From the NCBI RefSeq assembly GCF_004329715.1, contig NZ_JXSY01000002.1, positions 186,001 to 250,000 of the forward strand: DNA of 64,000 bases, written 5' to 3'. A program made the translations under genes and the position numbers. How positions within the stretch are numbered: position 1 is the stretch's first letter; every line of letters starts with the position of its first letter. Shown piece by piece: positions 1 to 64,000 of this stretch. The DNA is from Bowmanella sp. JS7-9 (lineage in GTDB: Bacteria; Pseudomonadota; Gammaproteobacteria; Enterobacterales; Alteromonadaceae). The notes beneath the pieces were generated by a model, which had not been told where the DNA came from, did no database searches, and saw only the letters and a program-made list of their open reading frames with translations.

Positions 1-371
1 GCAATGCCAGTGGGCAGGGCGAGCGCCTGGGATTTTAATAGAGCGCGCAGGGCAAACCAGGTAATTAACATCGCAAACACCAACTTCAACCAATCCGGGT
101 TAACCCAGGGCAATAAGGCTTGCCCGAGCAGGGTACCCACCGCCATCAGGGGTAATAAACGGGTGAGCAATAACCGCCACTGAATATGTTGGCGCAGTCG
201 AATACACAGGGGCAGGGTCATCACCAGATTCAGCGGTACCAGCAAAGTGACCAATTCCGGAATGGAATACACCAGTGCACCAAGGGATAAAGCCAATACG
301 ATGCTGCCAAAGCCGGTCATGGCTTCGACGCCGAAGGCAAACACGATGCAAATCATCAGCCACCACATCAT
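1..371 (-). CDS. TauE/SafE (TSUP) family permease, partial
   Basis: Only the first 123 codons are present; the gene runs off the left edge. The translation is strongly hydrophobic and opens with MMWWLMICIVFAFG followed by EAMTGFGS, a glycine-rich first-helix pattern typical of the TauE/SafE sulfite or organosulfonate exporter family. At least three membrane segments are visible. The start ATG at 371 overlaps the TGA of the upstream SDR gene (ATGA), so it is the last visible gene of the five-gene leftward cluster and probably translationally coupled. The substrate cannot be told; in this context it may export an acid product or counter-ion of the monooxygenase pathway (inference). Confidence 0.7.
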   Translation of the reverse strand, partial: MMWWLMICIVFAFGVEAMTGFGSIVLALSLGALVYSIPELVTLLVPLNLVMTLPLCIRLRQHIQWRLLLTRLLPLMAVGTLLGQALLPWVNPDWLKLVFAMLITWFALRALLKSQALALPTGI

Positions 372-1132
372 GTTTTGGCCTTCAGGTTACGTTTCATCAG
401 GTAAAAATAGGCACCTGGCCACAGGCGATAGAGCACACTGGCAAAATAGGTCAGGCGATCGCCATAAACACGTGGCTTGCGGGTTTGCACTGCGTGAATG
501 ATCCGCGTTGCCATCCACTGACTGCTTTGTACCTTGCCCACCACAGTGCGTGCCTGCGGGGCGGTTTGCCCATCGCCACCCAGTGCGTTTTGTTCGATGG
601 CGGTGGCCAGAAAGCTAGGGTAGACATTTACTATGTGCAGCGACGTCTCGGCGCGCAGTGTTTCAAAATACTGATGCAGCGCAGCCTTTGACGCACAGTA
701 ACCGGCACGCTCGGTGACCGGCATCCAACCTGCCATGGAACTGATATTCACCACCGCGCCGTTATTTTGCGTAAGTAACGGCAGCAGAGCATGGGCTAAA
801 CGCACCGGCGCGAAGAAATTCACCTGCATGACCCGTTCAATCACGTCCGGTTCGGTGACACTGGCCAGTGAGCGATGGGTAATGCCGGCATTATTGATCA
901 GTAAGGCCAGATCCCCATGATGCGCCTGGATATGCCGGCAAAATGTCTGCAGTGCAACGGGATCACACAGATCCAACACATAAGTGTCATGCCCCGGCAG
1001 CGTCTGTTGGAGATTATTCAGGCCGGTTTGGTCGCGATCAACCAGTACCAGCTGATAATTATGTGCCAGCAGGATGGCCAGGTCTTTACCCAGCCCGGAT
1101 GCTGCACCGGTGATAATGGCTTTTGGCTTCAT
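368..1132 (-). CDS. Short-chain dehydrogenase/reductase (SDR)
   Basis: A 254-residue classical SDR. The nucleotide-binding motif TGAASGLG lies at residues 8-15, NNAG at 80-83, the catalytic serine region NISS near 129-132 and the YCASK catalytic motif at 145-149 (Tyr145, Lys149). It should oxidise an alcohol or reduce a ketone with NAD(P). The basic, partly hydrophobic C-terminus (about 225-254) may associate with the membrane. Its ATG overlaps the TGA of the epimerase gene and its own TGA overlaps the ATG of the permease, so it is an internal gene of a coupled operon. The substrate is unknown; a hydroxy or keto intermediate made by the neighbouring monooxygenase is a reasonable guess. Confidence 0.85.
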   Translation of the reverse strand: MKPKAIITGAASGLGKDLAILLAHNYQLVLVDRDQTGLNNLQQTLPGHDTYVLDLCDPVALQTFCRHIQAHHGDLALLINNAGITHRSLASVTEPDVIERVMQVNFFAPVRLAHALLPLLTQNNGAVVNISSMAGWMPVTERAGYCASKAALHQYFETLRAETSLHIVNVYPSFLATAIEQNALGGDGQTAPQARTVVGKVQSSQWMATRIIHAVQTRKPRVYGDRLTYFASVLYRLWPGAYFYLMKRNLKAKT

Positions 1133-2064
1133 GGCAGCAATCCATTGTGCCGTGCATAAAATTCCAGCACCTGTTGCGAAGTTTTTCGCGGGATGTAACC
1201 AAATTGCTGTTTAAGCGCCTGATTGTCCAGTACCGGACGATAACGTAAAAAATCCAACTGCTCCGGCCCATAAGGGGTCAGCTTAAACAGCCTGCCAATC
1301 CACAGCATTGCTTTAAGTAAGCCGGCCGGCAAGGTTAACAAGGGTTTATGCAGGGTGGCTGCGATCTCATCGATGCTCAGGGCACCATCGCCGGCCAGAT
1401 TAAAAATTCCATCTCGCTGTTGCTCGATCCCCTGACAAATAATCCCGATGACGTCCTCATCCCAGATAAACACGAACGGTGATGGACTGCCGGCAATTTT
1501 CAGCATGCGCGGGCGCTGAAATAAACGGGTAATTAAGTTGTTGGTGTGTTGCCCAAGCACGGTACCCGGGCGCAACACCAACTGGCGCAGTTGCGGATGT
1601 TTGGTCCGCGCATCGCGCAACATGCTCTCAATCAGGCGTTTGTGGTGACTGTAGGAAAATGCCGAATTGCCGCGTAGCGGGTGTTGTTCGGTTAACCACG
1701 CAGGATTGTCGGCGTGGTAACCATAGGCAGCGCCGCTACTGGTCACAATCAATTGCGTCACGCCATTGGCCACACTCGCATCCAGCACATTTTGTGTGCC
1801 ATTAATATCGATATCGTAATCGCGCTGGGGATCCTGTCCCGGGTTCATCACGCTGGCCAGATGCACTACCTGCTCAATATTGTGTTCGGCGATAAGCGCT
1901 GACAAGCCGTTATCGCGGATGTCCATCGGCACATATTGGTAGTGGGGCGCTTGCAAGCTGCTGGCCGGCTGAATATCGACACCCAGTACATAATGTTCAC
2001 TGAGTTTATTAACCAGCGCACGGCCGATATAACCCTCGCTGCCAGTAATTAAAATACGTTTCAT
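1129..2064 (-). CDS. NAD-dependent epimerase/dehydratase family protein
   Basis: An extended SDR of 311 residues. I chose the ATG at 2064 (MKRILITG) over an upstream in-frame start because the Rossmann motif TGSEGYIG (7-14) should sit near the N-terminus and because this ATG overlaps the TGA of the transporter gene. The catalytic YSHHK is at 138-142, preceded by a TSSGAAYG strand that supplies the catalytic Ser/Thr. Such proteins include sugar epimerases and 3-beta-hydroxysteroid-dehydrogenase-like enzymes; the monooxygenase and BASS transporter next door make a role on a non-sugar alcohol as likely as one on a sugar. Exact reaction unassigned. Confidence 0.82.
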   Translation of the reverse strand: MKRILITGSEGYIGRALVNKLSEHYVLGVDIQPASSLQAPHYQYVPMDIRDNGLSALIAEHNIEQVVHLASVMNPGQDPQRDYDIDINGTQNVLDASVANGVTQLIVTSSGAAYGYHADNPAWLTEQHPLRGNSAFSYSHHKRLIESMLRDARTKHPQLRQLVLRPGTVLGQHTNNLITRLFQRPRMLKIAGSPSPFVFIWDEDVIGIICQGIEQQRDGIFNLAGDGALSIDEIAATLHKPLLTLPAGLLKAMLWIGRLFKLTPYGPEQLDFLRYRPVLDNQALKQQFGYIPRKTSQQVLEFYARHNGLLP

Positions 2065-2933
2065 GCCTGTGGCTCCCGGCGGCTCCAGTAATGACTTAAC
2101 GCCAGGCCACTGACCAGATGCCAGATCCCCCACGCAGCAGCGACGATGGCCATGCCCTGCAAATCGCTGAAAAAGGTAAAGATGATGCCAAGACCGAGGC
2201 CGGAATTCTGGATCCCCACTTCCAGGGTAATGGCGCGCGCATCTTTATCACCGACCCTGGCGACTTTGGCGCATAAACGGCCAATGCCCAGTGCCATGGC
2301 GTTATGCAGTACCACCACAAGTAAGAAAAATCCGGCACCCGCCACAAAGGTTTGCCAGTTTTTCGCCAGCGCAATACCGACAAAACCAAACAGCGTAAGC
2401 AACGAAATGAGCCTGAAGTGGCGCTGGGTATGATGCGCAAATCCCGGTGCAATCCGTGCCACCCACAGCCCCAGTAATAGCGGAATTGCCAGCACCAGCG
2501 TGACGATCAGGAAAATATTTTCCACCGGCACATGAATACGTTGTAACAAGGCCGCAGTGTGCGGATTTAAGCTGGCATATAAGGCGAAATTAAAGGGCGT
2601 CATTAACGCAGCTGCCACGCTGGCCAGCGCGGTCATGCTCACCGACAACGCCACGTTGCCTTTGGCCAGAAACGTCATAATGTTAGAAAAACTGCCGCCC
2701 GGGCAACTGCCGACCAGTAAAATCCCCAACATTACCTCCGGCGATAGCGGCAACAGCATGGTCAGCCCGAAGCTGGCCAGTGGCAGCAACAAAAACTGCG
2801 CCAGCATACCCACCAGCGGGGCGCGAGGGTGTTTGACCACCCGTTTAAAATCAGTCGGATGTAACGACAGGGCAATGCCGAACATCATCAGGGCAAGAAT
2901 GCCATTTAATAGCCACAAGCTCTCTGTCGACAC
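2061..2933 (-). CDS. Bile acid:sodium symporter (BASS) family transporter
   Basis: A 290-residue, very hydrophobic protein with about nine or ten membrane segments. The pattern fits the BASS/SBF family: an N-terminal helix ending in MMFGIAL, a GSCPGGSFSN motif around residues 77-86 and a second conserved region with EVGIQNSGLG near 240-249, the two crossover helices that bind sodium and substrate. The start is GTG at 2933, three bases after the monooxygenase stop. Bacterial BASS proteins import organic anions such as bile acids, pantoate or keto acids with sodium. Here it probably brings in the compound oxidised by the adjacent enzymes (inference). Confidence 0.85.
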   Translation of the reverse strand: MSTESLWLLNGILALMMFGIALSLHPTDFKRVVKHPRAPLVGMLAQFLLLPLASFGLTMLLPLSPEVMLGILLVGSCPGGSFSNIMTFLAKGNVALSVSMTALASVAAALMTPFNFALYASLNPHTAALLQRIHVPVENIFLIVTLVLAIPLLLGLWVARIAPGFAHHTQRHFRLISLLTLFGFVGIALAKNWQTFVAGAGFFLLVVVLHNAMALGIGRLCAKVARVGDKDARAITLEVGIQNSGLGLGIIFTFFSDLQGMAIVAAAWGIWHLVSGLALSHYWSRREPQA

Positions 2934-2936
2934 GCG

Positions 2937-4229
2937 TTACCCCTCGGCCAGTTCGGCCATATCCAGCTTAAGTTGCTGTAAATAATCCTGTTTGTGCACA
3001 TAGTACGCCATTCGCGCAACATTCAGATACTGCAAGCCGCCGTCGATGCGGCTGGTGCAATTGCGTCGCACTTTATGCATAAACGCCAGTGCCTTATCGG
3101 GATTGTCCCGGCGGGTTTGCATAAAGCGTGCTACCAGTTGAGCCTGATCGTCACGCCCCTGCCAACCCAGCCCGGAGGCTTCTACCATGCCCATCACAAA
3201 CAGATTATCGTGTGCCGGGGTAAAGGTATTGAGATACAGCGCCGGGGCATCACCCTGCCAATTCAGGTGTTTGGCATCGATAAAGGGGTAGTGCAGCTTA
3301 TAGCCAGTGGCTTCCAGAATCAGATCGTATTCTGCCGTGCTGCCATCCTCAAAGTTAACCCCCTTAGGTTGCAGCGACTGAATGCCAGGCCGCACCGTGA
3401 CATCCCCATGGCCGATATGATGCAAAAACATGGAATTGACCACAGGATGCGACTCATACATGCGGTAGTTGGGATCCGGTAAGCCAAAATCACTGGGTTT
3501 ACCGGAAATCAGCCTGACCAGGGTGCCGTCGACCCACTGTTTAATCCGGTTGGGCAAACGTAATTTACCGCCTAAGGTGTCCGTCGGCTTTCCCATGACA
3601 AACTTGGGTAAAAAGTAATAGCCACGGCGCACTACCATATCCACGGATGCCGCACGGTGCACTGCGTCAACGGCAATATCACAGCCACTGTTACCACAGC
3701 CAATAATCAGTACCCGTTTGCCGGCAAAAATGGCGGCATCTTTGTAATCGGCACTGTGCAATCGTTCGCCGTCAAACTGGCCGGCAAACGTCGGGCGATT
3801 GGGTTCGTGCAGCGTGCCATTGGCCAGCATGACTGCCTGTACCGCAATGCTGTCCTGCTGGCCCCCATGGCTGAAATCAACGCGCCAGTGATCCTGCTGT
3901 TTTTCGATTTTTTCAACCCGCGTGCTGAAACGGTAGTGACGGGTTAAATCAAAGTGCTTAGCGTAATCGCGAAAATACTGCGCCATGGCATCGTGACGGG
4001 GGTAGGTGGCGACACTCTCATCCATTGGGAAATCACGGAATTCCGTCATGCGTTTAGAGCTGATCAGATGGGCGGACTCGTACATAGTGCTGGTGGCACT
4101 GCTGATATCCCATAATCCACCCACATTATCGTGAATTTCAAAGCCAACCACGTCAAAGCCCTGTTCAAGCAGGCGGCGGGTCGTACATAAGCCCATCGGG
4201 CCTGCACCAATAACGGCAATCGGTAACAT
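2937..4229 (-). CDS. Flavin-containing monooxygenase (FMO/Baeyer-Villiger type)
   Basis: A 430-residue class B flavoprotein monooxygenase. The FAD-binding GAGPMG is at residues 8-13, an FMO-identifying sequence of the form FxGxFxGxxxHSxxY runs from Phe148 to Tyr162, and the NADPH-binding GCGNSG is at 177-182. The NVGGLW stretch (35-40) after the first Rossmann fold is also typical. These enzymes use NADPH and oxygen to oxygenate nitrogen, sulfur or carbonyl carbon. It is the first gene of the leftward five-gene cluster and is divergent from the AraC-type regulator, whose direct-repeat operator lies in the shared 110-bp gap. The substrate is not readable from sequence. Confidence 0.88.
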   Translation of the reverse strand: MLPIAVIGAGPMGLCTTRRLLEQGFDVVGFEIHDNVGGLWDISSATSTMYESAHLISSKRMTEFRDFPMDESVATYPRHDAMAQYFRDYAKHFDLTRHYRFSTRVEKIEKQQDHWRVDFSHGGQQDSIAVQAVMLANGTLHEPNRPTFAGQFDGERLHSADYKDAAIFAGKRVLIIGCGNSGCDIAVDAVHRAASVDMVVRRGYYFLPKFVMGKPTDTLGGKLRLPNRIKQWVDGTLVRLISGKPSDFGLPDPNYRMYESHPVVNSMFLHHIGHGDVTVRPGIQSLQPKGVNFEDGSTAEYDLILEATGYKLHYPFIDAKHLNWQGDAPALYLNTFTPAHDNLFVMGMVEASGLGWQGRDDQAQLVARFMQTRRDNPDKALAFMHKVRRNCTSRIDGGLQYLNVARMAYYVHKQDYLQQLKLDMAELAEG

Positions 4230-4289
4230 AGGGTTCTCTGCTTATTTCCTGATATGAGTCATGCTAATCCAACCGAATGAAATAAAAAT

Positions 4290-4324
4290 GGTTAAAATGG
4301 GACGCGTTAGGGTTAGAATGGGAC
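4290..4324 (+). promoter_or_regulatory. Direct-repeat operator, probably for the AraC-type regulator
   Basis: Two near-identical 14-mers, GGTTAAAATGGGAC at 4290-4303 and GGTTAGAATGGGAC at 4311-4324, differ at one base and start 21 bp apart, which is two helical turns. AraC-family proteins commonly bind such direct half-sites on one DNA face. The site lies between the monooxygenase and regulator genes and its right copy ends three bases before the regulator's ribosome binding site, so it could control both directions and allow autoregulation. Confidence 0.65.
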
Positions 4325-4339
4325 AAAAGGAGCGCGGTT

Positions 4340-5338
4340 TTGACTAATACCACTCATTCGGTTACCCCCAGTTTTACCAAGGCCATCCTGGCTCAGGCCG
4401 AGCTATTGGGCCTGAAAATTCCGCCGCTGTTAAAGCGCGCCATCGGCTCGATCAGTAACGAGCAACGCCTGCCGATGGCGTTGCAGGATGCGCTGTGGCT
4501 GGAGATTGAAGCGCAGGATCATGCGGGCGTAATGGGGCTGGAAATTGGCGCAAAACTGCAACCGGGCCATTTCGATACGCTGGGATATCTGGTGTTAAGC
4601 AGCCCGGATTTATCGGCTGCGGTGGATGCGCTGGTAAACTTCTCGGCTTTGGTAGGTGAGGGCGGACGATTCAACAAAGTCAGCGAAGGACAGGGCATTG
4701 GTTTGTATTACGAACCTACCTTTAGCGCGGCGAAAGACATGCGCCTGGACACGATTTTATTGTGTTTATTAAACGGTACACGCTGGTTAGCAGGTCAGTC
4801 ATTGTTGCCCTTGTCGGTGCATTTTCAGCGCGCTGCACCAGCCCAGCCAGATGTGTATCGGCAAGCATTTGGCATTAGTGATATTCGCTTCGAGCAGCCC
4901 CGCAATATGTTGCTGTTTAAACGCAGTGACTGGCAAAAAATTGTTAATCCGGCCAATCCGGCGTTTCGCGCCAATATGCTGGCACTGGCACAGCGCCAGT
5001 TAAAATCGCTCAACCCACAGGATTTTATGGCCCGAGCCGAGCAGTTTCTGGAGCAGGATCCCGTGTTAACCCGTGAGCAGCTGGCCAAACGTATGTGGAT
5101 CAGCGAACGGCAGCTTAACCGGCGGCTGGCTGACTGTGGCCATTCGTTTAAAACCCTGTCCGATCAGGTGAAAAAAAACCATGCATTACAGTTGTTAAAG
5201 CAGGGCCCAATCAGTCAGGCCGCGCTGGCATTTTGCCTGGGATACGCGGATGAAAGCGCGTTTGCTAAAGCGTTTAAACGCTGGATGGGAATGGGCTTAA
5301 GAGCATATTTGCGTCATGCCATAAAAGAGGCTGATTAA
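4340..5338 (+). CDS. AraC family transcriptional regulator (OruR/ArgR-like architecture)
   Basis: A 332-residue regulator. The N-terminal 200 residues resemble the arabinose-binding-like ligand domain of OruR-type regulators (HFDTLGYLVLSSPDL near residues 75-90). The C-terminal 100 residues carry two helix-turn-helix units, ending in the family signature around ALAFCLGYADESAFAKAFKR. The start is TTG at 4340, chosen because AAGGAG lies seven bases upstream and no better start precedes the domain. It is divergent from the monooxygenase cluster and probably activates it in response to the cluster's substrate; the direct repeats just upstream are the likely binding site. Confidence 0.88.
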   Translation: MTNTTHSVTPSFTKAILAQAELLGLKIPPLLKRAIGSISNEQRLPMALQDALWLEIEAQDHAGVMGLEIGAKLQPGHFDTLGYLVLSSPDLSAAVDALVNFSALVGEGGRFNKVSEGQGIGLYYEPTFSAAKDMRLDTILLCLLNGTRWLAGQSLLPLSVHFQRAAPAQPDVYRQAFGISDIRFEQPRNMLLFKRSDWQKIVNPANPAFRANMLALAQRQLKSLNPQDFMARAEQFLEQDPVLTREQLAKRMWISERQLNRRLADCGHSFKTLSDQVKKNHALQLLKQGPISQAALAFCLGYADESAFAKAFKRWMGMGLRAYLRHAIKEAD

Positions 5339-5344
5339 AACGAT

Positions 5345-5617
5345 TTAATTCAGAAAAACACGTGCCACGACTTCTGTGATGGCCAATGTCCATCCGATAC
5401 AGCAAATAATAAAGGTATTGAATTTGAATGTTGCCCAAAAATCTTCCCAATATTTTCCCCTCAATGCACTGTACCAATTGGCTTGAGCGACATATTTCAG
5501 ACATTCAGCAAAATCTTGGTATTGTTCGCCAAAAAACAACTTGGCGAGTGTTTTATACACTGGCCAATTGCAAATGATGACGATGAGTAATGCGATGGGA
5601 TGATCTGCAAATTCCAT
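5345..5617 (-). CDS. Small membrane protein of unknown function
   Basis: A 90-residue protein with two probable membrane segments, about residues 8-28 (IALLIVIICNWPVY) and 66-86 (NTFIICCIGWTLAI), joined by a polar loop rich in Tyr, Trp and Lys. An AAGGAGAG ribosome binding site lies upstream of the ATG at 5617, somewhat far away. It is convergent with the AraC-type gene, six bases from its stop, and downstream of the M16 peptidase terminator. I do not recognise the family. No function is proposed. Confidence 0.6.
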   Translation of the reverse strand: MEFADHPIALLIVIICNWPVYKTLAKLFFGEQYQDFAECLKYVAQANWYSALRGKYWEDFWATFKFNTFIICCIGWTLAITEVVARVFLN

Positions 5618-5654
5618 TTTTATTCAAACTCTCCTTTGTACGCATAATTAAAAC

Positions 5655-5682
5655 AAAAACGGTGGCTATTGCCACCGTTTTT
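5655..5682 (-). terminator. Rho-independent terminator after the M16 peptidase gene
   Basis: The stem ACGGTGGC/GCCACCGT with a four-base loop is followed on the minus strand by TTTTTGTTTT. It sits about 18 bp past the peptidase stop; an A-rich run on the other side might allow some two-way activity. Confidence 0.8.
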
Positions 5683-5699
5683 CATTCGATTACTGAGAC

Positions 5700-8564
5700 T
5701 TATGGATTGATCGTCACTTCCACAATCGGGTAAGGGAACTCACTCAGTTGCGGCAGAACCGTCTCTTTATCACCGACAATCACGATCTGCATGGAATTTG
5801 GATCCACGTATTTCGCGGCCAAAGCATTAAGCTCGTCTTTGCTGATGGTTTGCACCAGGGCATTACGGGCATCGATATCAGCCGGTTGCATATCGTAAGT
5901 CAGCAAGGTACGCAGGAAGCCCGCTTTCTGACCCAGCGATTCATATTTCAGCGCATCACGCTGACCAATCGCTTTACGCATAAACGCCAGTTCATCGTCA
6001 GTCATACCATGTAATTGATAATCAGACAGTTCTTTGACCATTTCGCGCAGGGTGTCACCGGTGTTGTCCTTTTTCACCGACGCGCTCATGCTGAAGGTGC
6101 CGCGCTCTTTGTCGGCGCTAAAGCCAGCGCGAGCACCGTAGGTGTAGCCTTTATCTTCACGCAAATTCAGATTGATACGGCTGTTGAATGCACCGCCCAA
6201 CGGGAAGTTCATCAGCCCGCTGCGGTAATAATCGCCCAGCTTATCAAACGGCATTGCATGTTTAACCATGGTCACCACAGATTGCGCTGCACCTGGCTTG
6301 TCGACAAAGTGAATCACCGGGCCTTCATAAGCAGGGAAGTCTGCGAAAGTTGGCATAGCGTAATCCGCACCTTGCCAATTGCCGACAAAGGCCAGTTTTG
6401 GCAGGACTTTATCTTGCGGCAGGTCACCAACAACCACGATATTGGCTTTGGCCGGTGAATAATACTTCGCGTAGAAGTTCTTGACGTCGTCCAGCGTGAT
6501 GGCGCTAACGGTGGTCATGGTGCCGCCATTTGGCACACCAATACGGTGCTCGTTGCCATACAGTACTTGCAATTCAGCCAGCTCAGCCAAAGCGCCAGGC
6601 TCTTTCATTGATTGCTGAATAGATTGTAATGTTTGAGCTTTCAGACGCTCAAAATCCGCCTCGTCGAATTTAGGACGCAGCAGTTTTTCTTTCAGCAGGG
6701 TCAGGGTTTTATCCAGATTGCGGGTCAGAGCACTGACGTTCACTGTGGTAAAACGCTCACCGCTGGAGAAGCTGATGGAACTACCCAGCAAATCAAGCTG
6801 GTTCGCCAGTTCTTCATTGCTGTAGTTTTGCGTCGCTTCGTTCATCATCGCCGCGGTCATGCCCGCCAGACCTGCTTTGTCTTTCGGATCAAGCAACGCG
6901 CCGCCTTCCAGACTCATTTGCAGGTAAACCGTTGGGGTTTCGCTGTTAATCGCGCCGACTACTGTGATGCCGTTTTTCAGCTCACTGGTCCAGAAATCCG
7001 GCACCTGAGTGGTTGGGTTGGCACCTGCCGGTGGCACAACTGAACGGTCAAAACTGCTAATGGCTTTGCGAAGTTCTAAATCGTCGGCCTTAACCAGCGT
7101 GATGTCGGTCAGTTGACGTTCGAACTTGAAGCTCGGCTCATGGGCCTGCATCTCTTCTTTGCCTTCCGGTACGATGCTCAGCACGACTTTTGGCTTGTCT
7201 TTGATGTAGGTGTTGTAGACGCGCATAACGTCTTCTTTGGTGACAGCTGCGTAACGATCAATGTCTTCCTGCACCAAATCAGGTGTGTGATACAGGGTTT
7301 CCATTAAGGCTAACTGCGACACTTTGCCACGTACGGTCTGTAACCCGAACACTTTACCGGCTTCGATTTCCATCTTAGTGCGGTTCAGATCGTCATCTGT
7401 CACGCCGCGTTGTTCGAACTCGGCAAAAGTGGCTTGCATGGTGTCATTCAGCTGTTTCAGTGATGGCACCTTGGCTGGGTTAGCCAGTGAATACAGGACG
7501 AATTCACAGGCTAATTCTTTACAGGTATGAAACACGCTGGCCTGCACGGCATCACCGGTTTTCACCAGGTTTTTGTAGAACAGTGAAGTTTTGCCACCAC
7601 CGAGGATATTGGCCAGTACATCCAGAGCCGGCTCGTCGGCATGACGGGCGTACACAGTCGGCATTGACCACCACAACAGTGGCATATGCACTTTGTCCGG
7701 GTGAGTCAGATAACGATTTTCTGTCAGCACGGCAGGTTGTTTTGGTGCATCGTCCACTTCCGGGCCGGCTGGAATATCACCAAAATATTTAACTACCCAC
7801 GCCAGCGTTTGTTGCTCGTCAATGTCACCACCGATAGTCAGAGTGGCATTGTTCGGGCCATACCAGCGAAGGAAGAAGGCTTTCAGATCGTTAACATCAA
7901 CGCGATCCAAATCTTCTACATAACCGATGGTGCTCCAGGAGTATGGGTGACCCGCCGGATACATGGCTTCACCGGCTTTTTCCCACAGTAAACCGTAAGG
8001 GCGGTTATCGTAACGTTGACCACGCTCGTTTTTCACGGTGGCGCGTTGTACTTCAAATTTTTCCTGCGTCACGGCATCGAGCAAATAGCCCATGCGATCT
8101 GACTCAAGCCACAACATCTTTTCCAGTTGGTTTTTAGGCACGGTCTGGAAATAGTTGGTGCGGTCGGTGTTGGTGGTGCCGTTTAGGGTACCGCCAGACT
8201 CGGTCACGATCTTAAAGTGCTGCTCGTCGCCGACATTTTCCGAGCCCTGGAACATCATGTGCTCGAAAAAGTGCGCAAAACCAGACTTACCCACTTCTTC
8301 ACGGGCAGAGCCCACATGGTAGGTTACGTCCACATGCACCAGAGGGTCAGATTTGTCCTCATGCAGTACCACGGTCAGGCCGTTGCTGAGTTGATACTTT
8401 TTATACGGGATAGCCAGTTTGCCGGCTTGTCCCTGATGGGTTTCCAGCAAGGTCACGCCTTCGGGCAGGGCGGCCTGTTTTATTTCAGTCGATTGCGCAG
8501 ATTTGTCCTGCGAGCAGCCGTTAAGCGCCACAAGTCCAATCAATGCAACTCCAAGTAATCGCAT
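5700..8564 (-). CDS. M16 family zinc metallopeptidase, lipoprotein
   Basis: A 954-residue double-domain M16 (pitrilysin/insulinase-like) peptidase. I chose the ATG at 8564 because it gives a lipoprotein signal peptide (MRLLGVALIG..., Cys17 after LNG) with GGAG eight bases upstream; two upstream in-frame starts would only lengthen the signal. The inverted zinc motif HFFEH is at 98-102 (His98, Glu101, His102), with a distal glutamate expected in the EVQRATVKNE region. The second half (from about residue 500) is the inactive partner domain and lacks HxxEH. Expected to be anchored in the envelope and to cut peptides in the periplasm. Monocistronic, with its own terminator. Confidence 0.9.
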   Translation of the reverse strand: MRLLGVALIGLVALNGCSQDKSAQSTEIKQAALPEGVTLLETHQGQAGKLAIPYKKYQLSNGLTVVLHEDKSDPLVHVDVTYHVGSAREEVGKSGFAHFFEHMMFQGSENVGDEQHFKIVTESGGTLNGTTNTDRTNYFQTVPKNQLEKMLWLESDRMGYLLDAVTQEKFEVQRATVKNERGQRYDNRPYGLLWEKAGEAMYPAGHPYSWSTIGYVEDLDRVDVNDLKAFFLRWYGPNNATLTIGGDIDEQQTLAWVVKYFGDIPAGPEVDDAPKQPAVLTENRYLTHPDKVHMPLLWWSMPTVYARHADEPALDVLANILGGGKTSLFYKNLVKTGDAVQASVFHTCKELACEFVLYSLANPAKVPSLKQLNDTMQATFAEFEQRGVTDDDLNRTKMEIEAGKVFGLQTVRGKVSQLALMETLYHTPDLVQEDIDRYAAVTKEDVMRVYNTYIKDKPKVVLSIVPEGKEEMQAHEPSFKFERQLTDITLVKADDLELRKAISSFDRSVVPPAGANPTTQVPDFWTSELKNGITVVGAINSETPTVYLQMSLEGGALLDPKDKAGLAGMTAAMMNEATQNYSNEELANQLDLLGSSISFSSGERFTTVNVSALTRNLDKTLTLLKEKLLRPKFDEADFERLKAQTLQSIQQSMKEPGALAELAELQVLYGNEHRIGVPNGGTMTTVSAITLDDVKNFYAKYYSPAKANIVVVGDLPQDKVLPKLAFVGNWQGADYAMPTFADFPAYEGPVIHFVDKPGAAQSVVTMVKHAMPFDKLGDYYRSGLMNFPLGGAFNSRINLNLREDKGYTYGARAGFSADKERGTFSMSASVKKDNTGDTLREMVKELSDYQLHGMTDDELAFMRKAIGQRDALKYESLGQKAGFLRTLLTYDMQPADIDARNALVQTISKDELNALAAKYVDPNSMQIVIVGDKETVLPQLSEFPYPIVEVTINP

Positions 8565-8793
8565 GGTTTTCTCCATTTCCCTGTTTACGGTCAAACTGAC
8601 CAAAGTTTGCCAATGTACCTTAAAGTGTCAAACAGAGCATTATCTGTAAAAACTCGTTACATTTTTACGCTCTGCAAAGCATCTGATGGTTGCTGTAAGT
8701 TACGAACAATAGTGGCCGTTTGGATTAGATGGGAATCAAATAGGGAATGGCGGTGACTCGAACAACAGCGTCACCGCATTAATGAGTTAAGCG

Positions 8794-9069
8794 TTATTGA
8801 ACAGAGTCGGTTTTTTCCGGGGCTTCTGCCTTTTCGCGTGCCTCATTATAGGCCGCTCGTGCACCTGAATCACAGAAACGTGCATTATTCTGTCTTTGCT
8901 TGGTGCTCACAGACGCAGATGAATAGTTTTCCTGACACCATTCCATTGAGCGTTTTTCGTTATTCAGACTACTTTGCGCAAAGCCGTCTTGAGTGGTGTT
9001 TGTACTATTACAACCAACTGCAGAAAGTACCGCACCTATGACACCTAACGTACATAGTAATTTTTTCAT
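8794..9069 (-). CDS. Small lipoprotein of unknown function
   Basis: 91 residues. The N-terminus MKKLLCTLGVIGAVLSAVGC is a lipoprotein signal with the modified Cys at residue 20. The mature part is polar, contains two further cysteines (38 and 66) that could pair in the periplasm, and ends in a charged Glu/Lys/Ala-rich tail. AAGGAGAG lies just upstream of the ATG at 9069. It stands alone between the M16 peptidase and the chemotaxis receptor. I do not recognise a family; the envelope location is the only supported statement. Confidence 0.68.
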   Translation of the reverse strand: MKKLLCTLGVIGAVLSAVGCNSTNTTQDGFAQSSLNNEKRSMEWCQENYSSASVSTKQRQNNARFCDSGARAAYNEAREKAEAPEKTDSVQ

Positions 9070-9331
9070 TTATCTCTCCTTAGAATTACGAGTAGCAACT
9101 TACGGCTACAAAAATAAGCTAGATAAGAAACCAATTCATGTAAAGTGAATGTGATGAAATAAATATAAAAAAAACAGCTACTTACAGAGTCTATGCAGGT
9201 AATTCTGTGCGCTTTTTAAAGAGTAGAGTCCATTATCATTGCGGGAATGGACGCGGGCTTTACAACAAATACTTGCTAATTTCGGCGCTGTTCTATACTG
9301 GATTGGTCGAAAATTACAGGAGAACCCACAG

Positions 9332-11320
9332 GTGCTGTTTCCCGCGTTATCCATAAACCGTCTGTTACTTATGGCATTCCTGTTGCCTTCTGCCCTTGCC
9401 AGTGTGGGTTTCTGGTTATGGATTGGGCAAATTAACCAGGATATCGAAGCGGCAAGCCGAACCGAACAGACGGTACTTCTGGCCAAAGCGCTGGATAATG
9501 TAGCCCATCAGCATGCAGTGGAACGCGGCCTGACGGCGGGTTTCTTGGGCAGTCGCGGCGAGAAAAATGGCGATGCCGTGAAAGCCCAGCGGCTAAAAGC
9601 GGATGCCGCGGTAGAGAATTTACAGAGCCTGATCCAAAGCAATCAGCTTGAAGCGATACCAGCCAAAGATATTGAGCATATTTTCACACCCCTGAATCAG
9701 GCGCTGGCGGGTAAGGTAACGCTGCGCTCTGATGTGGATAAGCTGCAGGGTAGCCAAGCATTTGGCTTTTATTCCAATATCAACACGGTTGCGCTGGATG
9801 GGATCCGCCTGGCCAGCACTGACATCAACGATCCTGACTTGTCCGCCAAAGTGTCGACCTGGCTGAGCTTGTTATGGTTGAAAGAACGGGCCGGGCAGGT
9901 GCGCGGAGCGCTCAATGGCGTGTTTGCTGCTGGCCAAACCGGCGAACGCCGGCATGAGCAAATCAGCCGCTTTATGCTGGATGAACGCCATTACATGCAG
10001 CAAATTGAACGCCTAGCCGATGCCGACACACTCAAAGCTTTAAACGAATACAAGTTGCTCACCCACTGGCAACAGGTTGCCACCATAGCCAATCAATTCA
10101 GCAATACCGCAGACCTCAACATGATTAATGGGCCGGCAGACTGGTTTGCCATAGCGACTAACCGCATAGGTGATATTAAAAATCTGGCCGACAATCTGGC
10201 GGCGCAAATCGTGCTGCAAGCGGAAACGGATGCCAGTACGCTGGTATGGAAACGCTGGCTCTGGTTGTTGCTGGTAGCGGCGTTTTCTGCCGCCGTGGCT
10301 TGGTACCTTACTTTGCAGTACCGGCATTTGCGCAAGCGTGTCGCAACGATCCGCACAATGTTGCAATCGGCCGCCGAAGATAAGGATTTCTCAAAACAGA
10401 TCAACGATGATGGCTATGACGAATTGGGTGCCATCGCGCGTGCATTTAATCGTCATATTGCAGAAGTCAGCGAGGCCATGCTGAAAATTGCCCAGTGCAT
10501 CTCGGCAACCGGTTCGTCACTATCCGCGATGGATAACAGTACTCAGCAAACCTATAAAGCCTCACAGACGGAACAACATCAGACTGGTATGATTGCCACC
10601 GCGGTCACCGAAATGGCGCAAACCAGCGGCGAAATTGCGAGGAATATGCAGGATGCAGCGAGTAAAAGTAGCGAAATCCGGACTAAGCTGGTGAGTACTA
10701 CCACCACCATGAACAACACCCGCAGCACCTTTGATACCCTGCTGCGTGAAATCGACGAAACTGACGCGATTTTACGTAAATTGGTAGAGAGCAGCCAATC
10801 GATTCAGGGGCTGGTGAATACCATTGAAGGCATAGCCGAACAGACCAATTTGCTGGCGTTGAATGCGGCGATTGAGGCTGCGCGTGCCGGCGAGCAAGGT
10901 CGTGGATTCGCGGTGGTGGCCGATGAGGTGCGTAATCTGGCCAAACGGACTCAACAGTCCACTGAAGAAATTTACAGTCTGGTTAATGCATTACGTGCCA
11001 GCAGCGATGGCGCGCAAGCACAAATGGAAAAGAGCCAGAATAGTTCTAAGCAGGCATCAGAGCGGGTGTACCATAGCGCTGAGGATCTTGCACAGCTTTC
11101 TCGCATTATGCAGGAAATGGACGATATTCTTGCTCAGGTTGCATCAGCAGCCGAAGAGCAAACTACGGTGAGTCAGGATATTAACCACAACGTTTTGCAT
11201 GTCGCCACGACAGCAGAAAAAACCCTCGAACGCTGTGAATCCGCCAACGGCCTGATGGCGACGTTAAATGATAATTTCGGTAAAGCACGCGCGATGATTG
11301 ATCAATTCAAGTTGCGTTAA
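9332..11320 (+). CDS. Methyl-accepting chemotaxis protein with NIT sensor domain
   Basis: Start taken at the GTG at 9332, which has AGGAGA about eight bases upstream and leads straight into the first membrane helix; this gives 662 residues. Order: TM1 (about 14-36); a periplasmic NIT (nitrate/nitrite-sensing-like) domain with the hallmark [14 protein letters not shown] soon after the helix; TM2 (about 306-328, [16 protein letters not shown]); HAMP; and the cytoplasmic signalling hairpin, whose tip reads [19 protein letters not shown]. It signals through CheA/CheW to the flagellar motor. No nitrate metabolism genes are nearby, so the ligand is only suggested by the domain. Confidence 0.88.
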
Positions 11321-11350
11321 CTGAAAAGGAGATAAGCCGGGCTGGCGAGG

Positions 11351-11737
11351 CTATTTAAGGATATCTTCCAGCTGAATATCATTGCAGTCTTCGGCGTCAG
11401 TGCTGAAAACCAACGTACCAAGACGAAAGCCTCCGGCCGCGTCGATGGTAATAATCAACTGAGAAGCTTCGCGTTTTAAGCTAAACGTACCATTACCCAT
11501 CACGCGTTTTACCTGCCAGTCACTTGAGAGCCAATCATTGCTGTCAAAAATTACCTCACAATCTTGTTCGGGAAAGGCGAAGAAGTGATTTTTACTCAGA
11601 TCCGCTTCAAAACAGCTGTGTTCGGGCCTGTGTCCAGACTGTTGCAACATATTTAACAGGTCCTGGCCATCGACCTCCACATCACATCCCAGCGCAGGCA
11701 AGGACAAACAATAGGTTGCAAGTAGCAGGCGTTTCAT
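11351..11737 (-). CDS. Secreted protein of unknown function, cysteine-rich
   Basis: 128 residues from the ATG at 11737 (MKRLLLATYCLSLPALGCDV), chosen over a TTG four codons upstream because it follows the previous stop by one base. The N-terminus is a signal peptide; the mature protein has several cysteines (in GCDVEV, HSCFEA, QDCEVIF, AEDCNDI) that probably form disulfides. It is the last gene of a tight four-gene leftward group with the 108-residue secreted protein and the 200-residue membrane protein. Family not recognised. Confidence 0.62.
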   Translation of the reverse strand: MKRLLLATYCLSLPALGCDVEVDGQDLLNMLQQSGHRPEHSCFEADLSKNHFFAFPEQDCEVIFDSNDWLSSDWQVKRVMGNGTFSLKREASQLIITIDAAGGFRLGTLVFSTDAEDCNDIQLEDILK

Positions 11738-11738
11738 A

Positions 11739-12065
11739 TCAGTTACCAATTATCGGCGGAATATCGATATTGCGTGTATTCGGCACAGAAATCTGCTGAA
11801 ACACGCGGCCATTGATCACGATGTAATAGGCACCCGGCACGAGGCGTAGATAGTACATGCCATCGTAACCTGTGGTGTAACCGGCGCAGTTGTTGGTGTT
11901 GACGATACAAAATTGCACAAACGCGCCATTCATCGGGTAATTCATGCCATTACGGGCGCGAAATTCCACCCGGCCGCGCACGTCGGTAGCGTTGGCAATC
12001 GGGCTGATGACCAATAACAGCAGTAATATTGCCCAGCGTTTAATAGGATAAGGTTTATTGCGCAT
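11739..12065 (-). CDS. Small secreted protein with carboxypeptidase-regulatory-like (beta-sandwich) fold
   Basis: 108 residues with a clear signal peptide (KRWAILLLLLVISPIANA). The mature part, starting DVRGRVEFRA and containing TTGYDGMYYLRLVPGAYYI, reads like the carboxypeptidase-regulatory or CNA-B type beta-sandwich: a G-x-V strand, a YDG turn and an L-x-P-G-x-Y strand. Such domains are structural or ligand-binding and are not enzymes. The gene overlaps the upstream membrane protein gene by 11 bases and is almost fused to the downstream secreted protein gene, so the set is probably translationally coupled. Confidence 0.65.
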   Translation of the reverse strand: MRNKPYPIKRWAILLLLLVISPIANATDVRGRVEFRARNGMNYPMNGAFVQFCIVNTNNCAGYTTGYDGMYYLRLVPGAYYIVINGRVFQQISVPNTRNIDIPPIIGN

Positions 12066-12651
12066 AGGGTGCCCCCACTTCCAGCCACACGGGTACGGTG
12101 CTGGTTAATTTTCGTTTGCTGTGGTCGCGGATGACCTTTTCTTCACTGTTGAGATCCAGTGTTTCGCGATTTAGCGCGCCTGCCATGGAAAAATTGGCGG
12201 TGGGGAATTTTTCGTTGCTGGGTACCACCCAAAATTCCACCCGGCTGGCAGAGGCATCCAGATTGCCGGGTTCCAGCGTAACCATCACCTGCTGCATTTC
12301 CTGATTGTTGGCTTGTAGCGGGCCGTTTTCATCACGCAATTTGACCGGGACTTCGACCAGCCAAGCCTGCTGGTTTTGCATCGACAGCTGCTTCTGATGT
12401 TGTCGCTCAATATCGGAATGAATGAGATAACCCGCCGCCAGCACCAGAATATAGGTGGCGGTAGAGCCAAATACGTTAAAACGCATTTTGAATTTACCCG
12501 CGTTGAAAAACTGGCCTTCATATTCGCCACTGGATTCGTTTTTGTTTTTGGCATTTTTCGGGGTCAGCAGCAAATAGATGATGGCGGCGGGGATAATTGG
12601 CAGCATCAAAATGGCAGAGGTAACGACCAGCGAGGCGTATTGGTCGTTCAT
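12055..12651 (-). CDS. Membrane protein of unknown function
   Basis: 198 residues from the ATG at 12651 (GGAG eight bases upstream; an in-frame GTG lies four codons earlier). There are two membrane helices, about residues 9-32 and 64-82, separated by a short polar loop, then an extracytoplasmic C-terminal domain of about 110 residues with beta-strand character (VMVTLEPGNLDASASRVEFW). The start overlaps the TGA of a 28-codon ORF (ATGA) and the end overlaps the next gene. I do not recognise the family. Organisation suggests an inner-membrane anchor for a small envelope complex with the two secreted partners (inference). Confidence 0.65.
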   Translation of the reverse strand: MNDQYASLVVTSAILMLPIIPAAIIYLLLTPKNAKNKNESSGEYEGQFFNAGKFKMRFNVFGSTATYILVLAAGYLIHSDIERQHQKQLSMQNQQAWLVEVPVKLRDENGPLQANNQEMQQVMVTLEPGNLDASASRVEFWVVPSNEKFPTANFSMAGALNRETLDLNSEEKVIRDHSKRKLTSTVPVWLEVGAPYAQ

Positions 12652-12734
12652 GGCTGACTCCACAGAGACAGGGCATGCAAGCGTTGGGATGCGCCATCAA
12701 CATAAATGGGGCTGGACATCGGTATATGTGGCAT
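12648..12734 (-). CDS. Candidate 28-residue peptide ORF heading the micro-operon
   Basis: A short ORF, ATG at 12734, preceded by GGAGG at five bases, the strongest ribosome binding site in this group. Its TGA overlaps the ATG of the next gene as ATGA, the geometry of a coupled operon gene. The peptide starts MPHIPMSS and is rich in Pro, Ser and Leu, with Trp25 and a final Pro; it has no signal peptide or membrane helix. An in-frame TTG twelve codons upstream could give a longer form. It may be a real small protein or a leader whose translation opens the next start. Unrecognised; conservation would decide. Confidence 0.42.
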   Translation of the reverse strand: MPHIPMSSPIYVDGASQRLHALSLWSQP

Positions 12735-12907
12735 CGGGACCTCCGTAATTGTCCGGATAAGCCTGGTCAATGTACCCGGGGGTAACTACCGAAAGACCTG
12801 GATAACGCGCGCGTAAAAAGTATCTACAACCACCACTATATTGCTTAAAACCTAGTGATTATGTGTAGTTACGTCAAGGATGCGGATGTGTTGGGGCGGA
12901 TTAGCCA

Positions 12908-12936
12908 ATAAAAAAGCTCCCGTCTGGGAGCTTTTT
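12908..12936 (-). terminator. Rho-independent terminator after ychF
   Basis: Stem AAGCTCCC/GGGAGCTT with a four-base loop and a T run on the minus strand, eight bases beyond the ychF stop. Confidence 0.85.
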
Positions 12937-12943
12937 GAAACGT

Positions 12944-14035
12944 TTACACGTTAAAACGGAAGTGAATCACGTCGCCGTCTTTGACGCGGTATTCTTTACC
13001 TTCCAAACGCCATTTACCTGCGTCTTTGGCGCCTTGCTCGCCGTTATTGGCGATGTAGTCATCAAAGCCGATGACTTCGGCGCGGATAAAGCCTTTTTCA
13101 AAATCGGTATGGATTTTACCGGCTGCCTGCGGCGCGGTTGAGCCAACCGGGAAGGTCCAGGCGCGCACTTCTTTGACACCCGCGGTGAAGTAAGTGTTAA
13201 GGCTAAGCAAATCATAACCGGCGCGGATAACGCGGTTCAGGCCTGGCTCTTCCAGCCCCATATCTTCCATAAACTCGGCTTTTTCGTCGTCTTCCAGTTC
13301 AGCGATTTCTGCTTCGATGGCGGCACAGACTGCCACAACCACGGCATTTTCGGCCGCCGCGATGTCTTTAACCTGATCCAGTAACGGATTGTTTTCAAAG
13401 CCATCGTCGTTAACGTTGGCGATGTACATGGTCGGTTTCAGAGTTAAGAAGTTCATATATGCGATGGCAGCATGTTCTTCTTTGCTTAATTCCAGTGAGC
13501 GCAGCAGGTGGCCCTCATCCAGGTGCGGTTTAACCTTTTCCAGTACCTTCATTTCGAATTTGGCGTCGTTGTCACCACCTTTTGCACGCTTTGCTACGCG
13601 CAGCATGGCTTTTTCGGTGGTTTCCAGATCTGCCAGCGCCAGTTCGGTGTTGATGACATCGATATCATCTTTCGGACTGACTTTTCCGGCAACGTGCACG
13701 ATGTTGTCGTTGTTGAAACAGCGAACAACGTGACCAATCGCATCGGTTTCGCGGATGTTAGCCAGGAACTTGTTACCCAGGCCTTCACCTTTCGATGCAC
13801 CTTCTACCAGGCCGGCGATATCCACGAATTCCATGGTAGTAGGCAGCACGCGCTGAGGGTTAACGATCTTGGCCAGTGCATCCAGGCGCAAATCCGGTAC
13901 AGGTACCACGCCAGTGTTTGGCTCAATGGTACAAAACGGGAAGTTAGCTGCTTCGATGCCCGCTTTGGTTAACGCGTTGAACAAAGTTGATTTGCCGACG
14001 TTGGGTAATCCAACAATGCCGCATTTAAAACCCAT
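12944..14035 (-). CDS. ychF: Redox-regulated ribosome-binding ATPase YchF
   Basis: 363 residues, the standard length. An Obg-family P-loop NTPase: G1 motif [14 protein letters not shown] at about residues 8-21, switch region with [19 protein letters not shown], a coiled-coil insertion (about 130-200) and the C-terminal TGS domain ending [11 protein letters not shown]. YchF binds and hydrolyses ATP in preference to GTP, associates with 70S ribosomes and tunes translation and oxidative stress responses. It lies downstream of pth with a 45-bp gap, the conserved rplY-pth-ychF order, and has its own terminator. Confidence 0.96.
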
Positions 14036-14080
14036 GTGTGAATCCTCGTCAATGCGCAGTTGCGCGTAAATAGTGTTGCG

Positions 14081-14683
14081 CTATGGCGCTTTAAAACTGT
14101 GTAAACGTTGCGTAGCTTTGAGAAGATCCTGTTTAAACCAGACCTCCACGCAACGGGCAGCTTCATCAATGGCTGCATCAATTTTAGTTTGTTCGTCCTG
14201 TGCGGGCTTACCCAGCACATGACCGGTGACTTTATTGCGGTCACCCGGGTGGCCAATACCGATGCGCAAGCGATGAAAATCGCGATTATTGCCCATCTTG
14301 GACACGATATCTTTGATCCCGTTTTGGCTCGAACTACCGCCGAATTTAAATTTGGCGACACCGGCTGGCAAGTCCAGCTCATCAAAGGCAACCAGTATAT
14401 TGGCAGGGGCGATACGGTAAAAGTTCGCCACAGCGGAGACGGCCTTACCACTTAGGTTCATGTATGTGGTGGGGATCATTACACGCACTTCCTGACCTTC
14501 GATATTGAAGCGGGCAGTGCGGGCAAAAAATTTGTTTTCCAGTGTTAGCTGAGCATTAAATCGCTGACACAATAATTCGGCAAACCAGGCACCAGCGTTA
14601 TGGCGGGTTTGCGCGTATTCCGCACCGGGGTTACCTAACCCAACGATGAGGTGAATGGCATTGTCATTAGTGGATTGAGTCAC
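14081..14683 (-). CDS. pth: Peptidyl-tRNA hydrolase
   Basis: 200 residues. Conserved elements are [21 protein letters not shown] with the catalytic His about residue 28, the tRNA-contacting PTTYMNLSG near 76-84 and FDELDLP near 103. It releases peptides from peptidyl-tRNA that drops off ribosomes. The start is GTG at 14683 with AGGAG nine bases upstream; that ribosome binding site begins right at the T tract of the rplY terminator, so pth is probably read by readthrough from rplY or its expression depends on whether that hairpin forms. Confidence 0.95.
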
Positions 14684-14696
14684 TTAACTGGCTCCT

Positions 14697-14727
14697 AAAA
14701 AAAAGCTGCCACCTAATGGTGGCAGCC
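14697..14727 (-). terminator. Terminator/attenuator between rplY and pth
   Basis: Stem GCTGCCACC/GGTGGCAGC with a short loop, followed on the minus strand by nine T residues. It lies 20 bases past rplY and its T tract abuts the pth ribosome binding site. Confidence 0.85.
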
Positions 14728-14747
14728 GGACAATGCTTTAAAGCAAA

Positions 14748-15371
14748 TTACTCAGCAGCTTCTTCTGAAGTTTCTTCAGCAGCGCCACCTTTAGGAGCTT
14801 TGATAGTCACAACAGCTTGGTCGTGATCAGCGCCTTTGGCCAGCTCAACCAGGGTAACACCCTTAGGCAGAGTCAGCTCGGACAGGTGAACGGTGTGACC
14901 CAGTTCAACGTTTTGCAGGTCAACTTCGATGAACTCTGGCAGATCAGCAGCTAAACAGCTTACTTGAACGTCAGCCAGGTGGTGCTCAGCGTGACCGCCT
15001 TGCTCTTTAACACCTTTAGAAGTTGCTTCGTTGATGAAGTGCAGTGGAACAGTAACCGTTACAGCGTGTGTTGCATCAACGCGCAGGAAGTCAATGTGAG
15101 TAACTTTTGGCTTGTATGCGTGACGTTGCATGTCTTTTACCAGTGCTTCTACTTTTTCACCGCCGATGTTCAGAGTCAGAACGTGGCTGTAGAAAGCTTC
15201 GAACTCTTGAGCCTGAATTACTTCGTTGTGCTCCAGAGTCAGGGCAACCGGCTCTTTGCCAGCACCGTACAGGATAGCAGGTACTTTGTCTTCATGACGC
15301 AGGCGGCGGCTCGCACCTTTCCCCAGGTCAGTACGGACTACTGCATCCAGATTGAAAATTGCTTGAGACAT
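14748..15371 (-). CDS. rplY: 50S ribosomal protein L25 (Ctc/TL5-type long form)
   Basis: 207 residues from the ATG at 15371 ([13 protein letters not shown]), chosen because TTGGAG lies upstream and homologues start here. The N-terminal 5S-rRNA-binding L25 domain (about 1-95; [24 protein letters not shown]) is followed by the C-terminal beta domain of the CTC/TL5 form (about 96-190) and an acidic Ala/Glu-rich tail. Enterobacterial L25 has only the first domain, so this is the long type. Part of the 5S rRNA complex of the large subunit. Confidence 0.95.
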
Positions 15372-15549
15372 TATAAAAACTCCAATTAGTTGAATTCGTG
15401 TGTTTCCGCGACCAAAAACACACATGATCTTTCCTATCAGCCAAGCCAATAAAAAAGGCGGCGAATTCTAGCACGCTGAGCAAGCAACACACAACTGAAA
15501 AAACCGCGAAAAAGTCGCCTCTGATGCTGGTGTTGATTGGCTAAGTGTC

Positions 15550-15555
15550 TATAAT
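15550..15555 (+). promoter_or_regulatory. Candidate -10 box for aguA-aguB
   Basis: A perfect TATAAT 34 bases before the aguA ATG. No good -35 hexamer is seen at the right spacing, so this is tentative. Confidence 0.35.
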
Positions 15556-15589
15556 TCCGCACTTATTTCTTACAAGTGCCGAGAGTACG

Positions 15590-16627
15590 ATGAAACACAG
15601 ATTGTTGCCTGAGTGGGCGGCGCAGGAAGCCGTGATTTTAGCCTGGCCGGATGAGCAAACCGATTGGGCGCCATGGTTGAGCCAGGTTGAGCAGGTTTAT
15701 GTAAATCTGATCCAGCATATCAACGCGGAAAACTGCGCGGTGGTCTTGTTGATCCGCCCTGAAAAAATCCCACGTTTTCATCAGTTGGCAGGTGATGCCG
15801 CCTCTGTGCTGCTGGTTAAGGCGGACTATAACGATACCTGGTTACGCGACTATGGATTCCTCACGCTGGACGACCTGACCCCGGTTGAGTACACCTTTAA
15901 TGGCTGGGGTAACAAGTTCGACGCCAGTAAAGATAACCAGATCAATCAGCGAATTTTTGCCGCGCACTTGAATAAACCGCTGCAAACCATAGATATGGTG
16001 TGCGAGGGTGGGGCGCTGGAAATCGATGCCGAGGGGCATTTGTTATCCACCTCACTGTGTTTGCAGAACCCCGAGCGTAACGGCGAAATGCCACTGGCCA
16101 TCTATAAACAGCGTTTTATGGAGTTTTTGGGTGCCACCAAGGTTAGCATTTACGAAAACGGCCATTTAGAAGGTGATGACACCGATGGGCATATCGATAC
16201 CCTGGTGCGCTTTACCCCAGATAAGGGCCTGGTAATTCAAAGCTGCTATAACCGCCCGCAGGATGACCATTTTGCCGGATTGCAGGCACTGGTTGAGGAA
16301 GTGCGCGCGGATCGTCCGGATTGCCAGATATTTGAACTGCCACTGCCTGAGATTTTTAATCAGGATGGTGAGCGTCTGCCGGCATCTTATGCAAACTATT
16401 TAATTAATAACGGCCAGGTGTTGTGCCCGGTATATCAACAACCGGAAGATGATGAGGCAATTGCTGTGATGCAAAAAGCCTATCCAAATCATCGCATCGT
16501 CGCGGTGAATTGTTTGCCACTGGTGCAACAATTCGGCAGCCTGCACTGTATTAGTATGCAGGTTCCGGTGGGAACATTTAAGCCGGCCTTTAGCGACCAG
16601 TTTGGTCGGGGAGTAATTGAGTTATGA
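15590..16627 (+). CDS. aguA: Agmatine deiminase
   Basis: 345 residues from the ATG at 15590 (MKHRLLPEWAAQE), with GAGAG upstream; a longer in-frame extension lacks family character. Peptidyl-arginine-deiminase fold: the N-terminal PEW..Q..V.LAWP pattern, DTWLRDYG near 80-87, the CEGGALEID segment, the catalytic-site stretch HLEGDDTDGHIDTLVRF, and the nucleophile in GSLHCISMQ (Cys320). It converts agmatine to N-carbamoylputrescine plus ammonia. The stop overlaps the start of aguB (ATGA), giving a two-gene arginine-decarboxylase-route putrescine operon. Confidence 0.93.
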   Translation: MKHRLLPEWAAQEAVILAWPDEQTDWAPWLSQVEQVYVNLIQHINAENCAVVLLIRPEKIPRFHQLAGDAASVLLVKADYNDTWLRDYGFLTLDDLTPVEYTFNGWGNKFDASKDNQINQRIFAAHLNKPLQTIDMVCEGGALEIDAEGHLLSTSLCLQNPERNGEMPLAIYKQRFMEFLGATKVSIYENGHLEGDDTDGHIDTLVRFTPDKGLVIQSCYNRPQDDHFAGLQALVEEVRADRPDCQIFELPLPEIFNQDGERLPASYANYLINNGQVLCPVYQQPEDDEAIAVMQKAYPNHRIVAVNCLPLVQQFGSLHCISMQVPVGTFKPAFSDQFGRGVIEL

Positions 16628-17514
16628 CAAACAAACTGAAAGTGGGCCTGGTCCAACAGGCCGTTGCCGGCAACGATAAGCAACTGAACTGGCAACGCAG
16701 CGCCGAACAGGTTGAAGCGCTGGCAAAACAGGGCGCGCAACTGGTGTTACTGCAGGAACTGCACAGCACGCTGTATTTTTGTCAGGAAGAAAACACCGAT
16801 TACTTTGATTTAGCTGAGCCCATTCCTGGTCCGGCGACCGACTTTTTTGGCGATTTAGCCAAACGTCTGGATATCGTGCTGGTTACTTCGCTATTTGAAA
16901 AACGCGGCAGTGGCCTCTACCACAACACCGCTGTGGTATTCGACCGTCAGGAAGGCATGGTAGGTAAATACCGTAAAATGCATATTCCTGACGATCCGGG
17001 TTTTTATGAGAAGTTTTATTTCACCCCGGGCGATTTGGGCTTTACCCCCATTCAGACCAGCGTGGGTAAACTGGGCGTGTTGGTATGCTGGGATCAATGG
17101 TATCCGGAAGCGGCGCGTCTGATGGCGATGGCCGGTGCCGATATTCTGTTCTATCCCACCGCCATTGGCTGGGATATGACTGATACGCCGGAAGAGCGCA
17201 CCCGTCAGCATGGTGCATGGGAAACCATTCAGCGCGGCCATGCGGTAGCAAATTCGCTGCCTGTGGTGGTGGCCAACCGTACCGGCTTTGAAGCTTCGCC
17301 AACGGAAGGCGATCCGGGCATTCAGTTCTGGGGTCAGAGTTTTATTGCCGGTCCGCAGGGTGAGTTTTTGGCTAAGGCTAGCGCCGATCAGGAAGAAAAC
17401 CTGTTGGTAGAGCTGGATATGGCGCGCACTGAGAAAATCAAACGCATCTGGCCTTATTTCCGCGACCGTCGTATCGACGATTACGGCGATTTGGTGCGCC
17501 GCTGGCGCGATTAA
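16624..17514 (+). CDS. aguB: N-carbamoylputrescine amidohydrolase
   Basis: A 296-residue nitrilase-superfamily enzyme with the Glu-Lys-Cys triad visible as Glu45 (LLQELHS), Lys118 (KYRKMHIP) and Cys155 (LVCWDQWYPE). Length and the HIPDDPGFYEKFYFTPGD stretch match the AguB type. It hydrolyses N-carbamoylputrescine to putrescine, carbon dioxide and ammonia, completing the route begun by AguA. Overlaps aguA by four bases and ends at a strong terminator. Confidence 0.93.
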   Translation: MTNKLKVGLVQQAVAGNDKQLNWQRSAEQVEALAKQGAQLVLLQELHSTLYFCQEENTDYFDLAEPIPGPATDFFGDLAKRLDIVLVTSLFEKRGSGLYHNTAVVFDRQEGMVGKYRKMHIPDDPGFYEKFYFTPGDLGFTPIQTSVGKLGVLVCWDQWYPEAARLMAMAGADILFYPTAIGWDMTDTPEERTRQHGAWETIQRGHAVANSLPVVVANRTGFEASPTEGDPGIQFWGQSFIAGPQGEFLAKASADQEENLLVELDMARTEKIKRIWPYFRDRRIDDYGDLVRRWRD

Positions 17515-17521
17515 CAGCATT

Positions 17522-17549
17522 AAAAAAGCCGGGTAATCCCGGCTTTTTT
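17522..17549 (+). terminator. Rho-independent terminator after aguB
   Basis: AAAAAAGCCGGG/CCCGGCTTTTTT with a four-base loop. The A and T runs flank both sides, so it can also end the convergent GFA-family transcript. Confidence 0.88.
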
Positions 17550-17554
17550 GTTGG

Positions 17555-17959
17555 TCACATCGGCGGAAATTCACTGAATTGCGGCAGGGTGTCGGTAATC
17601 TCGTACCAATCAGGTTTGGAAGCCACATGCATATGTGCCTGTGGCCGCAGGCTGGGGCTGCTATCTAGCGCGCCATAGCGCACATGTATCAGACCAGACG
17701 CAGGTTTCTCACCAAACAGGGTAGAGCCGCAGTTGGTGCAGAAGCAGGTGACGGACTCAGCAGACCGCACAAACCGTTTGATCTGCGCCTGACCACTGAG
17801 CACCCTGAACTTGTCGGCCTGAATTCCTCCGATAGCGGTACCGGCCGCCCCTGATGCTTTGCGGCATAGTGAACAATGGCAATATCCGGCATAGAGGAAC
17901 TGATCTTCAACGCTGAATTTTACCGCCTGGCACACACAACTCCCTGTAATTGCAGTCAT
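17555..17959 (-). CDS. GFA family zinc protein
   Basis: 134 residues with the GFA (glutathione-dependent formaldehyde-activating enzyme/centromere V) cysteine pattern: Cys8 and Cys10 (GSCVCQAVKF), Cys27/29/32 (CHCSLCRKASG) and Cys72/74/77 (TCFCTNCGS), which bind two zinc ions. The family name comes from one proposed activity; most members, including this one, have no proven substrate. AAGGAAGG precedes the ATG at 17959. It follows the MarR gene by nine bases and is probably co-transcribed with it. Confidence 0.85.
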   Translation of the reverse strand: MTAITGSCVCQAVKFSVEDQFLYAGYCHCSLCRKASGAAGTAIGGIQADKFRVLSGQAQIKRFVRSAESVTCFCTNCGSTLFGEKPASGLIHVRYGALDSSPSLRPQAHMHVASKPDWYEITDTLPQFSEFPPM

Positions 17960-17968
17960 TTGCCTTCC

Positions 17969-18391
17969 TTAAATGCTGTTGAGTAGCGCGATAAATTTAT
18001 CCGCGCTTTTGCTGTCGATATTTTTGAGTAACGCCACCGATTTCGCTTCCAGCGTGGTGGTGGCGTGCTGGAACAACTCTTGCCCTACGGGCGTGATTTT
18101 GACCAGGCTAACCCGCGCATCCCGCTGATTAATGTCTTTGCAAACCAATCCGAGTTTTTCCATCGGTAACAATATACGGGTGATTCCGGAGGCGGTACGG
18201 GCTAGCGCTTCAGCAATATCAATGCGGCGAAGCGCTTGATTTGGTGCGCACATCAGGCTATCCAGCACCATATATTCGGTCAGGCCGATACCGTGAATCG
18301 CTCCCAGGCTGCTATCTAAATGCTTAGAGACTCTGGCGCTATTGAGCCACAGACTCTTGCTTATGTCCGCATATTTGGCTGTATCACTCAT
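17969..18391 (-). CDS. MarR family transcriptional regulator
   Basis: A 140-residue winged-helix protein. The central MarR domain (about residues 35-125) includes LRRIDIAEALARTASGITRILLPMEK, the recognition helix region, then the wing with DARVSLVKITPVG. MarR proteins are usually ligand-released repressors that bind palindromes near their own gene; a perfect inverted repeat nine bases upstream of this ATG is the likely site. The GFA gene is downstream in the same direction. Confidence 0.88.
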   Translation of the reverse strand: MSDTAKYADISKSLWLNSARVSKHLDSSLGAIHGIGLTEYMVLDSLMCAPNQALRRIDIAEALARTASGITRILLPMEKLGLVCKDINQRDARVSLVKITPVGQELFQHATTTLEAKSVALLKNIDSKSADKFIALLNSI

Positions 18392-18399
18392 TTATTTGT

Positions 18400-18418
18400 A
18401 CTCAAATAATACTTGAGT
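18400..18418. promoter_or_regulatory. Palindromic operator upstream of the MarR gene
   Basis: ACTCAA (18400-18405) and TTGAGT (18413-18418) are perfect inverted repeats around a seven-base AT-rich centre, nine bases before the MarR ATG. Size and position fit an autoregulatory MarR site. Confidence 0.55.
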
Positions 18419-18552
18419 TGTAAAGTATATTTGAATTTTGTGGCCAGTCAATAATATTGACCGGCAAAAGAGAGGAACTAAAGCGATGCCAGTACAGACA
18501 AGTACACTGCCTGACATACCTTTACATTTGACTAACGCGCTAAAAGGGGCGA

Positions 18553-19995
18553 TTAGTGCTCAGTTTCGGTGTGGGTGGTGAGAAGGTCAATCACGTCCTG
18601 ATGCTGTTTGCGTTTAGCTAAATCTAATGCGCTGTTGCCCCGTTTATTTTTTAACGACAGGTCGGCACCGTTTTTGATAAATAGCTGCAGATTCTGAATT
18701 TTTCCCAAATAGGCCGCGTCCATACTGGGCGTGTCACCATTATTGTTGGCAAGATTGATATTGGCACCTTGATCGACCAGCAAGCGAACTAACTCATGGT
18801 TATTTGTGTTCCAGCCAGCCACAATCAGTGCAGTGTCACCGCCGCTGGTTTGCGCGTTCAGGTTGGCGCCTTGCTTAATCAGTTGTGTTGCGCCAGTGAG
18901 CAAATAGGGATCATCTTTAAATGCCGCAATAAACCGGGGCAGTACTGCGCTGTCAGGATGATGAAGTCGTTGGCGATCTGTCAAATCCGACTGCAATTGT
19001 TTGAACAAGTCTTTGCGCTTCTCCAGTAAGGCAAATTCAAACACCGACATGGTATGAATCCTTACGTTTTCAATCTGCACGCCGTGTTGGATTAACGCAG
19101 TTGCAAACGCAGGGCGGTTGTGCAAAACAGCCTGATAAAATAGCTCTTCCAATACGGGCGCTGCGGGGAGGCGAGCACTATCCAACGAACGCTCGAACCC
19201 GGCTAAATCGTTATTTTGTAGCTGCACAATCAGCTCATGTTGCGTCACTGTCGCTGCTGGGGTTTGATGAATAATCTCACTCAGCCATGGATAGTAGGTC
19301 GACACCCGGGTGTAATATTCGCCGACGCCATAATGCCCTTCAGCATATCCACGTCCATCCTGATAGGAGCTGACGCCAATGACATATAACTGATTATTTT
19401 GCTCAATAAATGCTGGGCCGCCGCTGTCGCCGCGCGAGCTGATACCTTCAAATTCCGTAGCGTTTTGTGGATCATTAAAGGTAAAGCCAATTACTTGTTC
19501 TGTAACCGCATCGACGGTGTTGGTTGCCGCTCGTTGTTGGTAATCATCTCTGATCAGGCCATCCTGCCCATTGCCGTAGGTTCCGCGCCCGACAAACACC
19601 ACCGGCTGATTTAACTCATTCTGCAGTTGGTAGAGTTTGACAGGCTGACCGGTAAGGATCGGATCTTTAAGCTGCACTAATGCGATGTCATGGTTTTCAT
19701 CATGAGCGCGGGTAAAGCTCGGATGTACAATTATCGATGCAATCCGGTATGGCTTTTCCAGATGCCTGGCCCGAAAAAGTGAGGTTTCTTTGCCTTCTAC
19801 GCAGTGGGCTGCGGTCAATAACCAGGTTGGCTCAATCAGGGTGGCAGCACATCCGCCAACATACGCAACAGACGTGGAGTACTGCTCTGCAAGCGCCAGG
19901 TATTTTTGATCATTTACATCATGGCGGATAACAATTGCGCTGGCCTGATGAAGGGCAAGTGTCGACGCAATCAGTATATAAATTAAATACTTCAT
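18553..19995 (-). CDS. Secreted trypsin-like serine protease fused to ankyrin repeats
   Basis: 480 residues. A signal peptide (1-20, ending QASA) precedes an S1 trypsin-like domain with the complete triad His64 (TAAHC), Asp103 (HDIALV) and Ser191 (GDSGGP), and Cys49 pairing with Cys65. From about residue 250 the protein changes to helical ankyrin-like repeats; the clearest units are around GANLNAQTSGGDTALIVAG, GANINLANNNGDTPSMDA and GADLSLKNKRGNSALDLA, separated by about 33 residues. The pairing of an exported protease with a protein-binding ankyrin array suggests a substrate- or inhibitor-docking role outside the cytoplasm. Single gene, flanked by accessory genes. Confidence 0.85.
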   Translation of the reverse strand: MKYLIYILIASTLALHQASAIVIRHDVNDQKYLALAEQYSTSVAYVGGCAATLIEPTWLLTAAHCVEGKETSLFRARHLEKPYRIASIIVHPSFTRAHDENHDIALVQLKDPILTGQPVKLYQLQNELNQPVVFVGRGTYGNGQDGLIRDDYQQRAATNTVDAVTEQVIGFTFNDPQNATEFEGISSRGDSGGPAFIEQNNQLYVIGVSSYQDGRGYAEGHYGVGEYYTRVSTYYPWLSEIIHQTPAATVTQHELIVQLQNNDLAGFERSLDSARLPAAPVLEELFYQAVLHNRPAFATALIQHGVQIENVRIHTMSVFEFALLEKRKDLFKQLQSDLTDRQRLHHPDSAVLPRFIAAFKDDPYLLTGATQLIKQGANLNAQTSGGDTALIVAGWNTNNHELVRLLVDQGANINLANNNGDTPSMDAAYLGKIQNLQLFIKNGADLSLKNKRGNSALDLAKRKQHQDVIDLLTTHTETEH

Positions 19996-20176
19996 TCCGG
20001 TTCCTTGTATTGCGCTCTAAGGCCACCGCAAAAGTCCGCGGCAGTGGACTGCAACTCAAGTGTATTGTCCGCCACAGGCGTAATGCCGATAGGTAGCCTT
20101 TGAGTGTGATTGGGTTTACTTCGTCCAAAAATCGAATTTAATTGAGAATCACACCCAGCGAACGCAAGTGAGCAAA

Positions 20177-20524
20177 CTATGTTGGCTTATTAAGTGCGTT
20201 TTTGCGCATCAACCAAACCATGCCAATTGTCGGTAACGTAGGCAAGAGGATGATAAAAAACTCGTGATACAACCATGAGAACCACGACAGTACAAAAATA
20301 AGGAAGTAATAGCCAATATGTTTGACCTGTGCCCCTAACGCTAAAAGCAGAATGGGTGCTGGAATGAGATAAAAGAAATACAGCAATGTTTTGACAAAAG
20401 TTGGGATTGTATCGTCGTCGATGCAACCGCATGCACCTGTAGGGTAAGCAGCAAGTACTAAAATAAAAATGAGAGCAATTGCTATTCCATTAGACTTCAA
20501 TTTTATTGCATCCCCTGAGTGCAT
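20177..20524 (-). CDS. Membrane protein of unknown function
   Basis: 115 residues if read from the ATG at 20524; a TTG twenty codons upstream would lengthen it, but it lies in a stretch that also looks like a promoter (TTGACT with TTTTAT 18 bases on). Three hydrophobic segments are visible (IAIALIFILVLAAY; LLYFFYLIPAPILLLALG; YYFLIFVLSWFSWLY) and a short basic C-terminus. There is no good ribosome binding site. The area is AT-rich compared with neighbours. Family not recognised. Confidence 0.5.
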   Translation of the reverse strand: MHSGDAIKLKSNGIAIALIFILVLAAYPTGACGCIDDDTIPTFVKTLLYFFYLIPAPILLLALGAQVKHIGYYFLIFVLSWFSWLYHEFFIILLPTLPTIGMVWLMRKNALNKPT

Positions 20525-20701
20525 AAAACGTTTATAAGACTGTAAGCGCGTTAGATAAAAACAGGTGTCCGTATAGATAGTCAATATATGTCTGAAATTA
20601 TTGGTGTATCAAGTGGTTGGTTTATGAATTTGGCAGGGTGAAGTGTTATGTCTACATGCGGATTGGAATAAACCAAAAAGCGCTTCCTCTTGGTCTTGAA
20701 T

Positions 20702-20731
20702 AGTAGCAGCCTTACTCAAAAGGCTGCTACT
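20702..20731. repeat. Perfect 12-bp inverted repeat (possible terminator stem)
   Basis: AGTAGCAGCCTT and its exact complement are separated by six bases. It lies 19 bp past the DUF3016 gene stop, where a terminator would be expected, but no T run follows on that strand, so it may be a transcript-stabilising hairpin instead. Confidence 0.55.
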
Positions 20732-20749
20732 GACGTAGTAACGATCTGG

Positions 20750-21262
20750 TTAAATGTTGTCTAAAATTTTCAGGCTAGGAATCAATATTTCCTGGCAGTA
20801 TTGATTGATAAGCTTTTTTTCCAGATAAAGCGTTTCGCCATCAGCCAGTTTACGTTTATCAGCCAGCGTATGCTCTATGGCTTTTTCTTTTATGTTTTGA
20901 ACCTGTGATAAAATGACGTTCCCTGATTTATCTTTTATCTCAATGAGAAATTTCATGCGAGGGTAATCGGTTTCTCTGATGTATCTGCGGTGGTATGGGA
21001 GTTTTGCAGCCGCCACACCGGCTAAATCGATATCGAGAAACGTCACATTCACGAATAAATCATCAGGCATATCATCCAGATTCTTTTTGAAAGTATATGT
21101 TAAATCAGCCTTCAAATTCTCAATGAATTTAATTGAGTTTTTCGCGCCTGCTCTGACATCTTTGAAATTGCTTACATCACTAAATTCTACGTTTACAGCG
21201 CTTGCTGCTGCACCTGAAAGGGTCATTAGTACTGACGCAAATAACGCTTTGAATATTTTCAT
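20750..21262 (-). CDS. DUF3016 family exported protein
   Basis: 170 residues from the ATG at 21262, with AAGGTG upstream. A signal peptide (to about residue 22, SGAAASA) is followed by VNVEFSDVSNFKDVRAG, the opening strand typical of DUF3016 proteins, then a long alternating strand/helix domain ending KLINQYCQEILIPSLKIL. The family is found in gammaproteobacteria and Xanthomonadales and has no known role; a periplasmic location is the only firm statement. It is monocistronic with a gene-free gap upstream. Confidence 0.7.
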   Translation of the reverse strand: MKIFKALFASVLMTLSGAAASAVNVEFSDVSNFKDVRAGAKNSIKFIENLKADLTYTFKKNLDDMPDDLFVNVTFLDIDLAGVAAAKLPYHRRYIRETDYPRMKFLIEIKDKSGNVILSQVQNIKEKAIEHTLADKRKLADGETLYLEKKLINQYCQEILIPSLKILDNI

Positions 21263-21726
21263 AATCACACCTTGATTTTCTAGTTAAACACTCTTGTTCC
21301 ATGAGGAAAGTATATTGACTACTCGTTTTAAACCAGCGTGCTTTCGAATCGCACAAAAACCATACTGGTATGAGATACTGTGCACGTCAAGCAACGTGAC
21401 ATATCTTTATTTTCAAATCAAAGAAACAAATACGTAGCAAACGTTTAAATATGCAAGAAGCCTATTTTTAATTTACATTGCGAGTTTCCTGCAGGGCTTA
21501 ACTAACACTAAATCATCCCATGTTATTCATTGTCGGAATAAATACGATTGGGAAGGGATACAGGTCAATAAAGCGAGCATTTTCTGGTGATAAGAGCATC
21601 CATGCCGGCGACAGTCATGCACTGCTGAGTGAGGCGTTATCCGACATAGGGTAATTTCTACTGGTTTTTTGGCGTTATGCAGATTAGCGTAGGGCTTTTA
21701 ATCCTGTAATTACCGAGGGAGTTGTT
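21263..21726. other. Gene-free stretch of 464 bp
   Basis: No convincing ORF, tRNA or repeat family. It must hold the divergent promoters of the DUF3016 gene and the 142-residue protein gene. The only structure I see is a small palindrome, CATACTGGTATG, at 21361-21372. The left half is AT-rich. Confidence 0.5.
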
Positions 21727-22155
21727 ATGAAAAAATGGATAGTGGCGGGTATGGTTGCGTTATCAAGTATGAGTGTGCAGGCTAATACCGCTGAATTCGG
21801 GCGTTGTCTGGTTGACGCATTAAATGGCAAAGAACGAAAAACGCTGGCGAAGTGGATTTACTTTGCTATGGCTGCGCACCCTGAAATTGAGCAGTTTTCC
21901 AACATAAGTCAATCGGACAAAAATGCTACGGATAAATTTGTAGGTGGTTTGATCACGCGTCTACTTACCGAAAACTGTGCGACTGAATTCAAAGTGGCAC
22001 AAAAGTCTGATCCACAGGCGGTTGAAAAAGCATTTGAGCTGGTAGGCCAGGTAGCCATGCAGGAACTGATGAATAACGACTCAGTAATGACTGCAATTAC
22101 TTCTTATGCACAATATGCAGATATGGAAAAAATTGGCAGTATGATGCGGGATTAA
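21727..22155 (+). CDS. Exported helical protein of unknown function
   Basis: 142 residues. The N-terminus MKKWIVAGMVALSSMSVQA is a signal peptide with cleavage before NTAEF. The mature part is mostly alpha-helical with two cysteines (in GRCLVD and ENCATE) that probably form a disulfide, and conserved-looking WIYFAMAAHPEI. A GAGGGAG ribosome binding site lies close to the ATG. The stop overlaps the stop of the convergent solute-binding-protein gene. The family is not one I can name; a small periplasmic protein is likely. Confidence 0.65.
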   Translation: MKKWIVAGMVALSSMSVQANTAEFGRCLVDALNGKERKTLAKWIYFAMAAHPEIEQFSNISQSDKNATDKFVGGLITRLLTENCATEFKVAQKSDPQAVEKAFELVGQVAMQELMNNDSVMTAITSYAQYADMEKIGSMMRD

Positions 22156-23012
22156 TGCTGCGTTGCCGCTGCCGTTTCGCCCGGGTTAAACCACAACTCT
22201 TTGCGTTGTATGGGAACCCCATCGGGCAGGAATGGATTGTGTAGGTGAATAACCCGACGGTTATCAATATTCAGGCGCTCAATGGTGCTGGCAAAATACT
22301 CTGTAAATAGCGCAGCAAACCGGCCATCACTGAGCGCACGTTCTAAGCCAGTCAGAATGTCGTTTGCCAGCTTGTCATTGGCTTTATTGACGTAAATGTA
22401 ATAGGCCGCAGGGTAGGCCAGCAGGATATGCTGATCGATGACGATGGGAAGACCCTGGTGTTGGCCCAGATCGTGCTCAATTTCAATCGCGGCACGTGGA
22501 AAATAATGTACGCGACCGCGCGCCAGCATCTCGTACATATTGTCATAGCCGCTGCTTGCAAATACATCGAAATGATTGGCCTGGAGTATTTTGGTATCTG
22601 TCCAAGCGTGAAACTGCGTTGCTGTAAGATTGCGCAATTCACGCGCTGTGGCATTGGCTAACAGATTGGGATTTTCAGCATTGATTAATGCCAATCGCAG
22701 CCCATACATGCCGCGCATAATTGGAAAATGTACCGCCTGAAAGCGCTCGACACGCTCTTTTGTAGCACTGCCAAACAACACATCAATGCCGTCATTATGC
22801 TCGAGCTTCAACATAGTTTGTGGTTTGGGCATATCCGTACCAAAGGGCACTGCAAGATAGTGTTTTTCTGGGTGATAAGACAGCGCCAGCTTTAATACCG
22901 CCAGCGCGTAGTCGTTACGTTCTGCTGTGCCGGGATAAACCACGTGCTGAGGCTGCATGGCCGACACAGATAGGCTTAACATACCGATATAAAGCAATAG
23001 AAGTCGTAACAT
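22152..23012 (-). CDS. Periplasmic solute-binding-like protein (SBP type 3 fold, degenerate)
   Basis: 286 residues with a signal peptide (LLLLYIGMLSLSVSA). The layout resembles amino-acid-type periplasmic binding proteins: two alpha/beta lobes with LLANATARELRNLTATQF near the hinge and ILLAYPAAYYIYVNKANDKLAN before the C-terminal helix. No ABC transporter partner is nearby, and the usual ligand motifs are not obvious. Such stand-alone proteins are frequent in Alteromonadales and Shewanella and may sense rather than transport. Convergent with, and overlapping by four bases, the small exported protein gene. Confidence 0.68.
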   Translation of the reverse strand: MLRLLLLYIGMLSLSVSAMQPQHVVYPGTAERNDYALAVLKLALSYHPEKHYLAVPFGTDMPKPQTMLKLEHNDGIDVLFGSATKERVERFQAVHFPIMRGMYGLRLALINAENPNLLANATARELRNLTATQFHAWTDTKILQANHFDVFASSGYDNMYEMLARGRVHYFPRAAIEIEHDLGQHQGLPIVIDQHILLAYPAAYYIYVNKANDKLANDILTGLERALSDGRFAALFTEYFASTIERLNIDNRRVIHLHNPFLPDGVPIQRKELWFNPGETAAATQH

Positions 23013-23061
23013 AACGCAATCTGTAGTGACGCAGTAAAGCTGATAGTTGGTCCGATAAAGT

Positions 23062-23087
23062 AAAAGGGCTGTCGATTGACAGCCCTG
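23062..23087 (-). terminator. Terminator after prs
   Basis: Stem AGGGCTGTC/GACAGCCCT with a four-base loop and a short T run (TTTTA) on the minus strand, just past the prs stop. Confidence 0.7.
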
Positions 23088-23095
23088 TTTATCTC

Positions 23096-24043
23096 TTAGT
23101 ATTCGAACATCGCAGAGATAGACTCTTCGTTGCTCACCCGGCGGATAGCTTCGGCCAGCATATTCGACAGGGTTAACTGACGGACTTTGTTCAGTTTCTG
23201 CATTTCGTCCGTTAGCGGGATACTGTCGGTCACGACGATTTCATCCAGCTCTGAATTTTTCAGATTTTCAACCGCGTTTCCACTGAATACCGGGTGGGTA
23301 GCGTAAGCAAATACGCGTTTCGCACCCGCAGCCTTAAGCGCAGCGGCGGCTTTACACAGGGTGCCACCAGTATCAATCATATCGTCGACGATAATACAAT
23401 CGCGGCCGGATACATCACCGATAATGTGCATTACCTGAGCCACGTTGGCCTGTGGACGACGTTTGTCGATAATCGCCAAATCCAAATCGTTGAGTAACTT
23501 AGCCAAAGCGCGGGCACGTACCACACCACCAATATCAGGCGATACCACCACCGGGTTATCCCACTGACGGCTGCGGATGTCTTCCAGCAGAATTGGCGTA
23601 CCAAAGGCGTTATCTACCGGTACATCGAAGAAACCCTGGATCTGCTCGGCGTGCAGGTCAACGGTCAGAACGCGGTCAACCCCGACGTTAGACAAAAAGT
23701 CAGCTACCACACGAGAGGTAATCGGTACACGCGCAGAACGCACACGACGGTCCTGACGGGCATAACCAAAGTAAGGAATAACCGCAGTAATACGGCCTGC
23801 CGATGCGCGACGCAGGGCGTCGATCATCACAATTAATTCCATCAGGTTATCGTTGGTAGGAGCACAGGTAGATTGGAGGATAAAGACATCGGAGCCGCGG
23901 ACGTTTTCATGGATCTCGACGCTGATTTCACCGTCACTGAATCGTCCGACACTGGCGTGTCCTAGTTTGGTGTACAAGCGGTCGGCGATTTTCTGAGCAA
24001 GCTCGGGTACGGCATTACCTGCAAAGAGCTTCATATCTGGCAC
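23096..24043 (-). CDS. prs: Ribose-phosphate pyrophosphokinase
   Basis: 315 residues, standard length. It starts [17 protein letters not shown] from a GTG at 24043 with GAGG upstream, the same N-terminus as the enterobacterial enzyme, which also uses GTG. Conserved segments include the ATP-site flexible loop [13 protein letters not shown] and the PRPP-binding motif [14 protein letters not shown]. It makes PRPP from ribose 5-phosphate and ATP for nucleotides, histidine and tryptophan. It follows ispE and lolB in the conserved lolB-ispE-prs order, with no tRNA in the 131-bp gap. Confidence 0.97.
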
Positions 24044-24174
24044 GTTGTGATCCTCGGTTGGTGGTTTACGCTTTCATCAAATTGTCATACCCGCCATGTA
24101 GCATAGCCGGTTGTAAGTAAAATTCCTGCTGATGCGCCGTGCATCATGCGGTCGTTATTGCTCATTTTCCCTGC

Positions 24175-25038
24175 CTATTTGCTCTTTTCCTGCAGGGTTG
24201 CCAGTAAGGTAATTACTGGTGATTCATTAACGCCTTTTGCGACAAAACCACCTAAATGTGTCGGACGGGCGGCAAAGCATTCTTCTGCTTGCTGACGATC
24301 CGTAAAGCGGGCAAATACACATGCCCCTGTGCCCGTCATGCGCGACGGCGCGTATTCTAACAACCAGCCAAAGGCGTTTGCAACTTCGGGATACAGGGCA
24401 AAAACCCTTTCCTGACAATCATTTCGGGTGGTGTCAAAGTCGTAACGTTCTGGCCCAATAGGCTGTGTATTACGCGGCAAATCCGCATAACCAAAGACTT
24501 CCGCGGTGCTCACGTGGCAATTGGGAGCCAGTACCACATAGTAATATTCAGGCTGTGGCAGCGGGATTAATTGCTCTCCCACGCCGTTGGCAAAAGCCGT
24601 GCGTCCGCGTATAAAAACCGGTACATCTGCGCCGAGGGTTAACCCCAGTTCAGCCAGTTCATCTTCGCTTAAACCAGTTTGCCATAAATAATTGAGTGCC
24701 AGCAGGGTAGTCGCTGCATCAGATGAGCCGCCGCCAATGCCACCGCCCATAGGTAAACGCTTGGTCAGGCCAATAGTCACGCCCAGCGGACTTTGGCTAC
24801 GCTGCTGCAGCAAACGTGCTGCGCGGATAATCAGGTTATCTTCGTCATTGACACCCGCTAACGGTTCACGCATGCAAATCATGCCGTTTGGATTTATCTC
24901 AAAGGTCAACTCATCGCCAAAATCGAGCATCTGAAACAGCGATTGCAACTGATGATAGCCATTGGGTAAGCGACCCAAAATGTGTAAAAACAGGTTAAGT
25001 TTGGCAGGCGCCGGCCAGCGCATTAATTGAGTGTCCAT
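24175..25038 (-). CDS. ispE: 4-diphosphocytidyl-2-C-methyl-D-erythritol kinase
   Basis: A 287-residue GHMP kinase. The N-terminal WPAPAKLNLFLHILGRLPNGYH is the classic IspE start and the phosphate loop is PMGGGIGGGSSDAA (about residues 92-105). It phosphorylates CDP-ME in the MEP isoprenoid pathway. Its ATG at 25038 overlaps the end of lolB by 16 bases, consistent with one transcript lolB-ispE-prs. Confidence 0.96.
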   Translation of the reverse strand: MDTQLMRWPAPAKLNLFLHILGRLPNGYHQLQSLFQMLDFGDELTFEINPNGMICMREPLAGVNDEDNLIIRAARLLQQRSQSPLGVTIGLTKRLPMGGGIGGGSSDAATTLLALNYLWQTGLSEDELAELGLTLGADVPVFIRGRTAFANGVGEQLIPLPQPEYYYVVLAPNCHVSTAEVFGYADLPRNTQPIGPERYDFDTTRNDCQERVFALYPEVANAFGWLLEYAPSRMTGTGACVFARFTDRQQAEECFAARPTHLGGFVAKGVNESPVITLLATLQEKSK

Positions 25039-25595
25039 TGGCTGATTTTTATTTTGATTGAACGTTGATTATCTATGAGCGTGATGTGATGGGGCAGTAC
25101 AACCCCATCGACAATCCGGTAGTCGCTGTATTGTATTTGCCAGTTATCGGCAGTCAGGCTTTGTAACCAGCCTTCAGGGGCAAAAGAAGGTGCCGCGTAA
25201 CCGTTGAATTGCCCCTTGAGCCATTGTGGCAACTGGCTTGTGGGTAAATGCCAGCCGGTCAGGCGCCATAGCAGATTTTCAGTCTGGGTATCCTGATATT
25301 CGCCATCATCCAGCGTCAGGGTGGCCAGGTTTTGACGCTGGCTCAGGCCCATTACACGGGTGCCGATAAGCGTGGTAATAGCCATATCAAAATCGTCCTG
25401 ATTTTGCTGCCAACTGATATAAGCACTGTGTTTTTCGTTGGCGTCTTTATACAAAATACGGCCGCTGATTTGCCAGATTTGTAATGTGGTTAACTGGGTC
25501 TGGTGTGCTTCGGAGTCGGCATTGAGGCGCACTGCACGCGGCGCCTGACAGGCCGTCAGCGCGAGCAAAATCAGCAAAGCGAAAAGTAATCGCAT
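25023..25595 (-). CDS. lolB: Outer-membrane lipoprotein LolB
   Basis: 190 residues from the ATG at 25595, which starts a lipoprotein signal (MRLLFALLILLALTAC, Cys16). Longer in-frame starts exist but read into the hemA promoter region. The mature part has the LolB pattern: an early WQISGRILYKD strand and GWHLPTSQLPQWLKGQ in the middle. LolB accepts lipoproteins from LolA and inserts them in the outer membrane. First gene of lolB-ispE-prs, divergent from hemA, the usual gammaproteobacterial arrangement. Confidence 0.93.
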   Translation of the reverse strand: MRLLFALLILLALTACQAPRAVRLNADSEAHQTQLTTLQIWQISGRILYKDANEKHSAYISWQQNQDDFDMAITTLIGTRVMGLSQRQNLATLTLDDGEYQDTQTENLLWRLTGWHLPTSQLPQWLKGQFNGYAAPSFAPEGWLQSLTADNWQIQYSDYRIVDGVVLPHHITLIDNQRSIKIKISQWTLN

Positions 25596-25734
25596 AGGGC
25601 ATCCCTGTTGAATAAGGCCTATATGGGAACACAAGCAGGCAGATGCTTTCAATAGTTTCACCTTTTGCGTACAATGCCGCGCTGAAAATAAATCCGGCAA
25701 TAACGCTACTAATAAAGGCCAGCAAGCACGCCCC

Positions 25735-26994
25735 ATGAGTCTGATCGTTCTGGGTATTAACCACAAAACCGCCCCGGTAGAAATTCGCGAAAAGGTTGCG
25801 TTTGCGCCTGAGCAGATGGCGGTTGCCTATCAGTCGTTGCTGGAAAATACCCGTTGTAGTGAGTCTGTCATTCTGTCCACCTGTAATCGCACCGAATTGT
25901 ATTGTTTTGGTGATGATGCATTAAATGCGGAAGAGTTACGTCACTGGATTGGTCAGTTCCATGATGTACCAGCGCAGGCGCTGGATGGACAAAGTTATCA
26001 GCACCATGATGCCGATGCCGTGCGTCATTTAATTCGCGTCGCCGCCGGGCTGGATTCTATGGTGCTGGGCGAACCGCAGATTTTCGGCCAGTTAAAACAG
26101 GCATTCGGCCAGGCCAAACATAGTGGCAATATCAGCGGATTTTTTGACCGCTTGTTTCAGCACAGTTTTGCTACCGCCAAGCGCATTCGTACCGAGACAG
26201 ATATTGGTGCCAACGCCGTTTCTGTGGCATTTGCTGCGGTGCAACTGGCCAAACATATCTTTGCCGATCTGCATAAAAACAAAGTCTTGCTTATTGGCGC
26301 CGGTGAAACCATCGAATTGGTGGCCAAGCACCTCAAAGAACAGCATGTCAGCAAAATTTTAGTGGCCAACCGCACGGTGAGCCGCGCAGAAGAGCTGGCA
26401 CAGAGTCTTGATGCCGAGGCTATCACTCTGGCGCAAGTGCCTGAGCGCTTGCATGAGGCGGATATTGTGATCAGTTCTACTGCCAGCCAGTTACCTATCT
26501 TAGGTAAAGGCGTGGTGGAAAGTGCGTTAAAACGTCGCCGCTATAAACCCATGTTGCTGCTTGACCTTGCCGTACCGCGGGACATTGAGCCACAGGTAGA
26601 TGAATTGGGTGATGCCTACCTGTACAGCGTGGATAACCTGCAAAAAATTGTGCAGCAGAATGTGGCCAATCGTGAAGAAGCCGCGCGTCAGGCTGAGGTA
26701 ATCCTCGAGGCCCAGGTACAGCAGTTTATTGAATGGCAACGGGCGCAGAGTTCACTGGATTTGTTACTGGATTATCGTAAAAGTGCCGAGCAGGCCAAGC
26801 AACGTTTGTTAGAACGGGCGCTGAATCAATTACAGGAAGGTGCGCAACCTTCGCAGATAATCACGGAACTGGCGTCTAAACTGACAAACAACTTAATTCA
26901 TGCGCCCACTCAGGCGATTAAACAGGCTGCCGCCGCTGATGACCAGCAGGCATTGGCAGTCTTAAGAAAGTCACTCGGTCTGGACGAGCAATAA
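25735..26994 (+). CDS. hemA: Glutamyl-tRNA reductase
   Basis: 419 residues. The opening GINHKTAPVEIREK and the catalytic Cys50 in STCNRTELY identify it; the NADPH-binding GAGETIELVA follows near 184-193, and the C-terminal helical dimerisation region ends the protein. It reduces glutamyl-tRNA to glutamate-1-semialdehyde, the first step of C5 haem biosynthesis. It heads hemA-prfA-prmC and is divergent from lolB. A TACAAT hexamer at 25670-25675 may be its -10 box. Confidence 0.97.
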   Translation: MSLIVLGINHKTAPVEIREKVAFAPEQMAVAYQSLLENTRCSESVILSTCNRTELYCFGDDALNAEELRHWIGQFHDVPAQALDGQSYQHHDADAVRHLIRVAAGLDSMVLGEPQIFGQLKQAFGQAKHSGNISGFFDRLFQHSFATAKRIRTETDIGANAVSVAFAAVQLAKHIFADLHKNKVLLIGAGETIELVAKHLKEQHVSKILVANRTVSRAEELAQSLDAEAITLAQVPERLHEADIVISSTASQLPILGKGVVESALKRRRYKPMLLLDLAVPRDIEPQVDELGDAYLYSVDNLQKIVQQNVANREEAARQAEVILEAQVQQFIEWQRAQSSLDLLLDYRKSAEQAKQRLLERALNQLQEGAQPSQIITELASKLTNNLIHAPTQAIKQAAAADDQQALAVLRKSLGLDEQ

Positions 26995-27020
26995 ACCTCG
27001 TTTGATCACACAGGAACACT

Positions 27021-28109
27021 ATGAAAGACAGCGTAATTCGTAAATTAGAGTCGTTAGCCGAACGGTTTGAGGAAGTGCAGGCGTTATTAAGCGATCCTGA
27101 CGTTATCGGTAATCAGGAGCGTTTTCGTGCGCTGTCGAAGGAATATGCGCAACTGGAAGACACGGTAAAGTGTTTTCGTGATTATCAGCAGGCGGCCGAA
27201 GATTTGACCAGTGCCGAAGAGATGCTGCAAGAAGATGACGCTGAAATGCGTGCCATGGCAAAGGATGAGATACAGCAGGCCAAAGAAACAATGGCCAATC
27301 TGGAGCAGGAACTGCAGATCCTGTTGCTGCCAAAAGATCCCAATGACGATAACAACTGCTTTTTGGAAATCCGTGCCGGCGCCGGTGGGGACGAAGCCGC
27401 CATTTTCGCTGGTGATTTGTTCCGTATGTATAGCCGTTATTCAGAAGGCCGCGGCTGGCGCGTGGAGCTGGTTAGCTGTAATGAAGGCGAGCACGGTGGC
27501 TATAAAGAAATTATCGCCAATGTAGTCGGCGAGGGCGTGTACGGCATTATGAAGTTTGAGTCCGGTGGTCACCGCGTCCAGCGCGTACCGGAAACCGAAT
27601 CCCAGGGACGTATTCATACCTCGGCCTGTACCGTGGCAGTACTGCCAGAGATCCCGGAGTCCGAAGCAATTACGATTAACCCGGCGGACTTACGCGTCGA
27701 TACTTTCCGCGCCAGTGGTGCCGGTGGTCAGCACGTTAACAAAACCGACTCGGCAATTCGGGTTACCCACCTGCCAACCGGTATTGTGGTGGAATGTCAG
27801 GACGAACGTTCGCAGCATAAAAACCGCGCTAAGGCCATGTCCGTGTTACAGGCGCGGTTAAATCAGCTGGAGCAGGATAAACGCGACCGTGAAGAAGCCA
27901 GCACACGTAAATTATTGGTCGGCAGTGGTGACCGTTCCGAGCGGATCCGCACTTATAACTACCCACAGGGGCGTGTAACTGATCACCGCATCAACCTGAC
28001 CCTGTATAAACTGGATGAGGTGATGCAGGGCGATTTGGAAGGGCTGTTCCAGCCAATTATGCAAGAGCACCAGGCTGACTTGCTGGCTTCACTGTCGGGT
28101 GAGCAGTGA
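27021..28109 (+). CDS. prfA: Peptide chain release factor 1
   Basis: 362 residues. The catalytic GGQ is at 235-237 (GAGGQHVN), and the codon-selecting PxT appears as PET at 190-192 in [15 protein letters not shown], marking RF1 (UAA/UAG) and not RF2. CACAGGA precedes the ATG. Directly followed by prmC, which methylates the GGQ glutamine. Confidence 0.97.
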
Positions 28110-28939
28110 GTCTGAGCATTGTTGCCGCGCTGGCTGAGGCTAAAGCGGCGCTGTTTGCAAGTGATAGCGCTGCGCTGGATGCGCGCCTGTTACTTTGCCA
28201 CATACTGGATTGTCCCCCGGCGTATTTACATACCTGGCCAGATAAAACCCTGTCGCTGGCCCAGCAGCAGGCCTATTTTGAGTTAATTGCACAGCGCCGC
28301 GACGGTCATCCGGTGGCGCATTTACTCGGCTACCGCGATTTCTGGACGTTACGCCTGGCGGTTAATAACACGACGTTGATCCCGCGCCCGGAAACCGAGT
28401 TACTGGTTGAACAGGCACTGGCATTACCGTTGCCCGAACAGGCCAGTGTGTTGGATTTAGGCACTGGCACTGGCGCGATTGCGTTGGCTTTAGCCAGTGA
28501 ACGGCCCGGTTGGCAACTCACTGGGGTGGATCGCATTCCCGCCGCAGTAACACTGGCAACGGCAAATCAACAGGCACATCAGATCCCGAATGTTACTTTC
28601 ATGCACAGTGATTGGTTCAGTGCAGTCGAATCGCAACGTTTTGATTTGATTGTGTCTAATCCGCCTTACGTGGAAGACAACAGCGAATATCTGATTCAGG
28701 GTGATGTGGTGTTTGAGCCGCGCAGCGCACTGACTGCCGGACACGATGGCATGGATGATATTCGACAGATTTGCGCGGCGGCGCGTGATTATCTCAGCGA
28801 AAACGGCGTTATTATGTTTGAGCATGGGTTTAATCAGGCGGCTGCAGTAGCAGATTGCCTGCAAACCCATGGTTATCGCCAAATTCGTCACTTTAACGAT
28901 TTAGCCAATCTGCCCAGAGTCACCAGCGCAATTAGATAA
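28106..28939 (+). CDS. prmC: Release factor glutamine methyltransferase
   Basis: 277 residues. A SAM-binding [15 protein letters not shown] (about 116-130) and the catalytic NPPY at 185-188 are present, with the N-terminal substrate-binding helical domain before them. It N5-methylates the GGQ glutamine of RF1 and RF2. The GTG start overlaps the prfA TGA (GTGA), so it is translationally coupled. Confidence 0.95.
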
Positions 28940-29012
28940 TTGCCTTTCTTGCCAATTGCCAGTAGCTTAAACGCGTCGATGTATTTTTGAACTTAAGCGC
29001 AGGGGGACGGGA

Positions 29013-30527
29013 ATGGATGATTTTTTGTTTGCCGATGAGCAGGATGATGCACTGGATGATGTGCCGAAAAAGTCCTGGAAGATTCTTATTGTCGATGACG
29101 AAAAAGAGATCCACACAGTTACCCGTTTAGCCCTGAATGATTTTGTTTTTCAGGATCGTAGTCTGGAATTTCTTGGCGCTATGTCTGGCGCGGAAGCGAA
29201 ACAGGTCTTAGCCGAGCACGATGATATTGCCATAGTCCTGTTGGATGTGGTGATGGAAACCGAGCACGCTGGTCTCGATGTTGCCCGCTACATTCGTGAA
29301 GAACTGAACAACTATTACACCCGCATTATTTTGCGCACCGGCCAGCCTGGTCAGGCCCCGGAGCGGCATGTAATCATCAATTACGATATTAATGATTACA
29401 AATCCAAGACCGATCTCACCGCACAAAAGCTGTTCACTGTGATCATATCCACCTTGCGTTCTTATCGGGATATTGTGGTGATTGATGAGAACCGCCGTGG
29501 CCTGGAAAAAATCATTAAGGCATCCGCCAACTTATTCAGCATGCGCTCGCTGGAACGTTTCATTGAGGGTATTGTTCAGCAGCTCAGCTCGTTATTAGGC
29601 GGCACAGAAGAAGCGGTGTATATGACGGCTGTGGCCGGGCCAAAGCCAATCAGTGATATTCAGGCCGAGCATTACTATGTGTTTTCCGCCTGTGGTCAGT
29701 TCAATGACCTGCAGGGTAAACCGTTGGAAGAAGTGATGCAGGGCAATAAACTGGACAGTTGTAAGGCCGCGCTGAACAGTAAAGATATTGTGTACGGTGA
29801 AGATCATGTGGTGGCCTACTGCGCGAGTAAATCCCAGCGTGGCGCGATCCTGTATATGTCCGGATTGCAGCGAACTTTGAATGACCTGGACAAACACCTC
29901 ATCGATTTATTTGCCATGAATGTACAGATCGCGTTCGATAACATATTGCGCAGTCAGGAAATCGAGCAGAGCCAGCAGTTATTAATTGAGCATCTGGCTA
30001 ATCTACTGGCCAATAATGGTCATGGCGTGCATGCCAGAACCCGGCGCTTAAAAGCCATGACCACACTGCTTGCGAAGCAGGCTGGCATGGAAGAGGCTGC
30101 TGCGCAGGAGTTAGCTCAGGCCGTGTCGATTTTTGATATGCGTCATAGCAGTGAACTGACCGATTTTGATCCCTGTGCCGACAATACAACGGCGTTGGGA
30201 GTAGGGCAGTTTGCCAATCAGGCGCTGGAAACCAGCCAATATGGTTTTATTCGCCTTGCCGCTCAATTAGCTAATGAATTTCGTGAAGCCTGGGACGGCA
30301 GTGGCTGTCCCAACAAAAAACAGGGCGAGTCGATTGCTTTGGCAACCCGCATTACCCAAATTGTGATTACTTTAGAAAATACAGTCAGCGCCGAGCCCGA
30401 CATGTCAATGCCTGAGGCACTACAACGGCTTGAGGCGTTGGCGGGCAAACAACTTGATCCGGAATTAGTCACACTTTTAATCTCACAGCAGGATGCTGCC
30501 TCGCAGATACGCGCGGAACATCAGTAA
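29013..30527 (+). CDS. Response regulator: REC + DUF3369 + degenerate HD-GYP
   Basis: 504 residues. A receiver domain (about 22-145) has the acidic pair in LIVDDE, phosphoacceptor Asp78 (VLLDVVME) and Lys132. DUF3369 occupies about 155-310. The C-terminal part (about 325-500) still resembles HD-GYP: NEFREAWDGSGCP at 421-433 matches the family's HHE.WDGSGYP, and KQLDPELVTLL matches its end, but the metal-binding HD is replaced (IFDMRH, 373-378) and the HH is absent. It should therefore not cleave cyclic di-GMP. No kinase is adjacent. It sits within the hemA-prfA-prmC to sirB2-kdsA group, 73 bp after prmC. Confidence 0.85.
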   Translation: MDDFLFADEQDDALDDVPKKSWKILIVDDEKEIHTVTRLALNDFVFQDRSLEFLGAMSGAEAKQVLAEHDDIAIVLLDVVMETEHAGLDVARYIREELNNYYTRIILRTGQPGQAPERHVIINYDINDYKSKTDLTAQKLFTVIISTLRSYRDIVVIDENRRGLEKIIKASANLFSMRSLERFIEGIVQQLSSLLGGTEEAVYMTAVAGPKPISDIQAEHYYVFSACGQFNDLQGKPLEEVMQGNKLDSCKAALNSKDIVYGEDHVVAYCASKSQRGAILYMSGLQRTLNDLDKHLIDLFAMNVQIAFDNILRSQEIEQSQQLLIEHLANLLANNGHGVHARTRRLKAMTTLLAKQAGMEEAAAQELAQAVSIFDMRHSSELTDFDPCADNTTALGVGQFANQALETSQYGFIRLAAQLANEFREAWDGSGCPNKKQGESIALATRITQIVITLENTVSAEPDMSMPEALQRLEALAGKQLDPELVTLLISQQDAASQIRAEHQ

Positions 30528-30542
30528 TAAGGACGTCACGGC

Positions 30543-30917
30543 ATGTATTACCTTGCCAAACTCTCACACCTGATTCTGGTATTCACCAGTGTGGTGTTGT
30601 TATCCATTCGCTTTATCTCACGCATGATTGGCTCGCGTTTTTTTGAAAAAGGAGCGCCACGCGTGATCCCCCATGTTATTGATACTGCCCTGCTGTTAAC
30701 GGCTGTGTGGTTGTGCGTTCTGCTCCATTACAATCCTTTCGTGGTGGGCTGGTTGATGGAAAAAATCGTGCTGATCTGCTGCTACATAGGTTTTGGCGCG
30801 CTGGCCTTGCATTATGGCACGGCGTTGGGGCGTTTCCTGGCAATGCTGGCGGCACTGGGATGTATTGCAGTAATTGTGCATCTTGCCACCACTAAGCAGG
30901 CCTTTTTGCTGGGCTAA
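30543..30917 (+). CDS. SirB2-type membrane protein
   Basis: 124 residues with four predicted helices, and the family-like opening YYLAKLSHLILVFTSVVLLSIRF. In enterobacteria sirB2 lies between prmC and kdsA, as here, which supports the call. SirB proteins were linked to invasion gene expression in Salmonella, but the biochemical role is unknown. It starts 15 bases after the response regulator gene and is probably in the same transcript. Confidence 0.85.
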   Translation: MYYLAKLSHLILVFTSVVLLSIRFISRMIGSRFFEKGAPRVIPHVIDTALLLTAVWLCVLLHYNPFVVGWLMEKIVLICCYIGFGALALHYGTALGRFLAMLAALGCIAVIVHLATTKQAFLLG

Positions 30918-31133
30918 ACGCCAGGGCTTTTAGGTTAATTCGACGCTTTAAACACAGACCTTCTGATCTTCTAACAAATTAGTGGTAAACTACCCGATTG
31001 ATAGAGTTATTAGCGCATCTTTTTTTTCAGCTACAAAATAAAAATATATAAAAGTCATATGGTTAAAGGTTAAGAAAGCCATTAATCCTAGTTTAGCTGT
31101 TATTTTTTGTGCCCAACTATAAAAGGAGAATTC

Positions 31134-33223
<2,090 letters not shown>

Positions 33224-33232
33224 GAACGCGTC

Positions 33233-34141
33233 ATGTCTGTCCGTTTGCCGCCGCTCAACGCGTTACGCGCGTTTGAAGTGGCGGCTCGCCATCTGAGCTT
33301 TACCCGAGCGGCCTCTGAACTTTATGTCACCCAGGCTGCGGTAAGCCATCAAATCAAATCACTGGAAGATTTTCTCGGTATTAAGCTGTTCTTGCGACGC
33401 AATCGAAAATTGTTGCTGACCGAGGAAGGTCAGCGCTATTACGCCGATATTCGCGATGTTTTCCACGGATTGCATGAGGCCACGGAGCGCTTGTTAGCCA
33501 GTGGTGAAAAGGGCGCGCTCACGGTGAGTTTGCCACCCAGTTTCGCCACCCAGTGGCTGGTACCGCGCTTACATCAGTTCAGCACCTTGCATCCGGACAT
33601 CGATGTGCGGATTAAGGCGGTGGATTTTGACGAAGGCTTTCTAAACGATGATGTGGACGTGGCGATTTATTACGGTCGCGGTAAATGGCCGGGGTTGCAT
33701 GCGGAAAAGCTGCATACCGAATACCTGACCCCAATGTGTTCGCCAATCATGCTGCTAAAAAGTGGTAAACCACTGAAAACACTGGATGATCTGAAATACC
33801 ATATGCTGTTGCATGATCACTCCCGCCAGGGCTGGAAAGATTGGCTGCGGCATTTTCAGGTGGCTGGTATCAATGCCAATCAGGGCCCGGTATTCAGCCA
33901 TACCATGCTGGTTTTACAGGCGGCCGCAATTGGCCAGGGTGTGGCGCTGGGCCACTCGGTACTGGCGCGGCCAGATATTGAGGCCGGGCGTTTAGTCTGT
34001 CCGTTTAAAGAGCGGCTGGTCAGTAAGCATGCCTATTACTTTGTTTGCCAGCAATCCCATGCTGAGTTGGGCAAAATTGTCGCGTTTCGTGACTGGCTAT
34101 TGGGCGAAGTAGAAAAAGAACAGGCCGAGGAATCGTTTTAA
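33233..34141 (+). CDS. gcvA: LysR-type regulator, GcvA-like
   Basis: 302 residues. The N-terminal HTH reads PPLNALRAFEVAARHLSF..AASELYVTQAAVSHQIK, characteristic of the GcvA subgroup, followed by the effector domain. In Escherichia coli GcvA controls the glycine cleavage operon and lies next to a DUF423 gene and rlmM, which is also the order here (with one hydrolase inserted). The glycine cleavage genes are not in the window, so the target is by analogy. Confidence 0.85.
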   Translation: MSVRLPPLNALRAFEVAARHLSFTRAASELYVTQAAVSHQIKSLEDFLGIKLFLRRNRKLLLTEEGQRYYADIRDVFHGLHEATERLLASGEKGALTVSLPPSFATQWLVPRLHQFSTLHPDIDVRIKAVDFDEGFLNDDVDVAIYYGRGKWPGLHAEKLHTEYLTPMCSPIMLLKSGKPLKTLDDLKYHMLLHDHSRQGWKDWLRHFQVAGINANQGPVFSHTMLVLQAAAIGQGVALGHSVLARPDIEAGRLVCPFKERLVSKHAYYFVCQQSHAELGKIVAFRDWLLGEVEKEQAEESF

Positions 34142-34744
34142 ATGAATAAGCCGTTTGCACGTATGTTATTAACGCACGGCGCGGGGGCTGGCATCTCTTC
34201 TGAGTTTATGCAGGATTTGGCACGAGCCTTAGGCGAGCAGGGCATCCTTGTTGAGCTGTTTAACTTTGCCTATATGGCAGAGCAGGAAGCCACTGGGAAA
34301 AAACGTCCACCGTCTCGTATGCCCGTGTTATTGCAAGAATTGGATGTGGCAATCAGCCTGTTACCGCAAGATTTACCCTTGATAATTGGTGGTAAGTCTA
34401 TGGGCGGCCGTGCGGCGACCATGTTGTTGGATAGTTGTAAAGCCGCTGCGGCGATTGCTTATGGCTATCCGTTTCATCCACCCGGAAAGCCGGAGAAGTT
34501 GCGAACGGATCATTTACAGACATTACATAAGCCCTTGCTGATTATTCAGGGCGAGCGCGATACCTTTGGTAATGCCACAGAAATTGTAAATTATGCACTT
34601 AGCGCGAACGTGCAGACCGCGATTTTGTCGGCCGCAGACCACAGTTTTAAGCCGCCTAAACGCAGTGGCCTGACGCAGGCACAACATATACTTCAGGCAG
34701 CGCAGTTGAGCGCGGCATTTTTACGGAAACAATTATGCATTTAA
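34142..34744 (+). CDS. Alpha/beta hydrolase family protein
   Basis: 200 residues. The predicted triad is Ser95 in GGKSMGGRA, an Asp in QGERDTFG (about 147) and His in AADHSFKP (about 170). The short form with THGAGAG near the N-terminus matches the dienelactone-hydrolase-like group that also holds KANL3/Tex30-like proteins. The substrate is unknown. It begins immediately after the gcvA stop and overlaps the DUF423 gene by ten bases, so it belongs to the gcvA-rlmM operon. Confidence 0.82.
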   Translation: MNKPFARMLLTHGAGAGISSEFMQDLARALGEQGILVELFNFAYMAEQEATGKKRPPSRMPVLLQELDVAISLLPQDLPLIIGGKSMGGRAATMLLDSCKAAAAIAYGYPFHPPGKPEKLRTDHLQTLHKPLLIIQGERDTFGNATEIVNYALSANVQTAILSAADHSFKPPKRSGLTQAQHILQAAQLSAAFLRKQLCI

Positions 34745-35097
34745 TGCTGTTCATCGCCGGTATTTTCGGCGCGTTGGCTGTGATCCTCGGTGCACTGGGC
34801 AGCCATGCGCTGGTGTTTAGTCCCGAACAAATGGTCAGTTGGGATGTGGCGCTACGCTACATGATGTTTCATGCCAGTGCCTTGCTGGTGGTTGCATTGC
34901 TGTATGATCGTCGTCCCGGACGCTGGTTGTTGATCAGTGGTGGGCTGATGGCGCTGGGTACGCTTTGTTTTAGTGGCAGTATCATTGTGATGTTGCTAAG
35001 CGGGATAACATTCCTGTGGCCGGTAACGCCACTGGGCGGCGTGTTACTGATGATAAGTTGGTTATGGTTTGTGGCGGGAGCCTGGTATCACAGATGA
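34735..35097 (+). CDS. DUF423 family membrane protein (YgdD-like)
   Basis: 120 residues with four membrane helices. The first (LFIAGIFGALAVILGALGSHAL) has the family's GA.G.H.L pattern. In many gammaproteobacteria it sits between gcvA and rlmM, as here. Function unknown. An alternative ATG three codons later would overlap the previous stop as TAATG. Its TGA overlaps the rlmM ATG. Confidence 0.85.
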   Translation: MHLMLFIAGIFGALAVILGALGSHALVFSPEQMVSWDVALRYMMFHASALLVVALLYDRRPGRWLLISGGLMALGTLCFSGSIIVMLLSGITFLWPVTPLGGVLLMISWLWFVAGAWYHR

Positions 35098-36167
35098 AGC
35101 AGGTGATTTTATATTGTCGGGCAGGATTTGAAGCCGATCTTGCACTGGAAATTCAAACCCGTGCCGCCGAAATCGGCGTATTTGGCTATGCGGTGCCAGT
35201 TGAAGGCAGTGCCTGGGTAAAGTTTGAGTGTTACACCGACGGCGATGCCGAACGGCTGATTAAGTCACTGGCGTTTGAAAAACTGGTGTTTGCGCGCCAG
35301 TGGTTCGCGGTGGCCGCTGAGCTTGAAAATATGCCGGCGAAAGATCGTATCAGCCCCATATTAGCGGCCTGTCAGGACTTGCCCCAATGCGATGCTTTGG
35401 TCGTCGAGTATGCAGACAATGATCAGGACCGTGAAATGGCTACCTTCTGCCGTAAATTTACCGTACCGCTTCGCCAGGCAATGCGTGGCAAAGGTCTGTT
35501 AACTGCCAAAGAAGGCCATAAGTTACCTACCTTGCATGTATTTTTGCAGGACTCAGCGAACGGATTTGTGGGGATCAGTTATCCGGCTAATGCCTCGGGC
35601 GATTACATGGGCATTAGCCGCCTGAAATTCCCATCGGCAGCGCCTAGTCGCTCCACCCTTAAGCTGGAAGAAGCGATTAATCTGTTCCTGAGCGAAAAGC
35701 AGCGTGAACAATGGTTCAAACCCGGTATGCATGGTGTGGATCTGGGAGCCTGTCCGGGCGGTTGGACCTATCAACTGGTATCCCGTGGGGTTAAAGTGCA
35801 GGCAATCGATAATGGCATGATCGATGAAAATCTGATGGCGACAGGGCTGGTAAAGCATATTCAGGCGGATGGGTTTAAATATAAACCTCAGCCTTGTCCG
35901 GTCGATTGGCTGGTGTGCGATATGATTGAGCGCCCGGATCGGGTGGCCCAACTGATGGCACAGTGGCTGGCCGATGGCTGGGCCAAACGCGCGATCTTTA
36001 ACCTCAAATTACCGATGAAAAAGCGTTTTGCCAGTTATCAGCAATGTCTCGAGATCATCGATTTGGTGTTGGCCAGAGTGGGCAGTTATACCCTTAAAGC
36101 TCGTCACCTGTACCATGATCGCGAAGAGATTACGTTGTTTTTGGCCTTGGACGGCAAAGCGACTTAG
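35094..36167 (+). CDS. rlmM: 23S rRNA C2498 2'-O-ribose methyltransferase
   Basis: 357 residues from the ATG at 35094 (MKQVILYCRAGFEADLA), where translation couples to DUF423 by ATGA. It has an N-terminal THUMP-like region, then a Rossmann methyltransferase with GVDLGACPGGWTYQL and the VDWLVCDMIERP active-site strand; the NLKLPMKKR segment supplies the catalytic lysine. It methylates C2498 of 23S rRNA using SAM. Its 3' end overlaps the convergent transglutaminase gene by 38 bp. Confidence 0.94.
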   Translation: MKQVILYCRAGFEADLALEIQTRAAEIGVFGYAVPVEGSAWVKFECYTDGDAERLIKSLAFEKLVFARQWFAVAAELENMPAKDRISPILAACQDLPQCDALVVEYADNDQDREMATFCRKFTVPLRQAMRGKGLLTAKEGHKLPTLHVFLQDSANGFVGISYPANASGDYMGISRLKFPSAAPSRSTLKLEEAINLFLSEKQREQWFKPGMHGVDLGACPGGWTYQLVSRGVKVQAIDNGMIDENLMATGLVKHIQADGFKYKPQPCPVDWLVCDMIERPDRVAQLMAQWLADGWAKRAIFNLKLPMKKRFASYQQCLEIIDLVLARVGSYTLKARHLYHDREEITLFLALDGKAT

Positions 36168-38157
36168 CATTCTGTTGCAGCGTTTTTAATAAACGCTGCA
36201 TATATTGCACGCGCTCAGTCTGATGGTCGTTACTGGGGTTGTACGTCAATTGCTCATGTAACTCACTTAGCTGGCTGAACGGCTGACTCACCGAAGCAGG
36301 CAGGCTGTGATTGACCTGATCGGCCAGCGTCGCTATGCCCCAATGAGGTTTCCGCTTTATCCCCATAGTACTTATTGTTTTCAGGGCCTGCGCATAGATA
36401 CGCTGATGGGGAGGCACTTTCTTCGGCCACCAGCTTCGCCAGTAATAGGCGGCCAGCAGCAGGCTGATAGCAATGACAATGGCCAGCGAGAACAGCGTGA
36501 GTTTTAGCGGGCTTAAATTGCCCAGTAGTTGTTGCAGCAAAGATTGTTGCTGTTGACGATCAAATCCCAGCACCCAGCGACTCCATAAGTAATCCAGCTC
36601 TGCCAGTTGCAGGCGTAAACTATTTATCCAGGCGATATCCCGCAGCTTTGCCAACGCGAAGGTCTGGTCGGCCAGAAAGCTCTGCTCTTGCTCCATAGCC
36701 CGCTGTAAACCAAACTCGATACGCTGCGGCGATATCCACGCGGTCGGGTCGACACGTATCCAGCGCTGTTGCGGAGCAGACCAGTATTCGACCCACGCAT
36801 GCGCGTCATACTGATAAACACTGAGAAAACCGCGTTCGTGCCATTCGCCTCCCTGATAACCGCTGACTACCCGGGCCGGCACGCCGGCCAGACGCAATAA
36901 GTACGCAACCGCGCTGGCATAGTGGCCACAAAAGCCCTGTTGATAGTCAAATAGAAACAAATCGACCATATCCCCCTGCATCGGCGGCGGTGACAGGGTG
37001 TAGCTAAAGCCCTGCTGACCCATGTAGGCTTGCACTCTACCGAGTAATTGGTTGATGTCCGGATTGTCGCGGCGCAGTTCATTGAGCCAGCGTTGGGTGC
37101 GTGGATTGCCTGCAGCGGGCAACGCCAGATTTAGTTGTACGTCAATATAGGGGTAATCTGAGCGCAGTGGCGCGTCCGGGTAGCTGCGTACTTTGTATTG
37201 CATCGCGCTGTTTAGCGGGCGCTCAGCCCACAAGGTAAAGTCAGCTTGTGGCCAGATGCGCGGATCACTGGTATTGGCGCTATCCAGCGCATATAACCAG
37301 TGCTGTCGGCTAGGCTCGGCCATTATTTCGTAATCGATGGGGGCCCCGGCCACAGGCATGGGGTGACGCAGTCCACTGTTTCTGTTGCGGGCTTGCAGTC
37401 GGCTGCGACTCTGCGCGACTGACCAGCGCTGTCCATCAAACTCCTCCATAACAATCGCACGCCAGTAGCGCTGACCGGCGCTGGGGGCATCACCATTAAA
37501 TGTCGCGCGAAAGGCCAGCGAAGATGACTGTGCCAGCCGCGCTATATCGCCGGGACTGACATTATCGGCCAATCCGGTTTGCGCGCCGCCAGCCCGTGGC
37601 ATACGCCAGATGGGCTCCAGTTGTGGTAATACAACAAACAGCAACAGGGCGATAGGTGCGGCTTGCAGACTCAGTATTGCCGACTCACGTAATACCAATG
37701 GCAAAGGCCCATGAGCATACTGTAGTACCAGCATGGCCAGTAAAATCGCGAAACATAGCAACGCGCTGCCGATAGCGGCCGGGATAGACTGGTCAAATAC
37801 CAGCACACAGGCAGTTAAAAACAACAGCGCCACTGCCAGTTGTTGCGGATCCCTTGGTTTATTCAGGGCCAGTAATTTTAACCCAGAGGAAAAGGTCAGC
37901 AGGTTTACCATCGCCAGCATAATGCCATTACCCCAGGCAAAGTAAGCCAACGCTACGGCCCCGAGCAGGCCAAATAAATTTAATGTACGTACCGATATGC
38001 CCTGTGACTGCCATTGTAGTGAAATTGCCAGGCGCATCAGGCCAATCAGCGGCAACAAAATCAGCAACCAGATATGTAGCTGCTGCGCAAGTAGCAGGGC
38101 ATTGCCCCACAATACCAGGGTAAAAATCACATGTGCGCGCGCCGGATTAAAGGTCAT
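36130..38157 (-). CDS. TgpA-type transglutaminase-like membrane protein
   Basis: 675 residues from the ATG at 38157. An N-terminal block of about six membrane helices (1-180) is followed by a DUF3488-type region, a periplasmic transglutaminase-like core with Cys in QGFCGHYAS, His in AHAWVEYW and Asp in RVDPTAW, then another helix and a cytoplasmic tail. This matches the Pseudomonas TgpA type. With the MoxR ATPase and DUF58 genes upstream it forms a conserved three-gene set whose exact role in the envelope is unsettled. Starts 11 bases inside the DUF58 gene. Confidence 0.88.
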   Translation of the reverse strand: MTFNPARAHVIFTLVLWGNALLLAQQLHIWLLILLPLIGLMRLAISLQWQSQGISVRTLNLFGLLGAVALAYFAWGNGIMLAMVNLLTFSSGLKLLALNKPRDPQQLAVALLFLTACVLVFDQSIPAAIGSALLCFAILLAMLVLQYAHGPLPLVLRESAILSLQAAPIALLLFVVLPQLEPIWRMPRAGGAQTGLADNVSPGDIARLAQSSSLAFRATFNGDAPSAGQRYWRAIVMEEFDGQRWSVAQSRSRLQARNRNSGLRHPMPVAGAPIDYEIMAEPSRQHWLYALDSANTSDPRIWPQADFTLWAERPLNSAMQYKVRSYPDAPLRSDYPYIDVQLNLALPAAGNPRTQRWLNELRRDNPDINQLLGRVQAYMGQQGFSYTLSPPPMQGDMVDLFLFDYQQGFCGHYASAVAYLLRLAGVPARVVSGYQGGEWHERGFLSVYQYDAHAWVEYWSAPQQRWIRVDPTAWISPQRIEFGLQRAMEQEQSFLADQTFALAKLRDIAWINSLRLQLAELDYLWSRWVLGFDRQQQQSLLQQLLGNLSPLKLTLFSLAIVIAISLLLAAYYWRSWWPKKVPPHQRIYAQALKTISTMGIKRKPHWGIATLADQVNHSLPASVSQPFSQLSELHEQLTYNPSNDHQTERVQYMQRLLKTLQQNAKSLCRPRPKTT

Positions 38158-39106
38158 GTCTATATCCCGCCAGGGCACGCAAACAATCGCGGGCAAATTG
38201 TTTGCCTTTATCTGGCCCAAAGTGTTGCCTGCCTAATTGCAGGGTAAAAGGGCGCTCCTCACGTCCCGCCTGACTGACAAGATAGCTAAGCTTGCTTAAT
38301 TCCTGCTCCAGCCGTGCCGGTGTGCAGGGCGGCAGTCGCAAGGCGACGGCATCGCCGGCGGGCGCTTCAAACAGCTTGGTATGCAGGCCGCGGCCCTGAG
38401 CGGCAATTTTCCAGGCGATATTAGTACGCGCGTCTTGTGGTACAGACTCACGCAGGCGATCAAAGTCTTCATTGCCGGCAGCGGTATGCTTGGCATGTAG
38501 CTCATTTTTATTACTGGCTGAGGCCTCGGGAAATCTGCTGGCCAGGGGGGCAGGGTAAACCCATACCGGTTTGGGCGGCGCCAGATAACTGCAGCAGCGA
38601 AACAGACCCAAGGGATAAAAGCATTGGACTCTGATGCGCGGTAATGGATAAACGCCACGGGTGGGCATCGGATAATCCAGCCAGTGTTGTTGTTCCTGCT
38701 GGGGCAGCGAGATGGTGAAAAACGGGCCCTGTCCATTGAAGTTAAGCAGTAAGGTACCTTTGGCGTTGGGATGATGGCACCAAAGTGAAATCGCACAGGC
38801 ATTACCGGCATAAACATCTTTGATACTGCCAAAGGTCAGTTGCAGCGCGCGAAAATTCTGGTAACTGCGAAACAGGCACAGCAGCATCAAACTAAGCAAA
38901 AAATAACACATGATCAGTACCAGATTGTTCTGGTAGTTGGTGCCCAGCACAAACAGCGCGACACATAACAACACAAATAACCAGCCAAACCGGCTGGGGA
39001 AAATAAAGATATTACTCCGATTTAAGCGGTAGCGCTGGGCGGGTGGAATTCGCCGGTTCAGCCATTGCTGCTGCTTACCTGCCCACCAGCGTTGAATCAG
39101 GCGCAT
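38147..39106 (-). CDS. DUF58 domain-containing protein
   Basis: 319 residues. The ATG at 39106 overlaps the MoxR stop as TGATG and is preferred over a TTG one codon earlier. Two N-terminal membrane helices (about 30-70) precede a beta-rich region and the DUF58 motif around RESVPQDARTNIAWKIAAQG (about residues 212-231). DUF58 proteins resemble von Willebrand factor A domains and work with MoxR ATPases. Middle gene of the MoxR-DUF58-TgpA operon. Confidence 0.87.
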   Translation of the reverse strand: MRLIQRWWAGKQQQWLNRRIPPAQRYRLNRSNIFIFPSRFGWLFVLLCVALFVLGTNYQNNLVLIMCYFLLSLMLLCLFRSYQNFRALQLTFGSIKDVYAGNACAISLWCHHPNAKGTLLLNFNGQGPFFTISLPQQEQQHWLDYPMPTRGVYPLPRIRVQCFYPLGLFRCCSYLAPPKPVWVYPAPLASRFPEASASNKNELHAKHTAAGNEDFDRLRESVPQDARTNIAWKIAAQGRGLHTKLFEAPAGDAVALRLPPCTPARLEQELSKLSYLVSQAGREERPFTLQLGRQHFGPDKGKQFARDCLRALAGYRHDL

Positions 39107-40026
39107 CAAGCAGCCAGCGGGTCGACCTGCTCCAGCAGATGCTGGCTAAGGTGTCCGTCGGACATCAGATCGGTTTGGCTGGAACGCAATCGGTGTTCAC
39201 ACACGGCGGCGAAAATCGCCTGTACGTCTTCGGGTACCACAAAATCCCGTCCGGCCAGCATTGCCCAGGCGCGCGCGCTGCGCAAGATTGCTTTGCTGGC
39301 GCGGGGAGAAAGGGCATGTCCCACATCTTGTGACTCACGACTTAACGTAACCAGGCGCAGGATGTAATCCACGATGGCATCGGATGCTTTAATGCTGTCA
39401 ACCTTATCCTGTAGTTCCAACAGCCCCTGTGGGCTTAGCAATGCGTCTATATGTCTGCGGCCCTGATCGCTGTGGGTAAGCATACGTTTTTCGGATTGCC
39501 AATTTGGGTAACCCAGCTGGATACGCATTAAAAAGCGATCCAGTTGCGACTCGGGCAGTGGATAGGTGCCGGTATGGTGGGCCGGATTTTGCGTGGCGAT
39601 GACAAAGAACGGCTCCGGTAATTTACGCGTTACACCATCGATGCTGATTTGCCCTTCTTCCATGGCTTCTAACAAGGCGCTTTGGGTTTTGGGGCTGGCA
39701 CGGTTGATTTCGTCAGCCAGTAATAATTGACTGAATACCGGTCCCGCGTGAAACGTAAATTGCTGTTTGCTGCTGTCGAAGATATTTACCCCGAGTAAAT
39801 CGGCCGGTAGCAAGTCGGCGGTAAACTGCACGCGGGAAAACGCCATACCCAATACTTCGGCCAGGCCATGAGACAAGGTGGTTTTGCCCATGCCGGGTAA
39901 ATCTTCAATTAACAGATGTCCTTTGGCAACCAGACAGGCCATGGCCAGCCGAGCCTGATGTTCTTTACCGATAACTAATTCGGCGAGTTGTTCAATGGCC
40001 TGATTGAAAATCCCGACAGTGTGCAA
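39106..40026 (-). CDS. MoxR family AAA ATPase
   Basis: 306 residues from a TTG at 40026 with GAGG eight bases upstream; other in-frame starts upstream lack a ribosome binding site, so the exact start is uncertain. Walker A is LPGMGKTTLSHGLA, Walker B LLADEINRASPK, sensor 1 FFVIATQNP, and the C-terminal lid domain carries SPRASKAIL. MoxR ATPases act as chaperone-like activators, usually with a DUF58/VWA partner, which is the next gene. First gene of the three-gene operon. Confidence 0.9.
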   Translation of the reverse strand: MHTVGIFNQAIEQLAELVIGKEHQARLAMACLVAKGHLLIEDLPGMGKTTLSHGLAEVLGMAFSRVQFTADLLPADLLGVNIFDSSKQQFTFHAGPVFSQLLLADEINRASPKTQSALLEAMEEGQISIDGVTRKLPEPFFVIATQNPAHHTGTYPLPESQLDRFLMRIQLGYPNWQSEKRMLTHSDQGRRHIDALLSPQGLLELQDKVDSIKASDAIVDYILRLVTLSRESQDVGHALSPRASKAILRSARAWAMLAGRDFVVPEDVQAIFAAVCEHRLRSSQTDLMSDGHLSQHLLEQVDPLAA

Positions 40027-40112
40027 TTTTACTACCTCATAAAAAACGTGAGAGATAACACTATAGAAAGGATTTACTGGCAGGCACAACGAATGGGATC
40101 AGACATAGGTAT

Positions 40113-40140
40113 AAAAAAAGCCGCGTAATGCGGCTTTTTT
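40113..40140 (-). terminator. Rho-independent terminator after the H-NS-like gene
   Basis: AAAAAAGCCGC/GCGGCTTTTTT with a short loop, 15 bases beyond the stop at 40155; near symmetric. Confidence 0.87.
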
Positions 40141-40154
40141 ATTCAAATCACAGT

Positions 40155-40550
40155 TTAGATTTTAAATAGTTCAAGGGTTTTGCCAGCTTGTAACGCATCA
40201 GCGAATACGCGAGGCATACGGCCGATACCAGTCCAGGTATGCTCACCATTGGCATCAGTTAACTTGTATTTTACCGGGCGCTTTTGACCACTGTTCTTAC
40301 GAACTTTGGGTGCAGCTACCGATTTTAAATCATCCGCCGATAATCCAGCTTCGGCTAACTGACGGGTAATTTCTTCGATTTTAGCCAGACGCGCTTTCTC
40401 AGCTTCAAACGCAGCGGCTTCTTTTTCTTTACGATTTTCGATAATGCGCGCAAGTTTCTCTGCTACTTGCTCTAACTCATCAATAGATAACTCTTTTACT
40501 GCTCCCTGTAATTTTCGTCCATGGGTTAAAACTGCAATAAAGTCGTTCAT
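40155..40550 (-). CDS. H-NS family nucleoid-associated protein
   Basis: 131 residues. The N-terminal coiled-coil oligomerisation region spans about 1-65 (rich in Glu, Lys, Ala). A linker with SADDLKSVAAPKVRKN leads to the C-terminal DNA-binding domain, YKLTDANGEHTWTGIGRMPRVFADAL, at 95-120. The minor-groove hook, usually TWTGQGR or similar, reads TWTGIGR (105-111), so one hook residue differs. H-NS proteins silence AT-rich and acquired DNA. Monogenic, with its own terminator. Confidence 0.88.
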   Translation of the reverse strand: MNDFIAVLTHGRKLQGAVKELSIDELEQVAEKLARIIENRKEKEAAAFEAEKARLAKIEEITRQLAEAGLSADDLKSVAAPKVRKNSGQKRPVKYKLTDANGEHTWTGIGRMPRVFADALQAGKTLELFKI

Positions 40551-40641
40551 TAATCGTGATCCTGCATCAATATTTTTAGTGAATTAATAAATTGTTGGTA
40601 AAACAGATTAAAAAATATATTTAAATTATTTTAATTGCAAT

Positions 40642-40666
40642 AAAAAACGCCCCGTAGGACGTTTTT
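40642..40666 (-). terminator. Terminator after ETF-ubiquinone oxidoreductase
   Basis: On the minus strand, a stem AAAACGTCC pairs with GGGCGTTTT (one G-U pair) around a four-base loop and is followed by T residues, 18 bases past the stop. Confidence 0.65.
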
Positions 40667-40683
40667 ATATCAATGTTATTTCA

Positions 40684-42333
40684 TTACATATTAGGGTAGT
40701 TGGGCCCGCCGCCGCCCTCAGGTACAACCCAGTTAATATTTTGCGCAGGATCTTTAATATCACAGGTTTTGCAGTGAATGCAGTTTTGGCTATTGATTTG
40801 TAACTGAGGTTGTCCGTCGTTTTCACGGATGATTTCATAAACGCCCGCCGGGCAATAGCGTTGCGCAGGCTCGTCGTACTCCGGCAGGTTTTGCTGCACA
40901 GGAATTAAGCTGTCCTGCAGGCGCAAATGGCAGGGTTGATCTTCTTCGTGGTTAGTATTTGAAATATATACAGAAGATAGTTTATCAAAACTTAAAACCC
41001 CATCTGGTTTTGGGTACGCAATTTGGGGCATTTGTCGTGCCGCAATTAGCTGAGCGTGATCAGAACCTAGGTCAATAAAATTAAATGGCAGCTTACCGCC
41101 AAATAAATTTTGATCGATGGTGTTGTATGCGCCACCTAATTTACTGCCAAATTTATGCATCACCGCGCCGAAATTACGTGAACGGTATAATTCATCGTAT
41201 AACCAGGACGCTTTAAATTTATCGTCAAAGTCGCTGATTTCATCATTTGCCCGATTGGCCTGAAGGGCGGTGAAAATTGACTCCGCCACCAACATGCCGG
41301 ATTTCATCGCGGTATGGTTACCTTTAATTTTGGAGAAATTAAGCGTGCCGGCTTCACAGCCTGCCAATATAGCACCCGGCATGGTCATTTTGGGTAGACT
41401 GTTTAAACCGCCTTTGGCGATAGCCCGGGCCCCATAACTGACACGTTTACCATTTTTCAGGGTATTGGCGATCAGCGGGTGGTGCTTGTACCGCTGGAAT
41501 TCATCAAACGGACTCAAATGCGGATTGCGGTAATTTAAGTCAATAATCAAACCCACCCAGACCTGATTATCTTCGGCGTGATACAGGTAACCTCCGCCGC
41601 TGGCATCGGTTAAGGGCCAACCACCGGTGTGTACCACAAGACCAGGCTGATGTTGCTCAGCCGGGATATCCCATATTTCTTTAAAGCCAATGGCATAGTG
41701 CTGAGGCTGAGCAGTATTTTTATTCAGCTCAAATTGTGCCATGAGCTGTTTGCCCAGATGGCCACGGCAGCCTTCAGCAAAAATAGTGTATTTGGCTTTT
41801 AATATCATACCCGGCATAAAGCCATCTTTTGGCTCGCCATCGGCACCGACGCCCATATCGCCGGTAATCACACCACCGACGGCACCATCGTCGTTGTAAA
41901 ACACCTCGGCCGCAGCAAAACCAGGAAATATTTCTACCCCCAGCGCTTCAGCTTGCTGCGCCAGCCAGCGGCACATATTACCCATGCTCATAATATAATT
42001 GCCCTGATTATGCATGGTGTGTGGCGTTAATGCGGGGGGCGCTTGCCAGCTGTTTTCGGCGTCTTTTAATAAATAAATTTCATCGGCAGTGACTGCCTGA
42101 CCCCGGGGCGCTTCATCCCGCCAGTTAGGCAGCAATTCATCAAGTGCTCGCGGAGAGACTACCGCGCCGGACAAAATATGCGCGCCCACTTCAGAGCCTT
42201 TTTCTACCACGCAGACCATTAACTCTTTGTTGTCGGCCTGGGCTAATTGCATCAGTCGGATAGCGCTGCATAACCCCGCAGGGCCAGCGCCGACTATCAC
42301 AACATCAAATTCCATTGATTCACGTTCAATCAC
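40684..42333 (-). CDS. Electron transfer flavoprotein-ubiquinone oxidoreductase
   Basis: 549 residues. I start it at the GTG at 42333 (AAGGTG six bases upstream), giving MIERESMEFDVVIVGAG as in other gammaproteobacterial ETF-QOs. FAD-binding GAGPAG lies near residues 14-19; the C-terminal [4Fe-4S] cysteines are in RYCPAGVYEI and NCIHCKTCDIKDP. It passes electrons from reduced ETF to ubiquinone at the inner membrane, linking acyl-CoA dehydrogenases to respiration. Divergent from etfBA across a palindromic operator. Confidence 0.95.
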   Translation of the reverse strand: MIERESMEFDVVIVGAGPAGLCSAIRLMQLAQADNKELMVCVVEKGSEVGAHILSGAVVSPRALDELLPNWRDEAPRGQAVTADEIYLLKDAENSWQAPPALTPHTMHNQGNYIMSMGNMCRWLAQQAEALGVEIFPGFAAAEVFYNDDGAVGGVITGDMGVGADGEPKDGFMPGMILKAKYTIFAEGCRGHLGKQLMAQFELNKNTAQPQHYAIGFKEIWDIPAEQHQPGLVVHTGGWPLTDASGGGYLYHAEDNQVWVGLIIDLNYRNPHLSPFDEFQRYKHHPLIANTLKNGKRVSYGARAIAKGGLNSLPKMTMPGAILAGCEAGTLNFSKIKGNHTAMKSGMLVAESIFTALQANRANDEISDFDDKFKASWLYDELYRSRNFGAVMHKFGSKLGGAYNTIDQNLFGGKLPFNFIDLGSDHAQLIAARQMPQIAYPKPDGVLSFDKLSSVYISNTNHEEDQPCHLRLQDSLIPVQQNLPEYDEPAQRYCPAGVYEIIRENDGQPQLQINSQNCIHCKTCDIKDPAQNINWVVPEGGGGPNYPNM

Positions 42334-42410
42334 AACGTCACCTTGTAAACAAAACACACCTTTTTTGAAAAACAGATGTGAAGCAAAAGTTGCGGGCTAG
42401 GGTAGAAATA

Positions 42411-42428
42411 GTTTACGTTTACGTCAAC
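42411..42428. promoter_or_regulatory. Palindromic operator resembling a LiuR site
   Basis: GTTTACGTTTACGTCAAC: the half-sites GTTTACGT and ACGTCAAC are inverted with one mismatch around TT. It resembles published LiuR (MerR-type) motifs that control branched-chain amino acid and ETF genes in gammaproteobacteria, from memory. It lies between ETF-QO and etfB and could control both. Confidence 0.5.
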
Positions 42429-42510
42429 AGGAACCTGTCGATTTCCCTCACTGATCTCACTGTAGCAGTGCATCGGCAGGTTGACAGGATAACGGCCGAT
42501 TGAGGTGAAT

Positions 42511-43260
42511 ATGAAAATTCTGGTCCCGATTAAGCGGGTAATTGATTACAACGTAAAAGTACGCGTGAAGGCCGATGGCAGCGATGTAGATCTGGCCAAC
42601 TGCAAAATGGCGATTAACCCTTTCTGTGAAATCGCTGTAGAAGAGGCGATTCGTCTTAAAGAAGCCGGCATTGCCGAAGAAGTGGTTGTAGTGTCGGTCG
42701 GCCCACAGGTGGTGCAGGAACAGTTGCGCGGCGCACTGGCGCTGGGTGCAGATCGCGCTATCCGTGTGCATACCGACGTGATGCCGGACTCATTGCAAGT
42801 GGCTAAACTGCTGCAAAAAGTGATGGAGCGAGAGGCGCCTCAGTTAGTTATTCTGGGTAAGCAATCTATAGATGCGGATAACAACCAGACAGGTCAGATG
42901 CTGGCTGCATTGTGTGGTTTGCCACAGGGCACCTTTGCCTCTGAAGTAAAGGTTGCTGAGGGTAAAGTTAGCGTGACCCGCGAAGTCGATGGTGGATTGC
43001 AAACCGTTGCATTGAGTCTGCCTGCCATTGTGACCACAGATTTACGCCTGAATGAACCTCGTTACGCGAGTCTGCCAAATATCATGAAAGCTAAGCGTAA
43101 ACCGTTGGATGAGATTGATGCCGGCGAGTTGGGCGTCGATATGACAGCGGGCGTTAAACTTCTCAGCGTTAGAGCGCCAGCCCAGCGTCAGGCCGGGATT
43201 AAAGTCGCCAGCGTTGCCGAACTGGTGGATAAACTGAAAAATGAAGCGAAGGTGATCTGA
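42511..43260 (+). CDS. etfB: Electron transfer flavoprotein, beta subunit
   Basis: 249 residues from the ATG at 42511 (GAGGTG just upstream). The start [19 protein letters not shown] and the [18 protein letters not shown] segment (about 115-132, AMP-binding and dehydrogenase recognition loop region) are characteristic. It pairs with EtfA to carry electrons from acyl-CoA dehydrogenases to ETF-QO. Its TGA overlaps the etfA ATG. Confidence 0.95.
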
Positions 43261-44186
43261 TGACAATTCTGGTAATTGCTGAACACAACAACCATCAGTT
43301 GAAAGCCGACACGGCGAAAGTTGTCGCAGCCGCGGCAAAAATTGGTGGTGATATTCATGTTTTGGTGGCCGGTGCCAATTGTGCTGAGGCGGCTAAGCAA
43401 GCACAGTCACTGGCGGGTGTAAGCCAGGTATTGGTGGCAGATAACGCCGCCTATGAGCATATGCTGGCAGAGAACATCGCGGATCTGGTGGTGTCACTGG
43501 CGGGTGATTACGGTCACATTCTGGCCGCTGCTACTACAGATGGTAAGAATTTTATGCCTCGTGTTGCGGCGTTGTGCGATGTGGCGCAGATTTCTGATAT
43601 TACCGCAGTCATCAGTGCGGATACCTTCGAGCGTCCTGTCTATGCAGGCAATGCTATTGCGACGGTGCAGGCAATGCACGCGAAGAAAATTATCACGGTT
43701 CGTACCGCCGCGTTTGATGCGGTTGATATGAGTGGCAATGCGCCGCTGAGTAACCTGGATGCGGTATTTAACACGGATAAATCTGCCTTTGTCTCTGCGC
43801 AGTTGACTAAATCTGACCGTCCTGAACTGACTGCTGCGCGTGTGGTGATTTCTGGTGGTCGTGGCATGCAAAATGGCGACAATTTCAAACTGCTGGAAAC
43901 CATCGCAGATAAATTAGGCGCAGCCATTGGTGCCTCCCGTGCTGCAGTAGATGCGGGATTTGTGCCCAATGATATGCAGGTAGGCCAGACAGGTAAAATT
44001 GTCGCGCCTGATTTGTATATTGCAGTAGGGATCTCCGGCGCAATTCAACATTTAGCCGGGATGAAGGACTCGAAAGTGATTGTGGCCATCAACAAGGATG
44101 AAGAAGCTCCTATTTTTCAGGTGGCCGATTATGGTCTGGTTGGGGATTTATTTACTATCCTGCCAGAGTTGGAAAACGCGTTGTAA
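43260..44186 (+). CDS. etfA: Electron transfer flavoprotein, alpha subunit
   Basis: 308 residues. The C-terminal FAD-binding domain carries ARVVISGGRGMQ, GASRAAVDAGF, QVGQTGKIVAPDLYIA and GISGAIQHLAGM, the family's FAD contact pattern. With EtfB it forms the soluble FAD- and AMP-containing ETF dimer. Coupled to etfB (TGATG), ends at a strong terminator. Confidence 0.96.
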   Translation: MTILVIAEHNNHQLKADTAKVVAAAAKIGGDIHVLVAGANCAEAAKQAQSLAGVSQVLVADNAAYEHMLAENIADLVVSLAGDYGHILAAATTDGKNFMPRVAALCDVAQISDITAVISADTFERPVYAGNAIATVQAMHAKKIITVRTAAFDAVDMSGNAPLSNLDAVFNTDKSAFVSAQLTKSDRPELTAARVVISGGRGMQNGDNFKLLETIADKLGAAIGASRAAVDAGFVPNDMQVGQTGKIVAPDLYIAVGISGAIQHLAGMKDSKVIVAINKDEEAPIFQVADYGLVGDLFTILPELENAL

Positions 44187-44192
44187 AAATTG

Positions 44193-44218
44193 AAAAGGCC
44201 GCAATTGCGGCCTTTTTT
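44193..44218 (+). terminator. Rho-independent terminator after etfA
   Basis: AAAAGGCCGCAA/TTGCGGCCTTTTTT. It also faces the convergent DEAD-box gene and may serve both. Confidence 0.88.
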
Positions 44219-44223
44219 AATGC

Positions 44224-45576
44224 TTATTCGTCGTCAGACTCGTACACATCCGGATCGGACTCGATTTCTTCTTCGATAGGTTTGCGTTTGCGCATCATCG
44301 GCGCATCACCAATATCCACGCCAGTCATGGTTTTCACGCGTTTGGCCGGTTTAACAGCTGCTTTTGCTTTCCCCGCAGCTTTGGCTTTGCTGCCGTCGCC
44401 CTTGGCTTCTTTTATCTTAGTATTAAAGCCTCTGAATTTGGCTTTGAGGCCTTCGACACTGCCAAACTGGCAGGTTTGCTGCAGGAATGCTTCAAGCGCC
44501 ACAAACGATTTATAATCGTTGGGACCTACCAGTGAATACGCCAGACCTTTGTTACCGGCGCGGCCCGTACGACCAATGCGGTGTACATACTCATCCGGCA
44601 ATTTGGGCAGGTCAAAGTTAATCACCAAAGCGACATTAGGGATATCCAGACCGCGCGATGCTACATCGGTGGTCACCAAAACCTGATGTTTGTTACGACC
44701 AAACTCCTGCATAACCTGATTGCGCTGGCCCTGAGTTAATCCTGCGCTGAGGCCGATGGCCAGCATGCCTTCTTCACTTAACAAAGCCGCCAATGATTCA
44801 CTGTGTTCACGGGTCGCGGTAAATACAATTGCCTGTTTGTTACCACAGTCTTTTAGCAGGTGCAGTAACAGGGCTTTTTTGTGGTCGAAATGATCGGCAA
44901 AGTAGAACGTTTGCTGTATGTCCTGATGCTCTTCCGTGGCGCTACCGATGCTAATGCGTTTTGGGCCTTTAAGCATGCTCTGGGTTAAGTAGTGCAGTTC
45001 AGCGTTATCCAGCGTGGCAGAGAACATCAGAGTCTGGCGTTTACGGTGGTCAGCTGCCTGATCGATTTGTTTTAGCTGGGCGCTAAAACCTAAATCCAGC
45101 ATTCGGTCAGCTTCATCCATTATCAGTAACTCAAGACCGTTGAGGAAGAGGCTGCGGTCAGTCAGGTGGTCAGCTACCCGTCCAGGTGTTCCCACCACAA
45201 ACATGGGATTACGTTTCAGTGCTTTGACCTGATCGTTAAAGTTCTCTCCACCGACAATCAGTGCAGCGGTGGCCGGCATGCCATTTAGCAGTTTGCGCAG
45301 TTCATTAAATACTTGTTTCGCCAGTTCGCGGGTCGGCGCGAGGATCAGCACCCGCGGATCATTTTTCGACAGGGCTTTATTTTTCAATATCCGGTGCAAT
45401 GCGGGAAATAAAAACGCAAAGGTTTTACCCGAACCGGTTTTGGATGAGGCAATTAAGTCCTTACCCAGCAAGGCATGAGGGATCGCCTGTTGCTGTATCT
45501 CGGTGGGGGCGGTTAGATTATTGATTTGAATAAAGCGTTGGATACGATGATCCAGCGGTAAGTCGGTAAATAACAA
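44224..45576 (-). CDS. DEAD-box ATP-dependent RNA helicase
   Basis: 450 residues. Helicase motifs in order: Q motif region TAPTEIQQQAIPHALLG, motif I SSKTGSGKT (44-52), Ia PTRELA (81-86), DEAD (154-157), SAT (motif III), then domain 2 with VTTDVASRGLDIP and HRIGRTGRAG. A Lys/Ala-rich tail (about 385-450) ends in an acidic stretch, probably for RNA binding. It unwinds structured RNA, perhaps in ribosome assembly or decay; subtype (RhlE/SrmB/DbpA-like) is not decided. The TTG start at 45576 has only a weak ribosome binding site. Confidence 0.9.
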   Translation of the reverse strand: MLFTDLPLDHRIQRFIQINNLTAPTEIQQQAIPHALLGKDLIASSKTGSGKTFAFLFPALHRILKNKALSKNDPRVLILAPTRELAKQVFNELRKLLNGMPATAALIVGGENFNDQVKALKRNPMFVVGTPGRVADHLTDRSLFLNGLELLIMDEADRMLDLGFSAQLKQIDQAADHRKRQTLMFSATLDNAELHYLTQSMLKGPKRISIGSATEEHQDIQQTFYFADHFDHKKALLLHLLKDCGNKQAIVFTATREHSESLAALLSEEGMLAIGLSAGLTQGQRNQVMQEFGRNKHQVLVTTDVASRGLDIPNVALVINFDLPKLPDEYVHRIGRTGRAGNKGLAYSLVGPNDYKSFVALEAFLQQTCQFGSVEGLKAKFRGFNTKIKEAKGDGSKAKAAGKAKAAVKPAKRVKTMTGVDIGDAPMMRKRKPIEEEIESDPDVYESDDE

Positions 45577-45651
45577 AAGTGAGTCCGCGAAAAAATAAAA
45601 CTGACGCCAGTATAACTCAGATACGGGCGCCAGTTATAGCTTCGCTGCGGA

Positions 45652-46314
45652 TTAGGCGGGGAGATTCATCTCTGGGACGTCGCCCTCAATAATCAGCTTG
45701 CCGGCGGTTTTTTGCTGAATTTCCTCGACGCTGACACCGGGTGCGCGCTCGCGCAGATAAAATGCGCCATCTTTGACCTCTAGCATGGCCAGATCGGTAA
45801 TGATGCGGTTAATGCAATTTACCCCAGTCAGTGGCAGGCTACAGTTTTCCAATAGCTTAGAATTACCGTACTTATCCGCATGAGTCATGGTAACGATGAT
45901 ATTTTTTGCACCTGCTACCAGATCCATCGCGCCGCCCATGCCTTTGACCAGTTTGCCCGGGATCATCCAGCTGGCGATATTGCCATTGGCATCCACCTCA
46001 AATGCGCCTAATACCGTAACGTCCACATGACCGCCGCGGATCATGGCAAAACTTTCTGCTGAGCTGAAAATTGATGCGCCGGTAATCGCCGTTACCGTTT
46101 CTTTACCGGCGTTAATCATGTCCGCATCGACTTGCTCATCGCTGGGATACGGCCCCATGCCAAGCAAACCGTTTTCGGACTGCAGCATCACACTGATGCC
46201 ATCTGGTACGTAATTGGCCGCCAGAGTAGGGATGCCAATGCCAAGATTGACGTAATTTCCATCCTTGAATTCCTGCGCCACGCGCATGGCAATTTGGTCT
46301 CTGCTTAATGCCAT
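45652..46314 (-). CDS. scoB: Succinyl-CoA:3-ketoacid CoA-transferase, subunit B
   Basis: 220 residues. The catalytic glutamate is Glu47 in [13 protein letters not shown]; other family stretches are [11 protein letters not shown] and [13 protein letters not shown]. With subunit A it moves CoA between succinyl-CoA and acetoacetate, feeding ketone bodies and leucine breakdown into the TCA cycle. Three bases downstream of the A-subunit gene. Confidence 0.92.
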
Positions 46315-46317
46315 GAT

Positions 46318-47022
46318 TTACTCCTTATTACGGGTTACGCGGCGTTCAATGCGTTTTTCAAACGTGCCCTGAATAACACGATTTACATAGATGCCAGGGG
46401 TATGAATTTCGCTGGGAGACAGTTCGCCGGGTTCGACGATCTCTTCTGCTTCCACCACGGTAATTTTGCCTGCTGTGGCCGCCATAGGGTTGAAGTTTTG
46501 CGCAGTGTGACGATACACACAGTTACCGTAGCGATCGACTTTCCAGGCTTTCACGATGGCGAAGTCACCGGTGATAGACTCTTCCATAATATAAGGACGA
46601 CCATGAAATTCGCGCACTTCTTTGCCATCACCCACTGGGGTGCCGTAGCCGGTGGCCGTGAAAAAGGCTGGGATGCCTGCACCACCTGCACGCATTTTTT
46701 CAGCCAGGGTGCCTTGTGGTGTGAGTTCGACTTCCAACTCACCATTGAGCAATTGTCGTTCAAACAGGGCGTTTTCACCCACGTAGGATGACACCATCTT
46801 CTTGATTTGCTTATCTTCTAACAGCAGGCCCAGACCAAAACCGTCGACGCCACAGTTGTTGGACACTACGGTCAGGCCTTTAGTACCCATTTTTTTAATT
46901 TGTGCAATCAACCCTTCCGGGATCCCACACAACCCAAAGCCTCCGGCAATAATGGTCATATCATCTGTCAGACCTGCCATCGCCTCTTCATAGGTTGTGA
47001 CTACTTTGTCAAATCCAGCCAC
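46318..47022 (-). CDS. scoA: Succinyl-CoA:3-ketoacid CoA-transferase, subunit A
   Basis: 234 residues from a GTG at 47022 (AGGAAG upstream). [34 protein letters not shown] and [22 protein letters not shown] are the standard subunit A landmarks. Subunit B follows after three bases, forming the active heterodimer. The acetoacetate-type substrate is a family assignment. Confidence 0.92.
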
Positions 47023-47139
47023 GAAGCTTCCTCTTGTGTTAACGATTAGTTAGCGCGAGGTTAAGGGATTTGAACCGGGTTGGGTATAGTGCTTTAGATT
47101 TAATTACAATGAGGATGTAAAGAAAATTTGCAGCAGGGG

Positions 47140-47901
47140 TTACCACTTACGTTTGGGCGCAAAAATTTCATCCAGTTCGTTCTTTTCTGATTCGATTCGA
47201 CGACGCAGATCCTCAGCACGATCCGCGCGGGTAGCTTCGTCCATATCTGCCAGTAACTTGGTAATCTCGGTCTTTTTGGTGTCAACGTAAGGATCTTGGC
47301 CTTTGCGGGCGTTCAGCGCGGCGAGACCTTTTTCCAAATATTGTCGGGCTGAACCTTGCATACCGGCCACTAAGGCGGATTTGGCGCGGCGAATCAGGGT
47401 ATCGATATTCACCACTAACTGGAAGCGGGTCAGGATACCGTCTTCATAACTGTATAAGTTACTGTCGATCCGCGCTTTATTTAACTCGCTGCGCAGAATC
47501 ATGCGTAATTTCTTAATGCCCTGAATCAGCGCAATGATCTGCTTTTCATGCTCGGGCAGGGTAAAACCATCAACGGTTAACGGCTCATCCAGATTAATCG
47601 ATTTATTGGTTTGCTCCAGTTCACTGACGCGGCGGCGCATATCCGGGCTGGCTTGTAGTTCGAGGCTGTTTTTCAGCGCATTGATAATCCGGTTATGCAG
47701 GATAACTCGTAGGCGGTTAGAGACGGGCAGATGTTCGGCCACTGACAATACATCGTCAGTTTCATCAATAACGGCTTTGTGTTTAGCCAATTCAGCACGA
47801 CGCTCCGCTTCGAGGCGCTCTTTGTTTTGCTGTAAGGCATTGATAAATATGACCACCAACACCAGCAACAGGGTCAGGCCTACAACGATTGATATACCCA
47901 T
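47140..47901 (-). CDS. Conserved membrane-anchored coiled-coil protein of unknown function
   Basis: 253 residues. One N-terminal membrane helix (about 2-23, SIVVGLTLLLVLVVIFI) is followed by an almost wholly helical, highly charged cytoplasmic domain with coiled-coil tendency (about 25-50 and 215-245). RRAKSALVAGMQGSARQYLEKGLAAL near residue 180 looks like a TPR-type helix pair. It is upstream in the genome order of the CoA-transferase genes but separated by 117 bp, and follows the orphan histidine kinase gene in the same direction. No function proposed. Confidence 0.7.
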   Translation of the reverse strand: MGISIVVGLTLLLVLVVIFINALQQNKERLEAERRAELAKHKAVIDETDDVLSVAEHLPVSNRLRVILHNRIINALKNSLELQASPDMRRRVSELEQTNKSINLDEPLTVDGFTLPEHEKQIIALIQGIKKLRMILRSELNKARIDSNLYSYEDGILTRFQLVVNIDTLIRRAKSALVAGMQGSARQYLEKGLAALNARKGQDPYVDTKKTEITKLLADMDEATRADRAEDLRRRIESEKNELDEIFAPKRKW

Positions 47902-48027
47902 TACTGAGCGGTTCCCGGGAAAGGCGCAGTGTGCACAAATTTATTCATATTATTTTTATCGACACAAACAGTACGTAACTTTATGTTAATTTACTGGCGT
48001 TAATTTAATCCGCTCAAGCACTTAAGT

Positions 48028-48705
48028 CTAGCGCGGCAACCACAGGCTGAACTGACTGCCGTTAAAATCACCAGCGTTTTGCAGGGCGATTTTCCCGTTG
48101 TGGCCATGGATTTCGTGCGCCTCAGCGATCATGCGTGCAAAATAAATTCCCAGCCCGGTTCGACCACTACTGAGTTCGACCTGCTGCATATCCATTTCTG
48201 CACTATCGAGCATGGCCTGTGGGTAGCCTGGTCCATCATCATCAACCTGAATAAGGGTATATTGGCCATCAATGCTGCCATGCAGACGAATGCGGCTGCG
48301 ACAATAACGCATGGCGTTAATCACCATATCGTTCAGAAGTACAAAGGTCAGGTCATAATCCAAATACGCACTCAAATCAGAGGGGACGTCAATTTCAAGG
48401 GTAATACCTCGCATGCGTAGATACGGGGCGTTGGCGGTTTGGATATCGTTAAATAGGTCAATCAGATAGTGTTCATCCAGATTGATCGGCAGTGTGAGTT
48501 CCTGTGCACGGTAAAGGGACAGGATGTGCACCATACTGGTGTTAAGACGGTTAGCCTCATAGTGCAGTGAATTGATTTTCCGCTTTTGTTCGTCTGTAGC
48601 ATGTTCCAGTTCTTCAGCAATTTCTTCAATGCTCCCCATCATCAGACTCAGGGAGTTTTTCATATCATGTACTGCGGCTGCGAGAATCATCGAAAAATCA
48701 GCCAT
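48028..48705 (-). CDS. Orphan cytoplasmic sensor histidine kinase
   Basis: 225 residues, with no membrane helix or sensor domain. The phosphoacceptor is probably His13 in AAAVHDMKNSLSL. The ATP-binding domain has an N box (LNDMVINAMRYCR), G1 (DDDGPGYP) and G2 (GRTGLGIYFARMIAEAHEIHG). The protein begins right at the dimerisation helix, so a signal must come from a partner protein. No response regulator is adjacent. The REC-DUF3369 protein at 29.0-30.5 kb is the only orphan receiver in this window and is a possible partner (speculative). Confidence 0.85.
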   Translation of the reverse strand: MADFSMILAAAVHDMKNSLSLMMGSIEEIAEELEHATDEQKRKINSLHYEANRLNTSMVHILSLYRAQELTLPINLDEHYLIDLFNDIQTANAPYLRMRGITLEIDVPSDLSAYLDYDLTFVLLNDMVINAMRYCRSRIRLHGSIDGQYTLIQVDDDGPGYPQAMLDSAEMDMQQVELSSGRTGLGIYFARMIAEAHEIHGHNGKIALQNAGDFNGSQFSLWLPR

Positions 48706-48833
48706 TTAAATCTCCGGCGAGTCGATTACGGAACGTTTTACTTATAACCATTTTGATTAAGTTTATAAGGATTTACAAAATTTTATGGAATTAACCAGTG
48801 CATCGGTATATATATCGTGCATAAGAAAACTGA

Positions 48834-49829
<996 letters not shown>

Positions 49830-49832
49830 GCG

Positions 49833-50027
49833 TCAGGCTGATAAGGGCGCATGCCGATTGCGCTGCGCCCGGCTTTCCCAGATTTTTTCATGAATGGCAT
49901 AGGCAACCGTGTTGATCGCCGGTTCAATCAGCGCCAACAATCCACCAACCCAAATACTTCCGGTTAGCAAATAAGCCACGCAAAACGCGACGCTAAAGTG
50001 GGTCAGGGCAAAGGTAAGAGTTTTCAT
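49833..50027 (-). CDS. DUF2061 family small membrane protein
   Basis: 64 residues with two helices. The pattern LTHFSVAFCVAYLLTGSIW..GLLALIEPAINTVAYAIHEKIWE matches DUF2061: a conserved His in helix one, LTGS turn, IEP and the HEKIW end. Function unknown. Convergent with cysB, three bases apart. Confidence 0.82.
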   Translation of the reverse strand: MKTLTFALTHFSVAFCVAYLLTGSIWVGGLLALIEPAINTVAYAIHEKIWESRAQRNRHAPLSA

Positions 50028-50122
50028 CCGGGCTCTCCAATCAAGATTTAGCTAAGCATAACGGCGCATCTATATTCAATCGAATGAATTGATTGGATTT
50101 TGATAATAGATTTAAGTGAATT

Positions 50123-50149
50123 AAAAAAGGCCGCGTTGGCGGCCTTTTT
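50123..50149 (-). terminator. Rho-independent terminator after sdaA
   Basis: AAAAAGGCCGC/GCGGCCTTTTT with a four-base loop, immediately before the sdaA stop on the plus-strand map. Confidence 0.88.
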
Positions 50150-50151
50150 GA

Positions 50152-51522
50152 TTAGCATTCAATGATATTGACGGCGAGACCACCACGGGCGGTTTCTTTG
50201 TATTTAGACTTCATGTCATTACCTGTATCCCACATGGTTTTAATCACTTTATCCAGGGATACTTTGTGGTCGCCGCTGCCGCGCAGCGCCAAACGCGCCG
50301 CATTGATGGCCTTTATAGCGCCCATGGCATTACGCTCGATACAAGGTACCTGTACCAGGCCACCGACGGGATCACAGGTCAGGCCAAGGTTGTGCTCCAT
50401 GCCAATTTCAGCTGCGTTTTCTACCGCGGAAATTGAACCGCCTAAGATTTCGCACAGACCACCGGCAGCCATAGAACAAGCCACGCCGACTTCACCCTGG
50501 CAGCCCACTTCGGCGCCACTAATCGAGGCATTTTTCTTGTATAAGATACCAATGGCGGCGGCGGTCAGGAAATAACGGGCGACCGTGTTGTGGTCTACCG
50601 GGCGGACAAACTGATCAAAGTAGCGTAACACTGCGGGAATAATTCCTGCCGCGCCGTTGGTCGGGGCGGTGACGACGCGGCCACCGGCTGCGTTTTCTTC
50701 GTTAACTGCCAGTGCAAACAGGTTGATCCAGTCCATTGGTTGCATCGGATCGGCACTATGTTCACTGACCAGACGGCGGTAAAGGCCCGGTGCACGACGC
50801 ATCACTTTTAAGCCACCGGGTAATACGCCTTCGGTATCGATACCGCGCTGAATACAGCTCAGCATTACCTGCCAGATATGCCACAGTTGATCCTTGATGT
50901 CTTTTTCGCTGCGTAACGAGCGTTCATTACGCATCATCAGTGAACTGATACTCAGACCGTTATCTTTGCATTGCTGCAACAACGCGGCGGCGCTGTCAAA
51001 CGGGAAGGGGACATCGACTTCATTGATGATCGCTTCCTGTTTTTGGCTGGTGAATTCCTCTTCTTTAAGAATAAAGCCACCACCAATGCTGTAATAACTT
51101 TGCGAGCGCAGTACCACGTCACCCTGTTTAGCATGAAATGTCAGGCCATTTGCGTGCAGCGGTAAACACTTGCGACGGTGGAAGACAATTGCGTCCTGAC
51201 GGGGGAAACGAATGATCTTTTCTCCCAGCACATTAAGGGTTTGCTCGCGCTCGATGGTGGCCAAGCGTCCATCGACGCTGTCCACATCGACCGTTTCCGG
51301 ATCATCACCTTCGAGGCCCAGGATCACCGCTTTGCCGGTACCATGACCTTTACCGGTCTGGCCTAACGAGCCAAATAATTCTGTTTCAATACTATCGACG
51401 TTTGCCAGCAGGCCGTCTTGTTTTAATTCGTTCACAAACGTGCAGGCGGCGCGCATCGGGCCCACAGTATGGGAGCTCGACGGGCCAATGCCTATCTTGA
51501 ACATATCAAACACGCTGATCAT
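50152..51522 (-). CDS. sdaA: L-serine ammonia-lyase (iron-sulfur type)
   Basis: 456 residues, the one-chain form. The beta domain opens [23 protein letters not shown]; the alpha domain has the Fe-S cysteines in [16 protein letters not shown] and [15 protein letters not shown]. It deaminates serine to pyruvate and ammonia. Could equally be named sdaB; the two are isozymes. Single gene with its own terminator. Confidence 0.94.
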
Positions 51523-51650
51523 GTAGGGTTCCGTTTTCTAAAATTGTGCCGATTGTCTATGAAGTCTGCTTACAACAAAAGCACACCGGCAGGATAAGCT
51601 GGTTAATGGAATGTAAAGATTAGTTGCAGGCCAGAGGCAATGCAGGGTGA

Positions 51651-52220
51651 TTATACCCTGAGTAAGTGACTTAGGTTGCGGATAAAAGCAGCAGTCGCAC
51701 CCCAAATTAACTTGTCGGTCCACGGAATAAAGTAGATGGGAAAGTCCCGTCCGTGACGATTTACCCAGTGCACGTGCTGATTCGCCGGGTGAATTAAATG
51801 GGCCAACGGCACGCTGAATATACTCTCGACTTCACTGGGATCGGCGTTTAACGCCGGCAATTGCGCCGTCCAGCCGATAAACGGGGTAACTTCAAACCCA
51901 CTGATTGTTTTGTAAGGGCTCAGTTGCCCAACCGGGGTAATGTGACTGGCAGGCAGGGCGATTTCTTCCTCACATTCTCTCAGCGCGGTGGCCAGTAAAT
52001 CACTATCTGCGGGTTCACGCCCGCCACCGGGAAAGCTGATTTGCCCACCATGGTGACGTAAATGTGAGGCGCGTACAGTGAATAACATTTCTAACTCGTC
52101 TTCGCCAAAAAGTGTCATCATAACCGCCGCCTGGCGGGCACTATGGCGCAGGGGATAGTCTGGTTCACTATGCCGGGCGGTTTGGCAGTGAAAGCGTGAA
52201 AAAAACGTCGTTTTATCCAC
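51651..52220 (-). CDS. nudL: CoA pyrophosphatase, NUDIX family
   Basis: 189 residues. The NUDIX box GGGREPADSDLLATALRECEEEIAL and the downstream LIWGATAAFIRNL (family UPF0035/NudL) mark the CoA-specific group; the box has Ile-Ala where the general consensus has Gly, as in other NudL proteins. It should split CoA or oxidised CoA to phosphopantetheine and 3',5'-ADP. GTG start at 52220 overlaps the pabB end by eight bases, with GGAG upstream, the conserved pabB-nudL pairing. Confidence 0.9.
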   Translation of the reverse strand: MDKTTFFSRFHCQTARHSEPDYPLRHSARQAAVMMTLFGEDELEMLFTVRASHLRHHGGQISFPGGGREPADSDLLATALRECEEEIALPASHITPVGQLSPYKTISGFEVTPFIGWTAQLPALNADPSEVESIFSVPLAHLIHPANQHVHWVNRHGRDFPIYFIPWTDKLIWGATAAFIRNLSHLLRV

Positions 52221-53589
52221 CCATGTTCTCCAGTACAGGCAGAATTTTATTCACCTTATGATAGGTCTCCTGATATTCGCTGTCGGCTGCAGAGTCCAAC
52301 ACCAGTCCACCACCTGCCCAACAATAAATTTTGCCTTGTTCACACAGCAGGGTACGAATGGTAATACTGGTATCCATATGGCCGTGATAACTGACGTAAC
52401 CAATACTGCCACAATAAATATTACGCCGTTGTGGCTCTAATTCTTCAATGACCTGCATCGCACGGATTTTTGGTGCACCGGTAATCGAACCGCCGGGAAA
52501 CGCACCGCGCAATAAATCTAGAGGGTGGCTATTGTCAGCCAATTCGCCTGTTACGGTGGATACCAGATGGTGCACCGCGGGAAAGGTTTCAATCGCAAAA
52601 AGAGACGGCACCTTTACGCTACCGGGTTTGCAGTGTTTGCTTAAATCATTGCGCAGCAGGTCGACAATCATCAGGTTTTCGGCGCGATCTTTCTCTGATG
52701 CCTGCAATTGGGCAATTTCCTGCGCGTCTTTATGCGCGTCGTGGTGATTAGGGCGCGTGCCTTTAATCGGTTTGGTTTCCACTCGTTTATTGTCGACCTG
52801 TAAAAATCGCTCGGGCGAAGCGCTTAGGATTGCGGACTCGGGCAAGCGGATAAAAGCCGAAAATGGCGCGTTATTGGCTCGGCGTAATGCCAAAAATGCC
52901 TGCCATTCATCGCCTTCGTAGCTGGCATCAAAGCGCTGCGCCAGATTGACCTGATAACAGTCGCCGGCGCGCAGATAATCCTGCACCTGATTAAATTTCT
53001 GGCTGTACTGCGCTTCATTCATATTGGCCTGCCACGGGCGGGTCAACCTGAAAGCTGTTTTGCGAGCGACCAGATTCGCGGCTAGGGTTTCCCATTCACT
53101 GGCTTGTGCCAAATCCTGCTGCGAATAACCGGTCAGGTATATGTGGCCGTTGCTGCGCTCCTTAATAATCGCCCAGCGATATATACCCACCGCCATATCC
53201 GGCGTTATGTATGGGGATTCGGCCGCAACCGGCAATGTTTCAAAGCGTCTGCCCAGATCGTAGCCAAAGTGGCCCATCGCACCGGCGTAAAACGGCAGGT
53301 TTGCCGGCGTGATACTGCCACTGAAATGCTGCCCTAATGCACGCTGTAGCAAGTTCAGCGGATCATCATCTGAGGTAATGCTTTTATTCGATGCCGTATC
53401 GGTAATGGTGGTGGTATTTCCTTGGGTCACCAGAGTGCTGACCGGTTCAGCCACCAACAGATCATAACGGGCGTTGACATGGTCACTGTTGCCACTATCG
53501 AGCAACATGGCCCAGCTCTGCTGACTAATCTGTTGAAATAGCTCAAAAAGTTCTATGTCAGGCGAAATATTTAATCGAACGGCGTGCAC
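52213..53589 (-). CDS. pabB: Aminodeoxychorismate synthase component I
   Basis: 458 residues from the GTG at 53589; an ATG 25 codons upstream adds an Arg-rich segment unlike other PabB proteins, so I prefer the shorter form, but it remains uncertain. The C-terminal chorismate-binding domain has the family signatures PIKGTRPN, MIVDLLRNDLSKHC and GSITGAPKIRAMQVIEELE. With PabA it aminates chorismate for folate synthesis. No pabA is adjacent. Divergent from the fumarase gene. Confidence 0.92.
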   Translation of the reverse strand: MHAVRLNISPDIELFELFQQISQQSWAMLLDSGNSDHVNARYDLLVAEPVSTLVTQGNTTTITDTASNKSITSDDDPLNLLQRALGQHFSGSITPANLPFYAGAMGHFGYDLGRRFETLPVAAESPYITPDMAVGIYRWAIIKERSNGHIYLTGYSQQDLAQASEWETLAANLVARKTAFRLTRPWQANMNEAQYSQKFNQVQDYLRAGDCYQVNLAQRFDASYEGDEWQAFLALRRANNAPFSAFIRLPESAILSASPERFLQVDNKRVETKPIKGTRPNHHDAHKDAQEIAQLQASEKDRAENLMIVDLLRNDLSKHCKPGSVKVPSLFAIETFPAVHHLVSTVTGELADNSHPLDLLRGAFPGGSITGAPKIRAMQVIEELEPQRRNIYCGSIGYVSYHGHMDTSITIRTLLCEQGKIYCWAGGGLVLDSAADSEYQETYHKVNKILPVLENMGG

Positions 53590-53724
53590 TGGCTGATTTC
53601 TTGTCTGAATTTTACGGTTAATTGGTTTAGCAGGCTGGATACGCCTGCGGCGCAAGGCTATCATAATGCCACTTTTTTAACGACAGGTTGGCATAAATGG
53701 ATGCCGCCCATGCGGGGAATTAAC

Positions 53725-55257
53725 ATGACAGTTATCCGTCAACAGGATTTCATTGATAGCATCGAAGATGCGTTGCAGTTCATTTCGTATTATCACCCAC
53801 TGGATTATGTGAAGGCCGTCGAAGAGGCGTATAACAAAGAACAAAGCCAGGCCGCCAAAGATGCCATGGCGCAAATCCTGATTAATTCGCGTATGTCGGC
53901 CGAAGGTCACCGACCTTTATGTCAGGACACAGGTATCGTCACCTGTTTTGTCAAAATCGGTATGCAGGTGCAGTGGGACAAGCACGACCTGACGGTACAG
54001 CAAATGGTTGATGAAGGTACCCGTCGTGCCTATACCAATCCGGATAACCCTCTGCGTGCTTCAATTGTGGCTGATCCTGCCGGTGCGCGCAAAAATACCA
54101 AAGACAATACTCCGGCCGTGGTGCATATCGATATGGTGCCGGGCGATAAAATTGAAGTGATGATTGCGGCCAAAGGCGGCGGCTCTGAAAACAAATCCAA
54201 GATGGCGATGTTAAACCCTAGTGACGATATCGCTGAGTGGGTAGTCAAAACCCTGCCGACTATGGGCGCGGGCTGGTGTCCGCCGGGTATGATTGGTCTG
54301 GGCATCGGTGGTACTGCCGAAAAAGCTGCAGTATTGGCCAAAGAGTCGTTAATGGATCCGGTTGATATTCAGGAGTTGATCGCCCGTGGCCCGCAAACTA
54401 CTGAAGAAAAATTGCGTGTCGACATCTATGACAAAGTCAATAAATTGGGGATTGGTGCCCAGGGCCTTGGCGGCTTGACGACAGTGGTCGATGTAAAAAT
54501 TAAATCTGTGCCAACTCATGCGGCATCCAAACCTGTGGTATTGATCCCAAACTGCGCTGCTACCCGCCATGCGCATTTTTATCTTGACGGTAGTGGTCCG
54601 GCAGAGCTTAAGCCACCCAAACTGGAAGATTGGCCAGAAGTGACCTGGGAAGTGGCAGAAGGCACACGCCGCGTCAATATGGATGGCCTGACCAAAGCCG
54701 ATATTCAGGATTGGAAAGTGGGTGAGACCATTTTACTGTCAGGTAAGATGCTAACAGGGCGTGATGCTGCGCATAAACGTATTCAAACCATGCTGGACAG
54801 TGGCGAAGGTTTGCCAGAAGGTGTGGATCTGACCAACCGCTTTATTTATTACGTTGGTCCGGTTGATGCGGTAGGTAACGAAGTGGTTGGCCCAGCCGGT
54901 CCAACGACGGCGACGCGCATGGATAAATTTACCGATATGATGCTGGAGCAAACCGGCTTAATCGGCATGATAGGTAAAGCAGAGCGTGGACCGGCAGCGG
55001 TAGAAAGTATTGCCAAACACAATGCGGTATATTTGATGGCTGTAGGTGGTGCTGCGTATCTGGTATCCAAGGCAATTAAAAAGTCCCGCGTGGTCGCGTT
55101 CGAAGATTTAGGTATGGAAGCGATTTATGAGTTTGAAGTCGAAGATATGCCTGTCACGGTTGCGGTAGATAGCACGGGCGCCAATGCCCATCAGACCGGG
55201 CCAGCGATTTGGAAAGCCAAAATTGCCGATCTGGACAGTGTGCTGAAAGCTAAGTAA
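53725..55257 (+). CDS. fumA: Class I (iron-sulfur) fumarate hydratase
   Basis: 510 residues from the ATG at 53725 with GGGGAA upstream; a longer ORF runs into the pabB promoter region. [4Fe-4S] ligands include the Cys in RPLCQDTGI and the Cys in PNCAATRHAH. The alpha and beta domains are fused as in FumA/FumB. It interconverts fumarate and malate in the TCA cycle and is oxygen-labile. Length is close to the shorter marine gammaproteobacterial forms. Ends at a perfect-palindrome terminator. Confidence 0.93.
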   Translation: MTVIRQQDFIDSIEDALQFISYYHPLDYVKAVEEAYNKEQSQAAKDAMAQILINSRMSAEGHRPLCQDTGIVTCFVKIGMQVQWDKHDLTVQQMVDEGTRRAYTNPDNPLRASIVADPAGARKNTKDNTPAVVHIDMVPGDKIEVMIAAKGGGSENKSKMAMLNPSDDIAEWVVKTLPTMGAGWCPPGMIGLGIGGTAEKAAVLAKESLMDPVDIQELIARGPQTTEEKLRVDIYDKVNKLGIGAQGLGGLTTVVDVKIKSVPTHAASKPVVLIPNCAATRHAHFYLDGSGPAELKPPKLEDWPEVTWEVAEGTRRVNMDGLTKADIQDWKVGETILLSGKMLTGRDAAHKRIQTMLDSGEGLPEGVDLTNRFIYYVGPVDAVGNEVVGPAGPTTATRMDKFTDMMLEQTGLIGMIGKAERGPAAVESIAKHNAVYLMAVGGAAYLVSKAIKKSRVVAFEDLGMEAIYEFEVEDMPVTVAVDSTGANAHQTGPAIWKAKIADLDSVLKAK

Positions 55258-55261
55258 TTAT

Positions 55262-55287
55262 AAGGGCCTGAATTCAGGCCCTTTTTT
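55262..55287 (+). terminator. Rho-independent terminator after fumA
   Basis: AAGGGCCTGA/TCAGGCCCTT with an AATT centre, followed by six T residues. Confidence 0.88.
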
Positions 55288-55311
55288 CTAAGAATAACAA
55301 CAAGGAACGCT

Positions 55312-56751
55312 ATGTCTCTGGATATAACGACACTGTCAATTCTGGCTGCCGTGCTTGCAGTCGTGATCGGTTATGGTATCGGCGCTGCAATTGGTCGCAG
55401 TAAAAATAATGCGCTCAGTCAGGATAACCAACAGTTGCAGGATAAACTTTCTCAACAGCTAACGGTATTGCAGGAAAAAGAACAAAAGCTTGATCAACTG
55501 TATGAAGAACAGCGTCAATTGGAGCGCCAGGCAGGCGAGCTAGCGCCGTTAAAGCTTCAGGTAAGTCAGTTGCGTGAAGAGTTGGTACAGTGGCAGGGTA
55601 AATGGCAACAGGCCGAGCAACGGGCCTCCCAGTTACGCACAGAGCTGGAAGCCAATCAGGCCAGATTCGATGGGGTCAACCAGTCTAACGAAGACAAAAT
55701 TGCCCTGTTGCAACAGGCCGAACAACGCCTGACTCAGCAATTTGAGAACCTTGCCAATAAGATCTTTGAACAAAAAACCGAGAAATTCAGTCAGGCCAAT
55801 AAACAGGGACTGGATGCCATTCTGACACCACTTAAAGAGCAGATTGATGGCTTTAAAAAACAAGTCAGTGACCAGTATGTAAAAGAAGGCCAGGAGCGGG
55901 CGTCTTTAAAAACCGAGATTCTGACCCTTAAAGAGTTAAATCAGCGCATTACCGAAGATGCGGCCGCACTGACCAAAGCATTAAAAGGCGATAACAAGCA
56001 GCAGGGGAACTGGGGCGAGGTGGTGCTGAGTAAAATCCTCGATCAATCCGGCTTACGTGAGGGCCATGAGTTTCATACCCAAAGTCACCTGCGTAGTGAT
56101 GAGGGTAAAGCGTTTAAGCCTGACGTGATTGTCGACTTGCCTCAGCAAAAGCAGGTGATCATCGACTCCAAGGTATCGTTATCCGCTTATGAGCGTTACT
56201 TTAATGAGCAAGACGATAGTTTGCGTGATAAGCATCTCAGCGAACACGTGGCTTCGATTCGCAGCCATATCAAAGAGTTGGGTAAGAAGGACTATCAGAA
56301 GCTGGAAGGGGTAAAAACCTTGGATTATATCCTGATGTTTATCCCCATTGAGCCAGCGTTTTTACTGGCGTTGGATAAAGAACCGGATTTAGTCAAATTG
56401 GCGCTGGATAATAATATTATGTTGGTCAGCCCGACCAACTTGCTGGTGGCGCTGCGTACGATTAATAATATCTGGCAGTATGAATACCAGAATCAGAATG
56501 CTCAGCAAATCGCGAAGAAAGCTGCTGATTTATATGACAAATTTGTCGCCTTCAGTGAAGATATGCTGACCTTGGGCAGAAATCTGGAAACGGTACAAAA
56601 GCGTTATGACGGTGCCATGAACAAACTCAGTGAAGGGCGGGGAAATCTGGTGCGCCGCGCGGAAGAGTTTCGTACCTTAGGGGTGCAGAGCAGTAAAAAG
56701 CTCGACCAAAAATTGTTAGAGGCCGATTCAGGAACCGAAGAGCAGGAATAA
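55312..56751 (+). CDS. rmuC: DNA recombination protein RmuC
   Basis: 479 residues. One N-terminal membrane helix (about 8-26, ILAAVLAVVIGYGIGAAIG), a long Gln/Glu-rich coiled coil (about 35-170) and the RmuC nuclease-like domain with NWGEVVLSKILDQSGLREG, KPDVIVDLPQQKQVIIDSK (a PD-(D/E)XK-like strand) and VKTLDYILMFIPIEPAF. It limits recombination at short inverted repeats. The CBS gene follows after six bases. Confidence 0.93.
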   Translation: MSLDITTLSILAAVLAVVIGYGIGAAIGRSKNNALSQDNQQLQDKLSQQLTVLQEKEQKLDQLYEEQRQLERQAGELAPLKLQVSQLREELVQWQGKWQQAEQRASQLRTELEANQARFDGVNQSNEDKIALLQQAEQRLTQQFENLANKIFEQKTEKFSQANKQGLDAILTPLKEQIDGFKKQVSDQYVKEGQERASLKTEILTLKELNQRITEDAAALTKALKGDNKQQGNWGEVVLSKILDQSGLREGHEFHTQSHLRSDEGKAFKPDVIVDLPQQKQVIIDSKVSLSAYERYFNEQDDSLRDKHLSEHVASIRSHIKELGKKDYQKLEGVKTLDYILMFIPIEPAFLLALDKEPDLVKLALDNNIMLVSPTNLLVALRTINNIWQYEYQNQNAQQIAKKAADLYDKFVAFSEDMLTLGRNLETVQKRYDGAMNKLSEGRGNLVRRAEEFRTLGVQSSKKLDQKLLEADSGTEEQE

Positions 56752-56757
56752 TCGCCG

Positions 56758-57168
56758 ATGAAAGTAAAACAGATTATGACCGCACCGGTCGTCTCGGTGG
56801 AAATGGATGACCGCTTGCATGTGGTGTACGACATTTTTCGTAATGTACGCTTTCATCACCTGATTGTACTGGCCGAGAAAAAGATGGTGGGGATCTTGTC
56901 CGACCGGGATTTACTCAAAGCCATAAGCCCACGGGTCGGCACCAAGCTTGCCGACCCTCATGACGATGCGACGCTGAACAAACGCGTGCATCAGATTATG
57001 ACCCGAGACGTGATTACCATTCATGAAGAAGCAGGCGTGTTGGCGGCGATTAAATTATTCAATCGCCACACTATTTCCTGTTTACCGGTAGTAAATGACA
57101 GTGGTAATTGCGTAGGTATTCTGTCCTGGCGGGATATTTTCCGTCAGATTGAAAAAACCTACGGCTAA
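56758..57168 (+). CDS. CBS-domain pair protein
   Basis: 136 residues made of two CBS motifs: the first around VKQIMTAPVVSVE...VGILSDRDLLKA (about 3-60), the second around QIMTRDVITIHEE...VGILSWRDIFR (about 80-132). CBS pairs usually bind adenosine nucleotides and regulate a partner. It is six bases downstream of rmuC and probably co-transcribed, an arrangement also common in Shewanella-type genomes as far as I recall. Stop overlaps the convergent PEP-CTERM-like gene. Confidence 0.88.
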   Translation: MKVKQIMTAPVVSVEMDDRLHVVYDIFRNVRFHHLIVLAEKKMVGILSDRDLLKAISPRVGTKLADPHDDATLNKRVHQIMTRDVITIHEEAGVLAAIKLFNRHTISCLPVVNDSGNCVGILSWRDIFRQIEKTYG

Positions 57169-58106
57169 TGTTTTTTGCCGGCAAAACGCCTAACGCTTAG
57201 CAATCCTAAAGCTAACACAAGCAGCGTTAAGGATTTGGGCTCAGAAATCAAAATCGTCACGGAACTTTGTGGATCTCTAGCCCAGACATTAATGTGCGAG
57301 TATGCCCGCGGATTATTCTCACCGTTGACGAAATCGCCGGTAGAAATTGTCCCGCTTAACAAGTAGGGGTTGTCCAGCGTTAAGGGCGAAAGAGGATTAT
57401 TAGTCAACTCGTTCGCGAAGATTTGGTTAAAGTCGAAATCGTAAACCGCAAACCCTCCTGTAGATGGACCGGCTCCAGTTTTGACCGAAAATAATAAATG
57501 GTCAAAAGTTGCGCCGCCTAGCAAGGTTTGGACTTTATCTACAATGCCTGGCAGTGGTGTAAGCGTCCAACTACAAAATGTGTCTCCCGCGTTGCACGAG
57601 AAGGTAATATTGATCAGATCACCAATATTAATTTGCTCTGAAGTCGCGATGTAGGGTGATGGTCCAGCATTACTGTAACTAATGTTGCCATCATTAATAT
57701 TGGCAAGATGGATCCATCCAGGATCAGTGAAATTGCCGTCCCCATCGAGATCCTGTAGCTGATTTGGGTCGATAAATTCAAGCCCGGTAAATAATGGAGA
57801 CCCGCCATTGACGTTTTGGAATGCTTCGCCATTTAGCAAACCGTCATAGAGCTGACCAATATTGGGGTGAGGTTCGCTCAATCCGCCAGCATCATCATTT
57901 TCACCCTCGAAAATCAGGCAGCTATTTGCATAATACCCCGGATTGATAGGTCCACTTGCGAGTAAATTCGTACCAGGATCTACAACGTCCGCTACGCCAA
58001 GCAAGGCTGCATTTGTTGTTGAACAGGTTAATTCTGCGCGAGTGAATGACGCGAGTAACAACATGGATAAACCAAATACTAACTTCAGTGTGGATGACAT
58101 TTTCAT
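57165..58106 (-). CDS. Exported protein with PEP-CTERM-like sorting signal
   Basis: 313 residues from the ATG at 58106 (MKMSSTLKL; GGAG nine bases upstream); an ATG five codons earlier with GAGG is nearly as good. A signal peptide (to about ASFTRA) is followed by a beta-rich, Asn/Gly-rich low-charge domain. The C-terminus, SEPKSLTLLVLALGLLSVRR then a short basic tail, is a PEP-CTERM tripartite signal with Ser in place of the first Pro. It implies processing by an exosortase encoded elsewhere and export to the surface or matrix. Function of the core domain unknown. Confidence 0.75.
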   Translation of the reverse strand: MKMSSTLKLVFGLSMLLLASFTRAELTCSTTNAALLGVADVVDPGTNLLASGPINPGYYANSCLIFEGENDDAGGLSEPHPNIGQLYDGLLNGEAFQNVNGGSPLFTGLEFIDPNQLQDLDGDGNFTDPGWIHLANINDGNISYSNAGPSPYIATSEQINIGDLINITFSCNAGDTFCSWTLTPLPGIVDKVQTLLGGATFDHLLFSVKTGAGPSTGGFAVYDFDFNQIFANELTNNPLSPLTLDNPYLLSGTISTGDFVNGENNPRAYSHINVWARDPQSSVTILISEPKSLTLLVLALGLLSVRRFAGKKH

Positions 58107-58183
58107 TGGCTTCGTCTCCATATGGACCCTCGCTCGGATGAACGATTTTATTGTCCATAGTAGAAACAAGCATATTTTGAACC

Positions 58184-58215
58184 AAAAAAATAACTGTATA
58201 CATTTTATACAGTTA
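58184..58215 (-). terminator. AT-rich hairpin terminator after DUF2461 gene
   Basis: A perfect 10-bp inverted repeat, TAACTGTATA/TATACAGTTA, around five bases, followed on the minus strand by seven T residues. It lies about 50 bp past the DUF2461 stop. The stem has only two G-C pairs per arm, unusual for a terminator, so an operator role for the region is an alternative. Confidence 0.55.
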
Positions 58216-58263
58216 CAAAAAGGAGCTATGAAAGAACATGCACTTTAGTAAAATTTTTTGACA

Positions 58264-58944
58264 TTAAAATCTCAAGTTGAGAGCGTCACACAGAAAACGT
58301 TGTAAGGGTTGCGCACGACCATACTGGCGTGCCACCCATTCACATAAATCGTCCTGTTGTGCCTGCTGCCAGTCAAACTCCTGAATGCCAATAAAATCTT
58401 TGCGTTTAATTTCTTCGATCAGTGGGTGCGCCGCATCATAGCCTCGAGGCGGGCGCTGCAGGGATTCGCCGCTGAGCTGATAGGACTCACAAAATGGTTG
58501 GTGGGTAATGGCATCCTGGTACTGTGCGCTTTGATTGGCGATTTTGTCGCGGATAGACTTAAGGGCGTCCGCCGCCGGATGCCAAACGCCCACACCAAGA
58601 AAACACTGCTCGGGATGCAAATGGAAATAAAACCCGGGGGCGTGCACGTCTTTGCCTAATTCATGGCGAAACTGAATGCCAATATTGGTTTTAAACGGCG
58701 ATTTGTCCGCACTGAAACGGACATCCCGATATACCCGCATCAATGAACCACCGACTTTTTTCGGCACGGCTTCATAGTAAGGCGAAATCATCTTGATCCA
58801 GCTCTGCATATCGCTGATAAACGCCAAAGCCGGTTCCCGAACGTGCTGTTCGTAACGCTGTTTATTGTCGGCAAACCAAAGTTTGTCGTTATTAACGCTA
58901 AGTTCGCGCAAAAAGCGCAGGGTTTCCCCGGAAAAATAGCTCAT
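58264..58944 (-). CDS. DUF2461 family protein
   Basis: 226 residues. The start YFSGETLRFLRELSVNNDKLWFADNK, the GGSLMRVYRDVRFSADKSPFKTNIG core and FYFHLHPEQCFLGVGVWHP match DUF2461 (TIGR02453). No enzyme activity is established for the family. It lies nine bases after ppsR in the same direction and is probably co-transcribed with it. Confidence 0.85.
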   Translation of the reverse strand: MSYFSGETLRFLRELSVNNDKLWFADNKQRYEQHVREPALAFISDMQSWIKMISPYYEAVPKKVGGSLMRVYRDVRFSADKSPFKTNIGIQFRHELGKDVHAPGFYFHLHPEQCFLGVGVWHPAADALKSIRDKIANQSAQYQDAITHQPFCESYQLSGESLQRPPRGYDAAHPLIEEIKRKDFIGIQEFDWQQAQQDDLCEWVARQYGRAQPLQRFLCDALNLRF

Positions 58945-58953
58945 ATACAGTTC

Positions 58954-59766
58954 TCAGTACTTGCGCCGTTCCAGCCCGGTAATGGCGAGAATTTTGGCGG
59001 AGATTTCTTCGATGGAAAAAGCTGTACTATCAAGAAACGGGATTTTTTCTTTACGGTACAGGTTTTCTACTTCGCGCAACTCAATACGGCATTGCTGCAG
59101 AGATGCGTAACGGCTGTTGGCGCGACGTTCAGTGCGGATGTCATGCAGACGTTGCGCAGCAATCGTCAGGCCAAACAGCTTGTGTTTGAAGCGTTTTAAC
59201 ACAGCCGGAAGTTTCAGTGTGTCGCGCATATCATCTTCGGTAAACGGGTAATTAGCCGCTTTAATCCCGTATTGTAATGCCAGATATAAACTGGTGGGGG
59301 TTTTGCCTGAGCGGGAGACCCCACACAGAATAATATCCGCCTCACCATAGTCTTTCAGATTTGAGCCGTCATCATTGGCTAACGCAAAATTAACCGCTTC
59401 AATCCGAATATCATAAGTCGTTTCATGAATACTATGGGTGCGATGTTTTTCTGGTTTGGCTTTTACACCCAAGGCTTCTTCAATTTGCGGCACAAAATGA
59501 TTGAGAAAATCGTAATTAACTCCCTCCGATTGACAAATAATTTGCCGCACTTCGGGATTAACGATGGTGTGAAACACCAAAGGTCGCTCACCCGTTTCTT
59601 GAAAACTTACAGAAATTTTCTGATTCACTTCCAGTGCCTGTTCGGCGGTTTCAATAAACGGAATCGTTACGTGTTTGAACTGAACAGGGAATAAAGACAG
59701 CAATGCGTGGCCAAACACTTCGCTGGTAATTGCTGTTCCGTCGGAAATATAAAATGACTTACGCAA
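58954..59766 (-). CDS. ppsR: PEP synthase regulatory protein (kinase/pyrophosphorylase)
   Basis: 270 residues, DUF299 family. The P-loop-like [10 protein letters not shown] is at 149-158. In characterised members this protein uses ADP to phosphorylate and inactivate PEP synthase and Pi to reactivate it. The start is TTG at 59766 with AAGGAG five bases upstream. It is divergent from ppsA, its target enzyme, the common gammaproteobacterial arrangement. Confidence 0.93.
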
Positions 59767-59988
59767 AACAACTCCTTAACAATGTTGTAATTTAATTACC
59801 AAAATAAATAAGAGTTTACTTTTTAATTCCGCACATCATAAAATTCTGCGCAAAAATAGCCAGCATTCAAGGAGTTGAGTGCGGCAAACCCACAAGATGG
59901 CGTGATAATAATTTCTGCTTTCAGGGCGAAAAAAACAATAAAAAGGGCCGTGAAATTCACCACACCACCACAACAGGAGTACCCTACA

Positions 59989-62367
59989 GTGCACCAATAC
60001 GTTTTATGGTATCAACAGCTTGGCATGGGCGATGTTGAAAAGGTTGGGGGCAAGAATGCCTCTTTGGGTGAGATGATTTCTAACCTGGCCAACGCCGGTG
60101 TAGAAGTCCCCGGTGGCTTTGCCACAACTGCTGACGCTTTCAATGATTTTCTGGAGCAAAGCGGATTGGATGCACGTATCCATGCACTATTGGATACACT
60201 GGATGTCGATGACGTTAACGCACTGGCCGTCGCAGGTAAAACTATCCGTGACTGGATCATTGATACCCCTTTCCAACCAGAACTGGCCACGCAAATCCAA
60301 CAGGCATTTAGCCAGTTACAGGGTGAAATGGGTGATGAGGCGTCGTTCGCGGTGCGTTCTTCCGCTACTGCCGAAGATATGCCGGATGCCTCCTTCGCAG
60401 GTCAGCAGGAAACTTTCCTGAATGTGAAAGGCTATGATGCGGTCATGACCGCCATCAAGCATGTGTTCGCATCCTTGTTTAATGATCGCGCCATCTCGTA
60501 TCGGGTCCACCAGGGCTATGACCACAAAGGTGTGGCATTGTCGGCAGGTGTTCAACGCATGGTGCGCAGTGATATCGCTGCATCAGGCGTGATGTTCTCC
60601 ATTGATACCGAGTCGGGTTTTGATCAAGTCGTTTTTATTACCAGTTCCTATGGTCTGGGCGAAATGGTGGTACAGGGCGCGGTCAACCCTGATGAATTTT
60701 ATGTGCACAAACCAACCTTACTGTCAGGAAAAAAGTCGATTTTGCGCCGCAATATTGGCAGTAAGATGACCAAAATGATCTACTCCAGCGATTTATCTCA
60801 CGGTAAACAGGTGGAAATCGTGGATGTTGAGCCTGCCGAGCGTCACAGTTTTTCTATCAGCGATGATGAAGTGCAACAGTTGGCCAAACAGGCGCTGATC
60901 ATTGAAAAACATTATGGCCGTCCGATGGATATCGAATGGGCCAAAGATGGCCTGGACGGCAAACTGTATATTGTTCAGGCGCGTCCAGAAACAGTGCGCA
61001 GCCGGGAAGACGTGCAGGTTATCGAACGTTTTAACCTCAAAGGCAAAGCCGGCGTAATCTGTCAGGGGCGTGCTATCGGTCACAAGATTGGTGCGGGTAC
61101 GGCTAAAGTGCTCTCTGGGATTGAAGAAATGGACAAGATCCAGCCCGGTGATGTACTGGTTACAGACATGACAGATCCGGATTGGGAGCCGATTATGAAA
61201 CGTGCAGCGGCTATCGTGACCAATCGTGGCGGGCGCACCTGTCACGCCGCCATCATCGCACGTGAGCTAGGTATTCCAGCGGTGGTTGGATGCGGTGATG
61301 CGACAACATCTATTAAACACGGTCAACCGATTACCGTATCCTGCGCAGAAGGTGATACCGGTTTTATCTATGACGATAAGCTGGACTTTGATGTCACAAC
61401 GTCGCGCATCGATAGTATGCCGGATTTACCGTTAAAAATTATGATGAACGTGGGTAACCCGGATACAGCCTTTGGCTTTGCCCGCTTGCCGCATGCGGGT
61501 GTTGGTCTGGCTCGTCTGGAATTTATTATCAATCGTATGATTGGTGTGCATCCGAAAGCCTTGCTGAATTACGAGCAGCAGCCAGAAGATGTAAAACAGG
61601 ACATCGATCTAATGATGGCCGGTTATTCATCACCGCGTGAGTTTTATATCGCCAGACTGGCTGAGGGCATCTCAACTATAGCGGCCGCGTTTTCACCGCA
61701 AAAGGTTATCGTACGCATGTCGGACTTTAAGTCTAACGAGTACTTTAATCTGGTGGGTGGATATCAGTATGAGCCGGATGAAGAAAATCCTATGTTAGGC
61801 TTCCGCGGTGCCAGCCGGTATATCGACCCGTCGTTCCGTGATTGTTTTGCATTGGAGTGTGAAGCAATCAAGCGGGTGCGCAATGAAATGGGGCTCACTA
61901 ATGTGGAAATTATGATCCCATTCGTGCGCACGCTGGATGAAGGTCGTGCGGTCATTGAACTGTTAGCCGAGCAGGGACTGAAGAAAGGCGAAGACGGCTT
62001 ACGCGTGATTATGATGTGTGAGTTGCCATCCAATGCGCTACTGGCCGATGAGTTTTTGGATATCTTCGATGGATTCTCCATCGGCTCCAATGATTTGACC
62101 CAGCTGACTTTGGGTTTGGATCGCGACTCAGGTGTCATTGCCCATTTATTTGATGAGCGCAATGCGGCAGTTAAAGCGCTGCTCGCCATGGCAATTAAGG
62201 CGGCTAAGGCGCGTGGCAAATATGTCGGGATCTGCGGCCAGGGTCCATCCGATCATCCTGACTTCGCTGCCTGGTTGGTGGAACAGGGGATTGACAGTGT
62301 CTCACTCAATCCAGATACCGTGGTAGAAACCTGGTTGTATCTGGGTAAACAATACGCCAACGCGTAA
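59989..62367 (+). CDS. ppsA: Phosphoenolpyruvate synthase
   Basis: 792 residues from the GTG at 59989 (AGGAG nine bases upstream), equal to the E. coli enzyme; an in-frame TTG 38 codons earlier is not family sequence. Domains: N-terminal ATP-grasp ([37 protein letters not shown]), central phosphohistidine domain with the catalytic His in [14 protein letters not shown]-terminal PEP/pyruvate barrel ([28 protein letters not shown]). It converts pyruvate and ATP to PEP, AMP and Pi for gluconeogenesis. A 222-bp gap to ppsR holds both promoters. Confidence 0.96.
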
Positions 62368-62371
62368 ATGC

Positions 62372-62400
62372 AAAAAGGCCGCAATATTGCGGCCTTTCTT
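62372..62400 (+). terminator. Rho-independent terminator after ppsA
   Basis: AAAAAGGCCGCAA/TTGCGGCCTTTCTT; also positioned to end the convergent small membrane protein gene. Confidence 0.87.
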
Positions 62401-62405
62401 GTTTT

Positions 62406-62624
62406 TTAATTGCGCATCTTGCGATTAAGCAGTGCCTGGTCCAGTTTGCGTGCACCGCGACCACTGGCCCTTTGCACTTTGCGTAACCAATGTCTGGCGG
62501 GTGGGTAGTCGATACTCATCAGCATTAGCCCGCCGAGCAAAATGAACATGGAACCCGGTAAAATAAAGCCAATAATGCCGATAGTTATCAGAATTATCGC
62601 GATGAAGACACGTAGCTTACGCAT
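62406..62624 (-). CDS. Small transmembrane protein (PGPGW-like family)
   Basis: 72 residues. Two adjacent hydrophobic segments (FIAIILITIGIIGFILPGSMFILLGGLMLMSI) carry a central Gly-Pro turn resembling the PGPGW family, followed by a basic C-terminal helix (LRKVQRASGRGARKLDQ). Inner-membrane location is likely; function unknown. Convergent with ppsA. Confidence 0.65.
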   Translation of the reverse strand: MRKLRVFIAIILITIGIIGFILPGSMFILLGGLMLMSIDYPPARHWLRKVQRASGRGARKLDQALLNRKMRN

Positions 62625-62763
62625 AAATTACTGCCTCTTTTATACAACCATGAAACCAGTCTATCCCGCCGTGTAAAAAGAGTAAAAATGGCGTTTGTAA
62701 CATTCTGTTATTAGCAAAGGGAATCAGTATAATGGCGTATCATTTGCCACGTCAGTACAGGCC

Positions 62764-64000
62764 ATGCTCCCGCTTCTAGATCCGAACGCGTCATTGCAAC
62801 AATCATATCTCGAGTTTCTTCAGCAGCTTAAAAAAGCCGGATTCGCAGGCGATATTCAGTCAGGTTATGCCACCCGTATTGCCTACAGCACGGATAATTC
62901 GGTATATCAGAAGCTACCGCAAGCGGTGGTGTTACCAAAAAATACCGATGATTTGGTTATTCTTGGCAAACTCAGCGCCAAAGCGCAATTTAGTGATATT
63001 CGTTTCAGTCCACGTGGCGGCGGTACCGGAACTAATGGTCAATCTCTGACGGCTGGGATTGTGGTGGATATGTCGCGCCATATGAACAAGATCCTGGAAT
63101 TTAATGCCGACGAGGGTTGGGTCAGGGTACAAGCTGGCGTGGTAAAAGATCAGCTGAATGAATATCTCAAACCCCACGGTTATTTCTTCGCCCCCGATTT
63201 ATCCACCAGTAATCGTGCAACCATCGGTGGCATGATCAATACAGATGCATCGGGTCAGGGGAGTCTGGTGTATGGCAAAACCAGCGATCACGTATTAGGC
63301 CTTAAGTCGGTGTTATTCAACGGTGATGTGGTGGAAACCTCGCCGATGCCGCTGTCACAGGCTCAACAAGTTGCGGCTGATGCATGCCACCCTTTAAACG
63401 CTATCATGGCGCAGATCCTGGAAACAGCGATTGGTAAACGTCAGGAAATTATTGCCAAATTTCCACGCCTGAATCGTTTTTTAACCGGTTATGATCTGGA
63501 ACACGTGCTTTCAAATGACCAACAGCATGTGGATGTGAGCCGGATCATAACAGGCTCGGAAGGCACGTTGGCGTTTGTGACTGAGGCCCGGCTGAATGTT
63601 ACACCTATTGCCAAATTTAAGGCTCTGGTAAATGTGAAGTATGACTCGTTTGAGTCAGCGCTGCGTCACGCGCCACAAATGGTGGCGGCACAGGCGACCT
63701 CAGTGGAAACTGTGGACAGCAAGGTACTTAATCTGGCCCGTGAAGACATTGTTTGGCACAGCGTAAAAGACCTGATTGAGGATGTGCCGGGCAAATCCAT
63801 GTTAGGCCTGAACATGGTCGAATATAACGCAGAAGAACCGGCAAATTTCCGTGCCAAGCTGGATGGACTGTTAGCCAGTCTGGATGCGGATATGGTGGTG
63901 GGACGCAATGGTGTTATCGGTTATCAGGTGACTGAAGATACCGGCCAAATCGCAAAAATTTACGCTATGCGTAAGAAAGCGGTCGGTTTGTTGGGTAAGG
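62764..64000 (+). CDS. ydiJ: FAD-binding dehydrogenase, YdiJ-type, partial
   Basis: The first 412 codons of a gene that runs off the right edge. The FAD-binding PCMH domain starts near residue 60 (LPKNTDDLVILGK) with RFSPRGGGTGTNGQSLT for FAD phosphates and GGMINTDASGQGSLVYGKTSDHV. The order and the N-terminal extension match YdiJ, a long D-2-hydroxyacid (D-2-hydroxyglutarate) dehydrogenase with a C-terminal Fe-S domain, expected to be about 1000 residues. The start ATG at 62764 has only a weak ribosome binding site. If YdiJ, it removes 2-hydroxyglutarate made by SerA-type enzymes. Confidence 0.8.
   Translation, partial: MLPLLDPNASLQQSYLEFLQQLKKAGFAGDIQSGYATRIAYSTDNSVYQKLPQAVVLPKNTDDLVILGKLSAKAQFSDIRFSPRGGGTGTNGQSLTAGIVVDMSRHMNKILEFNADEGWVRVQAGVVKDQLNEYLKPHGYFFAPDLSTSNRATIGGMINTDASGQGSLVYGKTSDHVLGLKSVLFNGDVVETSPMPLSQAQQVAADACHPLNAIMAQILETAIGKRQEIIAKFPRLNRFLTGYDLEHVLSNDQQHVDVSRIITGSEGTLAFVTEARLNVTPIAKFKALVNVKYDSFESALRHAPQMVAAQATSVETVDSKVLNLAREDIVWHSVKDLIEDVPGKSMLGLNMVEYNAEEPANFRAKLDGLLASLDADMVVGRNGVIGYQVTEDTGQIAKIYAMRKKAVGLLGK

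Follow-up and report, generated by a model that had tools for sequence, protein, structure and literature searches.

The window analysed here, a 64,000-nt stretch of the genome of Bowmanella sp. JS7-9, carries on its minus strand a real, compact operon of orphan envelope genes, headed by a very short ORF that is probably a translational-coupling leader. Our preferred reading, which we hold tentatively and to which we give slightly less than an even chance, is that of a lineage-restricted envelope operon controlled by its leader ORF, p28, through translational coupling to the next gene, g198, with the products assembling into an envelope complex.

Anatomy and coding signal of the operon

The operon consists of four ORFs, all on the minus strand (positions are those of the window): p28 (12648..12734), a 28-codon leader ORF whose TGA overlaps the ATG of g198 as ATGA; g198 (12055..12651), encoding a 198-amino acid membrane protein in which two helix-like segments precede a long C-terminal domain; g108 (11739..12065), encoding a 108-amino acid, probably secreted beta protein; and g128 (11351..11737), encoding a 128-amino acid, probably secreted acidic protein. 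The three larger ORFs were characterized by coding score and hydropathy, and g108 also by a weak similarity to PF13620. g198 and g108 overlap by 11 bp (12065-12055) and a single base separates g108 from g128. All these coordinates and junctions are as claimed in the initial annotation, which had also credited the short ORF with the best ribosome binding site of the group. Indeed, the Shine-Dalgarno sequence of p28, GGAGG, located 5 nt before the ATG, is the strongest of the four: g198 has GGAG, g108 a weak GGGGG and g128 none evident.

Codon usage was scored with statistics derived from 48 long ORFs of the window other than those of the operon (training mean 0.270, sd 0.100). The per-codon scores of g198, g108 and g128 were 0.348, 0.195 and 0.226, and in each case the annotated frame was the best of six: the three are real-looking genes, backed by codon signal. 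p28 scored -0.121 over 27 codons, which is still the top value of its six frames, and its synonymous-codon score was slightly positive (0.048). Codon statistics thus give no coding support to p28, yet the ORF is too short for them to exclude coding. Alternative starts in the p28 frame give ORFs of 23 (ATG) or 40 codons (TTG), neither with a 5-mer Shine-Dalgarno sequence. The base composition of the operon is the same as that of its surroundings.

Upstream of the operon lies a minus-strand gene (12944-14035) that we take from its sequence to be ychF, and a plus-strand gene (9239-11320) convergent with the operon encodes a methyl-accepting chemotaxis protein containing a nitrate/nitrite-sensing (NIT) domain. 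After ychF comes a perfect 11-bp inverted repeat with runs of A and T (12911..12936), absent from the pattern-scan list, which is probably the ychF terminator. Because this terminator probably precedes the operon, the latter probably has its own promoter; a consensus scan found no sigma-70-like promoter on the minus strand.

p28 and the start of g198

A 29-nt hairpin is predicted inside p28 (12649..12677, minus strand), in which the GGAG and the AUG of g198 are paired, and a second predicted stem of 8 bp, in g198 codons 2-10, comes directly after it. The 29-nt hairpin alone had a z-score of -1.12, with 26 of 200 shuffled sequences equally stable. The two hairpins taken together (66 nt) reached -2.22 (4/200), a flattering value because this segment was picked after the fold had been seen, and the 120-nt context gave -0.30 (79/200). 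The minimum free energy of the g198 start (-20..+37) was -15.2, compared with a mean of -9.6 (sd 4.3) among 43 genes of the window. Its calculated opening energy was 15.4 kcal/mol (rank 11 of 60, ten starts being harder to open), against 11.7 kcal/mol (rank 24 of 60) for the p28 start. These calculations suggest a g198 start that is fairly closed, more structured than most though not exceptionally so, and a p28 start that would combine average accessibility with a strong Shine-Dalgarno sequence. Rfam contained no structured RNA matching the locus (best E 0.99).

The strong Shine-Dalgarno sequence, the ATGA overlap and the hairpin predicted over the g198 start make a translated leader the best interpretation of p28. 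In the mechanism that we propose, the hairpin at the end of p28 would hold the Shine-Dalgarno sequence and AUG of g198 closed, with the second hairpin just downstream; ribosomes would load on the strong site of p28, melt the hairpins in the course of p28 translation, terminate at ATGA and reinitiate on g198, and g108 and g128 would be coupled in turn through their overlap and one-base spacing. g198 would serve as an inner-membrane anchor and extend a domain into the periplasm, g108 would be a periplasmic or secreted beta-sandwich protein and g128 a disulfide-containing acidic partner, and their coordinated synthesis would yield an envelope complex. Here we infer the coupling, the localization of the products, the disulfides and the existence of a single complex. 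The initial annotation had likewise proposed one complex with a leader that sets its expression, a proposal that holds in part: the genes are tightly packed, and the ORF that leads them has a good ribosome binding site and plausibly sets their expression. We count several observations against gating by p28: the ORF has no codon signal and its start is average, the g198 start is not exceptionally closed, g198 has its own GGAG, which makes coupling perhaps unneeded, no promoter was found, the AlphaFold models described below are poor, and the searched genomes held no relatives showing conservation of any of the elements.

A rival possibility, which we regard as rather unlikely, is that p28 is a chance ORF and that g198 simply uses its own Shine-Dalgarno sequence in an ordinary three-gene orphan operon. 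The lack of codon signal and the GGAG of g198 are what this would predict, and length is no obstacle: of 20,000 leaders simulated upstream of ATGA starts, 10.5% contained an ATG ORF of at least 28 codons ending in ATGA (17.7% when GTG and TTG starts were included). By contrast, an ATG ORF of at least 20 codons ending in ATGA and preceded by a 5-mer Shine-Dalgarno sequence at good spacing, as GGAGG is in p28, was present in only 0.2% of the simulated leaders (0.6% with GTG and TTG starts). Real starts gave a similar picture. We collected 60 ATG starts with a Shine-Dalgarno-like motif from the window and from the loci of 40 relatives, 43 of which were isolated (at least 100 nt from the upstream gene). 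A leader ORF of at least 15 codons with a 5-mer Shine-Dalgarno sequence occurred at one of these 43 starts, that of g198 with its leader p28, and was absent at the other 42.

Two further readings grant p28 a function of its own. As the first ORF of the operon, p28 could encode a sensing leader peptide that, as a nascent chain, would stall the ribosome or control termination; sensing upstream ORFs of this kind are known, as described for CruR in Bordetella. We consider it improbable here: p28 has neither a cysteine nor a visible run of a single amino acid, the pattern scan detected no terminator-like site on the minus strand within it, and no relatives displaying a conserved motif were found, the matches to p28 (18 of the 147 nearest genomes at E ≤ 10, best non-self E 0.18) being at chance level. 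That p28 is a functional small protein, itself a member of the complex, is very improbable; the strong ribosome binding site and the overlap would agree with such a role, but the ORF shows no codon signal, hydropathy revealed no hydrophobic segment in it, and its matches in other genomes are only at chance level.

If p28 is the translated leader that we favor, its ribosome binding site might in turn be controlled. The core motif recognized by CsrA is ANGGA. The Shine-Dalgarno region of p28 reads ACGGAGG and thus contains ACGGA, and the genome carries a CsrA gene (E 8.2e-25); the stretch with the putative site folds no better than shuffled sequences (z 0.64). CsrA control at this site is only a guess, because an overlap between ANGGA and a Shine-Dalgarno sequence is expected often by chance.

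The three larger proteins and the search for relatives

The hydropathy profile of g198 bears out the two-helix membrane protein of the initial annotation, with two helix-like peaks: hydrophobic segments begin at residues 7 and 60 and are followed by the long C-terminal part, which probably forms a periplasmic domain. The larger proteins had been said to belong to no nameable family, and none of them gave a family match over the cut-off. For g198, we took as chance the matches to the NCBIfam oxidoreductase model PRK06901 (E 0.0023, 17.2 bits against a cut-off of 437, residues 76-155) and to the Pfam families MpPF26 (E 0.067, or 0.015 for residues 1-97), Imm21 (E 0.074) and DUF6183 (E 0.12). No solved structure matched, and the single-sequence AlphaFold model was poor (pLDDT 48). 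Only its own genome was matched among the 147 nearest. Among 395 genomes of the family, 14 gave a match at E ≤ 0.1, namely g198 itself and 13 others at E of at least 0.0106, ten of whose loci were inspected and contained nothing operon-like; among 369 genomes of the class there were seven at E ≤ 0.05, one being g198 itself and the best other having E 0.0067. Four matches in genus g19 (E 0.011, 0.035, 0.078 and 0.091) raised the possibility of a type II secretion GspM protein: they are 157-amino acid proteins encoded between genes that we presume to be GspL-like and GspN-like. This reading was dropped as chance, only query residues 65-125 being aligned. A made-up consensus of a presumed two-helix family was also run on Pfam, 249 genomes and plasmids and gave no support: at E ≤ 0.01, six of the 249 genomes had partial-length matches (best 4.4e-4), the source genome not being among them; plasmids gave nothing, and the Pfam matches were all below the cut-off.

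g108 and g128 both have an N-terminal hydropathy peak, in agreement with their annotation as secreted proteins, and it is on the strength of these peaks that we call them secreted. g108 has a net charge of +7 and two cysteines. Its sequence makes it a possible carboxypeptidase-regulatory-like beta-sandwich: PF13620 matched the whole protein with 15.4 bits (E 0.025) and the protein minus its signal peptide with 16.3 bits (E 0.013), both below the cut-off of 32.3, and the sequence shows the pattern TTGYDGMYY ... PGAYY, which is typical of the carboxypeptidase regulatory-like domain. It differs from the PF13620 domain in being a stand-alone small protein, in addition to scoring under the cut-off. 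A seven-member profile, which omits L026, L029 and L033 (M16-peptidase sequences) as well as L031, L023, L028, L030 and L034 but retains L032 (an M16-peptidase sequence) and L025 (which looks unrelated), gave g108 32.1 bits, the best of 1000 shuffles reaching 8.9; this score is supportive, not independent, because the seeds had been picked beforehand as weak matches resembling g108. The single-sequence AlphaFold model of g108, with seven short strands, was poor (pLDDT 57), and a fold search with it returned no match at E ≤ 0.001 (best E 0.33), the hits being mostly galectin-like with a TM score of at most 0.41 among the matches listed. The best E against solved structures was 0.57. In the 147 nearest genomes, 11 matches reached E ≤ 0.1, one being g108 itself and the best other (E 0.0025) lying in a broken frame. 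An NCBIfam PEP-CTERM model (E 0.12) and a Pfam phage tail model (E 0.096) were both taken as chance. Note that an exact 14-nt repeat is present, in the same frame, in g108 (11961-11974) and g198 (12232-12245), encoding RVEF in both; it may be due to chance or perhaps be a trace of a shared ancestry of two beta domains.

In g128, the N-terminal hydrophobic segment is accompanied by a second, weaker peak at residue 94, and the net charge is -11. The qualification of this protein as cysteine-rich was generous in its wording, though g128 does contain five cysteines (10, 18, 42, 60 and 118), four of them after the probable signal peptide, with a cleavage site placed by eye. Searches gave five matches at E ≤ 0.1 in the 147 nearest genomes, one being g128 itself and the best other having E 0.0076, and a best E of 0.33 against solved structures. 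With charges of opposite sign, g108 and g128 might be partners, though this is no more than a suggestion.

Wider searches gave the same outcome. With g108 and g128 joined as one query, 245 genomes of the family yielded four matches at E ≤ 0.01, one being the query locus itself; the three others (E 0.007-0.0085) all fall in the g108 part and within open frames of about 1000 codons. GTDB contigs, searched with a method suited to close relatives only, contained no relative of g198 or g128; plasmids yielded a single chance-level match, to g128 (E 0.5), and none to g198 or g108; viral contigs held no relative of the larger proteins and phages only a chance-level match to g198 (E 0.3). We rejected a phage origin, PHROGs matches being at chance level (E 0.061 for g108, 0.071 for g128) and viral contigs being without a relative, and also an origin as a defence system, PADLOC giving no match. 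No protein had a convincing relative, and therefore none of g198, g108 and g128 was seen separately elsewhere across the genomes, plasmids and viral scans. The nearest, family and class genome sets overlap and include only one genome of the genus, and single-sequence searches could miss strongly diverged homologues: orphan here means beyond one genome, and the closest relatives may still carry the operon.

We examined the spot downstream of ychF (11351-12943 here), which is variable in the family, in 40 of the 143 genomes where ychF was found; 38 of the stretches were complete and two were cut by contig ends. The ORF layout varies among the 38 full stretches. In both loci that were checked, a gene of about 470 codons there encodes a sodium:alanine symporter. 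A tblastn search of these stretches with the four products (limit E 5) gave nothing convincing, the best E being 3.1 for g198, 1.1 for g108 and 0.13 for p28, with no row for g128. In a near relative (L070), the same spot carries two minus-strand ORFs, 5669-6382 (237 amino acids) and 4814-5596 (260 amino acids), neither of which had a Pfam match at E ≤ 0.001; they are a candidate orphan pair.

Novelty and comparison with known systems

The arrangement as a whole is not extraordinary: the coupled-leader design is of an already known kind, and it is the proteins that are orphans in the data searched. Literature searches on related arrangements listed no description of this operon, but its proteins lack names that could serve as search terms. 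The operon may be an undescribed system, a claim made because relatives are absent, and the data fit an ordinary lineage-specific operon equally well. In its fullest form, an undescribed three-protein envelope complex restricted to one lineage, in which the periplasmic domain of g198 has its own fold and synthesis is gated by the leader, possibly under CsrA, we find the idea distinctly unlikely. In having no recognizable relatives outside the genome, the larger proteins resemble the entries of TRGdb (PMC10410690), which is reportedly a catalogue of taxonomically restricted (orphan) bacterial genes; they differ in that three of them stand in one operon, seen in one genome of the genus. A new fold or a new set of partners may come to light through these orphan proteins, and the locus, if our reading is true, would provide a small, fully testable case of lineage-specific envelope proteins expressed in step.

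Coupling between p28 and g198 is supported by analogy with two precedents. In studies of overlapping pairs, strict translational coupling was observed in 13 of the 14 pairs tested, coupling was nearly gone at a distance of about 20 nt, and genes for subunits of heteromeric complexes are enriched in short overlaps (PMC6728339, PMC10666635). p28 and g198 share with the ATGA-coupled pairs described there the 4-nt overlap and the co-directed genes, whereas p28 is a very short upstream partner and no recognized gene, and the other junctions of the operon are the 11-bp overlap and the one-base gap.

The second precedent is the iraD leader of E. coli, in which the 27-amino acid ORF27, with its own Shine-Dalgarno sequence, ends over the start of iraD. 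RNA structure masks the Shine-Dalgarno sequence of iraD, and repression of ORF27 by CsrA carries over to iraD (PMC5574718). p28 is alike in its length (28 compared with 27 amino acids), its own Shine-Dalgarno sequence, its stop overlapping the downstream start, the predicted sequestering of the downstream Shine-Dalgarno sequence and the GGA at the ribosome binding site of the leader. By contrast, the downstream genes are unrelated, coupling and CsrA binding were demonstrated for ORF27 whereas both are hypothetical for p28, and the initiation region of ORF27 has three CsrA sites, compared with only the GGA in the Shine-Dalgarno sequence of p28. If our reading is true, the operon would stand beside E. 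coli iraD as a natural example of a very short ORF acting as a translational gate, here before orphan envelope genes.
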